Below, piece by piece: positions 1 to 64,000 of a DNA stretch of 64,000 nucleotides (position 1 is its first letter; each line of letters opens with the position of its first letter). The DNA is from Methylococcus capsulatus. GTDB taxonomy: Bacteria > Pseudomonadota > Gammaproteobacteria > Methylococcales > Methylococcaceae. Under the pieces are notes generated by a model. The model searched no databases and was not told the origin of the DNA. It was given only the letters and a program-made list of their open reading frames with translations. The position numbers were made by a program, and so were the translations under genes. The stretch spans positions 2,421,513 to 2,485,512 of the forward strand of contig NZ_CP104311.1 of NCBI RefSeq assembly GCF_036864975.1, written 5' to 3'.

Positions 1-2064
1 GATGCCGAGCGCAACATTCTGTATTCCTCGTTTTCGGAGCGTCCCAAGCATCTCGACCCCGCGCGCGCCTACAGTTCCGACGAGAGTCTCATCATTGGCC
101 AGATCTACGAGCCGCTGCTGCAGTATCACTACCTCAAGCGCCCTTATGTCCTGGAGCCGGCGACCGCTGAGGCCTTGCCGGAGATCCGCTATCTCGACGC
201 CAAGGGCCGGCCGCTGCCGCCAGGCGCGCCGGATTCGGCCATCGCCTACAGCGAGTACGACTTCCGCCTGAAACGCGGCATCCGTTTCCAGCCGCATCCG
301 GCCTTCGCCCGCAGCGCGGAGGGCGAGTACCTCTATCACCATCTGAATCCCGAGCAGCTCGCCCAAATCCGGACCTTGGCGGATTTCCCCGAAACCGGTA
401 CCCGGGAACTGACGGCGGAGGATTACGCTTACCAGATCAAGCGTCTGCTGCATCCGGCGCTGCATTCGCCGATCGCGGAACTGATGAAGGAACACATCGT
501 CGGCTTCAAAGCGCTGGGGGACATCCTCGAGCGGGATTATTTCGCCACTCCCAAAGGCCGCTTCTTCGATCTCCGACCTTATACCCTGGAAGGTGTGCGG
601 GTTCCGGACGCTCATCGCCTCGTCATCCGGCTCCATGGCAAATATCCGCAGTTCCGCTTCTGGCTGGCGATGACCTTCTTCGCGCCCATGCCCTGGGAGG
701 CCGACGCCTTCTATGCCCAGCCGGGGCTCATCGAGAAGAACATCACGCTGGACTGGTATCCGGTGGGTTCGGGCCCTTACCTGCTGGCGGAGAACAACCC
801 CAACCGTCGCATGGTGCTGGAACGCAATCCCTATTTCCACGAGGACCGCTATCCGGCCGAGGGCGATCCCGAAGACGGGCCGGCCGGTCTGCTGGCCGAC
901 GCGGGCAGGTTGTTGCCGTTGGTCGACCGGGTGGTCATGATTCTGGAAAAGGAAACGATCCCTTATTGGAACAAGTTCCTGCAAGGCTATTACGATTATT
1001 CCGGCATCGCTTCGGACAATTTCGACCAGGCGGTGCAGGTCGGCAGTTCGGGCAGTCCAGAGCTGACGCCGGAAATGCTGGAGAAGGGCATCCGGCTGGA
1101 GACTTCGGTCGCGGCGTCCGATTACTACCTCGGGTTCAACCTGCGCGACCCGGTGGTCGGCGGACTGGACGAAGCGCACTGCAAGCTGCGCCAGGCGCTC
1201 AGCATCGCCATGGATTACGAGGAATTCATCGCTATCTTCATGAATGGCCGGGGGGTACCAGCGCAAGGCGTGCTCCCGCCAGGCATCTACGGCTACCGGG
1301 AAGGGGAGAAGGGGATCAATCCTTATGTCTACGACTGGGTGGACGGGGCGCCACGGCGCAAAAGCATCGAAACCGCCCGCCGTCTGCTCGCGGAGGCAGG
1401 CTACCCCAACGGCGTCGATGCTGTGACCGGCAAGCCGCTGGTGCTGTATCTCGATCTTTCCACCCACGGCGCAGACGACAAGCCGTTACTGGCCTGGTAC
1501 CGCAAGCAACTGGAGAAGCTCGGCGTACAACTGGTGTTTCGTGCTACCGACTACAACCAGTTCCAGCAAAAGATGGCGGCCGGTAACGCCCAGATCTACC
1601 AGTGGGGCTGGAATGCCGACTATCCCGATCCGGAGAATTTCTTCTTCCTGCTGTACGGGCGCAATGCCAAGGTACCGAATGGCGGCGAGAATGCCTCGAA
1701 CTATGTGAGCGAAGAATTCGACCGCTTGTTCGAACGGATGCGCAACTTGGACGATGGTCCGGAGCGTCTGGCACTGATCGATGCCCTGCAGGAAAAGGTC
1801 CGGCACGATGCCCCTTGGATTTTCGGGCTGCATCCCAAGGGTTTCTCGCTGCATCATGCCTGGTACGGTAATCTCAAGCCCAACCTGATGGCCAACAACA
1901 AACTCAAGTACCTGAAGATCGACGCACGGCAGCGCGCGGCCCGCCGCGCCGAGTGGAACCGGCCGGTGTGGTGGCCGCTGTTGGCGGGATTGGCGCTGTT
2001 GCTCGCGGCCGTCGTTCCGGCCTATCGCAGCTACCGCCACAGGTTGAGGGCTGCTGCTTTATGA
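1..2064 (+). CDS. yejA: Extracellular solute-binding protein of a Yej/Opp-type peptide ABC transporter (5' truncated)
   Basis: Family 5 (peptide/nickel-type) solute-binding protein; its start lies before the window. Reading frame 1 is open from base 1, and 687 residues are visible. It should bind oligopeptides or similar solutes in the periplasm and pass them to the two permeases that follow. Support comes from the family hallmarks (an IGQIYEPLL-type N-terminal region, a DPENFFFLLYG stretch late in the protein) and from the operon. The stop overlaps the next start (ATGA at 2061). Odd: the last 35 or so residues contain a clear hydrophobic helix (visible residues about 657-676) followed by a basic tail, so the protein looks C-terminally membrane anchored, unlike soluble YejA/OppA. 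Family certain, substrate not. Confidence 0.9.
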   Translation, partial: DAERNILYSSFSERPKHLDPARAYSSDESLIIGQIYEPLLQYHYLKRPYVLEPATAEALPEIRYLDAKGRPLPPGAPDSAIAYSEYDFRLKRGIRFQPHPAFARSAEGEYLYHHLNPEQLAQIRTLADFPETGTRELTAEDYAYQIKRLLHPALHSPIAELMKEHIVGFKALGDILERDYFATPKGRFFDLRPYTLEGVRVPDAHRLVIRLHGKYPQFRFWLAMTFFAPMPWEADAFYAQPGLIEKNITLDWYPVGSGPYLLAENNPNRRMVLERNPYFHEDRYPAEGDPEDGPAGLLADAGRLLPLVDRVVMILEKETIPYWNKFLQGYYDYSGIASDNFDQAVQVGSSGSPELTPEMLEKGIRLETSVAASDYYLGFNLRDPVVGGLDEAHCKLRQALSIAMDYEEFIAIFMNGRGVPAQGVLPPGIYGYREGEKGINPYVYDWVDGAPRRKSIETARRLLAEAGYPNGVDAVTGKPLVLYLDLSTHGADDKPLLAWYRKQLEKLGVQLVFRATDYNQFQQKMAAGNAQIYQWGWNADYPDPENFFFLLYGRNAKVPNGGENASNYVSEEFDRLFERMRNLDDGPERLALIDALQEKVRHDAPWIFGLHPKGFSLHHAWYGNLKPNLMANNKLKYLKIDARQRAARRAEWNRPVWWPLLAGLALLLAAVVPAYRSYRHRLRAAAL

Positions 2065-3038
2065 CGGCTTATCTCATCCGCCGCGCGTTGTACGCACTGC
2101 CGCTCCTGCTCGGCGTCAACGTTCTCACCTTCGTGCTGTTCTTCGTGGTCAACAGTCCCGATGACATGGCGCGCATGCACCTGGGTCAGAAGCACGTGAC
2201 TCAGGAGGCGATCGATCTGTGGAAGCACGAACGCGGCTATGACCTGCCCAAGCTCTGGAACGCCGGGGCTGAAGGTACGGCCAAACTGACCGAAACCATT
2301 TTTTTTCAGAAATCGGTGGGACTGTTCCTGTTCCGCTTCGGGCGCTCGGACAGTGGGCGCGACATCGGGGCGGACATCGCCCAGCGGGCCTGGCCTTCGC
2401 TGGCTTTCGCCGTACCCGCCCTGATCTTCGGGCTGCTGGTCCATATCACCCTGGCGGTGGGGCTCGTGTTCTTCCGCCTGACTTACCTGGAATTCTGGGG
2501 CGTCGCGTTATGCGTGGCACTGTTGTCGATTTCCTCCCTGTTCTACATCATCGGCGGTCAGTACCTCATGGGGAAGCTCTTGTTGCTGGTGCCAATTTCC
2601 GGCTATGACGGCGGCTGGAACGCCGTGAAGTTCCTGATCCTGCCGGTACTCATCAACATCGTGGCGGGCGCCGGCTCCGGCGTGCGCTGGTACCGGACGT
2701 TGTTCCTGGAAGAGGTTGAGCGCGATTATGTCCGCACCGCCCGTGCCAAAGGGCTCTCGGAAACCCTGGTGCTGTTTACCCACGTGCTGCGCAACGCACT
2801 GATTCCGATTCTCACCGGCGTGGTGGTCATTCTGCCTTCGCTGTTCATCGGCAGCCTCATCACCGAGTCGTTTTTCGCCATTCCCGGCCTGGGCAGCTAT
2901 ACCATCGACGCCATCGCCCAGCAGGATTTCGCCATCGTGCGCGCCATGGTGTTCCTGGGCTCGGCGCTGTACATCCTGGGGCTGGTACTGACCGACATTT
3001 CCTACACTCTGGCCGACCCGCGCGTGCGCTTGAATTGA
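2061..3038 (+). CDS. yejB: ABC transporter permease, YejB/OppB type
   Basis: Inner-membrane permease of 325 residues. It begins with the usual N-terminal helix (TAYLIRRALYALPLLLGVN) and carries the cytoplasmic coupling (EAA-like) loop around YVRTARAKGLSETLVLFTHVLRN near residues 220-245. The start at 2061 overlaps the stop of the binding-protein gene by four bases, indicating translational coupling. YejB proteins in general have a long loop between the first and second helices, and that is seen here (about residues 30-100). It would form the pore with the downstream permease. Confidence 0.92.
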   Translation: MTAYLIRRALYALPLLLGVNVLTFVLFFVVNSPDDMARMHLGQKHVTQEAIDLWKHERGYDLPKLWNAGAEGTAKLTETIFFQKSVGLFLFRFGRSDSGRDIGADIAQRAWPSLAFAVPALIFGLLVHITLAVGLVFFRLTYLEFWGVALCVALLSISSLFYIIGGQYLMGKLLLLVPISGYDGGWNAVKFLILPVLINIVAGAGSGVRWYRTLFLEEVERDYVRTARAKGLSETLVLFTHVLRNALIPILTGVVVILPSLFIGSLITESFFAIPGLGSYTIDAIAQQDFAIVRAMVFLGSALYILGLVLTDISYTLADPRVRLN

Positions 3039-4426
3039 TGCTGACTCTGTTTTGGACCGATGCCCTGTTTCTGCTGCTGCTCGCCATGTTGGGCGGCCTG
3101 ATCTGGCACAGCCGTCGGCATGAACATCTGCGCCGGCCGTGGCGCAAAGTCGCCCGCAGCCGCAGCGCGATGATTTCGGCGGTGATCCTGGTGGCCTATC
3201 TGTTCATCGCCGTGCTCGATTCGATCCATTTCCTGCCGCGGGACGGCGAGGGCGGAGCCCGGTACAAGACCGAGCCGGTCAGTGTGCTGGACTGGTGTTT
3301 GACGCCGCTACGGACGCGGGTGGAGAAGACCTATTCAGCACCGCTGGCGGTGCAGAGCTACGCCAGGGAAACCCTGCGCCTGGCCGATGGCAGTACGCGC
3401 TGGGACTATCCCCGCCTCAAGTTCGGCGGTGCTCATTTGAAGGATCCGGCGCGGGGGTGGCTGGGAGACGTGCTGCGGACCGGTTTCAAGGGAGCGCTCG
3501 GGGGCATGGGCCTGGGCGCGATTCTGTGCTTCGGGACGGTGCTGCTGATCGCCAGAGTGCGGGAGCTACCGGTGTCCTTCGTGGGTGGCGAGGTGTTCTC
3601 GGGCCAGAGTGAGATTCCCTGGCGCGCCATCCTGGGCACTGTCGTCGCCTTGTGCATCGTCGGCGGGGTGCTTGGCGAGCTGGCGCTCAAATACCACGTG
3701 TTCGGTACCGACAAGGTGGGGGAGGACGTGCTCTATCAAGCGCTCAAGAGCATCCGTACCGGCATCCTGATCGGCACCCTCACCACTTTCGTGACCCTGC
3801 CGCTGTCGCTGCTGCTCGGTGTCCTTGCCGGTTATTGCCGCGGCTGGGTCGACGACCTGATCCAGTATCTCTACACCACCCTGAATTCGATTCCGGGCGT
3901 ATTGCTGATCGCGGCGGCGATCCTGCTCACCCAGGTCTATATGGCCAAACACGAGGAAGAATTCGCCAGCTTGGCCCTGCGTGCAGACCTGCGCCTGCTG
4001 TTTCTGTGCCTGATCCTCGGCATCACGAGCTGGACCGGGTTGTGCCGGCTGTTGCGCGGCGAGACCTTGAAGCTGCGCGAGATGGAATATGTCCAGGCCG
4101 CGCGGGCGCTCGGGGTACGGCAGGGGACGATCCTGCTGCGCCACATCCTGCCCAACGTGTTTCACCTCGTGCTGATCTCGGTGGCGCTCGATTTCAGCTC
4201 GCTGGTGCTGGCCGAGGCCGTGCTGTCCTACGTCAACATCGGTGTCGATCCGACCACCGATTCCTGGGGCAATATGATCAACAGCGCCCGCCTGGAAATG
4301 GCCCGCGAGCCGCCAGTGTGGTGGTCGCTCACCGCAGCCTTCGCATTTATGTTCGCCCTGGTGCTGGCGGCCAATCTGTTCGCCGACGCGGTGCGCGACG
4401 CCTTCGATCCACGCCGGGCCGACTGA
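3038..4426 (+). CDS. yejE: ABC transporter permease, YejE/OppC type
   Basis: Second membrane subunit of the same importer, 462 residues. The ATG at 3038 overlaps the previous stop (TGATG); a TTG one codon upstream is also possible. The first half contains an N-terminal helix, a second helix near the conserved RSRSAMISAVILVAYLFIAV segment and a large periplasmic region. The second half holds the permease core with a coupling loop near MEYVQAARALGVRQGTILL (about residues 348-367). It is much longer than OppC (about 300) and also longer than E. coli YejE (about 340), with additional hydrophobic segments between residues 140 and 215. Confidence 0.9.
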   Translation: MLTLFWTDALFLLLLAMLGGLIWHSRRHEHLRRPWRKVARSRSAMISAVILVAYLFIAVLDSIHFLPRDGEGGARYKTEPVSVLDWCLTPLRTRVEKTYSAPLAVQSYARETLRLADGSTRWDYPRLKFGGAHLKDPARGWLGDVLRTGFKGALGGMGLGAILCFGTVLLIARVRELPVSFVGGEVFSGQSEIPWRAILGTVVALCIVGGVLGELALKYHVFGTDKVGEDVLYQALKSIRTGILIGTLTTFVTLPLSLLLGVLAGYCRGWVDDLIQYLYTTLNSIPGVLLIAAAILLTQVYMAKHEEEFASLALRADLRLLFLCLILGITSWTGLCRLLRGETLKLREMEYVQAARALGVRQGTILLRHILPNVFHLVLISVALDFSSLVLAEAVLSYVNIGVDPTTDSWGNMINSARLEMAREPPVWWSLTAAFAFMFALVLAANLFADAVRDAFDPRRAD

Positions 4427-4439
4427 AGGAGCCTTATAG

Positions 4440-5282
4440 GTGTACCGAACCCTGATCCATACCGCCCGCCTTGCCGATGCCGATGCGGCAAGCATCCTGG
4501 CGGCGATCCCCGGCCGGCTCGAGGCCCGGGGTAGACACTGGCTGCTGAGGCATGAGCGGCCGGCCGAACGCGAAGCCGTCGAGACGCTGCGCACTTCGCT
4601 CCGTCTGGACATCAATCCGCTGCCGCGGGGCTTCGAGGGCGCAGCCACCGGCTTGCTGGTCACCGACATGGACTCCACTCTGATCGCCATCGAGTGCATC
4701 GACGAGCTCGCCGACCGCGCCGGTCAGCGACAAGCGGTGGCAGCGATCACCGAGGCGGCAATGAACGGCGAGCTGGACTTCGCTCAAGCTCTGCAGCGCC
4801 GGGTTGCCTTGCTCGAAGGACTGCCGGTTTCGGTGCTGGAGGCGGTCTACGCCGAAAAGGTCGTGCTCAACCCCGGAGCGGAGTCGCTGGTCGCCGCCTG
4901 CCGGCGCCATGGAGTTCGCATTGCCCTGGTATCGGGCGGTTTCGACTTCTTCGTCGACCGGCTGAAGGACAGGCTCGGACTGGACTTCGCCCTCGCCAAC
5001 CGGTTGGAATCGCGCGGTGGTTTCCTGACCGGCCGTATCGAAGGGCCGGTCTGCGGTGGGGCAGAGAAGGCCGGCTTTCTGCTCAGCCTGTGCCGGCGGC
5101 TGGGGCTTACGCCGGCGGCCTCCATCGGTCTGGGCGACGGGGCCAACGACGCCAGGCTGCTCGGGGTCGCGGGATTGGGCGTGGGTTACCGGCCCAAACC
5201 GGCCCTGCGGGCCGTCGCCGACGCGGTGATCGAACACGCCGACTTGGCCGCCGTCAGCGATTTTCTGGAAAACACGCGATGA
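4440..5282 (+). CDS. serB: Phosphoserine phosphatase
   Basis: HAD-superfamily enzyme for the last step of serine synthesis, L-phosphoserine to L-serine plus phosphate. The catalytic DxDST motif is at residues 76-80 (TDMDSTL). The SGGFDFFVDRLKDRLGLDFA segment and the GLGDGANDARLL motif supply the other HAD motifs. It starts with GTG 14 bases after the yejE stop, with a clear ribosome site (aagga at 4426-4430), and its stop overlaps the next start (ATGA at 5279), so it is a full member of the transporter operon. The N-terminal 65 residues look like a shortened version of the ACT-like region of longer SerB proteins. Confidence 0.93.
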   Translation: MYRTLIHTARLADADAASILAAIPGRLEARGRHWLLRHERPAEREAVETLRTSLRLDINPLPRGFEGAATGLLVTDMDSTLIAIECIDELADRAGQRQAVAAITEAAMNGELDFAQALQRRVALLEGLPVSVLEAVYAEKVVLNPGAESLVAACRRHGVRIALVSGGFDFFVDRLKDRLGLDFALANRLESRGGFLTGRIEGPVCGGAEKAGFLLSLCRRLGLTPAASIGLGDGANDARLLGVAGLGVGYRPKPALRAVADAVIEHADLAAVSDFLENTR

Positions 5283-6901
5283 GCAGCCCCCTGCTGCAGG
5301 TGGAGAACCTCAAGGCCGGCTTCGTCCAAGGCGGACAGATGACCAAGGCCGTCGGCGGCGTGTCCTTCGCCATTGAACGGGGTGAAACCTTTGCCCTCGT
5401 CGGCGAATCCGGCTCTGGCAAATCGGTGACGGCGCTCTCCGTGCTGCGCCTCTTGCCGCAGAACGGACGGATTCTCGACGGCAAGGTGACCCTCAAGGGC
5501 CGGAACCTGTTCGCCCTGCCCGAGATGGCGATGAGCTCGGTGCGGGGCAGGCGCATCGGCATCGTCTTCCAGGACCCGCAGAGTTCGCTCAATCCGGTCA
5601 TGAGCATCGGCCAGCAGGTCGGCGAAGTGCTGCGGCTGCACAAACGGCTCAACGGCGGCGCGCTCAAGGCACGGGTGATCGAATTGCTGGGCTTGGTCGG
5701 TCTGCCCCGGCCTGAACGGCATTTCGCCGAATATCCGCATCAGCTTTCCGGTGGCATGCGCCAGCGCGTCATGATCGCCATCGCCCTGGCGGGCGAGCCG
5801 GATCTCCTGATCGCCGACGAACCGACCACGGCGCTGGACGTCACGGTACAGGCGCAGATCCTCGAGCTGCTCAAGCGCCTGCAGCGGGAAACCGGCATGG
5901 CGTTGTGGCTGATCACCCACGACCTCGGCATCGTCCACGACTTGGCGGACCGCATCGCGGTAATGCGTAACGGCCTGATCGTCGAAGAGGCCCGCCGGGA
6001 TGATTTCTTCAGACAGCCTGAGCATCCTTACAGCCGCCAGTTGCTCGATGCCTTGCCCAGACTGAGCGATTGCGTCGGGCGCGAGCCGGTAGCTCAGGAC
6101 CGACGTTCCTTGCTGGAGGTCAGCGATTTCAAGGTACACTATCCGATCCGCAAAGGGCTGTTCCAGCGCGTGGTGGGTCATGTGCGGGCAGTGGACGGCG
6201 TGTCCTTCAGCCTTCGGGCGGGGGAAACCTTGGCTCTGGTGGGCGAATCCGGTTGCGGCAAGACCACTCTGGGCAAGGGTATCCTCAATCTGATCGATTC
6301 CTCCGGCGGAAGGGTCGAATTCGACGGCACCGACATCACCGCCGCCCGCGGCGAGCAGCGCCGCATGCTGTGCCGGGCCATGCAGATCGTTTTCCAAGAC
6401 CCGTATGCCGCGATGAATCCGCGCATGATCGTGGGCGACATCATCGAAGAAGGGATGAAGGCAGTGATGCCGCAGCTGAGCGCCGGGCAGCGCCGCAGGC
6501 GGGTGGAGTCCCTGCTGGAATCGGTGGGTTTGAGCCCGGAAAGCCGGCTGCGCTATCCCCACGAATTCTCCGGTGGTCAGCGCCAGCGCATCTGCATTGC
6601 CAGAGCCCTGGCGGTCGAACCGCGTCTCATCGTTTGCGATGAACCGACCAGCGCACTGGACGTCTCGGTCCAGTTCCAGATCCTGGAACTGCTCAAGGAT
6701 CTTCAGAAGAAAGAAAAACTCAGCTATCTGTTCATCACCCACGACCTCGGCGTAGTCGCCGACATCGCCCACCGGGTCGCCGTCATGTACCGCGGCCGGA
6801 TCGTCGAAACCGGGCCGACCGAACAGGTGCTGCTGCGGCCGGAGCATCCGTACACCCGGTCCTTGCTCGAGGCATTGCCCGGGCTGCGGAAAGCGTCTTA
6901 G
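5279..6901 (+). CDS. yejF: Duplicated ABC transporter ATP-binding protein, YejF type
   Basis: 540 residues with two complete ATPase modules. Module 1 has Walker A GESGSGKS (about residue 41), signature SGGMRQR (about 158) and a DEPTTALDV Walker B. Module 2 has Walker A GESGCGKT (about 321), signature SGGQRQR (about 431) and DEPTSALDV. Each module ends with the oligopeptide-type C-terminal extension ([16 protein letters not shown]). A fused double ATPase is the diagnostic feature of YejABEF (microcin C/peptide) importers and of some Opp/Dpp relatives. It overlaps serB by four bases. It powers import through the two permeases encoded before serB. Confidence 0.93.
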
Positions 6902-6915
6902 CGCGGTTCTCATCC

Positions 6916-7305
6916 ATGTTGGCCAGTCTCAAATCCCGGGCCCGCCACCTCAAGGCGGAAACCTTCGCGCTCTATCTGGCCGCGCGCCATCCGGCGACTC
7001 CGTGGTACGCGAAGCTGCTGGTCGCAGGCGTCGTGGCCTATGCCTTCAGCCCGATCGATCTGATCCCGGACTTCGTACCCATCCTCGGCTATCTGGACGA
7101 CCTGGTGCTGATCCCCTTAGGCATCCTGCTTGCCCTCAGGCTCATACCGCCGCCGGTGCTGGCGGAATGCCGGGCCAAGGCGGCGGAAATGGCGGTGAAT
7201 GGCCGGCCGGTGAGCCGCGCCGCCGGCTTCGTGGTCGTCGGCATCTGGCTGGTGCTTGTCGTGCTGGGGTTGCTGTGGGTTCAAATACGCCGCCCCGTAC
7301 AATAA
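6916..7305 (+). CDS. DUF1232 (YkvA-like) small membrane protein
   Basis: 129 residues. The DUF1232 core ([20 protein letters not shown], about residues 41-60) is unmistakable, followed by a hydrophobic helix and a second C-terminal membrane helix (about residues 102-122). The function of this family is not established; members are small membrane-associated proteins. It starts 14 bases after yejF and may be co-transcribed with it. It is the last normal-looking gene before the degraded island, and base composition becomes clearly AT-richer right after its stop. Confidence 0.85.
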
Positions 7306-7435
7306 ATTTGTCATCAAAAAAATTATATTCCATGTCGATTGGGCTGCAGAAGTATGGAGTTGGCTAGCTGGCACACCAAATGCTTATAACCCGGCATCCG
7401 TAAGAAATCTTGCGCAATATATATGGGGAACTGAC
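7306..7435. other. AT-rich junction segment upstream of the hsdR remnant
   Basis: About 130 bases that are much richer in A and T than the surroundings (runs such as aaaaaaattatattcc and gcaatatatatgggg). They separate the DUF1232 stop from the first recognisable hsdR codons. The hsdR frame is open through it, but the translation matches nothing I know from HsdR, so I read it as foreign or rearranged DNA, possibly one edge of an acquired island. Confidence 0.4.
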
Positions 7436-8445
7436 CTGAACACCCAATCCAAGGAAACCGACGCCCGCATCCTGATCGATGATCAGTTGCGCGCTGCCGG
7501 CTGGAATCCGGCCGACAAGTCGCCCGTGCTGACCGAAGTCAGTGTTTCCGGCGGCCACCACGTCGCAGAGCCGGCTGCGCAATCGACCGTCCTCAACACT
7601 GCGGATGGCGACACGATTCCCACCGGTCGGGCGGATTACGTACTGCTCGATCAGCGCGGCCGTCCGCTGGCCATCATCGAGGCCAAGAAACAGACCATTC
7701 AGCCTTACACCGCCAAGCAACAGGCCCTGCCTTACGCCAAGCAGATCGGTGCGCCGTTCATCTTCCTTACCAATGGCGAACTGATCTATTTCTGGGACTA
7801 TCAGAACGACGACGCACGCATCGTCAATTCGTTTTTCTCCCGCCGCGACCTGGAGCAACTGGTGCACATGCGCGCCGAGCGCAAGCCCCTGGCCACGGTG
7901 CCAATCCCCGACACTTATCTGCGCCAAGGCGAAACCCGCACGCTGCGTCCCTACCAGAAAGAGGCGATGCAGGCACTCGACCGCACGGTCGAACTCGGCA
8001 AGCGCCGCTTCTTGATCGAACCCCCCCACCGGTTGCGGCAAGACCGAGCTGATCGCCCTTTACTTGAAGCGGCTGGTGCAGGCCGGGCAGGCCGAGCGCA
8101 TCCTTTTCCTGGTAGACCGCGATCAACTCGCCAAGCAGGCCATCGAAGCCATCCAGGATTTGCTGCCAAGCTATTCCAGCTATTGGCTCAAGCCCGGCAT
8201 CGTGCGGCAGGAAAAGCAGATCACCGTCTGCCTGCTACAGACCATGATCGGCCGCTATCAGGAATGCACCAGCGGATATTTCGATGTCGTCGTGGCCGAC
8301 GAGTGTCACCGCTCCATCTACGGCGCCTGGCAGACCGCGCTCACCCATTTCGACGCGCTGCACATTGGCCTGACGGCCACGCCGGCCATCTATATCGAGC
8401 GCAACACCTTCCAGTTCTATCGCTGCAAGGACGATACGCCCGACT
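7436..8445 (+). pseudogene. hsdR: Type I restriction enzyme R subunit, N-terminal remnant
   Basis: HsdR homology begins at NTQSKETDARILIDDQLRAA, where an ATG would be expected but the codon is CTG (7436). The nuclease domain follows, with the GRADYVLLD...LAIIEAKK pattern of the PD-(D/E)xK site and then a QALPYAKQIGAPFIFLTNG segment. The helicase starts at LRPYQKEAMQALDRTVELGK, but a run of seven C (8021-8027) shifts the frame exactly inside Walker A. Dropping one C restores PPTGCGKTEL. The DECH box (VVVADECHRS) and GLTATPA motif lie in the shifted frame. Homology stops near CKDDTPDL; the rest of the helicase and the C-terminal assembly domain are missing. Not functional as a restriction enzyme. 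Confidence 0.85.
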
Positions 8446-9097
8446 TGGAGCCACTGGCGCTTCAAGAGCGGCACGGAGCTGCGCGACTTCATCCGCGCGA
8501 CGAGGTTTTCCCCTACATGGCTTCGCTCGCCAAGGATGAGCCGGAGTGGCCGAGTACTTCCGCGATGCCGTGCTGGAAGATCGTCGATTCCAACGTGCTC
8601 AAGCAGGTCATCGACGAGCTCGACAGCTTCGAATTCCGCAAGCTCGGTCCGGATGTGAAGGGTGACATCTTCGAATGTTCAGAAAGCCCGCCTCCGACAC
8701 CGCCAAGCGGGGTGGATAAGGTCTGGTTCTACGAGGTCAGGAACGACGGCTACGACCCGGACAAGATCGCCGGCGGCGGCCGCGTCGAGACGCCGGAGAA
8801 GAACGACATTCCCGACCTGCTCACGCACTGGAAGGCCTACAAGGCCGGCGGCTTCGCCGCCCCGCTCGGACTGGAAGCCAACACCCTGCTGCCGCACGGT
8901 AGCGAGGAACCGACTTGCTGGTGGGTGAGCCGCGAAAAGCTTACCTGATGCCGGCTACAACCTGGGCGCCGGCCAGTGGAAGCCGCGCGTGGCGGAAAAG
9001 ACCAGCGACGAAGACCCGCGCGCTGGTGGCCGAGGTGCTGGAGGATTACTGCAAGGTGGTGGCGGGATTGGAAAAATTGATGACTGAACTTGAATGA
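8446..9097 (+). pseudogene. hsdM: Type I restriction-modification methylase (HsdM) remnant, internally deleted and frameshifted
   Basis: Directly joined to the hsdR piece. N-terminal HsdM-like text appears in alternating frames (WRFKSGTELRDFIR, then DEVFPYMASLAKDEPE, then IVDSNVLKQVIDELDSFEF and DVKGDIFE). The whole catalytic core with the S-adenosylmethionine and NPPY motifs is then missing, and sequence resumes at the C-terminal part (VWFYEVRNDGYDPDKIAGGG, NDIPDLLTHW, CWWVSREKLT). A one-base insertion near 8946 gives a stop; another frame continues with the tail ALVAEVLEDYCKVVAGLEKL to 9097. At least four indels plus a large deletion mean it cannot encode an active methylase. Confidence 0.8.
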
Positions 9098-9109
9098 AGA
9101 GGTCGATGT

Positions 9110-9325
9110 ATGAATCAGCAAACCTACACCGCTGTGGTCCAGCAAAGCGAAGGCTGGTGGATTGGCTGGATCGAGGAACTTCCCGGTGTCAACGCCCAGG
9201 AAACCACGTATGAAGCACTGCTCGACAGCCTGAGGGTTTGTCTGGCCGAATCCATCGAAATGAACCGCCAGGACGCCCTCGCCGCAGCCGGGCCGAATTA
9301 CCGGGAAGAGGTCATTACCCTGTGA
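9110..9325 (+). CDS. hicB: HicB-family antitoxin
   Basis: 71 residues with the HicB fold pattern: the YTAVVQQSEGWWIGWIEELP strand-turn-strand, PGVNAQETTYEALLDSLRVCL and a following helix. It is short and lacks an obvious C-terminal DNA-binding domain, like the small HicB type often found with type I restriction genes. The start is preceded by gaagaggtc. The gene order here is antitoxin first, toxin second, with a four-base overlap (GTGA), so the toxin is probably made only by coupled translation. Unlike the neighbouring hsd remnants it is intact. Confidence 0.85.
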   Translation: MNQQTYTAVVQQSEGWWIGWIEELPGVNAQETTYEALLDSLRVCLAESIEMNRQDALAAAGPNYREEVITL

Positions 9326-9510
9326 AGCGGCAAGAATTGCTGCGCTATTTGCGGCAGCAAGGCTGCGATCTGCTGCGCGAGGGCGGCCGCCATTCCTGGT
9401 GGTGGAATCCGGCCAACAAACGCCGCTCCGCCATTCCGCGCCATCATGAAATCCCCGAGCTTCTGGCCAACAAGATTTGCCAGGATTTGGGCGTGGAGAA
9501 GGTGAAATGA
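9322..9510 (+). CDS. hicA: HicA-family mRNA interferase toxin
   Basis: 62 residues starting with GTG at 9322, overlapping the hicB stop. It shows the HicA double-stranded-RNA-binding-like fold: KRQELLRYLRQQGCDLLREG, then the conserved active-site histidine in GGRHSWWWNP, and the C-terminal IPRHHEIPELLANKICQDLG. HicA toxins cleave mRNA and are neutralised by HicB. All key residues are present, so the pair looks functional even though the adjacent restriction system is dead. Nothing else in the local operon is intact. Confidence 0.87.
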   Translation: MKRQELLRYLRQQGCDLLREGGRHSWWWNPANKRRSAIPRHHEIPELLANKICQDLGVEKVK

Positions 9511-9855
9511 GCAACGGTCACGGCGGCGCGCCATCCGCTCGCGGACGGGCTTGGTGGCCCCAGGGGGGAACAGGCTGCGCCGCCGTGCCCGAAACAACGG
9601 ACGCCGTGGATTTGTGGACAGCCGGCTGCGCCGATTCCCGCCTAACCGGCAAAGCGCGGTTCCCCATGGACAAGCCGTGGAAAACGCTGCGCGTTTCCCA
9701 CCGCTTGCCCACAGGTCGGCGGCTGCCCACAAGCTCCACAGCGTATCATCAACTACTGGATTCATGATTCGGGAAGATACAAGGGTACAGCACGTTGCCG
9801 TTGGATTCCGCAGAAGATCAGCCGCTCATTTCTTTCAGGATGGGTTGCGGTATGC
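9511..9855. other. Non-coding stretch between hicA and sufT
   Basis: 345 bases with no convincing gene. Its main content is the long imperfect inverted repeat listed separately at 9612-9739. The remaining sequence (about 9740-9855) is slightly AT-richer and lies after the stop codons of both flanking convergent genes; I see no strong terminator in it. Confidence 0.5.
9612..9739. repeat. Imperfect inverted repeat with DnaA-box-like units
   Basis: The core is a hairpin: bases 9664-9687 pair with 9691-9714 at 19 of 24 positions around a 3-base loop (central arms GGAAAACGC and GCGTTTCC). Outside it, the segment TTGTGGACAGCCGGC from 9612 is matched on the other side by the reverse complement of 9723-9737 (TTGTGGGCAGCC...), so the symmetry extends over about 128 bases, with extra bases in the left arm. 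The units TGTGGACAG, ATGGACAAG, TTGCCCACA resemble weak DnaA boxes, but none is a perfect TTATCCACA. Confidence 0.6.
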
Positions 9856-10404
9856 TCAAAGCATCCCGAGCTGCAGCTTCGCGGCTTCGGACATCATGTC
9901 GCGGCCCCAGGGCGGGTCGAACACGACGCTGACTTCGACGGCGGTCACGGCGGGGAGGTTCTTCACCAGGTATTCCACGTCGCTTTGCAGCACGGGTCCC
10001 ATGCCGCAGCCGGGTGCGGTGAGGGTCATGACGATTTCCACCTTGAAGCCGCCGCTGCCGTCCGGGATGACGCGGCAGGCATAGACCAGTCCCAGGTCGA
10101 CGATGTTGACCGGAATCTCTGGGTCGTACACGGTGCGCAGGACTTCCCATACGTTCTTTTCCACCGATTCGGCGTCCGCGTCGGGGCTGATGCCGGGCAT
10201 GACGGGTGGTTCCTTGCCCAGCGCGTCGGCATCGGCGCCGGCGATCCGAGCCATGTAGCCGCGCTCGGTGGTGACCGTAAAGTTGCCGCCCAGGGACTGG
10301 AACAGGCTGACGACCTGGCCTTGCGGCAGCACACAAGGGGTGCCGTCGGGAATCTGGACCGCATTGACATCCCGCCGCAGGACGATGTCTTCACGTCCGT
10401 ACAT
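9856..10404 (-). CDS. sufT: Iron-sulfur cluster assembly protein SufT
   Basis: 182 residues starting at the ATG at 10404, which has a strong ribosome site (gaggagg) and gives MYGREDIVLRRDVNAV. The C-terminal half is a DUF59/MIP18 domain with the DPEIPVNIVDLGLVYAC motif and the loop CGMGPVL whose cysteine is conserved in the family. The N-terminal extension of about 80 residues is typical of SufT. It acts in maturation of Fe-S proteins. Its start overlaps the end of the SDR gene by 14 bases, so it is likely co-transcribed with ubiG and the SDR gene. Confidence 0.85.
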   Translation of the reverse strand: MYGREDIVLRRDVNAVQIPDGTPCVLPQGQVVSLFQSLGGNFTVTTERGYMARIAGADADALGKEPPVMPGISPDADAESVEKNVWEVLRTVYDPEIPVNIVDLGLVYACRVIPDGSGGFKVEIVMTLTAPGCGMGPVLQSDVEYLVKNLPAVTAVEVSVVFDPPWGRDMMSEAAKLQLGML

Positions 10405-11158
10405 GCTGAATTTCCTCCTCGATGGCGGATGGGGTGACCGCAGCGGCAATCCGTTCGCCGTTGGCGTAGGGGCTGTCGCTGCGCATCAGGTCGACGAAAC
10501 AAGGGGCAAGCGCCGCCGGTTCCAGGGCGGTTTCGGCGGGAAAGGCCTTGCGCCGCAGGCGGGTGCGGATCGCGCCGGGAGTCAACAGGTTGACCCTGAG
10601 CGTGCCGGCGCCGTCGTATTCATCCGCGAGAACCCGGGCGAAGGCTTCCAGCCCGGCCTTGGCGACGGCATAAGGTCCCCAATAGCTGCGCGGCCGCTCG
10701 GCTTCGCTGTCACTGACGAAGACCACGGCGGCGGCTTCCGAGCGCGTCAGCAGGGGCAACAGGGTCCGGGTCAGGCGGAACGCCCCGGTCAGGTTGACGT
10801 CGAGCGTATCGCGCCACTGGGCGTCGCCGACGTCGCGCAAAGGGCTCAGATAATCCATGTGCGCAGCGCAATGGATCAGCCCATGCAACGCCCCGAGTCG
10901 GGATTCGATCGAGCCGGCGATGGCCGACAATTCTTCGGGCGTGGCGGTGGCCAGGTCCAGCGGCGCCAGGAGCGGTTCGGGGCCACCCTGCCGGACGATG
11001 CGGTCGTAGGTGGCTTCCAGTCGGGCGAGGGTACGGCCCAGCAGGATCACCGTCGCGCCGGCGCCGGCGCAGGCTTCGGCGGCGACGGCGCCGAGATCGC
11101 CCCCGGCGCCGGTGATCACGACGGTGCGGCTTTGGAGTGCAGGGTTGGCAGCGCTCAT
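10391..11158 (-). CDS. Short-chain dehydrogenase/reductase, YciK-like
   Basis: 255-residue Rossmann oxidoreductase. The nucleotide-binding glycine motif TGAGGDLG lies near residue 16, the VNLTGAFRLTRTLLPLL helix is the usual dimer segment, and the catalytic YxxxK is present (PYAVAKAG). The serine of the triad is likely in VVFVSDSEAERP. It resembles YciK-type SDRs of unknown substrate, which often sit beside ubiG in proteobacteria. The four-base overlap with ubiG (11155-11158) supports an operon. Confidence 0.85.
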   Translation of the reverse strand: MSAANPALQSRTVVITGAGGDLGAVAAEACAGAGATVILLGRTLARLEATYDRIVRQGGPEPLLAPLDLATATPEELSAIAGSIESRLGALHGLIHCAAHMDYLSPLRDVGDAQWRDTLDVNLTGAFRLTRTLLPLLTRSEAAAVVFVSDSEAERPRSYWGPYAVAKAGLEAFARVLADEYDGAGTLRVNLLTPGAIRTRLRRKAFPAETALEPAALAPCFVDLMRSDSPYANGERIAAAVTPSAIEEEIQHVRT

Positions 11159-11868
11159 CCGGCAGCGGCGGGTTTGCGGAACGCGGCCAGGTAATTGACG
11201 CCGAGTTCGGAAGTCAGGTGGAACTGACCGGTGATGGGGTTGTATCCGATGCCTTCCATGCCGGCGAGGTCCAGGCCGCAGTCGCGCGCCCAGCGGCTCA
11301 GCTCGGAGGGACGGATGAAGCTGCTGAAGTCATGGGTGCCGCGGGGGATCATGCGCAGCAGGTACTCTGCGCCGACGATGGCCAGGAGATAGGCCTTGAG
11401 GGTGCGGTTCAGGGTGGAAAAGAACACGGTCCCGCCGGGTTTGGCCAACCTTGCGCAGGCGGCGACCACCGACGCAGGATCCGGCACATGCTCCAACATT
11501 TCCATACATGTCACCACGTCGAATTCACCGGGCTGCGAGTCTGCCAGCGCTTCGGCGCTGATTTGCCGGTAGGCCACGGTCAGGCCGGATTCGCGGCCGT
11601 GCTCCTCCGCGGTGCTCAGCAAGTCTTCGCTGAGGTCGATTCCCAAGGCATCCGCGCCGGCCTTGGCCAGGGCTTCGGTGAGGATGCCGCCGCCGCACCC
11701 CACATCGACCGCCTTGCGGCCGGCAAGCGATGCGTGGGCCTGGATGAATTGCATCCTCAGGGGATTGACGGCGTGCAAGGTCTTCAGTTCGCCGTCCGGG
11801 TCCCACCAGCGGTGGGCGTGAGAGCCGAATTTTTCGATTTCGCCGATGTGGACGTTGTCGGTTGTCAT
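11155..11868 (-). CDS. ubiG: Ubiquinone biosynthesis O-methyltransferase UbiG
   Basis: 237 residues. The SAM-binding motif VDVGCGGGILTEALA is near residue 56, and the N-terminal HIGEIEKFGSHAHRWWDPDG is diagnostic of UbiG. It methylates both O-methylation sites in ubiquinone synthesis. It is followed by the overlapping SDR gene and preceded, 13 bases away, by the deaminase gene; this order (deaminase, ubiG, SDR) is common in gammaproteobacteria and suggests a metabolic unit for recycling SAM by-products. Confidence 0.93.
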   Translation of the reverse strand: MTTDNVHIGEIEKFGSHAHRWWDPDGELKTLHAVNPLRMQFIQAHASLAGRKAVDVGCGGGILTEALAKAGADALGIDLSEDLLSTAEEHGRESGLTVAYRQISAEALADSQPGEFDVVTCMEMLEHVPDPASVVAACARLAKPGGTVFFSTLNRTLKAYLLAIVGAEYLLRMIPRGTHDFSSFIRPSELSRWARDCGLDLAGMEGIGYNPITGQFHLTSELGVNYLAAFRKPAAAG

Positions 11869-11881
11869 GGGTCTCGACCGG

Positions 11882-13198
11882 TCAGGAATGATGGATCAGT
11901 TTATCGCGCCAGATCAGCGTCTTCTCGCGGATTCCCGTGGCGTCCAGCGTCAGCAGCTCGCGCTTTTTCAGCAGTTGACGCCCCGCCACCCAGACGTCGG
12001 TGACCTGCTGGCGGCCGGCGGCATAGACCAAGTCGGAAATCGGATTGTAGATGGGCAGAGACTCGATGTGCTCCAGGCCGATGGCGACCACGTCGGCGGC
12101 TTTGCCGATCGTCAGCGAGCCGGTTTCTGCCGCCAATCCTAAGGCCGCCGCGCCGTTCAGCGTCGCCATCCGCAGCGCCTGGTGGGCGGGGAGGGCAGCG
12201 GCGTCGTTCGCCACCGCCTTGGCCAGCAGTGCCGCGGTGCGGGTTTCACCGAGCAGGTCCAGGTCGTTGTTGCTGGCCGCCCCATCGGTGCCCAGGGCGA
12301 CGTTGACGCCGGCCGCCAGCAGCTTGGCGGCGGGGCAGAAGCCGCTGGCCAGTTTCAGATTGGATTCGGGGCAGTGCACCACGCTGGCGCCGGCTTCGGC
12401 CAGGCGCGCAATCTCGCCGTCTTCCACTTGAGTCATATGGACGCCGATCAGATGTGGCCCGACCAGGCCGAGCTGGTCCAGCCGTTTGAGGGGGCGCATG
12501 CCGTACTGCTGTCCGCTCCGGTGGATTTCCTCGGCGCTCTCGTGGAGATGGATGTGGACCGGGCAGTCCAGTTCCTCCGACCAGGTACGGATCCGCGCCA
12601 GCGGTTCGTCACTCACGGTGTACGGGGCGTGCGGTGCGAACACCGTGGTGATCAGCGGTTCATGGCGGTAGTCGTCGCGCAGGGCCAATCCCTTGCGGAG
12701 ATATTCGTCCGCGTCGGTGGCCCAGGCGGTGGGGAAGTCCACCACGATCATGCCAACCACCGCCCGCATGCCGGCGCGCGCCGCTTCACGCGCCACCACC
12801 TCGGGGAAGAAGTACATGTCGTTGAAGCAAGTGACACCTCCCCGGATCATCTCCGCCATGGCCAGCTGTACGCCGTCGCGGACGAAGGCTTCTCCGATCC
12901 ATTTTTGCTCCAGCGGCCAGATGTGTTTCTGCAGCCATTGCATCAGCGGCAGGTCATCGGCGACGCCGCGCAGCAGCGTCATGGCGGCATGGGTGTGGGC
13001 ATTGACCAGGCCGGGGATCAGGGCGTGATGCTCCAGCCGTTCGATCCGCCGCGGCTGGTATTTGACCAGCGCTTCGGCGGTGGGGAGGAGGTCGGCGATG
13101 CGGCCGCGGTCGATGGCCAGGGCATGGTGCTCGAGCGTCACCCCGTCGGGCTCGACCGGGATGATCCAGCGCGCGGTGATCAGAGTGTCGATAATCAT
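11882..13198 (-). CDS. mtaD: 5-methylthioadenosine / S-adenosylhomocysteine deaminase (amidohydrolase)
   Basis: 438 residues from the ATG at 13198 (MIIDTLITARWIIP). Metal-dependent TRZ/ATZ-family amidohydrolase: metal-binding NAHTHAAM at residues 66-73, HIHLHESAEEI in the middle, HCPESNLKLASG and the late GTDGAASNNDLDLL motif carrying the catalytic aspartate. It deaminates methylthioadenosine or S-adenosylhomocysteine, by-products of SAM use. The neighbour ubiG makes S-adenosylhomocysteine, which fits. Exact substrate preference cannot be read from the sequence. Start chosen because upstream sequence in frame looks non-coding. Confidence 0.87.
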   Translation of the reverse strand: MIIDTLITARWIIPVEPDGVTLEHHALAIDRGRIADLLPTAEALVKYQPRRIERLEHHALIPGLVNAHTHAAMTLLRGVADDLPLMQWLQKHIWPLEQKWIGEAFVRDGVQLAMAEMIRGGVTCFNDMYFFPEVVAREAARAGMRAVVGMIVVDFPTAWATDADEYLRKGLALRDDYRHEPLITTVFAPHAPYTVSDEPLARIRTWSEELDCPVHIHLHESAEEIHRSGQQYGMRPLKRLDQLGLVGPHLIGVHMTQVEDGEIARLAEAGASVVHCPESNLKLASGFCPAAKLLAAGVNVALGTDGAASNNDLDLLGETRTAALLAKAVANDAAALPAHQALRMATLNGAAALGLAAETGSLTIGKAADVVAIGLEHIESLPIYNPISDLVYAAGRQQVTDVWVAGRQLLKKRELLTLDATGIREKTLIWRDKLIHHS

Positions 13199-13336
13199 CA
13201 AATAATTCTGACCATTTCGCTTGGCTTTGTCACGTCGTATTCCCGGCGGAAGATGACTCCGGCGGTTCGGAGGGCAAGCGTAAATGTTTCGCAGGACGCT
13301 AGAATAAAGGGATTTTTTCGGTTTGACGGTTTTTCC

Positions 13337-14512
13337 ATGATGAGCAATCCCGTGAGCGGGCGGATGCGCGCGGTCCAGGCACCGATCATTCCGGTCATCG
13401 CCGCGATGATCCGCGAGCACCCCGGCGGCATTTCGATGGGGCAGGGCGTGGCCTGGTACGGGCCACCGCGGCGGGCGTTGGAGCGGATGCGGGAATTCGG
13501 CGAGCGGCCGGACCAGCACCGCTACGGCCCGGTGGAAGGGCTGCCGGAGTTGCGGGCGCTGATGGCCGAAAAACTCGAACGGGAGAACGGCATTTCCCTC
13601 GTCGGCCGGTCGGTGCTGGTGACGGCGGGCGCCAACATGGGATTTCTGAATGCGCTGTTTGCCATCGCCGATGCGGGTGATGAGATCATCCTGCCGAGTC
13701 CTTATTATTTCAACCAGGAAATGGCAGTCCGCATGCTGGGGTGCACGCCGGTCCCGGCACCAACCGACGACCGGTTCCAACTCGATCTGGACTGCCTGGA
13801 ACGTGCCATCACGCCGCGTACCCGGGCCATCGTCACGATATCACCCAACAATCCGTCCGGTGCGGTCTATCCGGAAGCCGACTTGGCGGCGGTCAATGCG
13901 CTGTGCCGCGCGCGGGGGCTGTTCCACATCACCGACGAAACCTACGAGTGCTTCGTCTACGAAGGTGCGCGCCATTTCTCGCCGGCTTCCCTGCCCAATT
14001 CCGTTGCTCATACGATTTCCCTGTATTCTCTGTCGAAGGCCTACGGCTTCGCCGGCTGGCGCATCGGCTACATGCTCATCCCAAAAATGCTGGAGCCGGC
14101 CGTGCTCAAGGTACAGGACACCAACCTGATCTGCGCGCCCCTGGTTTGCCAGCACGCGGCGGTCGGAGCGATGGAAACCGGCTCGGCCTACTGTCGGGAA
14201 AAGCTGGCGACGACTGCGCGGGTGCGGCGCATCGTACTCGATGCGTTGTCTGGTCTGGGGGAGCGTTGCCATGTGGCGGACGCCCAAGGCGCGTTCTATG
14301 TCCTCATCCGTGTGGAAGGGGGCGGCGATGCCTTGACCCTGGCTGAACGGCTGATCCGCGAATTCGGCGTGGCGGTGATCCCCGGCACCGCCTTTGGCCT
14401 CGACGGCGGCTGTTACCTGCGGATCGCCTATGGCGCGCTCGGACCCACGACCGCGGAGGAAGGCATAGGCCGCCTGGTGCACGGCCTGCGGACGATTCTG
14501 GACAGCCGATAA
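13337..14512 (+). CDS. Pyridoxal-phosphate aminotransferase, class I/II
   Basis: 391 residues from the ATG at 13337 (the next codon is also ATG). Fold-type I aminotransferase: NNPSGAVYPEADL and ITDETYECFVYEG hold the cofactor-contacting Asn and Asp/Tyr, and SLYSLSKAYGFAGWRIGY holds the Schiff-base lysine. The arginine for the substrate carboxylate is in the C-terminal YLRIAYG. It is divergent from the deaminase gene, with 138 bases between the starts. The amino acid substrate is not clear; related proteins are annotated as aspartate- or alanine-type transferases. Confidence 0.85.
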   Translation: MMSNPVSGRMRAVQAPIIPVIAAMIREHPGGISMGQGVAWYGPPRRALERMREFGERPDQHRYGPVEGLPELRALMAEKLERENGISLVGRSVLVTAGANMGFLNALFAIADAGDEIILPSPYYFNQEMAVRMLGCTPVPAPTDDRFQLDLDCLERAITPRTRAIVTISPNNPSGAVYPEADLAAVNALCRARGLFHITDETYECFVYEGARHFSPASLPNSVAHTISLYSLSKAYGFAGWRIGYMLIPKMLEPAVLKVQDTNLICAPLVCQHAAVGAMETGSAYCREKLATTARVRRIVLDALSGLGERCHVADAQGAFYVLIRVEGGGDALTLAERLIREFGVAVIPGTAFGLDGGCYLRIAYGALGPTTAEEGIGRLVHGLRTILDSR

Positions 14513-14536
14513 GAACACATAAGAAACCTAATCACG

Positions 14537-15601
14537 ATGACCTCTTCCCACTTTTTGACGATTATCAAACCGGCCGGCCTGGCGGTGTTGCTGCTCCTCG
14601 CGGCGGGCTTTTGGGTGCTGCATGGTTTCATCATGCCCATCGCCTGGGCTGCCGTGCTGGCTTTTGCCGTCTGGCCCTGGTACGAGCATTTGTACCAGAG
14701 GGCGCCTCGTTGGATGCGCAAGGGTTGGCTGCCGCTGGGCATGACCGTGCTGATGATGGTGTTGCTGATGGTTCCCGCGACCTTCGGCGTCGTGGTGCTC
14801 GGCCATGAGGTGCAGATGCTCCACCGCCTGCTGATCAAGGTGCAGAGTTCCGGCATCGGTGCGCCGGAGTGGCTGATTCAGTTGCCCTGGGTCGGCGGCT
14901 GGATAGAGGAAACCTGGAGCGAGACTTTCGGTAACCCGGAAACGATCAAGAATGCGCTCAACGCGATGGGGATGGGTACGGTGTTCACCTACACCCGTGA
15001 TCTGGCGGCGCAGGTGTTGCACCGCTTCATGTCCGGCTTCATCACGCTGCTCGCGCTGTTTTTCATATTCCGCGACGGACACGGGCTGGGGCGGCAGATC
15101 CTCGACCGTTCCGTGAGGCTGTTCGGTTCCGCCGGTGCCCGCTATGCACGGCACGCCGTCACCGCGGTGCGGGGCACGGTCAACGGGATGCTGTTGGTCG
15201 GGATCGGCAAGGGAGTCGTGCTGGGCCTCGGCTACTGGGCGGCCGGTCTGAGCCAGCCGGTCCTGCTCGGCACCCTGACGGCAGTCATTGCGTTGGTGCC
15301 GTTCGCCGCCAAGCTCGTGTTTGGCGCCGCTTCGATCTATCTGATCGTGCAAGGGCATGTGATGGCAGGCATCGCACTGGCCGTCTACGGCTTCATCGTT
15401 ACCCTCATCGCGGACAACTACGTGCGCCCGGCCCTGATCGGCGGTGCCGCCAACATTCCTTTCCTGCCCACCCTGCTGGGCATTTTCGGTGGCGTCGAGG
15501 CGATGGGGTTCGTCGGCTTGTTCATCGGACCCACCGTAATGGCCGTGCTCATTTCGCTGTGGCGCGACTGGAACGACGAGATGCGCCTGCCCCCGGCCTG
15601 A
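14537..15601 (+). CDS. AI-2E family transporter (YdiK/PerM type)
   Basis: 354-residue integral membrane protein with two helices at the N-terminus, a central soluble stretch (about residues 90-150) and a group of C-terminal helices ending with LLGIFGGVEAMGFVGLFIGPTVMAV, the conserved glycine-rich segment of the AI-2E exporter family. Members have been assigned transport of very different solutes, so the substrate should be left open. It starts 24 bases after the aminotransferase. Confidence 0.85.
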   Translation: MTSSHFLTIIKPAGLAVLLLLAAGFWVLHGFIMPIAWAAVLAFAVWPWYEHLYQRAPRWMRKGWLPLGMTVLMMVLLMVPATFGVVVLGHEVQMLHRLLIKVQSSGIGAPEWLIQLPWVGGWIEETWSETFGNPETIKNALNAMGMGTVFTYTRDLAAQVLHRFMSGFITLLALFFIFRDGHGLGRQILDRSVRLFGSAGARYARHAVTAVRGTVNGMLLVGIGKGVVLGLGYWAAGLSQPVLLGTLTAVIALVPFAAKLVFGAASIYLIVQGHVMAGIALAVYGFIVTLIADNYVRPALIGGAANIPFLPTLLGIFGGVEAMGFVGLFIGPTVMAVLISLWRDWNDEMRLPPA

Positions 15602-15621
15602 TTGCGAAGAGTGTTCCGGAC

Positions 15622-16437
15622 TTGACTGGCAACGACCATCCCATCGGCGTGTTCGATTCGGGTGTGGGCGGACTCTCCGTGCTGCGGGAGATACGCGCCG
15701 CGCTTCCCTGCGAGAACCTGCTGTATGTCGCTGATTCGGGCCATTTGCCCTATGGCAGCAAGCCCGCGGCATACATCGAACGGCGGGCGCTGGCGGTCGG
15801 ACGGTTTCTGCTCGGCCGCGGCGCGAAAGCCATCGTCGTGGCCTGCAACACCGCGACGGCGGCGGCCATCGCGGTGTTGCGCGCGGAGTTCAGCGTCCCG
15901 GTCATCGGCATGGAGCCGGGCATCAAGCCCGCCGTTGCGTTGTCGAAATCGCGCGTCGTCGGTGTGCTGGCGACCGAGGGTACATTGAACAGCGCCAGGT
16001 TCCGCGAACTGGTCGGCCGTACCGGCCAAAGGGTGGAAGTGATCGCGCAGGCGTGCCCCGGCTGGGTGGAGCAGGTGGAGCGGGGAGAACTGACGAGTCC
16101 GGCGACGCGCGACCTCGTCCGCCGTTACACCGGGCCGGCGCTGGAACGCGGTGCCGATACCCTGGTGCTGGGCTGTACCCACTATCCTTTCCTGGCCGGT
16201 CTGATCGCCGAGATTGCTGGGCCCGAGGTGTGCATCGTCGAAACCGGTTCTGCGGTGGCGCGCCAGCTCCGGCGCCGTCTCGAAGCCGAGGGGCTGCTCA
16301 CGCGGCGGACGTCGCCGGGTGCCGAAGCGTTCTGGAGCAGCGGTCCGGAGGAGGTAACGAGCCATGCCGTGGCGGTATTATGGCCAGGCTCACAGGGGGT
16401 GCAGCCGTTGCCGGCCGGTTTCGCCGCGGGGGGATAG
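15622..16437 (+). CDS. murI: Glutamate racemase
   Basis: 271 residues if translation begins at TTG 15622; the conserved GVFDSGVGGLSVLR follows at residue 9. An upstream ATG at 15559 inside the previous gene would add 21 residues unlike the family. Both catalytic cysteines are seen, in VACNTAT (about residue 75) and LGCTHYPF (about residue 187). It makes D-glutamate for peptidoglycan in the cytoplasm. It lies close behind the AI-2E gene, and the overall length is normal for MurI. Confidence 0.9.
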   Translation: MTGNDHPIGVFDSGVGGLSVLREIRAALPCENLLYVADSGHLPYGSKPAAYIERRALAVGRFLLGRGAKAIVVACNTATAAAIAVLRAEFSVPVIGMEPGIKPAVALSKSRVVGVLATEGTLNSARFRELVGRTGQRVEVIAQACPGWVEQVERGELTSPATRDLVRRYTGPALERGADTLVLGCTHYPFLAGLIAEIAGPEVCIVETGSAVARQLRRRLEAEGLLTRRTSPGAEAFWSSGPEEVTSHAVAVLWPGSQGVQPLPAGFAAGG

Positions 16438-16463
16438 AGCGTTTTGCGCCAGGTCGCGACACA

Positions 16464-17918
16464 TTACCGAGGGCGGTTTGCCGGTGCAGGTCCGGGGCGC
16501 TTCGAGCAGGTTGCTTCCTCAGCCGGCGGTGCGGCCCGGCCGGGGCTTCGATTGCACTGGCGCGGCCCGGCCTTGTCCTTTGCCGATGCCGCGGCCTGAG
16601 CCTGCAGCCATCCGTTGATCCGGTCCAGGTCCTCGCGCTGCATCACGCTGGCGGCTTCCTTGAGCGCGACACTGTTGATGATGTAGTCGCGCAGAGCCAG
16701 GGCGAAGTCGCGTTTGTTCTGGTAATACTGGCGCTGTACGAACAGCACGTCCGTCATGGTCCGGGTGCCGACCTCCATGCCGGAGATGGCGGCCTCCAGC
16801 GCGCTTTCGGACGACTTGATCGCGGTTTTGAAGGCTTGGGCCTGGCCAATGGCGGAACGGATGGCCCGATAGGCGTTCTTCACTTTGGTGCGGACGGCGC
16901 GGCGTTCCTGGTCCAGCTGCTGGATGGCGGCTTCGAAACCGAAGCGCGCCTGCCGGACCCGGGAATTCACTCCGCCGCCCGCGAACAGCGGCACGTTGAT
17001 CTGCATGCCCACGTCCTGCTGCTGGTAGCGATTGGGGCGGGGCGGCCGGTCGTTGTCGTAGAACTGAGTATCGGCGATCAGGTTGATCGAGGGATAGTGC
17101 CCGGCGAACTGCACCTCGATTTCCTGTTTGGCTCGGTCGGCCCGGTTGGTCGCGGCGATGATGGTCAGCGCATTCTGCTGGGCGGTGTCGTTCCAGCGCT
17201 CGATGTCGTCCGGCATTGGATCTTCCAACGGCACTTCGAGCTTCAGGGGTTCCAGGTCGCCGGGATCGTCACCCACGATCTGACGCAGATACTCCCGGGC
17301 GTTGTTCAGCTCGTTCTCGGCGATGATGACGCCTGCCCGCGCCCTGTCTGCTGCGGCCTGCGCTTCGTTCACATCGGTCACCGCTGACAGGCCAACCTCG
17401 AAGCGGGCATTGGCTTGCTCCAGCTCCCGGTTGATCGACTCCAGTTCGGCTCTGGCGAAGTCCAGCGAGGCTTCCTTGTACAGCACCTCGAAATAGGTCT
17501 GGGTCACCCGCAGCATCACGTTCTGCAGTTCCGCCGCGTAGAGGGCCTCGGCTTCGGCCACCGCATTGTCGGCCTGGGCCAGCCGCACCCACAAGTCGTG
17601 CTGGTAGATCGGCTGCACCAGCTGCACGATGCCGGTCGCCAGCCAGAAACCGACGTTCTTTTTGGCATTGAACGCCAGGATGGGCGAGTCACCGGTCTGG
17701 ACTATCTGGCGGGTCAGGCCGGTGCTGGCCGATACCGTCGGCAGCAGCCGGGCCACGGCCTGCGGTTTGTTCTCGAGCGCCGCGTCGCGCTGGGCCTGGG
17801 CGGCATGCAGACGGGGATCGTATTGCAGCGCGAGATCGAATACGCCGAGCAGATCGACGGCAGGAGCGGGCGGAGCGGACAATGACAGAAACAAAGCGGC
17901 AAACGCGGGCTTATTCAT
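16464..17918 (-). CDS. tolC: TolC-family outer-membrane efflux protein
   Basis: 484 residues with a cleavable signal (MNKPAFAALFLSLSAPPAPA) and the two tandem outer-membrane-efflux repeats. The first begins at VFDLALQYDPRLHAAQAQRD; the coiled-coil segments include ARFEVGLSAVTDVNEAQAAAD and GMEVGTRTMTDVLFVQRQYYQNK, the standard TolC repeat signatures. It forms the trimeric outer-membrane duct of type I secretion or RND/MFS pumps. Odd: the last 45 or so residues are a basic, Ala/Pro/Arg-rich tail with two cysteines, not typical of TolC. No partner pump lies beside it. Confidence 0.9.
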   Translation of the reverse strand: MNKPAFAALFLSLSAPPAPAVDLLGVFDLALQYDPRLHAAQAQRDAALENKPQAVARLLPTVSASTGLTRQIVQTGDSPILAFNAKKNVGFWLATGIVQLVQPIYQHDLWVRLAQADNAVAEAEALYAAELQNVMLRVTQTYFEVLYKEASLDFARAELESINRELEQANARFEVGLSAVTDVNEAQAAADRARAGVIIAENELNNAREYLRQIVGDDPGDLEPLKLEVPLEDPMPDDIERWNDTAQQNALTIIAATNRADRAKQEIEVQFAGHYPSINLIADTQFYDNDRPPRPNRYQQQDVGMQINVPLFAGGGVNSRVRQARFGFEAAIQQLDQERRAVRTKVKNAYRAIRSAIGQAQAFKTAIKSSESALEAAISGMEVGTRTMTDVLFVQRQYYQNKRDFALALRDYIINSVALKEAASVMQREDLDRINGWLQAQAAASAKDKAGPRQCNRSPGRAAPPAEEATCSKRPGPAPANRPR

Positions 17919-18079
17919 GCAGCGTGAGCGAAGGAGATGGGAATGCGCGGCCAGTGACCGGGCGGTCTGGCTGTCGGGCCGCTACGACCTGCGTGTAATT
18001 TAGCGATTATCTATCATCTCGCCGCCTCATGGTGTGTTCCTTACAAATCCCATAGAATTCCACCCTCCCCGGTCTTGGG

Positions 18080-19381
18080 GTGTTGCTTCGCTTTGAAGTC
18101 AATCCGGCATTGAAACTTTTGATCCGCTTCAACCGCCTCGGAGTCAGTGCGGGTCGGGCCGCGCTCAGGTCCGGCATCGCCGCCTTGGCGCTGCTTCAGG
18201 CCGATGCGGTCGAGGCGGCCAAACGGGCTTCGCCTCACCCGCAGCAGACCCAGGCACCGGTGGCGGCGCCCCCGGCGGTGGAACGGTTAACCCTCGCCTA
18301 TCTGGGCCAGCCAGCGGAAACGACCGTGGTTCCACCGTATTTCGACCCCGTGGTGACTGACCGCGGCATTCAAGGTGCAAGACTCGGGCTGGCGGATGAC
18401 AACACCACCGGACGCTTCACCCGCCAGGAGTTCGCCATCGCCGAAGCCCTGCTCGCGCCGTCAGACGATCCGGAGGCGGCGTTCAAGCGGCTGGTCGCGG
18501 ACGGCCGCCGTTTCATCCTGACCGATCTGAAGCCTGAAGTTCTGCGGCGACTGGCCGCTCTGCCTGAGGCGCATGACATCCTGCTGCTGGACGTTTCCAG
18601 TCGCGACGATGCCCTGCGTGGCGAGGCCTGCGCGTCCAACGTGCTGCATCTGCTGCCGAGCCGGGCCATGCGGGCGGACGCCTTGTCCCAGTATCTGGCG
18701 AAGAAGAAATGGACCCGATGGTTCCTGGCCGTGGGGCCGGCGCCGGAGGACCGCTTGTTTGCCGACGCGTTGCAGCGCTCGGCCAAGCGCTTCGGCATGA
18801 AGATCGTCGCGGAGAAGACCTGGGCGCACAGCTTCGACGACCGGAGGACGCCGGAATCGGAGGTGCCGGTGTTCACTCAGGGCAGCGATTACGACATCGT
18901 CCTCGTGGCCGATGAGGCCGGTTTGTTCGGAGACATTCTGTCATACCGGACCTGGCTGCCCCGACCCGTCGCCGGGACCCAGGGACTGACTGCCAGCGCC
19001 TGGCATCACACCCTGGAGGCATGGGGGGCGATCCAATTGCAAAACCGTTTCCGGCAGCAGGCGGGGCGGTGGATGACCGAGGCCGATTACGGCGCGTGGC
19101 TAGCGGTGCGGGCGATCGGCGAGGCTGCGACCCGGACCCGGTCGCTGGAGTTCGAGGCGATCCGGTCCTTCCTGCTGGGTGACGGCTTCGCGCTGGCCGG
19201 CTTCAAGGGCGTACCGCTGTCGTTCCGGCGCTGGGACGGCCAGTTGCGGCAGCCGGTACTGCTGGCACAGGAACGCTCCCTGGTCGCGGTGGCCCCATTG
19301 GAGGGGTTTGCCCATCCGAAGAATGAATTGGACAGTCTGGGTTATGATGAACCGGAGACTTCGTGCCGTGCCAAGCCATGA
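18080..19381 (+). CDS. ABC substrate-binding-like protein associated with PQQ-dependent alcohol oxidation
   Basis: 433 residues from GTG 18080, with a signal-like stretch (SGIAALALLQADAVEAA) around residues 32-48; the exact start is uncertain because no ATG is near. The body resembles branched-chain-amino-acid-type periplasmic binding proteins (LLLDVSSRDDALRGEACASN; VAEKTWAHSFDDRRTPESEVPVF). It fits the group described as the substrate-binding component of an ABC system accompanying PQQ-dependent alcohol dehydrogenases, and the next three genes are the other members of that set. The true ligand is unknown. The next gene begins inside its 3' end (38-base overlap). Confidence 0.75.
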   Translation: MLLRFEVNPALKLLIRFNRLGVSAGRAALRSGIAALALLQADAVEAAKRASPHPQQTQAPVAAPPAVERLTLAYLGQPAETTVVPPYFDPVVTDRGIQGARLGLADDNTTGRFTRQEFAIAEALLAPSDDPEAAFKRLVADGRRFILTDLKPEVLRRLAALPEAHDILLLDVSSRDDALRGEACASNVLHLLPSRAMRADALSQYLAKKKWTRWFLAVGPAPEDRLFADALQRSAKRFGMKIVAEKTWAHSFDDRRTPESEVPVFTQGSDYDIVLVADEAGLFGDILSYRTWLPRPVAGTQGLTASAWHHTLEAWGAIQLQNRFRQQAGRWMTEADYGAWLAVRAIGEAATRTRSLEFEAIRSFLLGDGFALAGFKGVPLSFRRWDGQLRQPVLLAQERSLVAVAPLEGFAHPKNELDSLGYDEPETSCRAKP

Positions 19382-20336
19382 CAGCCGCCTGATCGGCGCC
19401 GTCCTCGTCCTGCTCTGCGGCGTCGCGGCCGCGGATACCGTTTACGTCACCCTGGAGAAGGACGATGCCATCGCCGTCGTCGACGGCGCCACCGGCACCC
19501 GGACCAAGACGGCCAAGATCGGCAAGCGCCCGCGCGGAATCTCGCTGGCGAAGGACGGCAACAGTCTTTATGTTGCCGCCAGCGACAGCGATGCCATCCA
19601 GGTGATCGATGCCGGGACGCTGAACGTCATCGGGACGCTGCCTTCCGGCAAGGATCCGGAAACCTTCGCCATGGACCCGGACGGCCGGTTTCTGTACGTC
19701 TCCAACGAGGACGACAACCGGGTGACGGTGATCGACATCGCAGCCCGTAAGGCGGTCAAGGCGATCCCGGTGGGTGTCGAGCCGGAAGGCATCGCGGTCA
19801 GCCCGGACGGACGCTGGGTGGTGAGCACCAGCGAGACCACCAACATGGCGCACTGGATCGACCGGGCCGAACTGGAAGTCGTAGACAACACCCTCCTCGA
19901 CCCCCGGCCCCGCGCCGCAGCCTTCACCGCCGATAGCCGGCAACTGTGGGTCAGTTCCGAGATCGCCGGGACGGTCACGGTGATCGATACGGAAACCCGC
20001 CAGCCTCTCAAGACGATTTCTTTCAAGATTGCCGGAGTGACGCCGGAGAAGGTCCAGCCGGTCGGCATCCGCATCGATCCCGACCGGAGCTACGCCTACG
20101 TGGCGCTGGGGCCGGCCAACCGCGTCGCGGTGGTCGACGCGCAGAAGCTGGAAGTGAAGGATTACCTGCTGGTCGGTCAGCGGGTGTGGAATCTGGAGTT
20201 TTCGCCGGACTTCAAGCGGCTGTATACGACCAACGGTCTGAGCAACGATGTTTCCATCATCGACCTGGCATCACACAAAGTGACCAAATCGGTGGCGGTG
20301 GGCTCCCACCCCTGGGGGGTTGCTGTCCGGCCATGA
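19344..20336 (+). CDS. YVTN beta-propeller protein, PQQ-catabolism associated
   Basis: 330 residues from the ATG at 19344, with a signal peptide (RLIGAVLVLLCGVAAA). At least six repeats of the YVTN type follow, e.g. NSLYVAASDSDAIQVIDAGT, RFLYVSNEDDNRVTVIDI and RLYTTNGLSNDVSIIDLAS. Periplasmic beta-propellers of this kind sit next to ABC genes in quinoprotein dehydrogenase clusters. It overlaps the upstream gene in another frame and its stop overlaps the downstream ATG (20333), so expression is coupled. A role as scaffold or sensor is inference. Confidence 0.82.
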   Translation: MMNRRLRAVPSHDSRLIGAVLVLLCGVAAADTVYVTLEKDDAIAVVDGATGTRTKTAKIGKRPRGISLAKDGNSLYVAASDSDAIQVIDAGTLNVIGTLPSGKDPETFAMDPDGRFLYVSNEDDNRVTVIDIAARKAVKAIPVGVEPEGIAVSPDGRWVVSTSETTNMAHWIDRAELEVVDNTLLDPRPRAAAFTADSRQLWVSSEIAGTVTVIDTETRQPLKTISFKIAGVTPEKVQPVGIRIDPDRSYAYVALGPANRVAVVDAQKLEVKDYLLVGQRVWNLEFSPDFKRLYTTNGLSNDVSIIDLASHKVTKSVAVGSHPWGVAVRP

Positions 20337-21076
20337 GTGTGGCGGTTCCAGTACTCGAGGTCGAACAGCTGTCGTTTGCCTACGGGCCGCGCAAGGCGCT
20401 GGACGAAGTGGGCTTCCGGGTCCAGCCGGGCGAGTGTGCGATCCTGCTTGGCCCGAACGGCGCGGGCAAGAGTACACTGTTCTCGCTGGTCACCCGGCTT
20501 TACGATGCGCCTGCCGGGCAGATCCGCATTGCCGGCCGTTCTTTGCGCGAGGACTCCTATGCCGCGCTGTCCCGGCTCGGCGTCGTGTTCCAGCAGCCAA
20601 CCCTCGACCTGGATCTGAGCGTCGCCCAGAACCTGCGCTATCATGCCGCCCTGCATGGGCTCAGTCGCAAGGAGGCCGAACGCCGGATCGGCGAGGAACT
20701 GGAGCGGCAGGGCATGTACGGCCGGCGCGACGAGAAGGTCCGACAGCTCAACGGCGGCCACCGGCGGCGGGTGGAGATTGCCCGCGCTCTCCTGCACCGT
20801 CCCGTCCTGCTGCTGCTGGACGAGCCCAGTGTGGGGCTGGACGTGCCCAGCCGCAGGGCCCTGGTCGAATACATCCATGCGCTGTGCCGCTCCCGCGGTG
20901 TGGCTGTGCTGTGGGCGACCCATCTGATCGATGAGATCGGCGAGGATGACAGCCTCATCGTGCTGCACAAGGGGCGGGTCCGGGCACAGGGTACCGTGCG
21001 TGAGGTGCTGGCCGGGCAGGGGGTGGATACGGTGAGCGCGGCATTCCACCGGCTGACGGCGGAGGGTGAGGGATGA
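20333..21076 (+). CDS. ABC transporter ATP-binding protein, PQQ-catabolism associated
   Basis: 247 residues. Walker A LLGPNGAGKST is near residue 40, the Q-loop in GVVFQQPTLDLDL, and Walker B LLLLDEPSVGLDV. The signature is a variant, LNGGHRRRVEIARAL (about residue 139), where most exporters have LSGGQ. It is a daunorubicin/nodulation-type exporter ATPase and pairs with the ABC-2 permease that begins in its stop codon (21073). Together with the preceding genes it forms the four-gene PQQ-associated module. Confidence 0.87.
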   Translation: MSVAVPVLEVEQLSFAYGPRKALDEVGFRVQPGECAILLGPNGAGKSTLFSLVTRLYDAPAGQIRIAGRSLREDSYAALSRLGVVFQQPTLDLDLSVAQNLRYHAALHGLSRKEAERRIGEELERQGMYGRRDEKVRQLNGGHRRRVEIARALLHRPVLLLLDEPSVGLDVPSRRALVEYIHALCRSRGVAVLWATHLIDEIGEDDSLIVLHKGRVRAQGTVREVLAGQGVDTVSAAFHRLTAEGEG

Positions 21077-21876
21077 GGCCGATGCATTATCTGCGGGCGT
21101 TGCGCGGCATCGTCGCCCGCGAACTCTACCGCTTCGTCCAGCAGCGCGAACGTTTCGTTTCTGCCCTGGTGCGGCCTTTGGTCTGGCTGTTCGTCTTCGC
21201 CGCGGGTTTCCGTTCGACCTTGGGTCTGGCGATCACTCCGCCCTATGAGACCTATATTCTGTACGAGGTGTACATCACTCCGGGACTCCTCGGGATGATC
21301 CAATTATTCAACGGCATGCAGAGTTCGCTGTCGATGGTGTATGACCGTGAGATGGGCAGCATGCGAACCTTGCTGGTCAGCCCTCTGCCGCGCTGGTTTT
21401 TGCTGACGGCCAAGCTGGTCGCGGGCGTCGCGGTGTCGATCCTCCAGGTCTATGTGTTCTTAGGGATCGCCTGGGCCTACGGCATCGAGGCGCCGGTCCA
21501 GGGCTATCTGGCGGTGCTGCCGGCACTGCTGCTCTCCGGCGTGATGCTGGGGGCGCTCGGCCTGCTATTATCATCATTCATCCGCCAATTGGAGAATTTC
21601 GCCGGCGTGATGAATTTCGTAATATTCCCGATGTTTTTTATGTCCACGGCGCTGTACCCGCTCTGGAAGATCCAGGAGTCCAGCGAACTGCTGTATTGGC
21701 TGGCCCGCTGGAACCCTTTCTCGCAGGCAGTGGAACTGATCCGCTTCGCGCTGTACGGACGATTCAACGGGTTGGCATGTGGCTACACGGCCGCGGCCAC
21801 GGCGCTGTTTCTCGCCGCGGCGATTGTTGGCTACAACCCTTCCAAAGGCATGATGCAGCGTAAAGGCGGCGCTTGA
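21073..21876 (+). CDS. ABC-2 type permease, PQQ-catabolism associated
   Basis: 267 residues with six predicted membrane helices and the ABC-2 pattern ([19 protein letters not shown]; late [21 protein letters not shown], then [22 protein letters not shown]). It should form the membrane channel for the ATPase just upstream, with which it overlaps by four bases. Such pairs export substrates, yet the set also has an importer-like binding protein, so direction and substrate are open. Confidence 0.86.
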
Positions 21877-22955
21877 ACCCAGTGAAAACTTTACTCGTTA
21901 CCGGCGGAGCCGGATTCATCGGTGGCAATTTCGTTCTCAGGCAGATGCGGCGAGGCGGCGTCGGGGTCGTCAACCTGGATGCCCTGACCTACTCCGGCAA
22001 TCTGCGCACCCTTGCCGAAGTCGAGGACAATCCCAACCACGACTTCGTGCTCGGCTCGATCGGCGACCGTGAACTGGTTGAATACCTGCTGGAACGCTAT
22101 CAGCCCGATGCAATCGTCAATTTCGCCGCGGAGACCCATGTCGACCGTTCGATCGACGGCCCGGACGCTTTCGTCCACACCAACATCCTCGGCACTTTCG
22201 AACTGCTGGAAGCCGCGCGATGGTACTGGCGCCAGTTGGACGGCCAGCGTCGGAAGGCGTTCCGGTTCCTGCACGTCTCGACCGACGAGGTGTACGGCAC
22301 ACTGGGTCCGACCGGTAAGTTCACCGAGGAGACGCCGTACCGGCCCAACTCGCCGTATTCGGCGTCCAAGGCCGGTTCCGACCACCTGGTGCGGGCGTAC
22401 TTCCATACTTACGGACTGCCGGTATTGACCACCAATTGCTCGAATAATTACGGGCCGTACCAGTTTCCGGAGAAGCTGATCCCCTTGATGATCGACCACG
22501 CGCTTCAGGGCCTGCCGCTGCCGGTCTACGGCTCAGGGACCAATGTCCGCGACTGGCTCTACGTGGAGGACCACTGCCGGGCGATCGAGACCGTGCTGGC
22601 CGGGGGCAGGCCAGGCGAGGTCTACAACGTCGGCGGCAACAATGAAAAGACCAACATCGAGGTGGTCAAGACGATTTGCGCTTTGCTCGATGAATTCCTG
22701 CCCGATTCGCCCCACCGACCGCACCGTCAGCTGATCCAGTTCGTGCAGGACCGGCCGGGCCACGACCTGCGCTACGCCATCGATGCCGGCAAGATCGGCC
22801 GGGAACTGGGCTGGCAGCCGGAGGAGACCTTCGAGACGGGCCTGCGCAAGACGGTGCGCTGGTATCTCGACAACCGCGACTGGGTGGAGTATGTCAAATC
22901 CGGTAACTACGGCGGCGAGCGTCTGGGTGTAGGTAGCGTCAAGGAGAAGGCATGA
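21873..22955 (+). CDS. rfbB: dTDP-glucose 4,6-dehydratase
   Basis: 360 residues. Extended SDR enzyme: NAD-binding [10 protein letters not shown] near the N-terminus, STDEVYG with the catalytic Thr/Asp/Glu, and the [13 protein letters not shown]-x3-K motif. It converts dTDP-glucose to dTDP-4-keto-6-deoxyglucose, step two of dTDP-rhamnose synthesis. I chose TTG 21873, which overlaps the permease stop and sits 8 or so bases after aaagg (21861-21865); a GTG at 21882 is the alternative. First gene of an rmlBACD set with overlapping junctions throughout. Confidence 0.93.
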
Positions 22956-23839
22956 GCGGAATCCGTGGCATCATTCTGGCCGGCGGCTCCGGCACCCGGC
23001 TGTATCCCCTGACTCACGTGGTCAGCAAGCAACTGCTGCCGGTCTATGACAAGCCGATGATCTACTATCCTTTGTCGGTGCTGATGCTGGCCGGCATCCG
23101 CGACATCCTGGTCATTACGACGCCGCACGATGCGGCGCTGTTCCAAGCCTTGCTCGGTGATGGCGGGCAGTGGGGCATCAGCATCCGTTATGCGGCTCAG
23201 CCGAAGCCGGAAGGTCTTGCCCAGGCCTTTCTCATCGGCCGCCATTTCATCGACGGGCGGCGCAGCTGCCTGATCCTCGGCGACAATATTTTTTATGGCC
23301 ACGATTTCCAGGCGTTCCTGGCCGGCGCCACGGCCCGTGAAGAAGGCGCCACGGTGTTCGGGTATTGGGTGCGCGATCCGGAGCGCTACGGTGTCGCCGA
23401 ATTCGACCAGGCGGGCCGGGTGATCGGGGTCGAGGAAAAGCCCGCTCGCCCCAAGTCGAACTATGCCGTCACCGGGCTTTATTTCTACGATGCCCAGGTC
23501 GTGGACATGGCGGCCACGCTCAAACCCTCGGCACGGGGCGAACTGGAAATCACCGACATCAACCGGCTTTATCTGGAGCAGGGTCAGCTGCATATCCAAA
23601 AGATGGGGCGTGGGGTCGCCTGGCTGGACACCGGGACTCACGATTCACTCCTGCAGGCGTCCAATTTCATCCAGACCATCGAGGAGCGGCAGGGTCTCAA
23701 AATCTGTTGCCCGGAGGAAATCGCACTGAACAAGGGCTGGATCGGCGTGGAAGACGTCGCCCGACTGGCCGACAATCTGGGCAAGAGTGGCTACGGTGCC
23801 TATCTGCGCCGGCTGATCGAAGGAGGGATGCCGGTTTGA
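22952..23839 (+). CDS. rfbA: Glucose-1-phosphate thymidylyltransferase
   Basis: 295 residues. The N-terminal nucleotide-binding loop [20 protein letters not shown] and the KPMIYYPLS segment identify RmlA, which makes dTDP-glucose from dTTP and glucose 1-phosphate. Other family motifs are [11 protein letters not shown] and [20 protein letters not shown]. It overlaps rfbB by four bases (ATGA) and is overlapped by rfbC. Confidence 0.95.
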
Positions 23840-24393
23840 ACGTCGAACAGACGAGTTTGCCTGGTGTGGTATTGATTTCGCCCAAAGTGTTCGGCGATGC
23901 CCGCGGCTATTTCAAGGAGACCTGGAGCCGGCGGCGCTACCAGGACGCCGGACTGCCCGGCGACTTCGTGCAGGACAATCTGTCCTATTCGCGCAAAGGC
24001 ATCCTGCGCGGCCTGCATTTCCAGAATCCCCGCCCCCAAGGCAAGCTGGTGCAGGTACTGCAGGGCGAGGTGTTCGACGTGGCGGTGGACATCCGGCGCG
24101 GATCGCCGCACTTCGGCCATTGGTTCGGCGCCGTGCTGTCGGCGGAGAACCATCTGCAGATGTATGTGCCGGAAGGTTTCGCCCACGGTTTCTGTGTGCT
24201 GAGCGAGGCCGCCCTGTTTGCCTACAAGTGCACCGAGTATTACGAGCCTGCGGCCGATTGCTCGCTGCGCTGGGACGATCCAGACATCGGCATCGCCTGG
24301 CCGCTGGAGTCTGCCCCCGAACTCTCGGCCAAGGACAGGGACGCCCTGCTGCTCCGGGACTTCCCGCAGGACCGGCTGCCCGTCTATCCATGA
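23836..24393 (+). CDS. rfbC: dTDP-4-dehydrorhamnose 3,5-epimerase
   Basis: 185 residues from a TTG at 23836 that overlaps the rfbA stop; this gives the normal RmlC length and N-terminus ([17 protein letters not shown]). The catalytic histidine lies in [10 protein letters not shown], and [17 protein letters not shown] is the conserved cupin segment. It epimerises C3 and C5 of the keto-sugar. TTG as start is unusual but shared with rfbB in this operon. Confidence 0.93.
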
Positions 24394-25295
24394 AGATCCT
24401 CGTCATCGGCAGGGGCGGGCAACTGGCGTGGGAGCTACGGCGGACGCTCGCCTGTTTCGGCGAGGTCGTCGCGCTCGATCGCCGAACCGTGCCGGTCCTC
24501 GATTTGGCTGAACCGGGGGGTGTGGCTGCGGCGGTGCGGTCCGTCCGGCCCGATTTGATCGTCAATGCGGCGGCCTACACTGCGGTCGACCGGGCTGAAC
24601 AGGAGACCGGATCGGCATGGCGGGTCAACGCCGAAGGCCCCGCCGTCCTGGCGGTCGAGGCGGCACGCCTGGGCGCGGGTTTGATCCACTACTCGACCGA
24701 TTACGTCTTCCCCGGCGATGGCAGCGCGCCGTACCGCGAAGACCACCCGGTCGGTCCGCGGAACGTCTATGGCCGCAGCAAACTGGCCGGCGAAGCGGCT
24801 ATCGTCGAATCCGGCGCCGCCCATCTCATCCTCCGCACTGCATGGGTCTACGGCCTACGCGGCCAGAACTTCTTGAGGACCATGCTGCGGCTCATGGCCG
24901 AGCGCGAGGTGGTACGGGTCATCGACGATCAGTTCGGCACTCCGACCTGGGTGCGGATGATCGCCGAGGCGACGGCGATTCTGGTCGCGCGTTCACTGCG
25001 TTCCGGCACAGCCGATCTGGCCGAGGCTGGCGGCATCTACCATCTCACTTGCCGCGGCCAGACCAGTTGGTACGGCTTCGCCTGCGCCATCCGGGAGCAG
25101 GCCGTGGCCGCCGGATTGCTTTCCGACACAGCGGCCCGGGTCGAGCCCATCCCGACTTCGGAATATCCCACGCCAGCCAAGCGGCCGGCATATTCGGTGC
25201 TGGATTTGAGCAAACTCGAGGCGCGCTTCGGCATCGTACCCCCCGTCTGGGACCAGGCGCTGGAGCTTTGTCTGGCTGATCTTGCCAGTCGGTGA
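24390..25295 (+). CDS. rfbD: dTDP-4-dehydrorhamnose reductase
   Basis: 301 residues. NADPH-binding N-terminus ([17 protein letters not shown]), INAAAYTAVD-like motif (LIVNAAAYTAVDRAEQE), the STDYVFPG strand and catalytic VYGRSKLAGE. It performs the last step to dTDP-L-rhamnose, used in O-antigen or other surface glycans. The GRGGQLA loop differs slightly from the usual G-x-x-GQLG. The ATG overlaps the rfbC stop by four bases, and it ends the operon. Confidence 0.94.
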   Translation: MKILVIGRGGQLAWELRRTLACFGEVVALDRRTVPVLDLAEPGGVAAAVRSVRPDLIVNAAAYTAVDRAEQETGSAWRVNAEGPAVLAVEAARLGAGLIHYSTDYVFPGDGSAPYREDHPVGPRNVYGRSKLAGEAAIVESGAAHLILRTAWVYGLRGQNFLRTMLRLMAEREVVRVIDDQFGTPTWVRMIAEATAILVARSLRSGTADLAEAGGIYHLTCRGQTSWYGFACAIREQAVAAGLLSDTAARVEPIPTSEYPTPAKRPAYSVLDLSKLEARFGIVPPVWDQALELCLADLASR

Positions 25296-25874
25296 GAACT
25301 GTCTTCAGGCGGTGTGCTTGGGCTGATCGGTAAGGAGGCGTTACGCGCGGTTTGATTGAATGTGGGTATCCGAACCCAGGTCGGGTTACTTTGCGAAACC
25401 CCTCCATGGGTTTCGCTCTGCGGGTCAGCCTTCGGCTGCCCGAATTCGCTCCCGGCGAATTTGTTTTTTGTACGGACAAAAGACCCGTTCGCTGGGAGCA
25501 AATGGGGCCGCACGGAGTGCGCCCGTAGGGTTTGCGGCAGGAAAGCCGCAAAACGAAGTACGCAAAGAAGAACCGCCCGGAGGCCGCGAAATCTTTTGTG
25601 CAATTACCAAAACCGTCCCTGGTTTTCGCCTAATGGGCCAGCCTTCGGCTGTTCAACTTTGCTCCCAGCAAAGGTGTCGCTTTCGGGGAGGGTCCATCGA
25701 AGGGGTTCCTGCCCCTCGATGGACGAGCCACATCCCTGCGGCTCCCGTTCGGGCTAGTCTCGCCGAAACCTGCGATGCTCGGTGCGAGCTAACGGGGAAG
25801 AGATCAAGAGCGGAAACGGCCTTGCTGCGCGCGGCCCGCGGCCTTTGAATATGAATTTGCAATAGCTGGCACTC
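25296..25874. other. 579-base non-coding, hairpin-rich gap between rfbD and dnaE
   Basis: No gene seen. Two related segments occur: TCAGCCTTCGGCTGCCCGAATTCGCTCCCGGCGAA-like sequence near 25421-25460 and CCAGCCTTCGGCTGTTCAACTTTGCTCCCAGCAAA-like sequence near 25639-25675 (each given here only by its key bases CAGCCTTCGGCTG and GCTCCC.GC.AA). There is also a strong stem at 25692-25724 (GTCCATCGA paired with TCGATGGAC, with GGGG/CCCC inside). The region looks like a dispersed intergenic repeat, and dnaE's promoter should lie at its end. Confidence 0.5.
25692..25724. repeat. Perfect-arm stem-loop upstream of dnaE
   Basis: Arms GTCCATCGA and TCGATGGAC enclose a second stem of GGGG and CCCC with a single extra A on the left and a short TTCCTG loop. 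It has no trailing T-run, so it is not a classical terminator on either strand. Confidence 0.6.
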
Positions 25875-28800
25875 ATGGAGCCTAAGTTCGTCCATCTCAG
25901 GATTCACACCGAGTATTCCCTGGTCGACGGGGTGGTCCGGATCAAGCCGCTGGTCAAGCGGCTGACTGAACTCGGCATGCCGGCCGTGGCGGTCACCGAC
26001 CAGTCCAATCTATTTGCGCTAGTCAAGTTCTACAAAGCGGCCATGGGCTCCGGTATCAAGCCGATCGCCGGGGCCGACGTCTGGGTGCAGAACCCGCAGG
26101 ATGTGAGTGCCCCTCACCGGCTCACCCTGCTGGTCCAGAATCAGGAGGGATACCTCGCGCTGACCGAGCTGATTTCACGCAGCTACCAGGAAAACCAGCA
26201 CCAAGGCGTTCCCATGCTGATGCCGGAATGGCTGGCGGATCGCAATACCGGCCTGATCGCGCTCTCGGGCGGCCGCGAAGGCGCCATCGGCCATGCCTTG
26301 ATCGCCGGTAACGGGTCGGAAGCGACGCGGCTGGCCGAATACTGGGGAGGAACGTTCCGGGACCGTTTCTACCTGGAATTGTGCCGGACGGGGCGCCCGA
26401 ACGAGGAGCGCTACATCGATGCAGCGGTGGACCTGGCCGCCCGCCTGGACTTGCCGGTGGTGGCCACCAACGACGTTCGCTTCCTGTCCGCCAAAGAGTT
26501 CGAGGCCCATGAGGCGAGGGTCTGTATCTACCAGGGACGGGTGCTGGACGACCCGCGCCGGCCACAGGACTACAGCGAGCAGCAGTATCTGCGCAGCGAG
26601 GAGGAGATGCTGGCGCTGTTCGCCGATTTGCCGGAGGCGCTGGAGAACAGCGTCGAGATCGCGCGCCGCTGCAACATCAGCCTGACTCTGGGCAAGAACT
26701 TCCTGCCGGATTTCCCGGTGCCGGCGGGCATGACGCCCGACGATTTTTTCTCGGAGCAGTCGCGCAAAGGCTTGAGGGAACGTCTGGCCGTGCGACCGCC
26801 TTCGGGAGCCGGAACTTTGGAAGAACGGACCAAACGTTATTGGGACCGGCTCGAACTGGAGCTGTCCGTGATCTGCCATATGGGCTTTCCAGGCTATTTC
26901 CTGATCGTCGCCGACTTCATCCAGTGGGCCAAGAGCCAGGGTATCCCGGTAGGACCGGGACGCGGCTCCGGTGCGGGCTCCCTGGTAGCCTATGCACTCA
27001 AGATCACCGATCTCGACCCGATCGAATTCGAGCTGCTGTTCGAGCGCTTCCTCAATCCCGAGCGCGTCTCCATGCCAGACTTCGACGTCGATTTCTGCAT
27101 GGAGCGACGCGATGAAGTGATCGACTATGTCGCCCGCAAATATGGCCGCGACAAGGTGTCCCAGATCATCACTTACGGCAGCATGGCCGCCAAGGCCGTG
27201 GTGCGTGATGTCGGCCGGGTGCTGGGTCACCCCTACGGCTTCGTCGACCGTATCGCCAAGCTGATCCCGTTCGAGCTCGGTATCACCTTGAGCAAGGCGC
27301 TGGAGGACAGCGAAGATCTGCGCAAGCTGTACGAGGGAGACGAGGAGGTCAGGGCGCTCCTCGATCTGGCCCAGTCGCTCGAGGGCATCACCCGCAATCC
27401 GGGCAAACATGCCGGTGGGGTGGTGATTGCACCTTCGCGCCTGATCGATTTCAGTCCGCTGTACTGCGAGCCGGGCGGCGGGAACCTGGTGACCCAATTC
27501 GACAAAGACGACGTAGAGGCTGTCGGCCTGGTCAAATTCGACTTCCTGGGACTCCGGACTCTGACGATCATCGACTGGGCGCTGGCCGACATCAATGCCA
27601 AACGGCGGTCAGCTGGAGAGGAGCCGGTCGACATCAACCGGATTCCCTTGGACGATCCCACGACCTATGAGCTGCTGGGAAGGTGCGCGACCACCGCGGT
27701 GTTCCAGCTCGAATCGCGCGGCATGAAGGACCTGATCAAGCGCCTCAAGCCCGACTGCTTCGAGGACATCATCGCCCTGGTCGCGCTGTTTCGCCCCGGC
27801 CCGCTGCAGTCCGGCATGGTGGATGATTACATTAACGTCAAACACGGCCGGACCAAGGCGGAATATCCCCATCCGGTGCTGGAGCCCATCCTCAAACCGA
27901 CCAACGGCGTCATCCTGTACCAGGAGCAGGTGATGCAGATCGCCCGCGATATGGCCGGCTATACCCTGGGCGGAGCCGACCTGTTGCGGCGCGCCATGGG
28001 CAAGAAGAAGCCGGAGGAGATGGCGAAGCAAAGGGAAATCTTTATTGCTGGTGCCACCCGCCAAGGCATAGATCAGAGCATCTCCTCCTACATTTTCGAC
28101 TTGATGGAGAAGTTTGCCGGCTACGGGTTCAACAAATCGCATTCCGCTGCCTATGCCCTGGTGTCGTATCAGACCGCCTGGCTCAAGGCACACTATCCGG
28201 CCGAGTTTATGTCGGCGGTGCTGTCAGCCGACATGGACAATACCGACAAGGTCGTCGTGCTGATTGACGAATGCCGCGAGATGAAGCTGTCTATCTTGCC
28301 GCCCGACATCAATCTCTCTGAATACCGGTTTACCGTCCAGGGCAGGAGGGAAATCCTTTACGGCCTGGGTGCGGTCAAAGGCGTGGGTCAGACCGCGATC
28401 GAAGACATCCTGCAGGAGCGGAAGAACAACGGACCGTTCACCGACCTACTCGACCTGTGCCGACGCATCGACCTCCGCAAGGCCAATCGGCGGGTGTTGG
28501 AGGCGATGATTCGGGCGGGCGTGTTCGATTGTTTCGACCGGAATCGGGCCGCCCTGTTCGCTGCCCTGCCGGACGTGCTGAAGGCGGCGGAGCAGCAAGG
28601 AGTCATGAGCGCTGCCGGTCAGGATGACCTGTTCGGAGGCTTTACTGCGGAAAGCCCCTCGGCCTCCGGCACAAGCCGGGTGGTGGCGGAGGTCGAACCC
28701 TGGAGCGAAGCGGAACGGCTGGCTCAGGAAAAAGCCACGCTGGGTCTGTATCTCACCGGCCATCCGATCACGCCGCACGAACGCGAACTCGAGCAGATCA

Positions 28801-29372
28801 TCACCAGCCGGCTCGGCCCTCTCATGGGAGAGGGCGAGGGCACCCGGGGGGAGACGCGGGTGGTCGTCGCTGGCCTTATCGTCGATATCCGTACCCGAGT
28901 GACCCGCAGCGGTCAGAAAATGGGCTTTCTGTCGCTGGACGACCGTACCGGCCGTATGGAACTGGCCGTCTATACGGAAACCTTCCAGCGCGACGGCCAC
29001 CATCTTGCCAAGGACGGTCTCATCGTTGCCGAGGGGATCCTGGGATACGACGAATATGCCGGGCAGACCCGCATCACCGCGGAAAGAATATTGAGCATCG
29101 AGGAGGCGAGGGCGCATTTTGCCCGCTGTCTCCGGATCGAATGGCCCGCTGCGGAGGCCGACAGTGTTCCTTCTTCATTCCTGGGGGAATTCAGGACGCT
29201 GCTCGACCGGTTTGCGGGGGGGAATTGTCCTGTCCATGTTGCCTACCGGGGACGGGGTGCGCAGACCGTGCTCCGTCTTGCTGATCGCTGGCGGGTCCAT
29301 CCCCGCGACGAGTTGCTGGGGAGCCTGAGGAAATGCATCGGCAGTTCCCGGGTCCAAGTGGTGTACCAGTAA
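25875..29372 (+). CDS. dnaE: DNA polymerase III alpha subunit
   Basis: 1165 residues, the replicative polymerase. Domains in order: PHP domain (1 to about 280, [15 protein letters not shown] at the start), polymerase palm with [24 protein letters not shown] (about 360-385) and the catalytic PDFDVDFC aspartates near residues 401-406, third acidic site in [10 protein letters not shown] (about 553), thumb and fingers, tandem helix-hairpin-helix ([18 protein letters not shown]), and the C-terminal OB fold near residues 985-1070. Length and architecture match gammaproteobacterial DnaE. It stands alone after a 579-base gap. Confidence 0.97.
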   Translation: [1165 protein letters not shown]

Positions 29373-29501
29373 TCTGGCAGAGGGAAATCCTCAGGTCCTC
29401 AGCCGCCGGATCGCCTCTTTCCTGGTCACGAAGTACAGCTTATTGAATTATAAAGGTAAAGTTGGACGGTAAAGAGGTTGTTTCAAGTTTGTAAAAAAAT
29501 C

Positions 29502-29529
29502 TAGACACCGGGAACTTTTCCGCTATACT
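29502..29529 (+). promoter_or_regulatory. Sigma-70-like promoter for the candidate small RNA
   Basis: TAGACA at 29502-29507 and TATACT at 29524-29529, each one base from consensus, with a 16-base spacer. Expected transcription start about 29536. It faces away from dnaE and the only thing downstream before the terminator is non-coding sequence. Confidence 0.65.
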
Positions 29530-29535
29530 TCTGCC

Positions 29536-29715
29536 CAGCCGTCAGGGATGGGGCCTCAGAGAGAGTCGTCAATGAGGAGGAGAGCCCTTCGGGGCAATCG
29601 ATAATTACAACAATAACGCAACTACCGATGCGCTTCGCAGGTAAACTCGGCGATAGCGTTGAAACAACAACAATAACAAAAAACGCTAAAAAGCCCGCCC
29701 TTGGCGGGCTTTCTT
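29536..29715 (+). ncRNA. Candidate structured small RNA
   Basis: A promoter, about 155 bases with no plausible reading frame, and an intrinsic terminator define an independent transcript. Visible structure: GGGCCTCA (29551) can pair with TGAGG (29573); a GCCC-TTCG-GGGC hairpin with a UUCG tetraloop at 29584-29595; a CCGA...TCGG stem around 29624-29650; and AGCGTT (29655-29660) with AACGCT (29682-29687). The 11-base word ACAACAATAAC occurs twice, at 29607 and 29667, exactly 60 bases apart, in otherwise unpaired A/C-rich linkers. I do not recognise the family. GGA motifs (GGGATGG, GAGGAGGAG) near the 5' end could bind a CsrA-type protein, which is speculation. Confidence 0.55.
29690..29715 (+). 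terminator. Intrinsic terminator of the candidate small RNA
   Basis: AAGCCCGCC - CTT - GGCGGGCTT stem-loop followed by TCTTAT on the plus strand and preceded by a run of A, so it can also work partly on the minus strand. GC-rich nine-pair stem. Confidence 0.8.
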
Positions 29716-30040
29716 ATGTCCGCCAGGGAGGGAGAATGAGGCGACCCCAAAAAGCCGCCCAGGAGGAGGAGAACAAAAACCGCGCAATAACCATCACTGG
29801 TTGAACTGCACCGCATCGTCCTATTGAACTTAGATAAATTATACCGAATTCGATGCGCATTAGTATCAGAGTTTCTTATGACGTCCATGCTTGACGTTTA
29901 TTATCGGTAAACAAAGGGGTATTCATCGCCCGTTCTGTATCGCAGGAAGCGCAAACCAAGGTTCGGGCATTCTATGGCGTGTTCGAGATCAAGAGCCATC
30001 AGCCCGTGAGTACCGTCCGAATGCTGGACGGAGTCCCGGT

Positions 30041-31114
30041 CTATCCCCACTCCTCCCTGTCGACGGCTGCGTCCGACAATCTGTCCGTCTGAAGAAAGCC
30101 ATCGCGCCTGGCCTGCACACCTTGTTTGAATCTGTCCGGCATGCGCTCCACGCTTTCATCGGCTATGGCTTCCAGAAGGTCCATTTCGGCCATGTCCTCG
30201 CTGGGGGCCGCCAGATAGCGCTTTTTCAGGCCGCCGTCACCGAACTGGTTGGTGATGGCCAGCATGAGGGCGATGCCGCGTTCCGGGTGGAGGTCCGATG
30301 CGTAGTTCTTTATCTTTCCAAGAAACTGGCGGAGCGCGCCTGCGGCGGTTTGGACCTGGGCCCGTTGAAAGGGCAGGTGAAGGGCAGATTTTTCGAAGCG
30401 GCCGGTCCAGGGAGCGCGGATGAGATTGAATGCTGGGTCGAGCGCGATACCCGTTCGGGCGTCAACACCGCCGTTGGGTCTGTTCGTGCAGGCGATGAGA
30501 CCGTCGGCGATGCGGACGCGGGCGGTGGGTGCGTCTTCGCGCGGGTTGGCCGCACCGAGGAGTCGTATGACGTGTTATTCCAGACTCGTGACGAGTGGCG
30601 CAGTAGCGGGCGCCGGCGGGGCCGGGTGGGATCCGATCCGTTTCAGCAGTTCCGCGCGGTCGAACCCGTGGCCGGTACAGTCACGCGCAGCCCGTATCTC
30701 GGCATGCAGCACGATGTGTTCCGCGTCTGGCGGGAAGCTCCACTATGCCGCTTTCTCCCATATCAGTTCCGCCGTGGCGTCGTATATTTCCTCGGACCAG
30801 TTTTCGTCCGGGCCGACGGCGGTTGCGACGCCTATCGTCATGAGGTTGGGATTGAACCCACGGCGATACAGCACCCAAGCGGGGTTGATGACCAGGCCGG
30901 CATGATAGGCCGTGTCCGCTTCGTCGGCGTGCTGATGGATCCGGCCGCCAGCAGCCACGAGGTAGTGACAGGATTCGCTGGACCTGGGATTGGCGAACAG
31001 AACCTGGGCGGTTTCCATGCCTGAGTAGCCATGGATGACAACGGCCAGAGGTTTATTGCCACGCCAGCTGTGGGTGAAGTTATCGACGCGGCAGCCGATC
31101 CATTGTTTGAGCAT
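30041..31114 (-). pseudogene. Peptidoglycan amidase plus chitosanase-like domain, interrupted by two in-frame stops
   Basis: One frame spans 358 codons with only two stops, TAG at 30743-30745 and TAA at 30575-30577. Codons 1-123 are an Amidase_2 (N-acetylmuramoyl-L-alanine amidase) domain with the zinc histidine in VVIHGYSG and the ESCHYLVAAGGRIHQH pattern. After TAG the same domain continues in frame: PPDAEHIVLHAEIRAARDC supplies the second histidine and the cysteine ligand. After TAA comes a domain with LALDPAFN-like entry (GIALDPAFNLIRAPW) and GIALMLAITNQFGDGG, resembling the chitosanase-like C-terminal domains of bacterial peptidoglycan hydrolases. No start codon exists between the TAA and 30265, so the C-terminal part cannot be an independent gene. 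Truncation at TAG would remove two zinc ligands. Confidence 0.7.
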
Positions 31115-31125
31115 GGCAGGCTCTC

Positions 31126-32379
31126 CTATCCCAATATGCCGCGCTCGCCGGTGAGCGGCGGTACGGCCGGCGTATTGCCAGCCGACTGGTCGGCAGATGC
31201 CTGAGGGCTCTGCCGCTCGCGCCGCTGCTCGTCATCCTTTACCGCCAGGACGCCGCGAAGCTTGAGCAGATTCTGCAGCGCGGCGTACCAGAAAGGCGCG
31301 CCGAGGCTGAGGAGAAACACCGAGAGAATCATGCCGATCGGATTGACCTCACCCCATCGCTCCAGCCATCCCTTGCTGCTGCCGAGGACGTTGATGAGAC
31401 CGAGGTCTTGCAGATGTTCCAGGTCGGTTCTGACATCGACCCATCCGCCATTGCTGAGTGGAATGGGAACCGGGGACGGTACCGCCGCCACGCCTGCCAG
31501 TGCGCTCAGAGCGGCCGCCGGTTTGCCTTTGGGTGCCTCCGGCCGGTCGGGAACGGCTGTCGTGCCGTCTGGGCCTTTCGTGTGCAGAGGGGCACTGCCG
31601 GAAGGAGGCGAGGGAATCTTCGATCGGGAGACCGCGCTGGCCTTTTCGGGACCGGCGGCATCATGTGGCCGCTGGTCAAGCTCGAAAGCCTTTTGGACCA
31701 GGGTGTTTCGCAGACCTTCGTCGACGGTCAGCCGGTTGATGATGTCGATGGTGTCGAGTTGAACCGCGACGACGATCACGGTCGAACAGGCTACGGTGAT
31801 CAGCCGGGTGGTGGCGGTAAAACGTTCGGAAACCCGGTCGATGGTCTGATCGAACCAGCCGTTGATCTTGGCCACCAGACGGCTATTGGCCTCCTGCAAC
31901 AGCGCCTTACTGTGGCGCACGTTGGTCGCGAGTTCCGGATGGCTCAACTCGAGCTGCAAGGCGCAGGCCCGGACGTTTTCGAGCGTGGCCGCCGGATCCT
32001 CGATACCGTTTTTTTCCAGCATCTTGGTGAGTATTTGCCGGGCGGAGTCGGACAGGCGGTTCCTGTCATCCCTCGGCGTCTGGCCGCTGGCGATGTCGAG
32101 CAGCAGCTTGGTGAATTCCTCGCGGTGTATCGTGGCGCCGAGTCGCTGTCCTACGTGGCTGATCATGGGGTGGGTAAGGAGGGCGCGGGAGACCTGCTCC
32201 GCCATTTCGCGGCTCAGACTGGGATCGATCTGCCGCAACAAATCGCCCAGCCCGCGTGCGAGATGTTTTCCCCGGGTGTTCGCCACATCGGTGATGAGCT
32301 GGGTCAGCACAGTCACCGCCATACTGGCGATGAGCATGACGACGGAAATCCCCAGCAATAGGTCGATGGTTTTCAGCAT
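31126..32379 (-). CDS. Membrane protein of unknown function
   Basis: 417 residues; not a family I can name. N-terminal helix (LLLGISVVMLIASMAVTVL), a cytoplasmic or periplasmic alpha-helical region (about 30-195), a second helix near residues 195-215 (RLITVACSTVIVVAVQL), a Pro/Ala/Ser-rich linker (about 245-300) and a C-terminal helix (GMILSVFLLSLGAPFWYAAL) followed by a charged tail. It ends 12 bases before the peptidoglycan hydrolase pseudogene begins and probably belonged to the same transcript. Start with ATG at 32379. Confidence 0.7.
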   Translation of the reverse strand: MLKTIDLLLGISVVMLIASMAVTVLTQLITDVANTRGKHLARGLGDLLRQIDPSLSREMAEQVSRALLTHPMISHVGQRLGATIHREEFTKLLLDIASGQTPRDDRNRLSDSARQILTKMLEKNGIEDPAATLENVRACALQLELSHPELATNVRHSKALLQEANSRLVAKINGWFDQTIDRVSERFTATTRLITVACSTVIVVAVQLDTIDIINRLTVDEGLRNTLVQKAFELDQRPHDAAGPEKASAVSRSKIPSPPSGSAPLHTKGPDGTTAVPDRPEAPKGKPAAALSALAGVAAVPSPVPIPLSNGGWVDVRTDLEHLQDLGLINVLGSSKGWLERWGEVNPIGMILSVFLLSLGAPFWYAALQNLLKLRGVLAVKDDEQRRERQSPQASADQSAGNTPAVPPLTGERGILG

Positions 32380-32571
32380 TGCCGAATCCTCCGATTGGCG
32401 AGAAACGCGGAGCCAGGCTGTGCGGTCCGGTGGAAAGGGCGGACCTTCCCTGTTCGAGGAACCGCTTGCCGAAATGGTGTTACCGCAGTTTAGCCGGAAA
32501 TCCCTCCGCGGCGATATTCGTGATGCATTCCCGGCAGTCGAAGCCGGCGTAAGGAGGACAGAGGGGCTATG

Positions 32572-33048
32572 TTAATCCGCGAGGAAGCCGCGGAGAAAAC
32601 GCTTCATAGCTGTCTTGAGAGCCAGCACCGCGCAGTAGAGCCGTGATTGCTGCACCAGCGCGTGTGCCCAGCGCAGCAGCCGCATGATCCATTCGTAGAG
32701 CCGGGCGAACCACGCGAACGACATGAGCGCCGGCCGCGTCAGTCTGAAGACTCGGGCAACCAGCAGCGTGCCCAGCAGCTTGGCGGCGATTTCCATCAGG
32801 ATGCCGGCAGTCACTGCACCGTGCACCATCAGCGCCACTGCGCCAACGTTGAGGGGTGTGACCAGAGCCAGCGGGAGGGCGAGGGCGGCCAGTGCCAGGT
32901 TCGGCGAGGCTTGCGAAAGCCAAGCATCGAAGCGTTCCAGATGCAACAGGCGTGAGAGCCGTTGGCCGAGAATGGTCAACAGGTCCCAGAGCCATTCTTC
33001 AAACAGGACCAGAATGGCGAGGATGGAGAGGAAAAGCTGTTTCAGCAC
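32572..33048 (-). CDS. Small membrane protein of unknown function
   Basis: 158 residues beginning MLKQLFLSILAILVLFEEW. The N-terminal helix and a long hydrophobic middle (LALAALALPLALVTPLNVGAVALMVHG) indicate at least three membrane segments; the C-terminal third is basic with many Trp, Arg and Leu. I recognise no catalytic motif. It lies between the previous membrane protein (192 bases away) and the DUF1269 gene, all on the minus strand. Confidence 0.65.
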   Translation of the reverse strand: MLKQLFLSILAILVLFEEWLWDLLTILGQRLSRLLHLERFDAWLSQASPNLALAALALPLALVTPLNVGAVALMVHGAVTAGILMEIAAKLLGTLLVARVFRLTRPALMSFAWFARLYEWIMRLLRWAHALVQQSRLYCAVLALKTAMKRFLRGFLAD

Positions 33049-33116
33049 GGTCGGTCGACGAATTCGGTATGACCAGAACGAGGGCGGGTGAGGATGACGC
33101 CACCCGCCCCGACGTT

Positions 33117-33626
33117 TCAGGCCGAGAGATTGGCCGAGCGGTGTGCGGCGAGGAGCTTCTGCAACGCTTCCTCGCTTTCCTTCGGCAGGTTGGTATAGAG
33201 AATCTCGCCACCAAACCGGGCCAGTTCGGGCTCGACCTTATCCCGCGTGATGTTGCGCAGCGCCATGAAGATCGCGGAGGTGCCGGGCCGCATCTTTTCA
33301 CTGATGTTCTTGATGAAGCCGTCGTCGATCCCGTAGTCGCTCAAGGAACCGCCGATCGCACCCGCCGCGGCTCCCACCGCCATGCCCGCCAGCGGCGACA
33401 GAAAAATGAGTCCGATCAGCGCACCCCACAGCGCGCCGGAAGTGGCTCCGATGGTAGTGAGGTCCACCGCCTGATGGAGTTTGATTTTGCCGGACTCCTT
33501 GTCGCGCACCACGACACAGGCATCTTCCAGGTCGACCAAATAGCCGCGCTGCAGGCGTTTGAGTGTGGCCATGACTTCGGCGGCGCGGAATTCGTCCGGG
33601 TAGACGATAGAGATCAGTTCAGCCAT
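33117..33626 (-). CDS. DUF1269 domain protein with glycine-zipper segment
   Basis: 169 residues. The N-terminal MAELISIVYPDEFRAAEV and QRGYLVDLEDACVVVRD, a central Gly/Ala-rich hydrophobic segment (LIGLIFLSPLAGMAVGAAAG) and the C-terminal GTSAIFMALRNITRDKV correspond to DUF1269, a family of membrane-associated proteins without a settled function, often stress linked. The start is preceded by ggagt within 10 bases. A single gene in its own right, 68 bases from its nearest neighbour. Confidence 0.78.
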   Translation of the reverse strand: MAELISIVYPDEFRAAEVMATLKRLQRGYLVDLEDACVVVRDKESGKIKLHQAVDLTTIGATSGALWGALIGLIFLSPLAGMAVGAAAGAIGGSLSDYGIDDGFIKNISEKMRPGTSAIFMALRNITRDKVEPELARFGGEILYTNLPKESEEALQKLLAAHRSANLSA

Positions 33627-33713
33627 TCGTGGACTCCTTGGTGGTTGATGGTCGTAGGGATCAGGCGCGGCCAGGGAACCTGCGCCGCCGCTATGGTAGC
33701 CCGATCGGAGTCA

Positions 33714-34088
33714 TCAGCGTATGGCGGAAACGAGGAAGATTCCGAAGGCGAGAGCAATGAGCCCCCACAGACGGATGATGGCTTCCGGCTGCCGGGCCCA
33801 CAACTCGATGAGATTCGTGAGCCGGGCGCGACCGAGGACGATAACGATCACGGCACCGGCCAGAGACAGATAGCCAAACGCAGTGAACGTCCGAGGGTAC
33901 GCGGAGCCGGCGGCGGCCAGGAGCAGGGCGGCGCCGAGTGCCAGACGCAGGGCGGCAGCATAATGCACGCTTTTCGGCGTGGCCCAGAAATTCCGGACGA
34001 GCCCGACGAAATCCGCGGGTCTGATCAACCCGAAAGCCCCAAAGGATGCGATCAGCATGCCGAACATCGCAACGATCAGACGCATCAT
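33714..34088 (-). CDS. Small integral membrane protein
   Basis: 124 residues with four predicted helices (LIVAMFGMLIASFGAFGLI; YAAALRLALGAALLLAAAG; FTAFGYLSLAGAVIVIVLG; IIRLWGLIALAFGIFLVSAI). No motif indicates an activity. It follows the RNase T2 gene by one base, so it is probably the last gene of a murF - RNase T2 - membrane protein transcript. It uses ATG at 34088, with a second ATG next to it. Confidence 0.7.
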   Translation of the reverse strand: MMRLIVAMFGMLIASFGAFGLIRPADFVGLVRNFWATPKSVHYAAALRLALGAALLLAAAGSAYPRTFTAFGYLSLAGAVIVIVLGRARLTNLIELWARQPEAIIRLWGLIALAFGIFLVSAIR

Positions 34089-34089
34089 G

Positions 34090-35103
34090 TCAGCCCCCTG
34101 TCTCGATTCTGGATAGGAACTGGCGTCCCATCGAGTCCAGCCGGAAGCGGCTTCCGCAGTTCGAGCCGCTGCTTTTGCCGGCCAGGGGAAGCAAAGAGCC
34201 GAGACTGGCGCCGGGTTTGAGCTCGGAAGGCAGGTTGACGCGGATCTCGACCAGCATGCCGTGCTCGCAGTTCAGCCCAATCCGGTCACGGGCCCCTCTG
34301 CCCAAGGCCGCATCCAATCGGGCGAGAAACTCTTCGGTGCGTACCGTTCGTCCGATGCGGTCTGCGACAAAATCCGCGATGCCGGAGCCGTTGAACTGGC
34401 GCGTCAGGTCGGCGGCCAGGGCGAAATAGGCATCGCTCGACATCGCGGTCTGGCAGGTGCCGTGCTTGTGCCATTCGTGGCGTTCCAGGCACGATGCGGT
34501 TCCGGGCATGACCTCGGCCAGAGAGGCTTTTCTGACCGGATCGAGAGTGATCGGGGGATAGTCGCAGAAATCGCGCCTGGGCTGCTTCACCTCTCCGCAG
34601 AAGCCGTAATCCGTGCCACAGCCCGACTTGTTCGGCCACAGGCCGTGGAGGCTGAAGTGGCGGGCGGAATAGGCCACCGGATCGGCCAGGCGGCATTCCG
34701 GCTTGTCGGGTTTGAGTTCGCAGAAGGCCGGCTCCCAGCTCAGGGCCAGCACGTAGGCGTCCGCCTGGCCGGCGACATCGCATCGCTCCGCGGCCGGTTC
34801 GGCTGCCGCGCCCGGCTGCAGCCGGCCGCAGTCCCGGCCCACCCACCGTTCGGGCGGATTGGCCGAGGGCAACCGGAGCCGGTACCAGCGGGCGTCCCAC
34901 CGTCTGTCGGCCTCGATCACGGGATAAGCCTTGCCTGCCGTGACGCGGGCACCGTCCGGGTTGGTCAGCTTGTTTTTCGAGACATAGGCCGGACAATCCC
35001 GCCCAGCGGAGAATGTGCCTTCGACTGGCACGGCCATCGCTACGGCCGGGTTTTCCAGCCACAGCAGCAGGCTCAGGAGCGCTTTGAAACCGGACGGTTT
35101 CAT
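34090..35103 (-). CDS. Ribonuclease T2 family protein, secreted
   Basis: 337 residues. Signal-like N-terminus (FKALLSLLLWLENPAVAMA), then an SH3-like region (about 30-105), then the RNase T2 fold. Both catalytic segments are present: CAS1 FSLHGLWPNKSG and CAS2 RHEWHKHGTC, including the catalytic histidines, plus several cysteines for disulfides. RNase T2 enzymes cut single-stranded RNA in the periplasm or outside the cell. Its ATG overlaps the murF stop by four bases, an unexpected pairing of a cell-wall enzyme with an extracytoplasmic nuclease. Confidence 0.88.
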   Translation of the reverse strand: MKPSGFKALLSLLLWLENPAVAMAVPVEGTFSAGRDCPAYVSKNKLTNPDGARVTAGKAYPVIEADRRWDARWYRLRLPSANPPERWVGRDCGRLQPGAAAEPAAERCDVAGQADAYVLALSWEPAFCELKPDKPECRLADPVAYSARHFSLHGLWPNKSGCGTDYGFCGEVKQPRRDFCDYPPITLDPVRKASLAEVMPGTASCLERHEWHKHGTCQTAMSSDAYFALAADLTRQFNGSGIADFVADRIGRTVRTEEFLARLDAALGRGARDRIGLNCEHGMLVEIRVNLPSELKPGASLGSLLPLAGKSSGSNCGSRFRLDSMGRQFLSRIETGG

Positions 35104-36449
35104 TCCGGTTTCGCCAGCGCCTTGACCGCGCGTTCCATCTGCATGAAGCGCGAGCCTTTGACCAGCAGCGTGGCCCCGGGACGGTCAGCGGATGCCAGTG
35201 CCGCGATGAGCTGGTCCATGGAGCCGAAGTGGCGGCCGTTGGTGCCGAAAGTCTGGACCGCTTCGGAGCACAGTTCGCCCAGACCGAGCAGGGTATCGAT
35301 GTCGCGCTCACGCGCATAGCGGCCGATTTCGCGGTGAAATTCCGGGCCCTGGGCACCGACTTCCCCCATGTCGCCCAGGGCTAGGATGCGCGGCTGCGGA
35401 AAGCCGGCGAGCATGTCGATCGCCGCCCTTACGGAATCGGGGTTGGCATTGTAGGTGTCGTCGATCAGTCTGGCGCCAGTTCGTGTGCGCAGTTGGACGC
35501 CGCGGCCGGCGACCGGGCGGAAGGATTCCAGACCTTGGCGTACGGCCGCAGGAGGCACGCCGGCCGCCAGCGTAGCCGACGTCGCAGCCAGCGCGTTGTG
35601 GACGTTGTGTTCACCGGCAAGCGGGAGCGTGGCTTGCCAAGAGCCGGCAGGAGTCGTGATCGAAACTTCGGTGAAACCGGCGCTGGCCCGGAATGTCCCA
35701 CTGACGGCTGCTGTTCCGTGGCGCGCGAAATCGATCACCTGGCGCGTTCCGGCCAGCTCTCGCCAGATGCCCGCACAGGCGTCATCCGCAGGGAACACGG
35801 CGGTGCCATCGGGTGGTAGTGCCGCGATCACTGATCCGTTTTCGTGGGCCGTGGCTTCCACGCTGGCCATGAATTCCTGGTGTTCGCGTTGAGCGTTGGT
35901 CACTAGCGCCACGGTGGGTCGGGCGAGACTGGCGAGGTAGGCGATTTCGCCCGGATGATTCATGCCGAGTTCGAGCACGGCAATGCGGTGGCCGGCTTTC
36001 AGTTTGAACAGCATCAGCGGGAGTCCGACGTCGTTGTTGAGATTGCCGCGCGTCGCCAGGCGGCGCTCCTCACCGAATGCGACCGCCAGAATGGCAGCGA
36101 TCATCTGCGTGACGGTGGTCTTGCCGTTGCTGCCGGCGACCGCGATCAGCGGCATATCGAACTGCGCGCGCCAGGCGGCGGCTGCGGCACCCAACGCTTT
36201 GCGTCCGTCCGGAACGACGATCTGCGGCAGGTAGGTGTCGATCCGCCGTTCCACAACCAGTGCCGCGGCCCCTCGATCCACCGCATCGGCGATGAAATCA
36301 TGGGCATCGAAGCGGTTTCCCCGCAGGGCGAAGAACAGCGCGCCGGGCCGGATGGTACGGGTGTCGGTCGAGACGCCGTCGAAACCGGTTTCGGCATCGC
36401 CGCTCAGTTTGGCGTCAGGAATGTGCTTTGCGAGCTCGCCTAAATTCAT
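35100..36449 (-). CDS. murF: UDP-N-acetylmuramoyl-tripeptide--D-alanyl-D-alanine ligase
   Basis: 449 residues. Mur-ligase domains in order: N-terminal UDP-binding domain (FDGVSTDTRTIRPGALFFAL), central ATPase with VAGSNGKTTVTQM (about residue 105) and ELGMNHPGEIAYL, and C-terminal ligase domain with IDDTYNANPDS. Adds D-Ala-D-Ala to the muramoyl tripeptide in the cytoplasm. Normally murF lies inside the dcw cell-division cluster; here it is alone with an overlapping RNase T2 gene, so either it has moved or a second copy exists elsewhere. Confidence 0.94.
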   Translation of the reverse strand: MNLGELAKHIPDAKLSGDAETGFDGVSTDTRTIRPGALFFALRGNRFDAHDFIADAVDRGAAALVVERRIDTYLPQIVVPDGRKALGAAAAAWRAQFDMPLIAVAGSNGKTTVTQMIAAILAVAFGEERRLATRGNLNNDVGLPLMLFKLKAGHRIAVLELGMNHPGEIAYLASLARPTVALVTNAQREHQEFMASVEATAHENGSVIAALPPDGTAVFPADDACAGIWRELAGTRQVIDFARHGTAAVSGTFRASAGFTEVSITTPAGSWQATLPLAGEHNVHNALAATSATLAAGVPPAAVRQGLESFRPVAGRGVQLRTRTGARLIDDTYNANPDSVRAAIDMLAGFPQPRILALGDMGEVGAQGPEFHREIGRYARERDIDTLLGLGELCSEAVQTFGTNGRHFGSMDQLIAALASADRPGATLLVKGSRFMQMERAVKALAKPE

Positions 36450-36631
36450 CGGAAGGTTTCATCCAGGACGGAAAATGGCTTACCTTGTCGTGCCGGGTAT
36501 TTTCACGATTTGGTGATTATCGCACGGTGTCGGGGCGGATTTTGCCGGACGAGCGACGCCTCCTCGGAGTCAAGCCAATGCAATATTGTGCCGATAGACT
36601 GGTCGGCACAACAACATCGGAGGGGTGTGTC

Positions 36632-36907
36632 ATGGTTAGTCTCTTAGTTGCGCTCGGTATCGGCGCCTGGTTTTTTCACCGGGCCGTGGTCCGTAAGCGG
36701 AATCCCGCGACGGCGGCGATCACTGGCATCGTGGCTTACTATTTCATCTATATGTTCGTCGACTGGAGCGTCCGCCTGATTTACGGTGGCACGGTACACC
36801 ATTACGAACGCTATGCCGACGGGACGGTTGAGGCAGTCGCCATATTCGCGGGGGCGACGGCCGCGATCGCGCTGGGGCTGGTCGTCGTGCAAGGTGAGGA
36901 GACTTGA
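36632..36907 (+). CDS. Small membrane protein of unknown function
   Basis: 91 residues from the ATG at 36632, which has a good ribosome site (ggagggg at 36619-36625). Three hydrophobic segments (VSLLVALGIGAWFF; AITGIVAYYFIYMFVDW; VAIFAGATAAIALGLVVVQ). No functional motif. It is divergent from murF and convergent with the AmiC-type amidase, whose stop lies only 8 bases away. Confidence 0.7.
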   Translation: MVSLLVALGIGAWFFHRAVVRKRNPATAAITGIVAYYFIYMFVDWSVRLIYGGTVHHYERYADGTVEAVAIFAGATAAIALGLVVVQGEET

Positions 36908-36915
36908 ACGGCGGG

Positions 36916-38127
36916 TTATTTGACCACGTTGTCGGTCGCCGACACGGCTACTTCCTGGCGGACCGGCCGGTCGGGGGGAGCGACGGTGGCGGGCCGGGCA
37001 AGTTTCAAATAGTTGCGGATCCCTTCGGCGATCGCGGCAGCGATCTGGTTTTGGTAAGCGGAGGAACGCAGTTTCAATTCTTCCTCCGGATTCGAGATAA
37101 AGGCGGTTTCCACCAGGATCGAAGGTACGTCCGGCGACTTCAACACCACGAAGCCGGCTTTCTGTATGCCCGGCTGATGGATGGAGTGAGTTTTCCGCAG
37201 CGCCTGAAGGATGCTGTCCGCGGCGCGGTCGCTGGCCTCCAGTGTGGCATTCTGGGTCAGGTCCAGCAGTACCGAGGCCAGAACTTCGTCCTTGTCGTGC
37301 AATGCCACTCCGCCGATCCGGTCCGCGGCATTTTCACGGTCGGCCAGGCGGCGGGCGGCTTCACTGGTGGCGCCGTGCTCGGAAAGCGTGAATACCGAGG
37401 CACCTCTGGCATGCGGATCGTTATAGGCATCGGCATGCAGTGAGATGAACAGATCGGCGTGTTCTTTGCGGGCGCGTTCCATGCGCTGCCGCAGGTCGAT
37501 GAACTCGTCGTTCCGACGGATCATGACGGGACGGATGCCGGGTTCGGCTTGCAACAGGGCTTCCAACTTTCGGGCGATGGCCAGAACGATGTCTTTTTCC
37601 TGGCTGCCTCCGGCCCCCAGCGCTCCCGTGTCTTTTCCTCCGTGTCCAGCGTCCAGGGCGACCACGAAGCGTTTGCGATGAGGTCCGTCTGATGCTTTGG
37701 CCACTGGGGTCGGTGGCGGCCGGGATGTCATTGCCCCGCCTGCTGTCACGTCCACGGTCAGGCTGGGATTCCCCGAGTCGGTCACCGACAGCAGCGTCCG
37801 GTACTCTGCGGCGGGCCGCAGTTCCACGATCAGATCGATTCTGCCCTTGGCCTTGCTGCGGGTATGCAGGGCGGCGATATAACGGTCTCCCGCCGGGTTG
37901 GGCAGTCCCGGCAGCGCATCAACACCCTCCATCGCAACGATCAGTTGATCTGCCCGCCCAGCCTGTGGTTTTAAGCTGGATCCTTTGGGCACAGTGAGCA
38001 GCAAGCGCGTTACGTTTGCCCCGGATTTCAGACTCACCGTGGCCTTTGCCGCCGGGTCCGCCGATCCGGCCGGCGACAGCAGCGCGATGAGGGCGAACAG
38101 GAATGCAGCCGAAAAAGGATGTCGCAT
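36916..38127 (-). CDS. amiC: N-acetylmuramoyl-L-alanine amidase, AmiC/AmiB type
   Basis: 403 residues starting at the ATG at 38127, which begins a good signal peptide (HPFSAAFLFALIALLSPAGS); 57 further codons upstream are open but not protein-like. An N-terminal AMIN domain (about 30-130) targets the septum, and a C-terminal Amidase_3 domain follows: VALDAGHGGKDTGA with the first zinc ligand, SLHADAYNDPHARGASV with the next histidine, and ILVETAFISNPEEE with the catalytic glutamate. It splits daughter-cell peptidoglycan in the periplasm. Confidence 0.91.
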   Translation of the reverse strand: MRHPFSAAFLFALIALLSPAGSADPAAKATVSLKSGANVTRLLLTVPKGSSLKPQAGRADQLIVAMEGVDALPGLPNPAGDRYIAALHTRSKAKGRIDLIVELRPAAEYRTLLSVTDSGNPSLTVDVTAGGAMTSRPPPTPVAKASDGPHRKRFVVALDAGHGGKDTGALGAGGSQEKDIVLAIARKLEALLQAEPGIRPVMIRRNDEFIDLRQRMERARKEHADLFISLHADAYNDPHARGASVFTLSEHGATSEAARRLADRENAADRIGGVALHDKDEVLASVLLDLTQNATLEASDRAADSILQALRKTHSIHQPGIQKAGFVVLKSPDVPSILVETAFISNPEEELKLRSSAYQNQIAAAIAEGIRNYLKLARPATVAPPDRPVRQEVAVSATDNVVK

Positions 38128-38343
38128 GGGTGGAAGGCGTCGGAACGGGCGCAGTAACGATACTCCGCGTGCCGGGGCTTCTGCAATAACGGGCCTCGTT
38201 CGGGACGAAGCGCGGGATTCAAGATCGCATCGCCTGGCCATTGCCAGGACCCGCAAACGGGACGCCGTCGCCGACACGGATATAATGGGTTGTGGCACGC
38301 TGGCTGCAATTCAATTTGTCCAGGGTTTTTAGGAGTTGGCGAT

Positions 38344-39549
38344 ATGAGATTTGCGTCGGTCGGGGGGATGCGCGTGGCGCAGCTGGCCGGGACCGCGGTT
38401 TTTCTGTGGGCCTGTCAAGGCGAGCCCGAACCGGAACGTTCCGAACGGGTGCAGGCAGACATCGCGGCCACGGCGGCTCCGCAGGAAGCCACGGAACCGG
38501 ATGGAGCGGTGGTGACGGTTCCTCCGGATCTGATGAAGCAGTTGCGTATCGCCGTGGTGTCCGAAGGTGAACTGCACGAGCCATTGCGGGTGCCGGGGCG
38601 GGTTGGCATCGAAGAATTTAGACGCCTGGCCCGTATCGGTGCGACGGTGACCGGACGCATTACCCATATCGATGCCTCCGTGGGCCAGCGGGTGAAGCGG
38701 GGGCAGAAGCTCGCAGTGTTGAACAGCACCGAGTTTTCCGATACCCAGCGGGCCTTCCTGAAGGCGCTTGCCCAGAAACAGTTGCACAGCGTGATCGTCG
38801 AGCGGGCGCGCAAGCTCTACGAATCCGGCGTGATCAGTGAGCTGGAATTCCAGCGCCGCGCCAGCGAGCTGTCGCAGGCGGAGACCGAGTACAACGCCAT
38901 GGCCGATCAGTTGCAGGTACTCGGCATGTCGAGCGAGTCTCTCGCATTGCTGGAAAAGACCCGGGTGATCCAGCCGCTGGTGCCGGTCGTCTCCTCCATC
39001 GACGGCATCGTGATGGAGCGTCACGTCAGCCAGGGCCTGGTGGTCCAGCCGGCGGACGTCCTCTTCGTGGTCGCCGATCTGTCCCAGCTCTGGATTGTAG
39101 CGGAAGTGCCCGAACAGCAGGCCGAGTGGGCACGGCTCGGACAGCAGGTGGAGGCGGAAATCCCGGCGCTGTCGGACCGGCGGGTCAAAGGCCATCTAGT
39201 CTACATCGCTCCGACCGTCGATCCCGAGACACGCACCGTCACGGTGCGCATGGAGGTCGCCAATCCGGACGGCTCGCTCAAACCGGAGATGTTGGCGACC
39301 ATGTTGATTTCGGGCAAGGTGAGCCGCTTGCCTATGGTGCCGGCGGAAGCCGTGGTCCGGGATGGTGATCAGGAAGCGGTATTCGCGCCGGCGGGAGCGG
39401 ACCGGTTTCGCCTGGTACCGGTGAAATTGGGCAAGGAGGTCGGCGGCCAGCGGCCAGCGCTGTCGGGTCTCTCGGCCGGCGATGAGGTGGTGACCGAAGG
39501 TTCATTCCATCTCAACAACGAACGCCTCCGCCGGGAGCTGGAGCAGTAA
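38344..39549 (+). CDS. RND efflux periplasmic adaptor, heavy-metal type (CusB/CzcB-like)
   Basis: 401 residues from the ATG at 38344 with a strong ribosome site (aggag at 38331-38335). N-terminus resembles a lipoprotein signal (AGTAVFLWAC, cysteine at residue 24). Domains of a membrane-fusion protein follow: lipoyl half motifs (GATVTGRITHIDASVGQRVK; VVSSIDGIVMERHVSQGLVV), helical hairpin (about 145-200) and beta barrel (VADLSQLWIVAEVPEQQAEW). It joins the pump encoded three bases downstream to an outer-membrane channel. No such channel gene is adjacent. Confidence 0.9.
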   Translation: MRFASVGGMRVAQLAGTAVFLWACQGEPEPERSERVQADIAATAAPQEATEPDGAVVTVPPDLMKQLRIAVVSEGELHEPLRVPGRVGIEEFRRLARIGATVTGRITHIDASVGQRVKRGQKLAVLNSTEFSDTQRAFLKALAQKQLHSVIVERARKLYESGVISELEFQRRASELSQAETEYNAMADQLQVLGMSSESLALLEKTRVIQPLVPVVSSIDGIVMERHVSQGLVVQPADVLFVVADLSQLWIVAEVPEQQAEWARLGQQVEAEIPALSDRRVKGHLVYIAPTVDPETRTVTVRMEVANPDGSLKPEMLATMLISGKVSRLPMVPAEAVVRDGDQEAVFAPAGADRFRLVPVKLGKEVGGQRPALSGLSAGDEVVTEGSFHLNNERLRRELEQ

Positions 39550-39552
39550 TCC

Positions 39553-42500
39553 GTGATCGAGGCTCTGTTGCGGGCCGCGCTCAAACAGCGACTGATCGTG
39601 CTGGTCGTGGCGCTGGCTCTTTTAGGCTTCGGTCTGGATGCGGCGCGCAAGCTGTCGGTCGACGCCTTTCCGGACGTCACCAATGTCCAGGTGCAGATTG
39701 CCGCCGAAGCCCCCGGCCGCTCGCCGGAGGAGGTCGAGCGCTTCATCACGGCGCCGATCGAGGTCGCCATGACCGGCCTGCCCAACCTCGCCGAGTTGCG
39801 CTCGCTGAACAAAAACGGCCTGTCCATCGTGACCCTGGTGTTCACCGATGCCACCGACGTCTACTTCGCCCGCCAACTGGTGATGGAACGGCTGATCGAA
39901 GTGGCTTCGCGCATGCCGGAGGGTGTCACGCCGGTGCTGGGGCCGGTGTCGACGGCGCTGGGCGAGGTCTACCAGTACACACTGGAGCGTCCGGACGACG
40001 GCCGGCGCACGCTGACCTACGAGGAGCTGCTGGAGCGCCGCACGGTGCAGGACTGGGTGGTGCGGCCCTTACTCCGGACTATTCCCGGTGTCGCCGAGAT
40101 CAATTCCCAGGGCGGCTTCGTCAAGCAATACCAGGTGTTGGCCAACCCGGACCGGCTGCGCCACTACCAGATCGGTCTGCGCGAGGTCTATGAGTCCCTG
40201 GCCCGGAACAACGCCAACAGCGGCGGCGGCATTCTTCCCCATTTCGCCCAGCAGTACCTGATCCGCGGCGTGGCTTTGATTTCGAGCCTGGAAGACATCC
40301 GCAGCATCGTGCTCAAGGAGATCAGCGGGGTGCCGGTGCATGTGGGTGACGTGGCGGAAGTCCGGTTCGGGCACGAGGTGCGAACCGGCGCCATCGTCAA
40401 GAACGGCTACACCGAGTCGGTGGCCGGGGTGGTGATGATGGTGCGGGGCGGCAACGCCAAGGAAATCGTGGCTCGGGTCAAGGCGCGGGTCAAGGAGATC
40501 AACGACAAGGGCATGCTGCCAGGCGGGCTCAAGATCGTGCCGTTCTACGACCGGACCGATCTGGTCGATGCGGCTTTGAACACCGTTACCAAGGCGCTGA
40601 CCGAAGGCGTCTTGCTGGTGATCGGGGTGCTGTTCCTGTTCATGGGCGAAATCCGTTCCAGCCTGATCGTGGTTTCCACCCTGGTCTTGACGCCTCTCCT
40701 GACTTTCCTGGTCATGAACCATTACGGCATCTCGGCCAACCTGATGACGCTCAGCGGCCTCGCCATCGCCATCGGTATGATGGTCGACGGCTCGGTGGTG
40801 GTGGTGGAGAATGCGGTGAGTCAGTTGAGCGAGCGCCGCGACACCGGCGAAAGCCGGGTCCGCATCGTGTTCGAGGCGACTCTGGAAGTCGGCATCCCCG
40901 TAATCTTCGGCGTCGGCATCATCGTGCTGGTGTTCCTGCCCCTTCTCATGCTGGAGGGTATGGAGGGCAAGCTGTTCGCTCCCCTGGCTCTGACCATCGC
41001 CATAGCTCTGGCTATTTCGCTGGTGTTGGGGATGGTGCTGGTGCCGGTGCTCTCGTCCTATCTGCTCAAGCCGCAGGCGCATGCCGAGAGCCGGATCATC
41101 ACCCGGATCAAGCGTCCCTACGCCAGGCTTTTGCACTGGCTGATGCCGCGCGGGGTCCTGGTCAGCGTCATGATGGGGATATTGCTGGCCACGGCGCTGG
41201 CAGTGTTTCCCTTTCTCGGCACTTCGTTCATCCCGACGCTCGACGAAGGGACGATCACGCCCGGCATCACCCGCGTGCCCAGTATCGCCTTCGATGAATC
41301 GCTGCGCATGGAAATGGAGGCGATGAAGCGGGTCATGGAAGTGCCGGGCGTCAAGATGGCGGTATCCAAGCTGGGCCGGGGCGAGAGTCCGGCCGACCCG
41401 GGCGGACCGAACGAGGCCGATCCGGTGGTGACGCTGATGCCGAACCGCGACATGCCGGACGGCTGGAACAAGGCTCGCATCGAGGAGGAAATCCGCCGCA
41501 AGCTCGATGTGCTGCCGGGTATTCAGCTGGTGATGAGTCAGCCCATCGCCGATCGGCTCGACGAAATGGTATCGGGCGTCCGCTCCCAGGTTGCCATCAA
41601 GCTATTCGGAGACGATCTGTTGGTACTGAAGGAAAAGGGCGACGAAATCGCCAGGATTCTCAGGGACATCAAGGGTACCCGGGACTTACGGGTGGAGCGC
41701 GTGACCGGCCAGCAGTATCTCACCATCGAGGTGGACCGCGCTGCCATCGCCCGCCACGGCATCAATGCCGCGGACATCCATGACATCATTGAGACCGCCG
41801 TGGGCGGCAAAAAGGCTACCGAAATCTACGAAGGCCAGCGCCGGTTCGACGCCGTGGTGCGCTATCCGGAGGGTTTCCGTAACAGCGTCGAGCGTATCCA
41901 TACGATCGCCCTGCTGTCTCCGAACGGCGCGGTGGTGCCGCTGGACGACGTGGCCCATATCCGGCTCCAGGACGGTCCGGCCCAGATCAGCCGCGAGACG
42001 GGCCGGCGCCGCATCGTGATCGGTGCCAATCTGGAGGACCGCGACGTTGGCGGCTACGTCGCCGAAGCCCGGGAAAAGATAGCCCGAATGGTCGACCTGC
42101 CGGAAGGTTATTCGCTGGACTGGGGCGGACAGTTCGAGAACATGCAGCGGGCCATGGCCCGGCTCGGCATCACCGTGCCGATCACCATCGCCATGATCTT
42201 CTTCCTGCTGTTCGTACTGTTCAGCTCGCTGCGGTACGCTGCGCTGATCCTGCTGGAACTGCCGTTTTCCTGCATCGGAGGGATTTTCGGCCTGTTCGCG
42301 ACCGGCGAATACCTGTCGGTGCCGGCCTCGGTGGGGTTCATCGCCCTGTTCGGCGTCGCGGTGCTGAACGGCGTGGTGCTGGTTTCCTGCATCATCGACC
42401 TGCGCAAGAATGGCTACAGCCAGTACGATGCGTGCGTGCAGGCCTGCATGCAGCGCTTGCGGCCGGTCCTGATGACCGCGTCGGCCGCGTTGCTCGGCCT

Positions 42501-42654
42501 GATCCCCATGCTGTTCGGGACCGGTCCGGGTTCGGAAATCCAGCGGCCGCTGGCGATCGTGGTGATCAGCGGACTGGTATTTTCGACTGCATTGACCCTG
42601 CTGGTTTTACCTACCGTTTATCGCTGGTTCGAGGAAAAGCGGATCGAGGCCTGA
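39553..42654 (+). CDS. Heavy-metal efflux RND pump (CusA/CzcA family)
   Basis: 1033 residues, GTG start at 39553. Twelve-helix RND transporter with the heavy-metal signatures: DAFPDVTNVQVQIAAEAPGR at the start, GTSFIPTLDEGTITPGITR in the first periplasmic loop after helix 6, and the helix-4 motif AIGMMVDGSVVVVEN near residues 405-419. That motif mixes features: it keeps the VDG of divalent-metal CzcA pumps but has AIG where those have DFG, as in Cu/Ag CusA pumps. So the metal cannot be assigned safely, though the bufferin operon downstream argues for copper. Confidence 0.93.
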   Translation: MIEALLRAALKQRLIVLVVALALLGFGLDAARKLSVDAFPDVTNVQVQIAAEAPGRSPEEVERFITAPIEVAMTGLPNLAELRSLNKNGLSIVTLVFTDATDVYFARQLVMERLIEVASRMPEGVTPVLGPVSTALGEVYQYTLERPDDGRRTLTYEELLERRTVQDWVVRPLLRTIPGVAEINSQGGFVKQYQVLANPDRLRHYQIGLREVYESLARNNANSGGGILPHFAQQYLIRGVALISSLEDIRSIVLKEISGVPVHVGDVAEVRFGHEVRTGAIVKNGYTESVAGVVMMVRGGNAKEIVARVKARVKEINDKGMLPGGLKIVPFYDRTDLVDAALNTVTKALTEGVLLVIGVLFLFMGEIRSSLIVVSTLVLTPLLTFLVMNHYGISANLMTLSGLAIAIGMMVDGSVVVVENAVSQLSERRDTGESRVRIVFEATLEVGIPVIFGVGIIVLVFLPLLMLEGMEGKLFAPLALTIAIALAISLVLGMVLVPVLSSYLLKPQAHAESRIITRIKRPYARLLHWLMPRGVLVSVMMGILLATALAVFPFLGTSFIPTLDEGTITPGITRVPSIAFDESLRMEMEAMKRVMEVPGVKMAVSKLGRGESPADPGGPNEADPVVTLMPNRDMPDGWNKARIEEEIRRKLDVLPGIQLVMSQPIADRLDEMVSGVRSQVAIKLFGDDLLVLKEKGDEIARILRDIKGTRDLRVERVTGQQYLTIEVDRAAIARHGINAADIHDIIETAVGGKKATEIYEGQRRFDAVVRYPEGFRNSVERIHTIALLSPNGAVVPLDDVAHIRLQDGPAQISRETGRRRIVIGANLEDRDVGGYVAEAREKIARMVDLPEGYSLDWGGQFENMQRAMARLGITVPITIAMIFFLLFVLFSSLRYAALILLELPFSCIGGIFGLFATGEYLSVPASVGFIALFGVAVLNGVVLVSCIIDLRKNGYSQYDACVQACMQRLRPVLMTASAALLGLIPMLFGTGPGSEIQRPLAIVVISGLVFSTALTLLVLPTVYRWFEEKRIEA

Positions 42655-42691
42655 GCGCGAACTATAAGATGAATAACCTTCGGGTGATGAT

Positions 42692-43009
42692 GTGAAAGAG
42701 ATCAAGGCTGTCATCCAGCCCTACCGCTTGAGATCCCTGCGCAACGCTTTCCGGCGCATGGCTGGTTTCCCCGGCATGAGCGTCTGGCGGGTGGAGGGTT
42801 GCAGTTCCCACGAAGGTGAGGAAGTGCACGACAGCCTGCGCTGCGAACTGACCGATTTCTCGCACAAGGTCAGGATCGAGATCCTCGCCGAAGAAGCTCA
42901 GGTCGAGGAGATTGTCCGGATCATCTACGAGAATACCCATTCAGGCCGGCTGGGCGACGGCATCGTTTGGGTGACGCCGGTCGAGCAGACCAGGCGGCTG
43001 AGCGAATAA
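42692..43009 (+). CDS. PII-like protein linked to metal efflux
   Basis: 105 residues from GTG 42692, 37 bases after the pump. It has the PII ferredoxin-like fold: MKEIKAVIQPYRLRSLRNAF, a shortened T-loop region (SSHEGEEVHDSLRC) without the uridylylated tyrosine, and the C-terminal HSGRLGDGIVWVTPVEQ in place of the GDGKIFV motif. A divergent PII group associated with heavy-metal RND genes is described in the literature, and this matches in sequence and location. It probably senses a ligand or metal and acts on the pump, but that role is inference. Confidence 0.82.
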   Translation: MKEIKAVIQPYRLRSLRNAFRRMAGFPGMSVWRVEGCSSHEGEEVHDSLRCELTDFSHKVRIEILAEEAQVEEIVRIIYENTHSGRLGDGIVWVTPVEQTRRLSE

Positions 43010-43038
43010 ACCCGCTACGAACAGCGAGGAGCAGGCAA

Positions 43039-43638
43039 GTGGCAAATCCCGAATCGCCGGAACCGGCCGCTCCGGAACGCTGGCTGGACGAGCACGGCGA
43101 CTATCTGTTTCGGTTTGCCCTGTTACGCGTCCGCGACGAAAGCACGGCCGAAGACATGGTGCAGGAAACCCTGCTAGCGGCAATGTCGGCGCAGCATCGT
43201 TGTTCCGGATTGTCCAGCGAAAGGACTTGGCTGACCGGTATCCTCAAGCACAAGGTCGTCGACTACTTGCGCCGCTCCTGGCGTGAACGGTCTTTGGACG
43301 ACGATCCTTCCGCCTATCCGGGCGAGGACTTCGGCATGGACGAACTGTTTGCTCCGGACGGACACTGGGACCGCCAGCCGGCGCATTGGGGCAATCCGTA
43401 CAGCGCTCTGGAACAGAGCCAGTTTTTCGAAGTGCTGCGGAGATGCATCCAGCGGCTGCCGCCCAGGCTGGCCCATCTGTTCGTCCTGAAGGAAATTCAT
43501 GACATGAGCAATGAAGAAATTTGTAAGGAACTCGAGGTGAGCGCGACCAACGTATGGGTGATGCTGTACCGCGCCCGCCTGAGTTTGAGGCAGTGCCTGG
43601 AATATAGATGGTTCGAGAACGACCGGGAGGCAGGCTGA
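43039..43638 (+). CDS. ECF-family RNA polymerase sigma factor
   Basis: 199 residues from GTG 43039 with a good ribosome site (gaggagcagg). Region 2: DYLFRFALLRVRDESTAEDMVQETLLAAM; region 4: QRLPPRLAHLFVLKEIHDMSNEEICKEL followed by the helix-turn-helix recognition part VSATNVWVMLYRARLSLRQC (motifs given in segments). It sits between the metal pump and the bufferin operon and overlaps its probable anti-sigma gene (TGATG). ECF sigma factors are known to head some bufferin operons, so it likely controls them in response to metal. Confidence 0.9.
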   Translation: MANPESPEPAAPERWLDEHGDYLFRFALLRVRDESTAEDMVQETLLAAMSAQHRCSGLSSERTWLTGILKHKVVDYLRRSWRERSLDDDPSAYPGEDFGMDELFAPDGHWDRQPAHWGNPYSALEQSQFFEVLRRCIQRLPPRLAHLFVLKEIHDMSNEEICKELEVSATNVWVMLYRARLSLRQCLEYRWFENDREAG

Positions 43639-43880
43639 TGCTGAGCTGTAAAGACGTCAGCCGCCTGCTGTCGCTCTCCATGGACCAGTCGCTGCCGCTC
43701 CGAAAGCGGGTGGAGATTCGCCTCCATATCTGGTTTTGCAAGGCCTGCCCGAACATCGAGAAGCAGCTCCTGTTCCTGAGGCAGGCGGCCCGCAAGCTGG
43801 ATGAGGAAATGCTCCACTCGGACCGGGTCGAACTGGGTGCCGAGGCGCGGGAACGCATCAGAAAGGCGGTGCGCCAATGA
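43638..43880 (+). CDS. Probable zinc-finger-type anti-sigma factor
   Basis: 80 residues. The start overlaps the sigma factor stop by one base. N-terminal MLSCKDVSRLLSLSMDQSLPL and then HIWFCKACPNIEKQL form the His-x3-Cys-x2-Cys zinc-binding pattern of ZAS anti-sigma factors; there is no membrane helix, so it is cytoplasmic. The metal-binding thiols would allow direct sensing of copper or oxidative stress. A soluble anti-sigma of this size is typical of RsrA/ChrR-like pairs. Confidence 0.75.
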   Translation: MLSCKDVSRLLSLSMDQSLPLRKRVEIRLHIWFCKACPNIEKQLLFLRQAARKLDEEMLHSDRVELGAEARERIRKAVRQ

Positions 43881-43948
43881 CATGATCTTTTTCGGTTCAT
43901 GTGCGCATCGCTCCCATTCGACGTTCCTTACAACTTTTGGAGTGACAC

Positions 43949-44263
43949 ATGAATCAGAAATCCTTGTCCCTGAGCCTTGGCGGTGCCATCGCGACCACTT
44001 TGATCCTCGCCCCTGCCGCGGATGCGGTGGAAAATCCCTTTGCCATGAAAGTCCTTTCGACTCCCACGCAGATGGCCGAGAGCGGCGAAAAAATGAAGGA
44101 CGGAAAGTGCGGGGAAGGGAAATGCGGCGCCGGGAAAAAAGCCGCGACCGGTGTCGACACCGCAAGCAAAGCCAAAGAGGGCAACTGCGGCGCCAGTAAA
44201 ATGAAGGAAGGCGGCTGCAGCGGCAGCGCGAAGAAGGAAGAAGCCGCTCAACCCCGTCAATAA
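43949..44263 (+). CDS. bufA: Bufferin precursor peptide (BufA-like)
   Basis: 104 residues with an N-terminal signal (SLGGAIATTLILAPAADA, cleavage about residue 26). The mature part is Gly/Lys/Ser-rich and carries four cysteines at 54, 59, 80 and 90 in repeated motifs GKCGEGKCG, EGNCG and EGGCS. Such Cys-Gly repeats are the substrates of DUF692 enzymes that turn cysteines into thiooxazoles, giving copper-binding bufferins. The modifying enzyme is the next gene. Ribosome site ggag at 43940-43943. It should be exported to the periplasm by the Sec route. Confidence 0.88.
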   Translation: MNQKSLSLSLGGAIATTLILAPAADAVENPFAMKVLSTPTQMAESGEKMKDGKCGEGKCGAGKKAATGVDTASKAKEGNCGASKMKEGGCSGSAKKEEAAQPRQ

Positions 44264-44281
44264 TCCGGCACTGGGCCTGCC

Positions 44282-45148
44282 ATGGATACCCCATGCGTCT
44301 ATGGGGCGGGCCTCGGCCTCAGGCGGGAGCTGATGCTCCCCCTGCGGGCCGCTGGATCATCCGCCATCGATTTCTTCGAGATTTCGCCGGAAAACTGGAT
44401 CGACGTCGGCGGCCGGTCGGCCGGGGAGCTGCGCTGGTTTACCGAGCGTTTCCCCTTCGTGGCCCATGGCCTGTCGCTGTCCCTGGGTGGCCCCGCGCCT
44501 CTGGACGAGGGATTCGTGAGGCGGATCAAGGCGTTTCTGGATGCCCACCGGATCGCCCTGTACACCGAGCATCTGGCCTATTGCAGCGACGGAGCTCATC
44601 TCTACGATCTGTTGCCTATCCCGTTTACGGAAGAGGCGGTTCATTACGTGGCGGCGCGGATTCGCCGCACCCAGGACGTCCTGGAAAGGCGCATCGCCGT
44701 CGAGAACGCCTCTTACTACGTCCAGGCGCCGATTTCGGAGATGGACGAACTGTCTTTCCTCAAGGCGGTGCTGGAAGAGGCGGACTGCGACCTGCACCTC
44801 GATGTGAACAACCTCTACGTCAACGGCTTCAATCACGGCTACGATCCCCGGGAGTTCCTGCTCGGCTTACCGGGCGATCGCATCGTTTACCTGCACGTCG
44901 CGGGCCACGACTGGGATGGGCCGGATCTGATCATCGACACGCACGGACGGCCCGTCGCCGATCCCGTATGGGAACTGCTTGCGACGGCTTATGAGACATT
45001 CGGGATCTTTCCGACCGCGCTCGAGCGGGATTTCAACCTCCCGGCGCTGGGCAATCTGCTCGCCAAGGTCTCCCGCATCGTCGGGCTGCAGCGAGCCTGT
45101 TGCTCAGAACAGCCTAAACGCGCGGCAAGCGGCGGGGGTGGACTATGA
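44282..45148 (+). CDS. bufB: DUF692 multinuclear iron oxygenase, bufferin-modifying (BufB)
   Basis: 288 residues, TIM-barrel MNIO enzyme. Metal ligands are visible in [69 protein letters not shown] and LERDFNLP; all the family positions appear filled. By analogy with characterised bufferin and methanobactin enzymes it oxidatively modifies precursor cysteines. It follows bufA by 18 bases and its stop overlaps bufC. Confidence 0.92.
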
Positions 45149-45966
45149 GCGGGCTACGGCAGATTCCCGGGAAGACGTCCCTGTTCGTCTTTCAGGACTA
45201 CCAGCGCGAATTCGTCCGGCATCTTCGCGACCCATCCCGTTTCCCGCCGCCCGCCGGCGTATCGGTGGAGCGTGTCGGGATCTACGTGGAACTGGTGCGG
45301 AACAAGATCGAAGACAGCTTGGCGAGCTGCTTTCCCGTCACGCGCGCCCTGCTGGGAACGCGGCGCTGGGAGGATCTGGTCCGCAGGTTCATCGCCGGGC
45401 ATCACTGCCTCTCGCCTCTGTACCGCCAGATTCCGGACGAGTTCCTGGCCTACCTCCGGGACGAATGGAACGAGACCCCGGAGCCGGCGTTTCTGGCGGA
45501 GCTGGCTCATTTCGAATGGATGGAGCTCCATCTCGCCATCGCTAAAGATCGGCTTCCCGACGAACCGCTGGATGGGAATGGCAGCCTGCTGGACGGCTTC
45601 CCTGTATTCGCTCCTGCCATGGCGCTGCTGCGCTACGCCTATCCGGTCCACCGGATCGTTGCAGAAGCTCCGGTTTGGCCCAGCGGATCGAAGGAGCCGG
45701 CAACTCTGCTCGGTTTCCGCGATCGGGCCTACACCGTACGTTTCATCGAACTCAACGAGCCCGCGGCGGCACTGGTCGAGCGCCTGATGACGGGCGCTTC
45801 GTCCGGTAGGACTGTGCTGCGGAAACTGGCATCGGATTGGAAATTCCTCGACCCGGAAGCCTTCATGGCGTTCGGCATGGACATTCTGGTCCGATTGCGG
45901 GAGCAAGGGGCCATCCTGGGTACCCGTCGCGCTCCTTTTGTTCAATGCCAATGGGGTCAGCCATGA
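45145..45966 (+). CDS. bufC: DUF2063 bufferin partner protein (BufC)
   Basis: 273 residues. Begins with the DUF2063/HvfC-type N-terminal domain ([21 protein letters not shown], then [20 protein letters not shown], a four-helix region) and continues with a second domain. It is the standard companion of DUF692 enzymes and helps them bind the precursor peptide. Four-base overlaps with both neighbours show tight coupling. Confidence 0.9.
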
Positions 45967-46559
45967 ACGAATCCTTCGAAATTTGCCGCCCGGATGCATC
46001 GCGCGAAGACCGGAAACCTCTGGGGCCGTCGAGGCTGCGGTGGTTGTCGGGATGGCTGGAATCGCAAGCCTCGGGGGCGCCGCCGCTGTTGCTCCGGCTG
46101 CTTCTCGCGTGGGAGTTCTGGGAGGCCGGGTTGATGAAGCTTTACGGGGAAAACTGGTTCGCCGATCTCAGCTTTCCATTTCCCTTCAATCTGTTCCCGC
46201 CATCTGTCAACTGGTGGCTGGCGACCGGTTTCGAACTGCTCGGCGCCATCGCTTTGGCGCTGGGGGTGGCGACGCGGCTGTTCAGCCTCGCCCTGGCCGT
46301 CCTCACCGTCGTCGCCATCGCCGCGGTCCATTGGCCTTCAGACTGGGCCAGCCTCTCGGACTTGGCCCAAGGGTATGCGATCACCGATGAAGGTCATGGC
46401 AACTTCAAACTGCCGCTGATGTATCTCGCCATGCTCCTGCCGCTGTTGTTCGGCGGCGCCGGGCGATACAGCCTGGATGCGTGGGTTTCCGGCAGGGCCC
46501 GGCGGTGCGGTTTTAATCACGCGCAGGGAGCGGATGAGATCAGAACGGATTCGGGCTGA
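45963..46559 (+). CDS. DoxX-family membrane protein of the bufferin operon
   Basis: 198 residues with four membrane helices ([78 protein letters not shown]) and the DoxX signature [12 protein letters not shown]. DoxX proteins are frequent last genes of bufferin operons; they may handle electrons or membrane thiols, but the role is not settled. The C-terminus runs 20 bases into the oppositely oriented tsaE gene. Confidence 0.86.
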
Positions 46560-46959
46560 TTCGGAGCCGCCTTCCCGTGTTCTCCTGCTCCAGGTATACC
46601 TCCAGGTCGGGCGAGGGCAGGAGGCCTTCGCCCTTTTCGGGCCATTCCACGAAGCACAGGCTGTCCGGCCGGAAATAATCGCGGATGCCCATCCATTCGA
46701 GTTCTTCCGGGTCGTTCAGGCGGTACAGGTCGAAATGGTAGACGGTGCGGTCGCCCAGAGGGTATTCCTCGACCAGGGTGTAAGTGGGGCTCTTCACCGT
46801 GCCCTGGTAGCCGGAGGCGCGCAGATAGCCGCGCACCAGGGTGGTCTTGCCGGCACCCAGATTGCCGTGGAGGAACACGACATATCCGGGCGGCAGAGCC
46901 GTCTGCAGGCGGGCGGCGAAGGCCAGCGTCGCCTCCTCGTCGGGAAGGTATAGCATCAT
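46540..46959 (-). CDS. tsaE: tRNA threonylcarbamoyladenosine biosynthesis ATPase TsaE
   Basis: 139 residues from the ATG at 46959 (or the adjacent one at 46956). P-loop [18 protein letters not shown] near residue 30, [10 protein letters not shown] and the [21 protein letters not shown] region are typical. It works with TsaB and TsaD to make t6A in tRNA. The start overlaps the nnr stop by four bases. Its C-terminal coding end overlaps the tail of the DoxX gene on the opposite strand by 20 bases. Confidence 0.93.
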
Positions 46960-48443
46960 CGGTTGACGCAGGTGCGCAAAGCCTCGATCACGTCGCCGGC
47001 AAGAAGACCCCGCTCTCCGGCTGCGGCGGCCAGGTCTCCGGCCTGGCCGTGCAGCCGTACCCCCAGACAGGCGGCTTCGAAGGGCGGCACGTGCTGCGCC
47101 AGAAGCCCCGCGATCACCCCGGTGAGCACATCGCCCATGCCGCCGCTGGCCATGCCGGGATTGCCCCAGCGGGCCACGTGCGGGACGCCATCCGGTCCCG
47201 CGATCAGCGTCCCGGCGCCCTTGAGCACGGCGATGCCGCCGTAGCGCCGCTGCAAGGCGGACGCGGCGGCGAAGCGGTCGCGCTGGATGTCGGCGCCGGA
47301 AAGCCCGAGCAGGCGGGCGGCTTCGCCGGGATGCGGCGTCAGTACCCAGCGGTCGCACTGGAGCGGGTGCTCCGCCAGCAGATTCAGCGCGTCGGCGTCG
47401 ACCACCAGCGGTTTGCCGCAGGCGATCGCGGCGTCGAACAGCGCCTTCGCCCATTCGCTCTGCCCGAGGCCGGGACCGAGTGCCAGCACCGATGCTCGCT
47501 GCAGCAGCGGCTCGAGCTCTCGGCCGGATTCGATGCCGTGCACCATCAGCTCCGGCCGGCCCAGGTTCAGCAGGGGCGAGTGAGACGCCCGGGTAGCGAT
47601 GCTGACCAGACCCGAGCCGGTCCGTGCCGCCGCTTCGCCCGCCATCCGTGCCGCGCCGCTGTAACCGCGTTCTCCGCCGATCACCAATACATGCCCGTAG
47701 TGGCCTTTATGGGCATCCCGGCGCCGGGGCGGGAGGGCGAAGTCATTGCTCCGCAGCAAGCGTGAGGAAGGCGCTTGTCCCAGACGGATTTCCGGCGGCG
47801 TGTCCAGATCGTCGAAGACGATCTCGCCGCAGTGCGCCGGGCCGGCGCCGGTGAACAGGCCCTGTTTGAGGCCGATGAAGCTGACCGTCAGGTCCGCACA
47901 GACCGCGTTTCCCATCACTGCCCCGGTGTCGGCGTTGAGTCCGGAGGGGATGTCCACGGCCACCACTGTACCGGGAAAATCGTTGACAGCGTCGATGACG
48001 GCAGCGTATTCGTCGGCCACGTCCCGGTCCAGGCCGGTGCCGAGCAGGGCGTCGACCAGGATCTCGGCGCCTTCGAAGCCGGGTGGAATGAAGTTCAGCA
48101 GCGGTCCATCAGCGTTCCGGTACTCCGCGAACGCGGCTGCGGCATCTCCCCGCAGTCGCTCGACCGGGCCGACAGGATAGGCGCGGACGTCGAAGCCCGC
48201 TGCCAGCGCCAGCCGAGCGATCACATAGCCGTCGCCGCCATTGTTGCCGGGACCGCATACTACCGACAAAGTCTTCGCCTCCGGCCAGCGCCGGCGCAGT
48301 GCCTCGAAGGCCGCGGCGCCGGCTCGGTGCATCAGTTCCAGTCCCGGAATCCCTAGCCTGTCGATGGCATGGCGGTCCATGGCCCGCACCTGGGCGGCGG
48401 TGAAAAGTGCGGTGGGCAGGCTGTCGTTCGAATCGGGAGGCAT
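46956..48443 (-). CDS. nnr: Bifunctional NAD(P)HX epimerase/dehydratase
   Basis: 495 residues. N-terminal YjeF-type epimerase (about 1-215; CGPGNNGGDGYVIARLA and the VAVDIPSGLNADTG motif) and C-terminal ADP-dependent dehydratase (about 225-495; LALGPGLGQSEW, VLTPHPGEAARLLG, and the NPGMASGGMGDVLTGVIAGL active-site loop). Repairs hydrated NADH/NADPH. Divergent from queG and overlapping tsaE, the usual gammaproteobacterial order. Confidence 0.95.
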   Translation of the reverse strand: MPPDSNDSLPTALFTAAQVRAMDRHAIDRLGIPGLELMHRAGAAAFEALRRRWPEAKTLSVVCGPGNNGGDGYVIARLALAAGFDVRAYPVGPVERLRGDAAAAFAEYRNADGPLLNFIPPGFEGAEILVDALLGTGLDRDVADEYAAVIDAVNDFPGTVVAVDIPSGLNADTGAVMGNAVCADLTVSFIGLKQGLFTGAGPAHCGEIVFDDLDTPPEIRLGQAPSSRLLRSNDFALPPRRRDAHKGHYGHVLVIGGERGYSGAARMAGEAAARTGSGLVSIATRASHSPLLNLGRPELMVHGIESGRELEPLLQRASVLALGPGLGQSEWAKALFDAAIACGKPLVVDADALNLLAEHPLQCDRWVLTPHPGEAARLLGLSGADIQRDRFAAASALQRRYGGIAVLKGAGTLIAGPDGVPHVARWGNPGMASGGMGDVLTGVIAGLLAQHVPPFEAACLGVRLHGQAGDLAAAAGERGLLAGDVIEALRTCVNR

Positions 48444-48526
48444 CGGCTGGGCGAAAGCGCGCTGTGCGGAATGCTGAAAAAAGCGCTATTCTGGCCGACT
48501 CCCGTCGCCACGCCAAGGATTCTTGA

Positions 48527-49648
48527 GTGCTCCCTGCCGCCATTGCAACCCCCGACTTCGTGGCGCTGAAGGAGCGTATCCGCGAATGGGGCAGAGCGCA
48601 GGGCTTTCAGCAGATCGGCTTCGCAGGCATCGACCTGGGTGGCCACGAAGCCCGGTTGCTCGAATGGCTGGCGGCAGGGTTTCACGGCGAAATGGACTAC
48701 ATGGCCCGGCACGGCTTGAAGCGCAGCCGTCCGGCCGAGTTGGAGCCCGGCACGCTGTCGGTCATCAGCGTGCGGATGGACTATCTGCCCGAACCCATGC
48801 AGAACATGAAAGAGACACTGGCCGACCCGGCCGCTGCTTATGTCTCGCGCTATGCCTTGGGACGGGATTATCACAAGCTGATGCGCCGCCGCCTGCAGAG
48901 ACTGGCAGCTACCATCACCCGGCATGCCGGGCCGTTCGGCTACCGGGTCTATACCGACAGCGCGCCGGTGTTGGAGAAAGCACTGGCGGAGAATGCCGGA
49001 CTCGGCTGGATCGGCAAGCATACCAATCTCATCAACCGCGAGGCCGGCTCCTGGTTTTTCCTCGGCGAAATCTACACAGACCTGCCGCTGCCTCCGGACC
49101 GGCCGGTCACCAATCACTGCGGTCAATGCCGGGCCTGCATCGACGTCTGTCCGACCCAGGCCATCGTTGCTCCTTACCGGCTCGACGCCCGCCGCTGCGT
49201 CTCGTATCTGACCATCGAACTCAAAGGATCGATTCCGGAGGCGCTGCGCCCCGGCATAGGTAACCGCATCTACGGCTGCGATGATTGCCAGATGGTCTGT
49301 CCGTGGAACCGCTTCGCCCGGATGACGGGGGAAGCCGACTTTCTGCCGCGGCGGGGAATCGACCGTGCCTTGCTGCTGGAGTTCTTCGCCTGGGACGAGG
49401 CCGAATTCCTCCGCCGCACGGAAGGCTCGGCCATTCGTCGCATCGGCCATGAATGCTGGTTGCGCAACCTGGCGGTGGCCATCGGCAATGCACCGCCCCA
49501 TCCAGACTTCGCCGAAGCCTTGCGGCGACGGCTCGACGATGCATCTCCGCTGGTGCGCGAGCATGTGGCCTGGGGCTTGGAAAGACAGACGAAGACGGCT
49601 CCGGTCCTCTCTATCGGCGGCGACGGGGCAGTGCCGCTTCAGCGGTAG
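48527..49648 (+). CDS. queG: Epoxyqueuosine reductase
   Basis: 373 residues from GTG 48527 with a ribosome site aagga at 48515-48519. Cobalamin- and Fe-S-dependent enzyme for the final step of queuosine in tRNA. Two 4Fe-4S motifs: CGQCRACIDVCPTQAI and CDDCQMVCPWN; active-site and cobalamin-binding segments YTDSAPVLEKALAENAGLGW and GWIGKHTNLI. Its stop overlaps the convergent GST gene by 10 bases. Confidence 0.95.
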   Translation: MLPAAIATPDFVALKERIREWGRAQGFQQIGFAGIDLGGHEARLLEWLAAGFHGEMDYMARHGLKRSRPAELEPGTLSVISVRMDYLPEPMQNMKETLADPAAAYVSRYALGRDYHKLMRRRLQRLAATITRHAGPFGYRVYTDSAPVLEKALAENAGLGWIGKHTNLINREAGSWFFLGEIYTDLPLPPDRPVTNHCGQCRACIDVCPTQAIVAPYRLDARRCVSYLTIELKGSIPEALRPGIGNRIYGCDDCQMVCPWNRFARMTGEADFLPRRGIDRALLLEFFAWDEAEFLRRTEGSAIRRIGHECWLRNLAVAIGNAPPHPDFAEALRRRLDDASPLVREHVAWGLERQTKTAPVLSIGGDGAVPLQR

Positions 49649-50253
49649 CCCTCTTCCTGCAGCACCCGCTGCACTGCCGGGCGCTGGAGCATTCGCCGGT
49701 AGTGCGCCAGGCAGTGCTCGGGCAGGTCGAACCTCAGCCTGTCGGCCCAGAATTCGACATAGAACAGCGCGGCATCGGCGATCGAGAAGGTGCCGGCCAC
49801 GTAGTCTTTCCCCGCCAGGGCTTCATTCACGATCTCGAATCCCCGTTCCACGATCTCCCGGCCGCGCGCCCGTACAGCCTCGCGCTCGGCTTCGTTGGAG
49901 GTGAAGCTCTCGGTGGTGAATATCCGGGCGAAGCCGTGCCCGTGCAGGGTGCCGACCACGTAGGCCAGCATTTCGATCACTTGGGCCGCGCCGTCGGGGT
50001 CTTCCGGCAGAAGCTTGGCTTTGGGGTAGGCACGCGCCAGCCAATAGGCGATGGCCTGGAACTCGGTCAGCGCCGATCCGTCGTCACGCACCAACGTCGG
50101 TATAGTGGACTTGGGATTGATTGCGAGGTACTCCCGCTTGCGGTGGTCGCCCGCCGGGAGGTTCACGATGTAGGCCTCGAAGGGGATGTCCAGTTCTTCC
50201 AGCAGGACGTGGATGCCGGTCGAACAGGAGCCGGGAGTCATGTAGAGTTTCAT
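49639..50253 (-). CDS. Glutathione S-transferase family protein
   Basis: 204 residues from ATG 50253. N-terminal thioredoxin-like domain begins MKLYMTPGSCSTGIHVLLEE, with the cysteine of the bacterial beta-class GSTs at residue 10, and NPKSTIPTLVRDDGSALTE with the cis-proline and glutathione-contact residues. C-terminal helical domain ends in FDLPEHCLAHYRRMLQRPAV. Likely detoxification; substrate unknown. Upstream open frame to 50730 is not part of the protein. Confidence 0.9.
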   Translation of the reverse strand: MKLYMTPGSCSTGIHVLLEELDIPFEAYIVNLPAGDHRKREYLAINPKSTIPTLVRDDGSALTEFQAIAYWLARAYPKAKLLPEDPDGAAQVIEMLAYVVGTLHGHGFARIFTTESFTSNEAEREAVRARGREIVERGFEIVNEALAGKDYVAGTFSIADAALFYVEFWADRLRFDLPEHCLAHYRRMLQRPAVQRVLQEEGYR

Positions 50254-50468
50254 TGGTTGGGGTTCGCCAGGCAGGATGCCTTGAAGCCTAACCGACACCG
50301 GCTCCAAAACAAGCTCCCAGAGAGGAAACGGCCTGTTCGTTGAATCGCCGACGGTTCCGCCGGTACGCTTGTAATGCCGGCGCGGCAGCCTTATATCGGC
50401 CCAGGGCATGAGAAGAGCATCAACATGGCGTAAAATCGCCCCCCGCCGTTGCCGATGATAGAAGAGCA

Positions 50469-51560
50469 TTGAGAACAGAACATTCGTATAGCCGATGCGT
50501 GGCAGGCGCCGTGCTTCTGGTGGCGCTGGGTGCACCAGCCTTTCTCCACGCGGAGGGCGAGTGGCAGCCCTCGACGCTGTCCGAGGCGACCTTGGCCAAG
50601 GTGCACGAGGCGGCCAAGGCATACCAGGACTGCCTGAACGAAGCATTCCGGGCCCATGTCGGCGAAGACGTCGATTCCCGCCTTCAGACCGACCGGATTT
50701 TACATGCTTGCGAAAACCGGCTGACTCCAATGAAGGCTGCGTTCGATGCCGAGCAAGTGCCCGATTCGATCAGTGAGCGCTATATGCGTTCATACCGCAC
50801 GCGTGGTGCCCGGGATCTCGTCCGGCTGCTGATGTCGGCTCAGGCCGCACGCGCGGCGGCGGAGCCGGCGCCGGAGCTCTCGGCGACGGCCGATACCCCC
50901 TCCCCCCATCCTTACCCCTCAGAAGGGAAACCCATGGAAATCGATCTGAATCTGATTCCCGCGAAGCTGGACGCGGTGCATGCCGGCCTGGCCGCCATCG
51001 TGGTGGTCTTGCTGCTGGTGCAAATCATCCTGCTGTCGGTGGTGGTGATCGCTCTGTTGCGTCGCAAACCCGAGCCTGCCGTGACCTTTTATCCCACGCC
51101 GGCGCCGGCTGCTCCGACACCCGGAGCCGTGAAAGCGCCGGAGCCGGTCGTGAAGAAAGAAACCGTGGTGCTGAAGGAAACGACGCCCGACGCGGCGCTG
51201 CAGCTCCTGGCTTTGTTGCAGAAGGAGGCGCGCTTCATCGACTTCGTGCAGGAAAACATCGCCCACTACTCCGACGCGGAAATCGGCGCGGCGGCACGAG
51301 TAGTGCACGAAGGTTGCCGCAAGGTGATCGGCCAGGTCTTCGATCTGGCGCCGGTGCGCAACGAGACCGAAGGCAGCCGTCTGACACTGCCCAAGGGCTT
51401 CGACGCCGCCAGCGTGCGGTTGGCCGGCAACGTCGTGGGCGAGCCGCCGTTTACCGGCACACTGGTTCACCGGGGCTGGAAGGTGGAAAACATCCGCCTG
51501 CCCAAGGTCGCGGAGGGCCATGACATCCGCATTCTCGCCCAGGCCGAGGTGGAACTGTGA
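50469..51560 (+). CDS. DUF2760 domain membrane protein with extra secreted-type N-terminal part
   Basis: 363 residues from TTG 50469. Residues 1-155: a signal-like stretch (VAGAVLLVALGAPAFLHAEG) and a small region with two cysteines. Then PMEIDLNLIPAKLDAVHAGL begins what looks like a normal DUF2760 protein: membrane helix (AAIVVVLLLVQIILLSVVVIA, about 174-196), Pro/Ala linker and the DUF2760 domain (ALQLLALLQKEARFIDFVQEN onward). An ATG at 50934 with aagggaaa before it could be an independent start, so two proteins fused or one long protein are both possible. It precedes two Hsp70 genes, a conserved trio, and overlaps the first by four bases. Confidence 0.75.
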   Translation: MRTEHSYSRCVAGAVLLVALGAPAFLHAEGEWQPSTLSEATLAKVHEAAKAYQDCLNEAFRAHVGEDVDSRLQTDRILHACENRLTPMKAAFDAEQVPDSISERYMRSYRTRGARDLVRLLMSAQAARAAAEPAPELSATADTPSPHPYPSEGKPMEIDLNLIPAKLDAVHAGLAAIVVVLLLVQIILLSVVVIALLRRKPEPAVTFYPTPAPAAPTPGAVKAPEPVVKKETVVLKETTPDAALQLLALLQKEARFIDFVQENIAHYSDAEIGAAARVVHEGCRKVIGQVFDLAPVRNETEGSRLTLPKGFDAASVRLAGNVVGEPPFTGTLVHRGWKVENIRLPKVAEGHDIRILAQAEVEL

Positions 51561-53497
51561 GTGAGACCCGCTATTCGGTCGGTATCGACCTCGGCACCAC
51601 CAACAGTGTGGTGGCCTATGTGGACTTGAGCGGCTGCGACGGTGAAAAAGCGCCGCTGGAAATCCTCGAAATCCCCCAGCTCACCGCACCGGGGACGATC
51701 GGTGACCGGAAGCAGTTACCATCGTTCATGTATCAGGCCCATGACGCCGAACTGGCGCCGGGCGATATCGTCCTCCCTTGGGATGAGCACCCCGAAGCCA
51801 TCACTGGTGAGCTGGCCCGCCAGCTCGGTTCCAAGACCCCGATCCGGCTGGTCGCCAGCGCCAAGAGCTGGTTGTGCCACAGCGGGGTGGACTGTCGCGC
51901 GCCGATCCTGCCAGTGCAGGCGCCGGAAGAGGTCAAACGGGTTTCACCTCTGCAGGCTTCGATCGCTTATCTGCGCCACATGCGCGATGCCTGGAACGCC
52001 CGTCATCCCGAATATCCCCTGAGCGAACAGGACCTGACCATCACCGTGCCGGCCTCGTTCGACCCGGCGGCGCGCGAGCTTACGGTGGAGGCGGCCCATG
52101 CCTTAGGACTACGCCAGGCGATCTTGCTGGAAGAGCCGCAGTCGGCGTTGTACAGTTGGATTCAGGCCAGCGACGGCAGTTGGCGCGAGCAGGTCAAGCC
52201 GGGCGACGTCATCCTGGTGGTCGACGTGGGCGGCGGCACCACCGACCTGTCTTTGATTGCGGTCACCGAGGCCGACGGCAACCTGGAACTCAACCGCATC
52301 GCCATCGGCGATCACATTTTGCTGGGTGGCGACAACATGGACCTGGCGCTGGCCTATGGCTTGAAGCTGAAACTGGAAGCCGAAGGCCGGAAGCTCGAGG
52401 CCTGGCAAGTGCAGGCTCTGATGCATGGCTGCCGGGATGCCAAAGAATCCTTGCTGTCCGATCCAGAGGTTTCCGAGGTTGCGGTGGTGGTGCCCAGCCG
52501 CGGTTCCTCGCTGGTCGGCGGGACACTGCGCACTGCGCTGACCAAGGACGAAGTGAACCGCACCCTGGTCGAGGGTTTCTTCCCTCAGGTGCCGATCGAG
52601 GAGAAACCTTTGGTCCAGGCCCGTACCGGCCTGACGACCCTTGGCCTGCCTTACGCCAAGGATGCCCGCATCACCTGTCATCTGGCGGCGTTCCTGAGCC
52701 GGCATGTGAGTGCGGCCGCCGAACTGGAAGGTTTCGCGTTGGCCGAGGGCGCGCGCTTCATCCATCCTACGGCGCTGCTCCTGAACGGCGGGGTGTTCAA
52801 GTCCGAGGCCCTGGAACGGCGCCTGCTGGATGTGCTCAATGGCTGGCTGCGGGTCGACGGAGCGCCGGAAGCACGGTTGCTGCATGGCGCCGATCTGGAT
52901 CTGGCTGTGGCCCGCGGCGCGGCCTATTACGGCTATGTCCGCAAGGGTAAGGGGGTGCGCATCCGGGGCGGCACGGCGGCGGCCTATTATGTGGGGGTGG
53001 AAAGCGCCATGCCGGCGGTGCCCGGTTTCCCCGCCCCGCTGCAAGTGCTGTGCATCGCTCCGTTCGGCATGGAAGAAGGCACCGAAGCGGAGCTGCCGCC
53101 GGAGGAGTTCGGGCTGGTGGTGGGCGAGCCGGTGCGCTTCCGTTTCTTCGCTTCGACACTGCGTCGCGAGGACCTGGTCGGCACGCGGCTGGAGGACTGG
53201 CGCGAGGACGAGATCGAAGAACTGCACGAAATCGAGATAACCTTGCCGGTCGAAGGCCACCAACCCGGCGAGGTGGTGCCGGTACGGCTGGCGGCGCGGG
53301 TCACCGAAGTCGGTACGCTCCAGCTCGAAGCCGTGGCGCGGGACAGTGGCGAGCGGTGGAAGGTCGAGTTCGAGGTACGCAGTGGCGAGAAACCCGCGCA
53401 AGCCTTGGATGAGGCGGTTCCCGAGGCGCCTTATCTCGGCACCCTCGAAGCGCCTGCCGAGTCGGCGCCGGAGGGGGCTGCTGGCGGGGAAGAGTAG
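51557..53497 (+). CDS. Hsp70 (DnaK-like) chaperone, divergent, first copy
   Basis: 646 residues; GTG start at 51557 overlapping the DUF2760 stop. Hsp70 ATPase domain: VGIDLGTTNSVVAYVD (residue 8 on), VPASFDPAARELTVEAA, ILLEEPQSALYSWI and VDVGGGTTDLSLI (about 222). The part after about residue 480 does not resemble the DnaK substrate-binding domain, so the client range should differ from DnaK. It shares gene order with DUF2760 and a second, larger Hsp70; the trio may work as one complex. Confidence 0.9.
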   Translation: MSETRYSVGIDLGTTNSVVAYVDLSGCDGEKAPLEILEIPQLTAPGTIGDRKQLPSFMYQAHDAELAPGDIVLPWDEHPEAITGELARQLGSKTPIRLVASAKSWLCHSGVDCRAPILPVQAPEEVKRVSPLQASIAYLRHMRDAWNARHPEYPLSEQDLTITVPASFDPAARELTVEAAHALGLRQAILLEEPQSALYSWIQASDGSWREQVKPGDVILVVDVGGGTTDLSLIAVTEADGNLELNRIAIGDHILLGGDNMDLALAYGLKLKLEAEGRKLEAWQVQALMHGCRDAKESLLSDPEVSEVAVVVPSRGSSLVGGTLRTALTKDEVNRTLVEGFFPQVPIEEKPLVQARTGLTTLGLPYAKDARITCHLAAFLSRHVSAAAELEGFALAEGARFIHPTALLLNGGVFKSEALERRLLDVLNGWLRVDGAPEARLLHGADLDLAVARGAAYYGYVRKGKGVRIRGGTAAAYYVGVESAMPAVPGFPAPLQVLCIAPFGMEEGTEAELPPEEFGLVVGEPVRFRFFASTLRREDLVGTRLEDWREDEIEELHEIEITLPVEGHQPGEVVPVRLAARVTEVGTLQLEAVARDSGERWKVEFEVRSGEKPAQALDEAVPEAPYLGTLEAPAESAPEGAAGGEE

Positions 53498-53591
53498 GCC
53501 GAGAGGAAGCCCTTCTGGTCCTTCAACAAATAAATCTTGACCGATGGGGACGGCGGCCGGCCTCGTCCCGCTTCGGCGGCCGGTTTCACGC

Positions 53592-56345
53592 ATGTCTTCC
53601 GCTGCGCCACACTACATCGTAGGCATCGACCTCGGCACGACGCATACCGTCGTTGCTTACGCCGACGGCGGTGACCCGTCGCGGATCGAACCGTTGTTCC
53701 TGGAACAGCTCGTTGCGCCGGGACAGGTGGTCGGGCGGCCGCTATTACCATCGGTGCGTTATCACCCGGCGGCAGGCGAACTTGCCGAAGCCGACAATGC
53801 CTTGCCCTGGCCGGTGGAGGAAATGGCACCGGGCTGCCGCCCGGTGATCGGTGAACTGGCCCGCCAGCTCGGGAGTCGCAGCCGCGGGCGGCTGGTCGCC
53901 AGCGCCAAGAGCTGGCTGTGCCACCCGGGCGTCGACCGGACGGCCGATATCCTGCCGTGGGGCGCGCCGGACGACGTGCCCAAGGTGTCGCCAGTCGAGG
54001 CATCGGCAAGTTTCCTCAGGCACGTGCGGTATGCCTGGAACCACCGTTTCCCGGCGCATCCGCTAGAAACGCAGGATGTCATCGTCACCATCCCCGCATC
54101 GTTCGACGACGCGGGCCGCGCCTTGACGGTGGAGGCGGCACGGCGGGCCGGCCTTGCGAACGTCCGTTTGCTGGAAGAACCGCAGGCAGCCTGCTACGAC
54201 TTCCTGTGGACCCACCGCGGCCGGCTGGCCGAGACCCTGGAGGGTGTGAACCTGTTGCTGGTCTGTGACGTCGGCGGCGGCACCACCGATTTCACGCTCA
54301 TACGTGTCGATGGCGGCGGATCGGAACCCGAACTCGAGCGCATCGCCGTCGGCAATCATCTGATGTTGGGTGGGGACAACATCGACCTCACTCTGGCGCA
54401 CCGGCTGGAGCCGCGGCTGACCGGGGCCGGGCACAGCCTATCCGCCACCGATCTGATCCTCCTGGCCGAACAGTGCCGGCGCGCCAAGGAAACGCTGCTG
54501 GCGGAGCATGGACCGGAATCGGTGACCGTCACCCTGCTTGGCAAAGGCGGCGGCCTGATCGGGAGCGCCCGTTCCGTCGAGCTGAGCCGCCACGAAGTGT
54601 TGGAAGTCGTCCTCGACGGATTCTTTCCGCGGGTCGGGGCGGATGCAGTGCCGGAACGGCGCAGCGGCGTGGTCGAGTTCGGTTTGCCCTATGCGTCCGA
54701 TCCGGCGATCACACGCCATGCCGCGGCGTTCCTGGCCCGCCACCGGAAAGATGCCGGCGGTGCCGTGCCGGACGCACTGTTGCTGAACGGGGGCGCATTC
54801 CATAGTCCGGTGATCGCCGGGCGGATGGCGGAAGTCATCGGCTCCTGGTGCGGGCGGACACCGGTGATGCTACGGAACCCGCGCCCCGACCAGGCCGTCG
54901 CCTTCGGCGCCGTGGCCTTCGGAATGGCGCGGCGGGGGCTCGCCGTGCGGAAGATCGGTGGCGGCTCGCCCCGGACCTATTATCTGCTGGTCGGCGATGC
55001 CAACGAACAGATCCGCCGCGGCGTCTGCATCCTACCGCGTGGTGCCGCCGAGGGCCAAGAGTGGACCGTCGAGCAGCGGAATTTCCTGCTGAGCGTTGGC
55101 CGGCCTGTGCGGTTTCACGTGTTTTCTTCCACCGTCGACTCGGGTCACGCTCCAGGCGACCTCGCGGTATTGGACGAGGCCGGATTCGGCGAGCTGCCGC
55201 CGCTAGCGGTAGCGCTCCAGGCGCAGGAGCGGGGTGACGTCGAGGTGCGCCTGGCCGCGCGACTCACGGCGATCGGTACGCTGCAGCTGCAGTGCGTGTC
55301 GGTCGCCGATCCGGAAAAGCGCTGGGATCTCGAGTTGCAGCTGCGTGCGGGCGGCCCGAGGCCGACGGCGTCCGCGAGTCTGCATCCGCGCACGGCGGAA
55401 GCGCAGGAGCACATCGGGTTGATCTTCGGCAAGAAAACACGCCAACTCGATCCCAAGGCCGTCAAGACCTTGCGCAACGATCTCGAAAAGATCTTGGGCA
55501 AACGGGAGGACTGGGATAGTGCATTGTGCCGCGAACTGTACGCGGCCCTGCTCGAAGGCGCACCGCATCGCCGCCGCTCGGCCGATCACGAACGGCTCTG
55601 GCTGAGCCTGGCCGGCTATTGCCTGCGGCCCGGCTTCGGCGCGCCGCTGGACGACTGGCGGGTGGGGCAGGTTTGGAATCTGTATTCGCAGGGATTGCAG
55701 TTCGTGAACGAGGCGCAAAACTGGTCCGAATGGTGGATATTGTGGCGGCGCATCGCCGGGGGACTGAGAGCCGAGGCACAGCAACGCCTGTTCGCCGATG
55801 TCACCGGCTTCATCGATCCGATGCGGGCGCGGCGGGGCAATGCCGAAGCGCTGGCCAAGAAGCGCGGCTTCGAGGACATGCTGCGGCTGGCGGCGTCGCT
55901 GGAGCGTTTGTCATCGGGCGATAAGGCCATGCTGGGCGGATGGCTCATCCAGCGACTGGATAAGGCGCCGGATTCGACGGAGCTCTGGTGGGCGCTGGGC
56001 CGTGTCGGTGCGCGTGCGCCGTTCCACGGCAGCGCCCACAACCTCGTCGCCCGCGAAGTCGTCGAAAGCTGGGTAGAGCTGGCCCTGCAGCGGGACTGGA
56101 AGAAACAGAGCTTCATCGCTTTCGCTGCGACCCTGCTGGCGCGCCTGACCGGAGACCGCGAGCGCGACCTCGACGCTGCCCTGCGGGACCGGGTCGCGGA
56201 AAAACTGGCTGCGTCCCGTGCACCGGAATCGTGGCTGGAGCTGGTGACCGAGATCAGAGTGTTGGGTGCAGCGGACGAAAAGCGCATCTTCGGCGAGGGG
56301 CTGCCGCCGGGCTTGCGTTTGGTCGACTCGATGGAGGTCACGTAG
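53592..56345 (+). CDS. Hsp70 (DnaK-like) protein with long C-terminal extension
   Basis: 917 residues from the ATG at 53592; an ATG at 53544 would add 16 residues that do not look like Hsp70. ATPase motifs: VGIDLGTTHTVVAYADG, IPASFDDAGRALTVEAA, LLEEPQAACYDF, CDVGGGTTDFTLIRV and LMLGGDNIDLTLAH. After residue 600 comes a roughly 300-residue helical region (ALAKKRGFEDMLRLAASLERL, then repeated helical segments to the end) found in this Hsp70 subgroup. It follows the first Hsp70 by 94 bases and ends the operon. Cytoplasmic; partner of the first copy is inference. Confidence 0.88.
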   Translation: MSSAAPHYIVGIDLGTTHTVVAYADGGDPSRIEPLFLEQLVAPGQVVGRPLLPSVRYHPAAGELAEADNALPWPVEEMAPGCRPVIGELARQLGSRSRGRLVASAKSWLCHPGVDRTADILPWGAPDDVPKVSPVEASASFLRHVRYAWNHRFPAHPLETQDVIVTIPASFDDAGRALTVEAARRAGLANVRLLEEPQAACYDFLWTHRGRLAETLEGVNLLLVCDVGGGTTDFTLIRVDGGGSEPELERIAVGNHLMLGGDNIDLTLAHRLEPRLTGAGHSLSATDLILLAEQCRRAKETLLAEHGPESVTVTLLGKGGGLIGSARSVELSRHEVLEVVLDGFFPRVGADAVPERRSGVVEFGLPYASDPAITRHAAAFLARHRKDAGGAVPDALLLNGGAFHSPVIAGRMAEVIGSWCGRTPVMLRNPRPDQAVAFGAVAFGMARRGLAVRKIGGGSPRTYYLLVGDANEQIRRGVCILPRGAAEGQEWTVEQRNFLLSVGRPVRFHVFSSTVDSGHAPGDLAVLDEAGFGELPPLAVALQAQERGDVEVRLAARLTAIGTLQLQCVSVADPEKRWDLELQLRAGGPRPTASASLHPRTAEAQEHIGLIFGKKTRQLDPKAVKTLRNDLEKILGKREDWDSALCRELYAALLEGAPHRRRSADHERLWLSLAGYCLRPGFGAPLDDWRVGQVWNLYSQGLQFVNEAQNWSEWWILWRRIAGGLRAEAQQRLFADVTGFIDPMRARRGNAEALAKKRGFEDMLRLAASLERLSSGDKAMLGGWLIQRLDKAPDSTELWWALGRVGARAPFHGSAHNLVAREVVESWVELALQRDWKKQSFIAFAATLLARLTGDRERDLDAALRDRVAEKLAASRAPESWLELVTEIRVLGAADEKRIFGEGLPPGLRLVDSMEVT

Positions 56346-56486
56346 CGAACAGCTTGGTTTCCCCTCCAGAAAGATCACCGGGTCCATGGCGAGAAGTCCA
56401 GACACAACCTATGGGCATTTCCCTTCGGGCCGTCACACAATGGTCATGGCAGACTTCTAGCATCTTGGGAGGAATCCCGGCGCGGC

Positions 56487-57944
<1,458 letters not shown>

Positions 57945-57990
57945 TGCGGTTCATATTGGTTTTGTGTGAAATAACTTGAGGAGCTATCGA

Positions 57991-58668
57991 ATGAGTATCC
58001 CCCGTGAACAGGTCTTGAGCCGTGGCGCTTCCGCCGTCGTGTCTCGCCACAAGGTTCTGACCAACACCTATGCGCTGCTGTCACTGACGCTGCTGTTCAG
58101 TGCGCTCACTGCCGGTGTGTCCATGGCGCTGGCACTGCCCCATCCGGGCATCATCATCACCCTGGTGGGCTATTTCGGCTTGCTGTGGCTGACCAACAGG
58201 TATTCCAACAGCGCGCTTGGCCTCCTGTGGGTCTTCGCCTTGACCGGCTTCATGGGTTACACCCTGGGGCCGATCCTGAACGCCTATATCACACACTTCG
58301 CCAATGGTACTCAGCTGGTCATGATGGCCATGGGCGGTACCGGTGCGGTGTTCCTGGGCCTTTCGGCTTATGCGCTGACGACCCGCAAGGACTTCGGCTT
58401 CCTCGGCGGCATGCTCGGAGCTGGCATCTTGGTCGCATTCCTGGCCGGTCTGGTCGCCGTTTTCGTGCCTGGCCTGATGGGGTTGAGCCTGGCGGTGTCG
58501 ATAATGTTCGTGGTGCTGATGGCCGGAATGATTCTGTTTCAGACCAGCGCGATCATTCACGGTGGCGAAACCAATTATATTCTCGCCACCGTGTCGCTGT
58601 ATGTGACGATCTTCAATCTGTTTACCAGTTTGTTGCAGTTGCTCGGTGTGTTCAGTAGCGACGATTGA
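57991..58668 (+). CDS. yccA: Bax inhibitor-1/YccA family membrane protein
   Basis: 225 residues from the ATG at 57991, which has a clear ribosome site (gagga at 57979-57983). Seven membrane helices with the family pattern, e.g. NTYALLSLTLLFSALTAGVSM, GYTLGPILNAYI and the late HGGETNYILATVSLYVTIFNL. In E. coli YccA modulates the FtsH protease. Single gene ending at a terminator shared with pnp. Confidence 0.9.
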   Translation: MSIPREQVLSRGASAVVSRHKVLTNTYALLSLTLLFSALTAGVSMALALPHPGIIITLVGYFGLLWLTNRYSNSALGLLWVFALTGFMGYTLGPILNAYITHFANGTQLVMMAMGGTGAVFLGLSAYALTTRKDFGFLGGMLGAGILVAFLAGLVAVFVPGLMGLSLAVSIMFVVLMAGMILFQTSAIIHGGETNYILATVSLYVTIFNLFTSLLQLLGVFSSDD

Positions 58669-58691
58669 TCGTCGCCGGTCATTCGGCCATA

Positions 58692-58718
58692 AAAAACCCC
58701 GGCTAAGCCGGGGTTTTT
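58692..58718. terminator. Bidirectional terminator between yccA and pnp
   Basis: AAAAAACCCCGGC - TAA - GCCGGGGTTTTT: seven-base GC stem extended by A/T pairs, with T-runs on both strands. It lies between two convergent genes (yccA ends 58668, pnp ends 58737). Confidence 0.9.
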
Positions 58719-58736
58719 CATTCCGACGGCTGTAGA

Positions 58737-60812
58737 TTAGTCGACGGCTTTCATGCTGAGCCGGACCCGGCCCTGGCGGTCGATCTCCAGTACCTTGACT
58801 TTGACCACGTCGCCCTCCGCCAGCTTGTCGCTGACTTTCTCGACATGCTCGTCGGAGATCTGAGAGATGTGCACCAAGCCATCCTTGCCCGGCAGGATGG
58901 TGACGAAGGCGCCGAAGTCCATCAACCGCGCGACCTTGCCCTCGTAGACCTTGCCGACCTCGACCTCCGCCGTGATGTCCTCGATGCGGCGGCGGGCTTC
59001 CAGACCGGCCTGCTTGTCGACCGAGGCGATCTTGACGACGCCGTCGTCGGTGATGTCGATGCTGGTGCCGGTTTCTTCAGTGATGGCGCGGATGGTCGCA
59101 CCGCCCTTGCCGATCACTTCCCGGATCTTGCTGGGATCGATGGTGAAGCTGGTGATGCGCGGCGCGTAATCGGACATTTCGCTGCGCGGCGCCGGCAGCG
59201 CCTGTGCCATTTTGTCCAGGATATGCATCCGTCCCTCGCGGGCTTGATGCAGCGCCTGGCGCATGATTTCCGGCGTGATGCCATCGATCTTGATGTCCAT
59301 CTGCAGCGCGGTGACGCCGTCGCGGGTGCCGGCGACCTTGAAGTCCATGTCGCCCAGGTGGTCCTCGTCGCCCATGATGTCGGACAGCACGGCAAATTCT
59401 TCGCCCTCGAGGATCAGTCCCATGGCGATGCCGGCCACGGCGCCTTTGGTCGGCACGCCCGCATCCATCAATGCCAGGCTGCTTCCGCAGACCGAAGCCA
59501 TGGAGCTGGAGCCGTTGGATTCGGTGATCTCCGAGACGATGCGGATGACGTAGGGGAACTCGTCCATCGTTGGCATGATCGCCTGCACGCCGCGCTTGGC
59601 CAGGCGTCCATGGCCGATCTCGCGCCGTTTGGGCGAGCCGATGGCGCCGGTTTCCCCCACACAATAGGGGGGGAAGTTGTAGTGCAGCATGAAATTTTCT
59701 TTGTACTCGCCTTCCAGCGCGTCGATGAGCTGCGCGTCGCGGCCCGTGCCTAGCGTTGCGACTACCAGCGCCTGGGTTTCGCCGCGGGTGAATAAGGCGG
59801 AGCCGTGGGTACGGGGCAGCACGCCGGTGCGGATCGTGATGGGGCGCACCGTGGAAAGGTCACGCCCGTCGATCCGTTTTCCGTGGTGGAGGATGTTGCC
59901 CCGGACGATTTCTTCTTCCAGTTTCTCGATCTGCCGCTTGACCGCGTTTTCATCGTGAGCGCCTTCGGCGGTCAGGGCATCGGTCACCGCCTTCCGAACT
60001 TCTTTGAGCTTCTGCTGGCGGAGCTGCTTGTCGGCGATGCTGTAGCCTTCGCTCAGTCCCGCCCGGGCTAGTTCGTCGACTGCGGCGACCAGGGCCGTGT
60101 CGACGGTTGGCGGTTCCCACGGCCAGGGTGTCACGCCGACTTCTTCCGCCAGCTCGTTGATGGCGCGGATGGCTGTCTGCATCTGTTCATGGCCGAACAC
60201 GACCGCCCCCAGCATCACTTCCTCGGGCAGGATCTTCGCCTCCGATTCGACCATGAGCACCGCATTGGCGGTTCCCGCGACCACCAGGTCGAGCTCCGAT
60301 CCTTCCATGACCGAGCCGTCCGGATTCAGGACGTAGGCGCCATTCACGAATCCCACCCGGGCGGCGCCGATCGGACCTTTGAAAGGCAGGCCCGACAGCG
60401 TCAACGCTGCCGACGCGCCCAGCATCGACGGGATGTCGGGGTCGACTTCCGGATTCAGCGACATGACGGTGGCGACGACCTGGACTTCGTGGGTAAAGCC
60501 GTCCGGGAACAACGGCCGGATGGGCCGGTCGATCAGGCGTGCGGTCAGTGTTTCTTTTTCGCTGGGACGTCCCTCTCGCTTGAAGAATCCGCCCGGAATG
60601 CGTCCGGCAGCGTAGGCCTTTTCCTGGTAATTGACGGTAAGGGGGAAGAAATCGCCGTGCGGGGAGGCGTCCTTGCGCCCCACCACGGTAACCAGCACCA
60701 CGGTGCCCGCCATGTCCACCATGACCGCGGCATCGGCCTGACGGGCGATCTCGCCGGTTTCGAACGAAACGGTATGAGCGCCGTACTGAAATTGCTTCCG
60801 GATCGGGTTCAC
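58737..60812 (-). CDS. pnp: Polyribonucleotide nucleotidyltransferase (PNPase)
   Basis: 691 residues, GTG start at 60812 with ribosome site aaggag. Two RNase PH domains (first begins [20 protein letters not shown]; second [21 protein letters not shown] with the catalytic region following at [20 protein letters not shown]), then a KH domain ([20 protein letters not shown]) and an S1 domain ([21 protein letters not shown]). 3'-to-5' phosphorolytic RNase of the degradosome. 31 bases after rpsO; the transcript starts upstream of rpsO. Confidence 0.97.
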
Positions 60813-60843
60813 GGGTTCTCCTTGGGCTGTCGGCGGGTAAGGG

Positions 60844-61113
60844 TTATTTGCGGAGACCCAGCCGCTCGATGAGCGTGCGGTAGCGTTCGTTGTCCGTGCT
60901 CTTCAGATAGTCCAGCAGCTTGCGGCGCTGGTTGACCAGACGGAGCAGACCGCGGCGGGAATGAAAGTCCTTTTTGTGCTTGACGAAATGAGGGGTCAGA
61001 TAGTTGATGCGGTTGGTCAGCAGGGCCACCTGGACCTCGGGGGAGCCGGTATCGCCGGGGGCCCGCTGGAATTCCTGTACGATGGCGCTTTTTTCTGCTG
61101 CTGTGAAAGCCAT
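60844..61113 (-). CDS. rpsO: 30S ribosomal protein S15
   Basis: 89 residues from the ATG at 61113. Helical S15 sequence is clear: [59 protein letters not shown] and [21 protein letters not shown]. Binds 16S rRNA in the platform of the 30S subunit. In many bacteria S15 represses its own mRNA and the rpsO-pnp mRNA is cleaved by RNase III; the leader here (61114-61160) is A/T-rich enough to fold but I cannot show it. Confidence 0.97.
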
Positions 61114-61162
61114 GGGATAATCTCCAAAAAAAACTCGTTGAAAACCTTTTAAACAATCGTTA

Positions 61163-61192
61163 ATTGTACCGTCTGACTCAGGATCAGGACAA
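61163..61192 (-). promoter_or_regulatory. Possible sigma-70 promoter for rpsO-pnp
   Basis: On the minus strand TTGTCC (61192-61187) and TACAAT (61168-61163) with an 18-base spacer, in the gap between truB and rpsO. Four and five of six bases match consensus. An internal rpsO promoter after truB is usual in related genomes. Confidence 0.5.
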
Positions 61193-61214
61193 GATTCCCT
61201 CGAGCCGGACCGAC

Positions 61215-62156
61215 TCAGGCGGACCTGGGCTCTGCTTCGCAGCCGCAAGGATTGATCACCCGCTGGGGGGCGATTCCTCCTTTGCCGTCGCTGCGGCCTA
61301 TGCCGAGAAACACCTGTCCGCGGGAATACACCCGGAGCAGCTCGCCAACCGGGACATCGATCCCGCTGACGGCCTGCCCGTGCAGGAACAGCCGGGCCCG
61401 GTCGGCATCGAGCGACACCGCCGGCCAGTGCGGCACCATCGAGTCCATCGGCCGCAGGCAATCGAGCCGGGCCGCCGGTGCCATGGCCTCCAACTGCTCC
61501 AGGGTGACGGCCTGAGCGACGGAAAATCCGGCGACGGCGGTGCGCCGCAACACTTCGACATGAGCCCCGCAGCCAAGCGCATGGCCGATATCCTCCACCA
61601 GGGTTCGGACATAAGTGCCCTTGGAGCAGTGGACGTCCAGTTCCAGATAATCCGCCCCCCTTGCCGCCAGTTCGATGCGGAAGATCGTCACCGGGCGCGC
61701 CTGCCGTTCGACTTCCACCCCCTTGCGCGCCAGTTCGTAGAGCCGCTTTCCTTGATGCTTCAAGGCCGAAAACATCGGCGGCACTTGAAGGATGGGGCCG
61801 GTGAATTTTGCCAGCAGGGCGAGGAGGGCCGGTTCATCGAGCACAGGTACGGGCGACCGCGACAGGATTTCGCCGTCGGCATCGCCGGTATCGGTGGTGA
61901 TGCCGAGCCGGGCCAAGGCGCGGTAGCGCTTGTCGGAATCCAGCAGGTAGCCGGAAAGCTTGGTGGCCTCGTTGAAGCAGAGCGGCAGGATGCCGCTGGC
62001 AAGGGGATCCAGGCTGCCGGTATGGCCAGCCTTACGCAGGCCGAGCAGTTTTCGGGCCCGCTGCAAGGCGCTGTTCGATGTCATGCCGCTGTTCTTGTCG
62101 AGCAGCAGGACCCCGGACAGCGTAGCTGCCGAAGAGGACCTCATGCCTTTAGGCAT
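61215..62156 (-). CDS. truB: tRNA pseudouridine(55) synthase
   Basis: 313 residues from the ATG at 62156, overlapping the end of rbfA; an ATG at 62144 is an alternative. [20 protein letters not shown] and [20 protein letters not shown] with the catalytic aspartate identify TruB, which makes pseudouridine 55 in the T-loop of tRNAs. C-terminal PUA-like region near [18 protein letters not shown]. Confidence 0.95.
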
Positions 62157-62505
62157 CGCCCTTGTTCAGAGATCGCAACACTTCGTCCATGTGCATCCCG
62201 CGCTCGATGGAGTCGTCATAAGCGAAACGGATTTCCGGGATGATGCGCATCCGCATCCGCCGCCCCAGCACCTGTCGGAGCTGAGGGATGAACTCGCCCA
62301 GCCGCTTTACAGCCGCTTTGGTCTCCAGTCGGCCGCCGAGAAAAGTCACGAATACCTTAGCCACGGTGAGGTCGCGGCTGACCTCGACGTCGCTGACGGT
62401 AACCATGCCGAGCTCCGGCGCATCGATGCCGGTGCGCAGGAACTCGGCGATTTCCCGCTGCATCTGGGCGGAGACCCGATCGCTGCGGCTGAATTCTCTA
62501 GGCAT
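62149..62505 (-). CDS. rbfA: 30S ribosome-binding factor A
   Basis: 118 residues. KH-type fold with [20 protein letters not shown] at the N-terminus, [20 protein letters not shown] in the middle and the ending [21 protein letters not shown]. Assists late 30S maturation and cold adaptation. Classic position between infB (17 bases upstream) and truB. Confidence 0.96.
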
Positions 62506-62522
62506 GTTTCTGGATCATCGTG

Positions 62523-64000
62523 TCAGTGGGGCGTGATCTGGACCTTTTCGAACACCTCGATCTGGTCGCCTTCGCGGACGTCGTTGTAGTTTCTGACCGC
62601 GATACCGCACTCCATGCCGGACTTGACCTCGTTGACGTCGTCCTTGAAGCGGCGCAGGGATTCGAGCTGGCCTTCGAAGATGACCACGTTGTCGCGGAGC
62701 ACGCGGATCGGCAGGTTGCGGCGGACGTGGCCCTCCACGACCAGACAGCCGGCGACGGTGCCAAACTTGGATGAACGGAAGACCTCTCTGACCTGGGCGA
62801 TGCCGATGATCTGCTCCTTGAACTCGGGTTCCAGCATGCCGCTGATCGACTTCTTGACCTCGTCGATGGCGTTGTAGATCACGCTGTAGTAGTGCAAATC
62901 GATGCCCCGTTCCTCGATCAGCTTGCGGGCGCTGGCGTCGGCGCGCACGTTGAAGCCGATCAGGATCGCGTTGGAGGCCAACGCCAGGTTGGCGTCGGTT
63001 TCGGAGATGCCGCCGACGCCGCCGCCGATGACCCTCACCTTCACCTTGTCGGTAGACAACTCGGTCAGGGCGCTGCGCAGTGCTTCGAGGCTGCCTTGGA
63101 CGTCGGCCTTGATGACCAGGTTGAGGTCGATGGTTTCTTCGCTGCCCATGAGCGAAAACACGTCCTCCAGCTTGGCGGCCTGTTGCGCGGCCAGCTTGGT
63201 GGAGCGCAGTTTTTCCTCGCGGTGCAAGGCGATTTCGCGCGCCTTGCGTTCGTCGGCCACCACGATGAATTCATCGCCCGCTTCCGGTGCACCCGAGAGC
63301 CCCAGCACTTCGATGGGCGTCGAGGGCCCGGCTTCCTTCAGTGGTTTGCCGTTTTCGTTGAACATGGCGCGGACGCGGCCGATTTCTTTGCCACAGAGCA
63401 GAAAATCGCCTTTGCGCAAGGTGCCGCGCTGGATCAGGATGTCGGCCACTGGGCCGCGCCCTTTTTCCAGCTTCGATTCCAGAACCACACCGGTGGCCGG
63501 AATGTCCACGGGCGCCTTGAGTTCCAGCACCTCAGCCTGGACCAGGATGGCATCGAGCAACGCATCGATGCCGGCGCCGGTTTTGGCCGATACCGGAACG
63601 AATTGCACGTCGCCGCCCCATTCTTCGGGCACCACGTTGAGTCCTACCAACTCCTGCTTGACCCGGTCGGGATCGGCGTCGGCCTTGTCCATTTTGTTCA
63701 GGGCGACGACCAGAGGTACGCCGGCGGCGCGGGAGTGGTCGATGGCTTCCTTGGTCTGTGGCATCACGCCGTCATCGGCTGCGACCACCAGCACCACGAT
63801 GTCGGTGACTTTGGCGCCGCGGGCCCGCATCGCGGTGAACGCGGCATGGCCGGGCGTGTCGAGGAAGGTGATGGAGCCGTGGTCGGTCTTGACCTGGTAA
63901 GCGCCGATGTGCTGAGTAATGCCACCGGCTTCGCCAGCGGCGACCCGCGATTTGCGGATATAGTCCAGCAGTGAGGTCTTGCCGTGGTCGACATGGCCCA
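62523..64000 (-). CDS. infB: Translation initiation factor IF-2 (5' truncated by the window end)
   Basis: The minus frame is open to base 64000; 491 residues of the C-terminal part are visible. It begins within the G1 motif ([14 protein letters not shown]) and contains G3 DTPGHAAF and G4 NKMDKAD, followed by domain II, domain III and the fMet-tRNA-binding C-terminal domain ([21 protein letters not shown]). GTPase that loads initiator tRNA on the 30S subunit. The N-terminal domains lie beyond the window. Confidence 0.97.

Follow-up and report, generated by a model that had tools for sequence, protein, structure and literature searches.

Neisseria sigma-E (NMB2144) and its ZAS anti-sigma factor MseR (NMB2145) are encoded in the six-gene operon NMB2140-2145, and the accessible text of the two reports describes a sigma factor that lies within the operon it controls and is subject to positive autoregulation (PMC2893595, PMC3240639). 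Captophorin clusters (HvfA/oxazolin, fontiphorin and gonophorin) are described in the available sections of PMC13097082 as combining an EGKCG precursor with an HvfB-type MNIO and a DUF2063 partner, and DoxX proteins are mentioned with them as well; FonA, a precursor with two repeats, showed a loss of 8 Da, in keeping with 4 Da per modified Cys. Bufferin 1 clusters with an ECF sigma factor bring MNIO, DUF2063, DoxX and sigma genes together (PMC12452194, accessible text), and PII-NG genes such as GSU2134 occur beside czcABC, with a PII-domain gene adjoining an HME-RND pump (PMC7726332, accessible text). A coding-sequence promoter tied to an ECF sigma factor, as is proposed below, has been reported for Caulobacter, where sigV is driven by a promoter inside the preceding gene, cabp; the available sections of that report concern one species and do not mention a cross-phylum codon constraint (PMC13171946).

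The window analysed here is a stretch of 64,000 nucleotides from Methylococcus capsulatus. An earlier note on this DNA had described nine same-strand genes with gaps of at most 68 bases, a row with which both the coordinates and the family models agree: all nine are encoded on the + strand of 38344-46559, at the same coordinates and in the same order, separated successively by 3, 37 and 29 bases, an overlap, 68 and 18 bases, and two overlaps, as computed from the coordinates. No known RNA elements (Rfam gathering scan) and no tRNA genes were found in the window. We consider it probable (about 0.78) that the row is comprised of neighbouring but separate units, pump-PII and a peptide cassette, and that the promoter of the cassette lies inside the sigma gene.

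The row begins with a CzcB/CusB-type RND periplasmic adaptor (38344-39549, +; HlyD_D23 210.6 bits, cut-off 30; RND_mfp also above cut-off), followed by an HME-type RND permease (39553-42654, +; TIGR00914, the CusA/CzcA family, 1073.6 bits, cut-off 701.45) and a PII-like protein (42692-43009, +; Pfam P-II 59.5 bits, cut-off 25). No outer-membrane channel gene was found among the nine. The best solved relative of the permease was ZneA (672.5 bits), with CusA scoring 612.9 bits. The Cu(I) site of CusA is formed by methionines M573, M623 and M672. These align to G571, E621 and E671 of the permease, in which M672 adjoins E671, and acidic residues occupy the places at which ZneA binds zinc. A CusA-type Cu(I) pump was rejected on account of the replaced three-methionine site; the residues suggest that the pump probably acts on divalent cations. 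The accessible text of PMC10872679 gave no class motif by which the permease could be sorted. The assignment of the PII protein to a group living beside heavy-metal RND genes was upheld, as the RND gene adjoins the PII gene in all 20 fetched PII loci and also in the window, and the P-II domain together with the HME-RND neighbour points to the PII-NG type.

Next in the row are an ECF sigma factor of the TIGR02943 family (43039-43638, +; 205.4 bits, cut-off 162.2; region 4 at residues 131-183) and an anti-sigma factor of 80 residues (43638-43880, +; zf-HC2 above cut-off; NF052368 59.2, cut-off 50). The latter has the features of ZAS proteins, an Hx3Cx2C motif with an upstream cysteine (Cys4/His30/Cys34/Cys37) and, judged by eye, no membrane-like stretch. 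Neisseria, which likewise pairs a sigma factor with a ZAS anti-sigma factor, has these residues at identical positions of MseR (PMC2893595, accessible text). The RiPP precursor (43949-44263, +) is of the EGKCG/HvfA kind (NF050137, KCGExKCG, 23.8, cut-off 19.5), with an N-terminal signal-like stretch judged by eye and DGKCG, EGKCG, EGNCG and EGGCS units. It differs from HvfA captophorins in that KCG occurs in just two of its units, the others being NCG and GCS, in that it scores below the full-length HvfA equivalog model (NF050188 28.9, cut-off 95) and in that it lies behind an RND-PII operon. Adjoining it are an MNIO (DUF692) maturase of the HvfB family (44282-45148, +; NF003818 397.2 bits, cut-off 360), the HvfC/DUF2063 partner protein (PME1; 45145-45966, +; NF050145 236.2 bits, cut-off 142) and the DoxX-family protein HvfX (45963-46559, +; NF050144 138.4 bits, cut-off 80), all three above their cut-offs, which indicates membership among the captophorins. 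Judged by these family models, the peptide operon belongs to an established type of RiPP cluster, that of the EGKCG peptides (HvfA/oxazolin, captophorin), here accompanied by an ECF sigma/ZAS anti-sigma pair. Its peptide presumably binds copper, 5-thiooxazole formation on Cys together with Cu binding being the chemistry that characterises the class. The other genes of NMB2140-2145 we take to be gonophorin/captophorin genes.

The earlier description of a bufferin RiPP operon with a sigma/anti-sigma pair stood as regards the ECF sigma/ZAS pair and its bufferin-like operon, whereas the bufferin identity gave way to the EGKCG/HvfA precursor and HvfB maturase. Since the precursor had no Pfam match whatever, it has no DUF2282, and the maturase, although above the HvfB model, fell below the BufB model (NF050167 250.8, cut-off 310); a bufferin-1 identity was ruled out on these two grounds. 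The locus shares MNIO, DUF2063, DoxX and sigma genes with the Bufferin 1 clusters but has the zf-HC2 ZAS anti-sigma factor instead of the NrsF described in the accessible text of PMC12452194.

The two halves of the row had been proposed to form one copper regulon, and co-transcription of pump, PII, sigma and peptide operon under copper induction would fit the common strand, the short gaps and the 29 bases between the PII and sigma genes. A pattern scan revealed neither a sigma-70-type promoter on the + strand of 37900-46900 nor a + strand terminator between the halves, and gene order is preserved in another genome of the genus (L065). A third genome of the genus fits the same order across a contig break (L068/L084); the contigs of L068, L084 and L086 end within the region. 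A captophorin cassette behind the pump and PII genes sets two genomes, and probably this third one, apart from GSU2134-type loci. The distribution of the cassette nevertheless argues for separate units. Outside the genus, none of the 15 pump-PII loci fetched (6-20 kb per locus) contains the peptide cassette, and in L085 the cassette lies behind an unrelated gene. Within the genus they are present in six of six genomes, while the cassette is missing in three: G037 has a deletion scar where it would be, and G017 and G003 have no cassette there. These distributions, the lack of CusA Cu(I) methionines in the permease and the position of the only full sigma-family promoter match nearby, downstream of both pump and PII, make a single copper regulon with shared control quite improbable. 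Because that match lies inside the sigma gene, the sigma factor would drive the anti-sigma gene and the peptide operon and not the pump. Transcription may nonetheless run on from pump-PII over the 29 bases into the sigma gene, which would constitute a one-way link.

The match is a perfect TGTAAG-N16-CGAC at 43522-43547 (+), in the region 4.2 codons of residues 162-170, and agrees in -35 and -10 sequence and in its 16-17 base spacer with the promoter class TGTAAG-N16/17-CGAC (GTMAG...CGWC). We infer that it is a promoter read by this sigma factor. The spacing equals that of the Neisseria sigma-E consensus, GTMAGBWTT-N12/13-CGTCTAAH; the window differs from Neisseria in that the promoter copy lies inside the sigma gene and leaves sigma out, and in a -10 of CGAC (PMC2893595, accessible text). 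Points against an embedded promoter are the CGTC at the -10 in Neisseria and an antisense-facing near-match, TGTAAG-N16-CGAT (43907-43932, -; pattern scan), in the gap between the anti-sigma and precursor genes, which is also found in L065. Upstream of the adaptor, sigma and precursor genes of the window, the + strand has no copy of the family promoter. In the lineage of the window the perfect embedded motif is present in the window, L065, L084 and L085, with TGTAACG in L086. This lineage represents few independent cases.

Alternatively, the 68-base gap between the anti-sigma and precursor genes, which by eye is partly conserved among L065, L084, L085 and the window, could hold an unrecognised promoter for the peptide operon, or the operon could depend on read-through only. 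This is distinctly unlikely, as the gap contains no + strand family promoter and as all 12 relatives whose precursor does not immediately follow the sigma/anti-sigma pair (L087-L097, L099) have a family promoter or near-match before the precursor: TGTAAG-N16-CGAC in nine, TGTAAC in two and a site ending in TGAC in one (L091). When the sigma genes of 138 loci were masked, TGTAAG-Ns-CGAC peaked at spacers of 16 (33) and 17 bases (13); every other value of s from 8 to 27 gave 0-4, and a control -35 gave 0-2 throughout. The embedded motif has the same spacer as these promoter-like sites, which lie in the same loci but outside the sigma genes.

Conservation of the embedded motif was evaluated across the sigma family. 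From the sigma-alignment scan, which returned the best 80 of 327 confirmed relatives, the first 41 (L109-L149) were used and L150-L188 omitted as distant; the phylum search contributed 90 listed places above the family cut-off, 30 as loci returned (L212, the window's own gene, was dropped) and 60 as loci fetched; and nine more sigma loci were added. The short contig of L084 kept it out of the 140, and L132 and L145 were excluded from the count for a gap at the motif column, though both carry the motif; L099 and L135 are the same locus, which enters the 138 twice and the 93 representatives below 75% identity once. The strict motif was found inside 64 of the 138 sigma genes, against 2.14 expected and a maximum of 7 in 300 draws of synonymous recoding, and in 31 of the 93 representatives (1.26 expected, maximum 6). 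The relaxed form TGTMAG-N16-CGWC was found in 75 of 138 (2.67 expected, maximum 8), always at residue 162 and in frame. These counts are not independent, since 61 of the 138 loci belong to one family (f47), outside which 20 of 77 loci have the strict motif. The embedded motif was missing in 54 of 138 loci by one test and in 48 by a wider one, and the five embedded Bacteroidota genes have CGTC, not CGAC. A copy just upstream of the sigma gene was found in 0 of 84 embedded loci and in 6 of the 54 others; three loci with a relaxed embedded motif (L250, L277 and L143) carry a further copy on the + strand downstream of the sigma gene.

Much of the family retains Cys162 and the T/S-N pair, and the motif could be a mere by-product of the protein motif CKELxxSxTN. 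That the same proteins when recoded give 2.1 motifs against 64 observed renders this scarcely credible, as does codon choice at residues 162, 163 and 169, which runs against usage. TGT encodes Cys162 in 111 of 134 genes, compared with 62/136 at Cys136 and 54/136 at Cys186, and AAG encodes Lys163 in 76 of 78, compared with 43/122 at Lys70 and 56/137 at Lys72. Both codons are kept against local GC bias: among Lys163 sequences, TGT was used in 23/24 from loci above 55% GC (4/24 and 7/24 at comparison columns) and AAG in 25/26 from loci below 45% GC (7/25 and 5/26). At residue 169, NCG accounts for 98 of 112 A/P/S/T codons, the next best column reaching 54%. The halves of the motif co-occur, NCG at 169, which spans four residues (P, A, S, T), being present in 78 of 86 genes with the -35 codons (TGT plus AAG or CAG) and in 20 of 52 without. 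The finding that residue 169 is A, P, S or T in all embedded genes was dropped as evidence since it follows from the motif definition.

Conservation of this sort reveals constraint but not its kind, and residue 69 has an equally strong third-base bias that has no explanation. The nucleotides might thus be kept for another DNA or RNA reason, such as a site that stalls or represses sigma-bound polymerase, or an mRNA element. We consider this unlikely, given that the columns of this stretch that rank in the top 15 for bias (162, 163 and 169; 164 and 170 more weakly) coincide with the -35 and -10, and that sequence and spacer equal those of the sites outside sigma genes and match the Neisseria sigma-E promoter (PMC2893595, accessible text).

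With an embedded promoter, the following circuit is proposed. The adaptor, RND and PII genes would form an operon for the efflux of heavy metals, probably divalent ones, and the genes for sigma, anti-sigma, EGKCG precursor, MNIO, HvfC and HvfX a self-contained captophorin cassette that would have come to lie behind it in this genus. The ZAS anti-sigma factor would release sigma, for which metal or thiol stress as the signal is a guess from relatives; the meningococcal sigma-E did not respond to oxidants according to the accessible text of PMC2893595. Freed sigma would fire TGTAAG-N16-CGAC in the helix-turn-helix codons of its own gene, with a transcript start expected near 43553-43558, some 80-85 bases upstream of the start codon of the anti-sigma gene. 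The transcript would comprise the anti-sigma gene and the whole peptide operon; the pump genes and the complete sigma gene would be missing from it. Because the full sigma gene is left out, the result would be output and negative feedback without self-amplification, basal sigma coming from pump-PII read-through or another promoter.

It is also reasonably likely that this ECF family, in Pseudomonadota (CGAC in nearly all) and Bacteroidota (CGTC), keeps its target promoter in its own region 4.2 codons, forming portable circuits that turn on the inhibitor and downstream effectors and not sigma, and that a need at the DNA level has shaped the residues used. No published promoter inside a TIGR02943-family ECF sigma gene was found in a search that fell short of most subscription literature; the accessible text of a microarray paper on M. 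capsulatus (Bath) mentions sigma only in other contexts and does not contain efflux, heavy metal, DUF692, DoxX or P-II (PMC4831470). If the proposal is true, the sigma gene both encodes the reader and is itself the place read, a feature found in same-kind sigma genes of very distant bacteria as well, and the movement and loss of sigma/anti-sigma/peptide cassettes as units with control intact would be explained. In the usual picture of ECF circuits, positive autoregulation would give way to output combined with negative feedback, and operon and regulon predictions limited to intergenic DNA, by which the peptide cluster here would seem to have no sigma promoter, would be corrected. Adjacency of pump and copper peptide genes should not be equated with one copper regulon.

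In the whole genome (G000), TGTAAGG-N14-20-CGAC had 5 matches against 15 for a reversed control, and TGTMAG-N16-CGWC had 10 against 24, showing no enrichment. A wider regulon was rejected, the nine non-embedded sites lying mostly in or over other open frames with no convincing target (one of the nine, L289, lies before a frame that by eye is lipoprotein-like), and the second captophorin locus of the genome had no TGTAA(G/C)-N13-19-CGAC within its 19 kb. The embedded copy is the sole TGTAAGG match with a 16-base spacer, and two further exact matches with TGTAAG are located at G000:C1:2243847 and 3303342.

The sequence bore out the coordinates, the + strand and the gaps of at most 68 bases that the earlier note gave for nine genes in a row, and all nine were assigned to families above the curated cut-offs of profile models. 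The peptide cluster, a known kind adjoining a known pump pair, had been described as a bufferin operon. It is a RiPP cluster as claimed, but the precursor belongs to the EGKCG/HvfA type, scoring above the cut-off for NF050137 and below that of the full-length HvfA model, and the maturase falls in HvfB, not BufB, with HvfC and HvfX genes rounding off a captophorin-type gene set. Such peptides are grouped as Buf_EGKCG/oxazolin in PMC12452194 and as captophorins, reported to bind copper, in PMC13097082. In the anti-sigma, Cys4, His30, Cys34 and Cys37 occupy the same positions as those described in Neisseria MseR (PMC2893595). The genome is a single contig of 3.43 Mb with two AMO/PmoA-family loci, therefore the host is probably a methanotroph.

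A search of the 64 kb for TGTAAGG-N12-22-CGAC returned a single match (0.05 expected by chance), located at 43522-43547 (+) within the ECF sigma gene (43039-43638, TIGR02943 family). No copy of the family promoter was found on the + strand in the gap before the precursor, before the sigma gene or before the adaptor. The promoter class was defined independently of the sigma gene. With each sigma gene masked in 138 TIGR02943-type loci, TGTAAG-Ns-CGAC matched 33 times at s = 16, 13 times at s = 17 and 0 to 4 times at each other s from 8 to 27, and a control -35 gave 0 to 2 matches at every spacer. In 12 relatives whose precursor gene does not immediately follow the sigma/anti-sigma pair (L087-L097 and L099), TGTAAG-N16-CGAC was found upstream of the precursor in nine, TGTAAC-N16-CGAC in two and TGTAAG-N16-TGAC in the remaining one, L091. 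The reported Neisseria sigma-E consensus (GTMAGBWTT, spacer 12-13, CGTCTAAH; PMC2893595) has the same spacer of 16-17 when counted in this way.

The embedded motif overlies the codons of C-K-E-L-x-x-x-A-T in region 4.2 (residues 162-170), and synonymous codon choice there was compared with random recoding under GC-matched codon usage (300 draws). The strict motif was present in 64 of the 138 sigma genes (recoding mean 2.14, maximum 7) and in 31 of 93 representatives below 75% identity (1.26, maximum 6). The Neisseria-like class was present in 75 of the 138 (2.67 expected), all 75 at residue 162 and in frame. Over 199 columns, third-base bias ranked residue 169 first (z 10.5), 162 second (z 7.5) and 163 fourth (z 6.8). 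AAG encodes Lys163 in 76/78 genes, compared with 43/122 and 56/137 for the same-gene controls Lys70 and Lys72, and TGT encodes Cys162 in 111/134, compared with 62/136 and 54/136 in two other Cys columns. Each of these preferences opposes the base composition: among the 78 sequences with Lys163, TGT was kept in 23/24 at loci above 55% GC (controls 4/24 and 7/24) and AAG in 25/26 at loci below 45% GC (controls 7/25 and 5/26). The motif halves also go together across sigma genes, NCG occurring at residue 169 in 78/86 genes in which AAG or CAG comes after TGT and in 20/52 of the rest; among those 78 genes the NCG codon variously specifies P, A, S or T. Constraint at the DNA level is strongly supported by these results. 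Strong third-base bias toward C was also seen outside the motif in the 93 diverse sigma genes, at residue 69 (43243-43245; third-ranked, z 7.1) and residue 63 (z 5.4).

The motif or its relaxed form was found in 90/138 sigma genes and 52/93 representatives, from Pseudomonadota and Bacteroidota; 83 of the 90 carriers have CGAC and seven CGTC, the latter including all five Bacteroidota carriers. A quick tree built without the motif columns required 14 changes (30.6 with shuffled labels), at least four of them forced by well-supported branches. A same-strand copy within 600 bases upstream of sigma was found in 0/84 embedded loci, some of whose stretches end at contig ends, and in 6/54 others. Some non-embedded loci, and three relaxed embedded ones, have a copy after sigma or near the anti-sigma gene. 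In L149, L200, L191, L195, L201 and L205, which have no embedded copy, the family promoter follows the sigma gene at a distance of 9 to 217 bases, which gives the impression of a promoter shifted along the operon. Eight loci including the window combine an embedded copy (relaxed in L086) with the gene order sigma, anti-sigma, precursor, MNIO, and in seven of these the stretch examined contained no other TGTAAG-N16/17-CGWC; the eighth, L113, has a second one facing the DoxX gene. A divergent copy precedes the MNIO gene in L129 and L131.

That the embedded site is a promoter is well supported, by computation only. From the end of the -10 element, 91 bases remain to the anti-sigma start codon and 402 to the precursor. 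In the proposed mechanism, sigma freed by the ZAS anti-sigma would bind 43522-43547 and transcription would start near 43553-43558, so that a leader of about 80-85 bases would precede the anti-sigma start codon (43638). The transcript would comprise anti-sigma, precursor, MNIO, HvfC and HvfX, and would include neither the complete sigma gene nor the pump. As for the supply of sigma, the PII-like gene ends 29 bases before the sigma gene, and the terminator-like sites found on the + strand all lie inside genes. The circuit would be negative feedback without self-amplification, whereas positive autoregulation is reported for the Neisseria sigma (PMC3240639). Placing the promoter within the sigma gene would be, as far as the literature searched shows, a novel arrangement of a familiar type of circuit. 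As to the inducing signal, a Haemophilus relative is reported to respond to oxidants (PMC7907618), the meningococcal relative is reported not to (PMC2893595), and the peptides of this group bind copper (PMC13097082).

In the whole genome, TGTAAGG-N14-20-CGAC occurs at five sites, only the embedded one with the TGTAAG-N16 spacing, compared with 15 for the reversed control. TGTMAG-N16-CGWC showed no genome-wide enrichment (10 versus 24 for the control), which suggests that the direct targets of sigma may be the peptide operon alone. An isolated TGTMAG-N16-CGAC inside another gene of the window (28222-28247, +) is probably due to chance. The pattern scan also returned a near-match, TGTAAG-N16-CGAT (43907-43932, -), which lies in the gap upstream of the precursor and points toward the anti-sigma gene; a possible antisense start, it has a counterpart in L065, a locus of the genus (10267-10292), and was absent by eye from L084 and L085. 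A second captophorin-type locus of the same genome was observed at G000:C1:1117590-1118393 (L063 9181-11175); the family promoter was not found in the 19 kb fetched, and the locus encodes an EMKCG-type precursor that matched no family, an HvfB-type MNIO and a DUF2063 protein.

The RND protein scored higher with ZneA (672.5 bits) than with CusA (612.9 bits). Counted along the alignments, its G571, E621 and E671 lie opposite CusA M573, M623 and M672, and its D615, D667 and E671 opposite ZneA D602, D654 and D658, positions that we take to be metal ligands. The scores and residues point to a divalent metal as the predicted substrate rather than Cu(I). A Geobacter PII-NG-czcABC operon is reported to be raised under cobalt stress (PMC7726332).

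The earlier note had joined the RND/PII and peptide halves in one copper-handling regulon. For the nearest PII-like proteins found in 201 genomes of the order, 20 loci were compared: an RND gene adjoins the PII-like gene in 20/20, and sigma or peptide genes were found near PII in 0/15 loci outside the genus (6-20 kb per locus). Adaptor, RND and PII lie between the same neighbours in 6/6 genus genomes; in G093 a contig break interrupts this stretch. The window's genome and L065 carry the full cassette; in L068 and L084 both halves stop at contig ends in an arrangement that fits the window's gene order. No trace of the cassette was found between the pump-PII neighbours in L066. In L064, from the sister genome G037, the sigma gene is reduced to its first part, which is fused to the terminal part of DoxX (9633-9964) at a shared 9-base GGACTTGGC, and this junction is a deletion scar. 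In L085 and L086, from other genomes of the family, sigma, anti-sigma, precursor and MNIO occur within short contigs without pump-PII before them, in L085 after a Meth_synt_2 gene. Because pump-PII occurs without the cassette outside the genus, the cassette is lost or absent in some genomes within it, and L085 and L086 are without pump-PII, the halves are separable units joined in one genus, the pump outliving the peptide. A joint copper regulon is unlikely. In a further sister genome, an unrelated stretch occupies the cassette's place in L067, where a broken stretch at about 10193-10560 resembles, by eye, a small transposase remnant.
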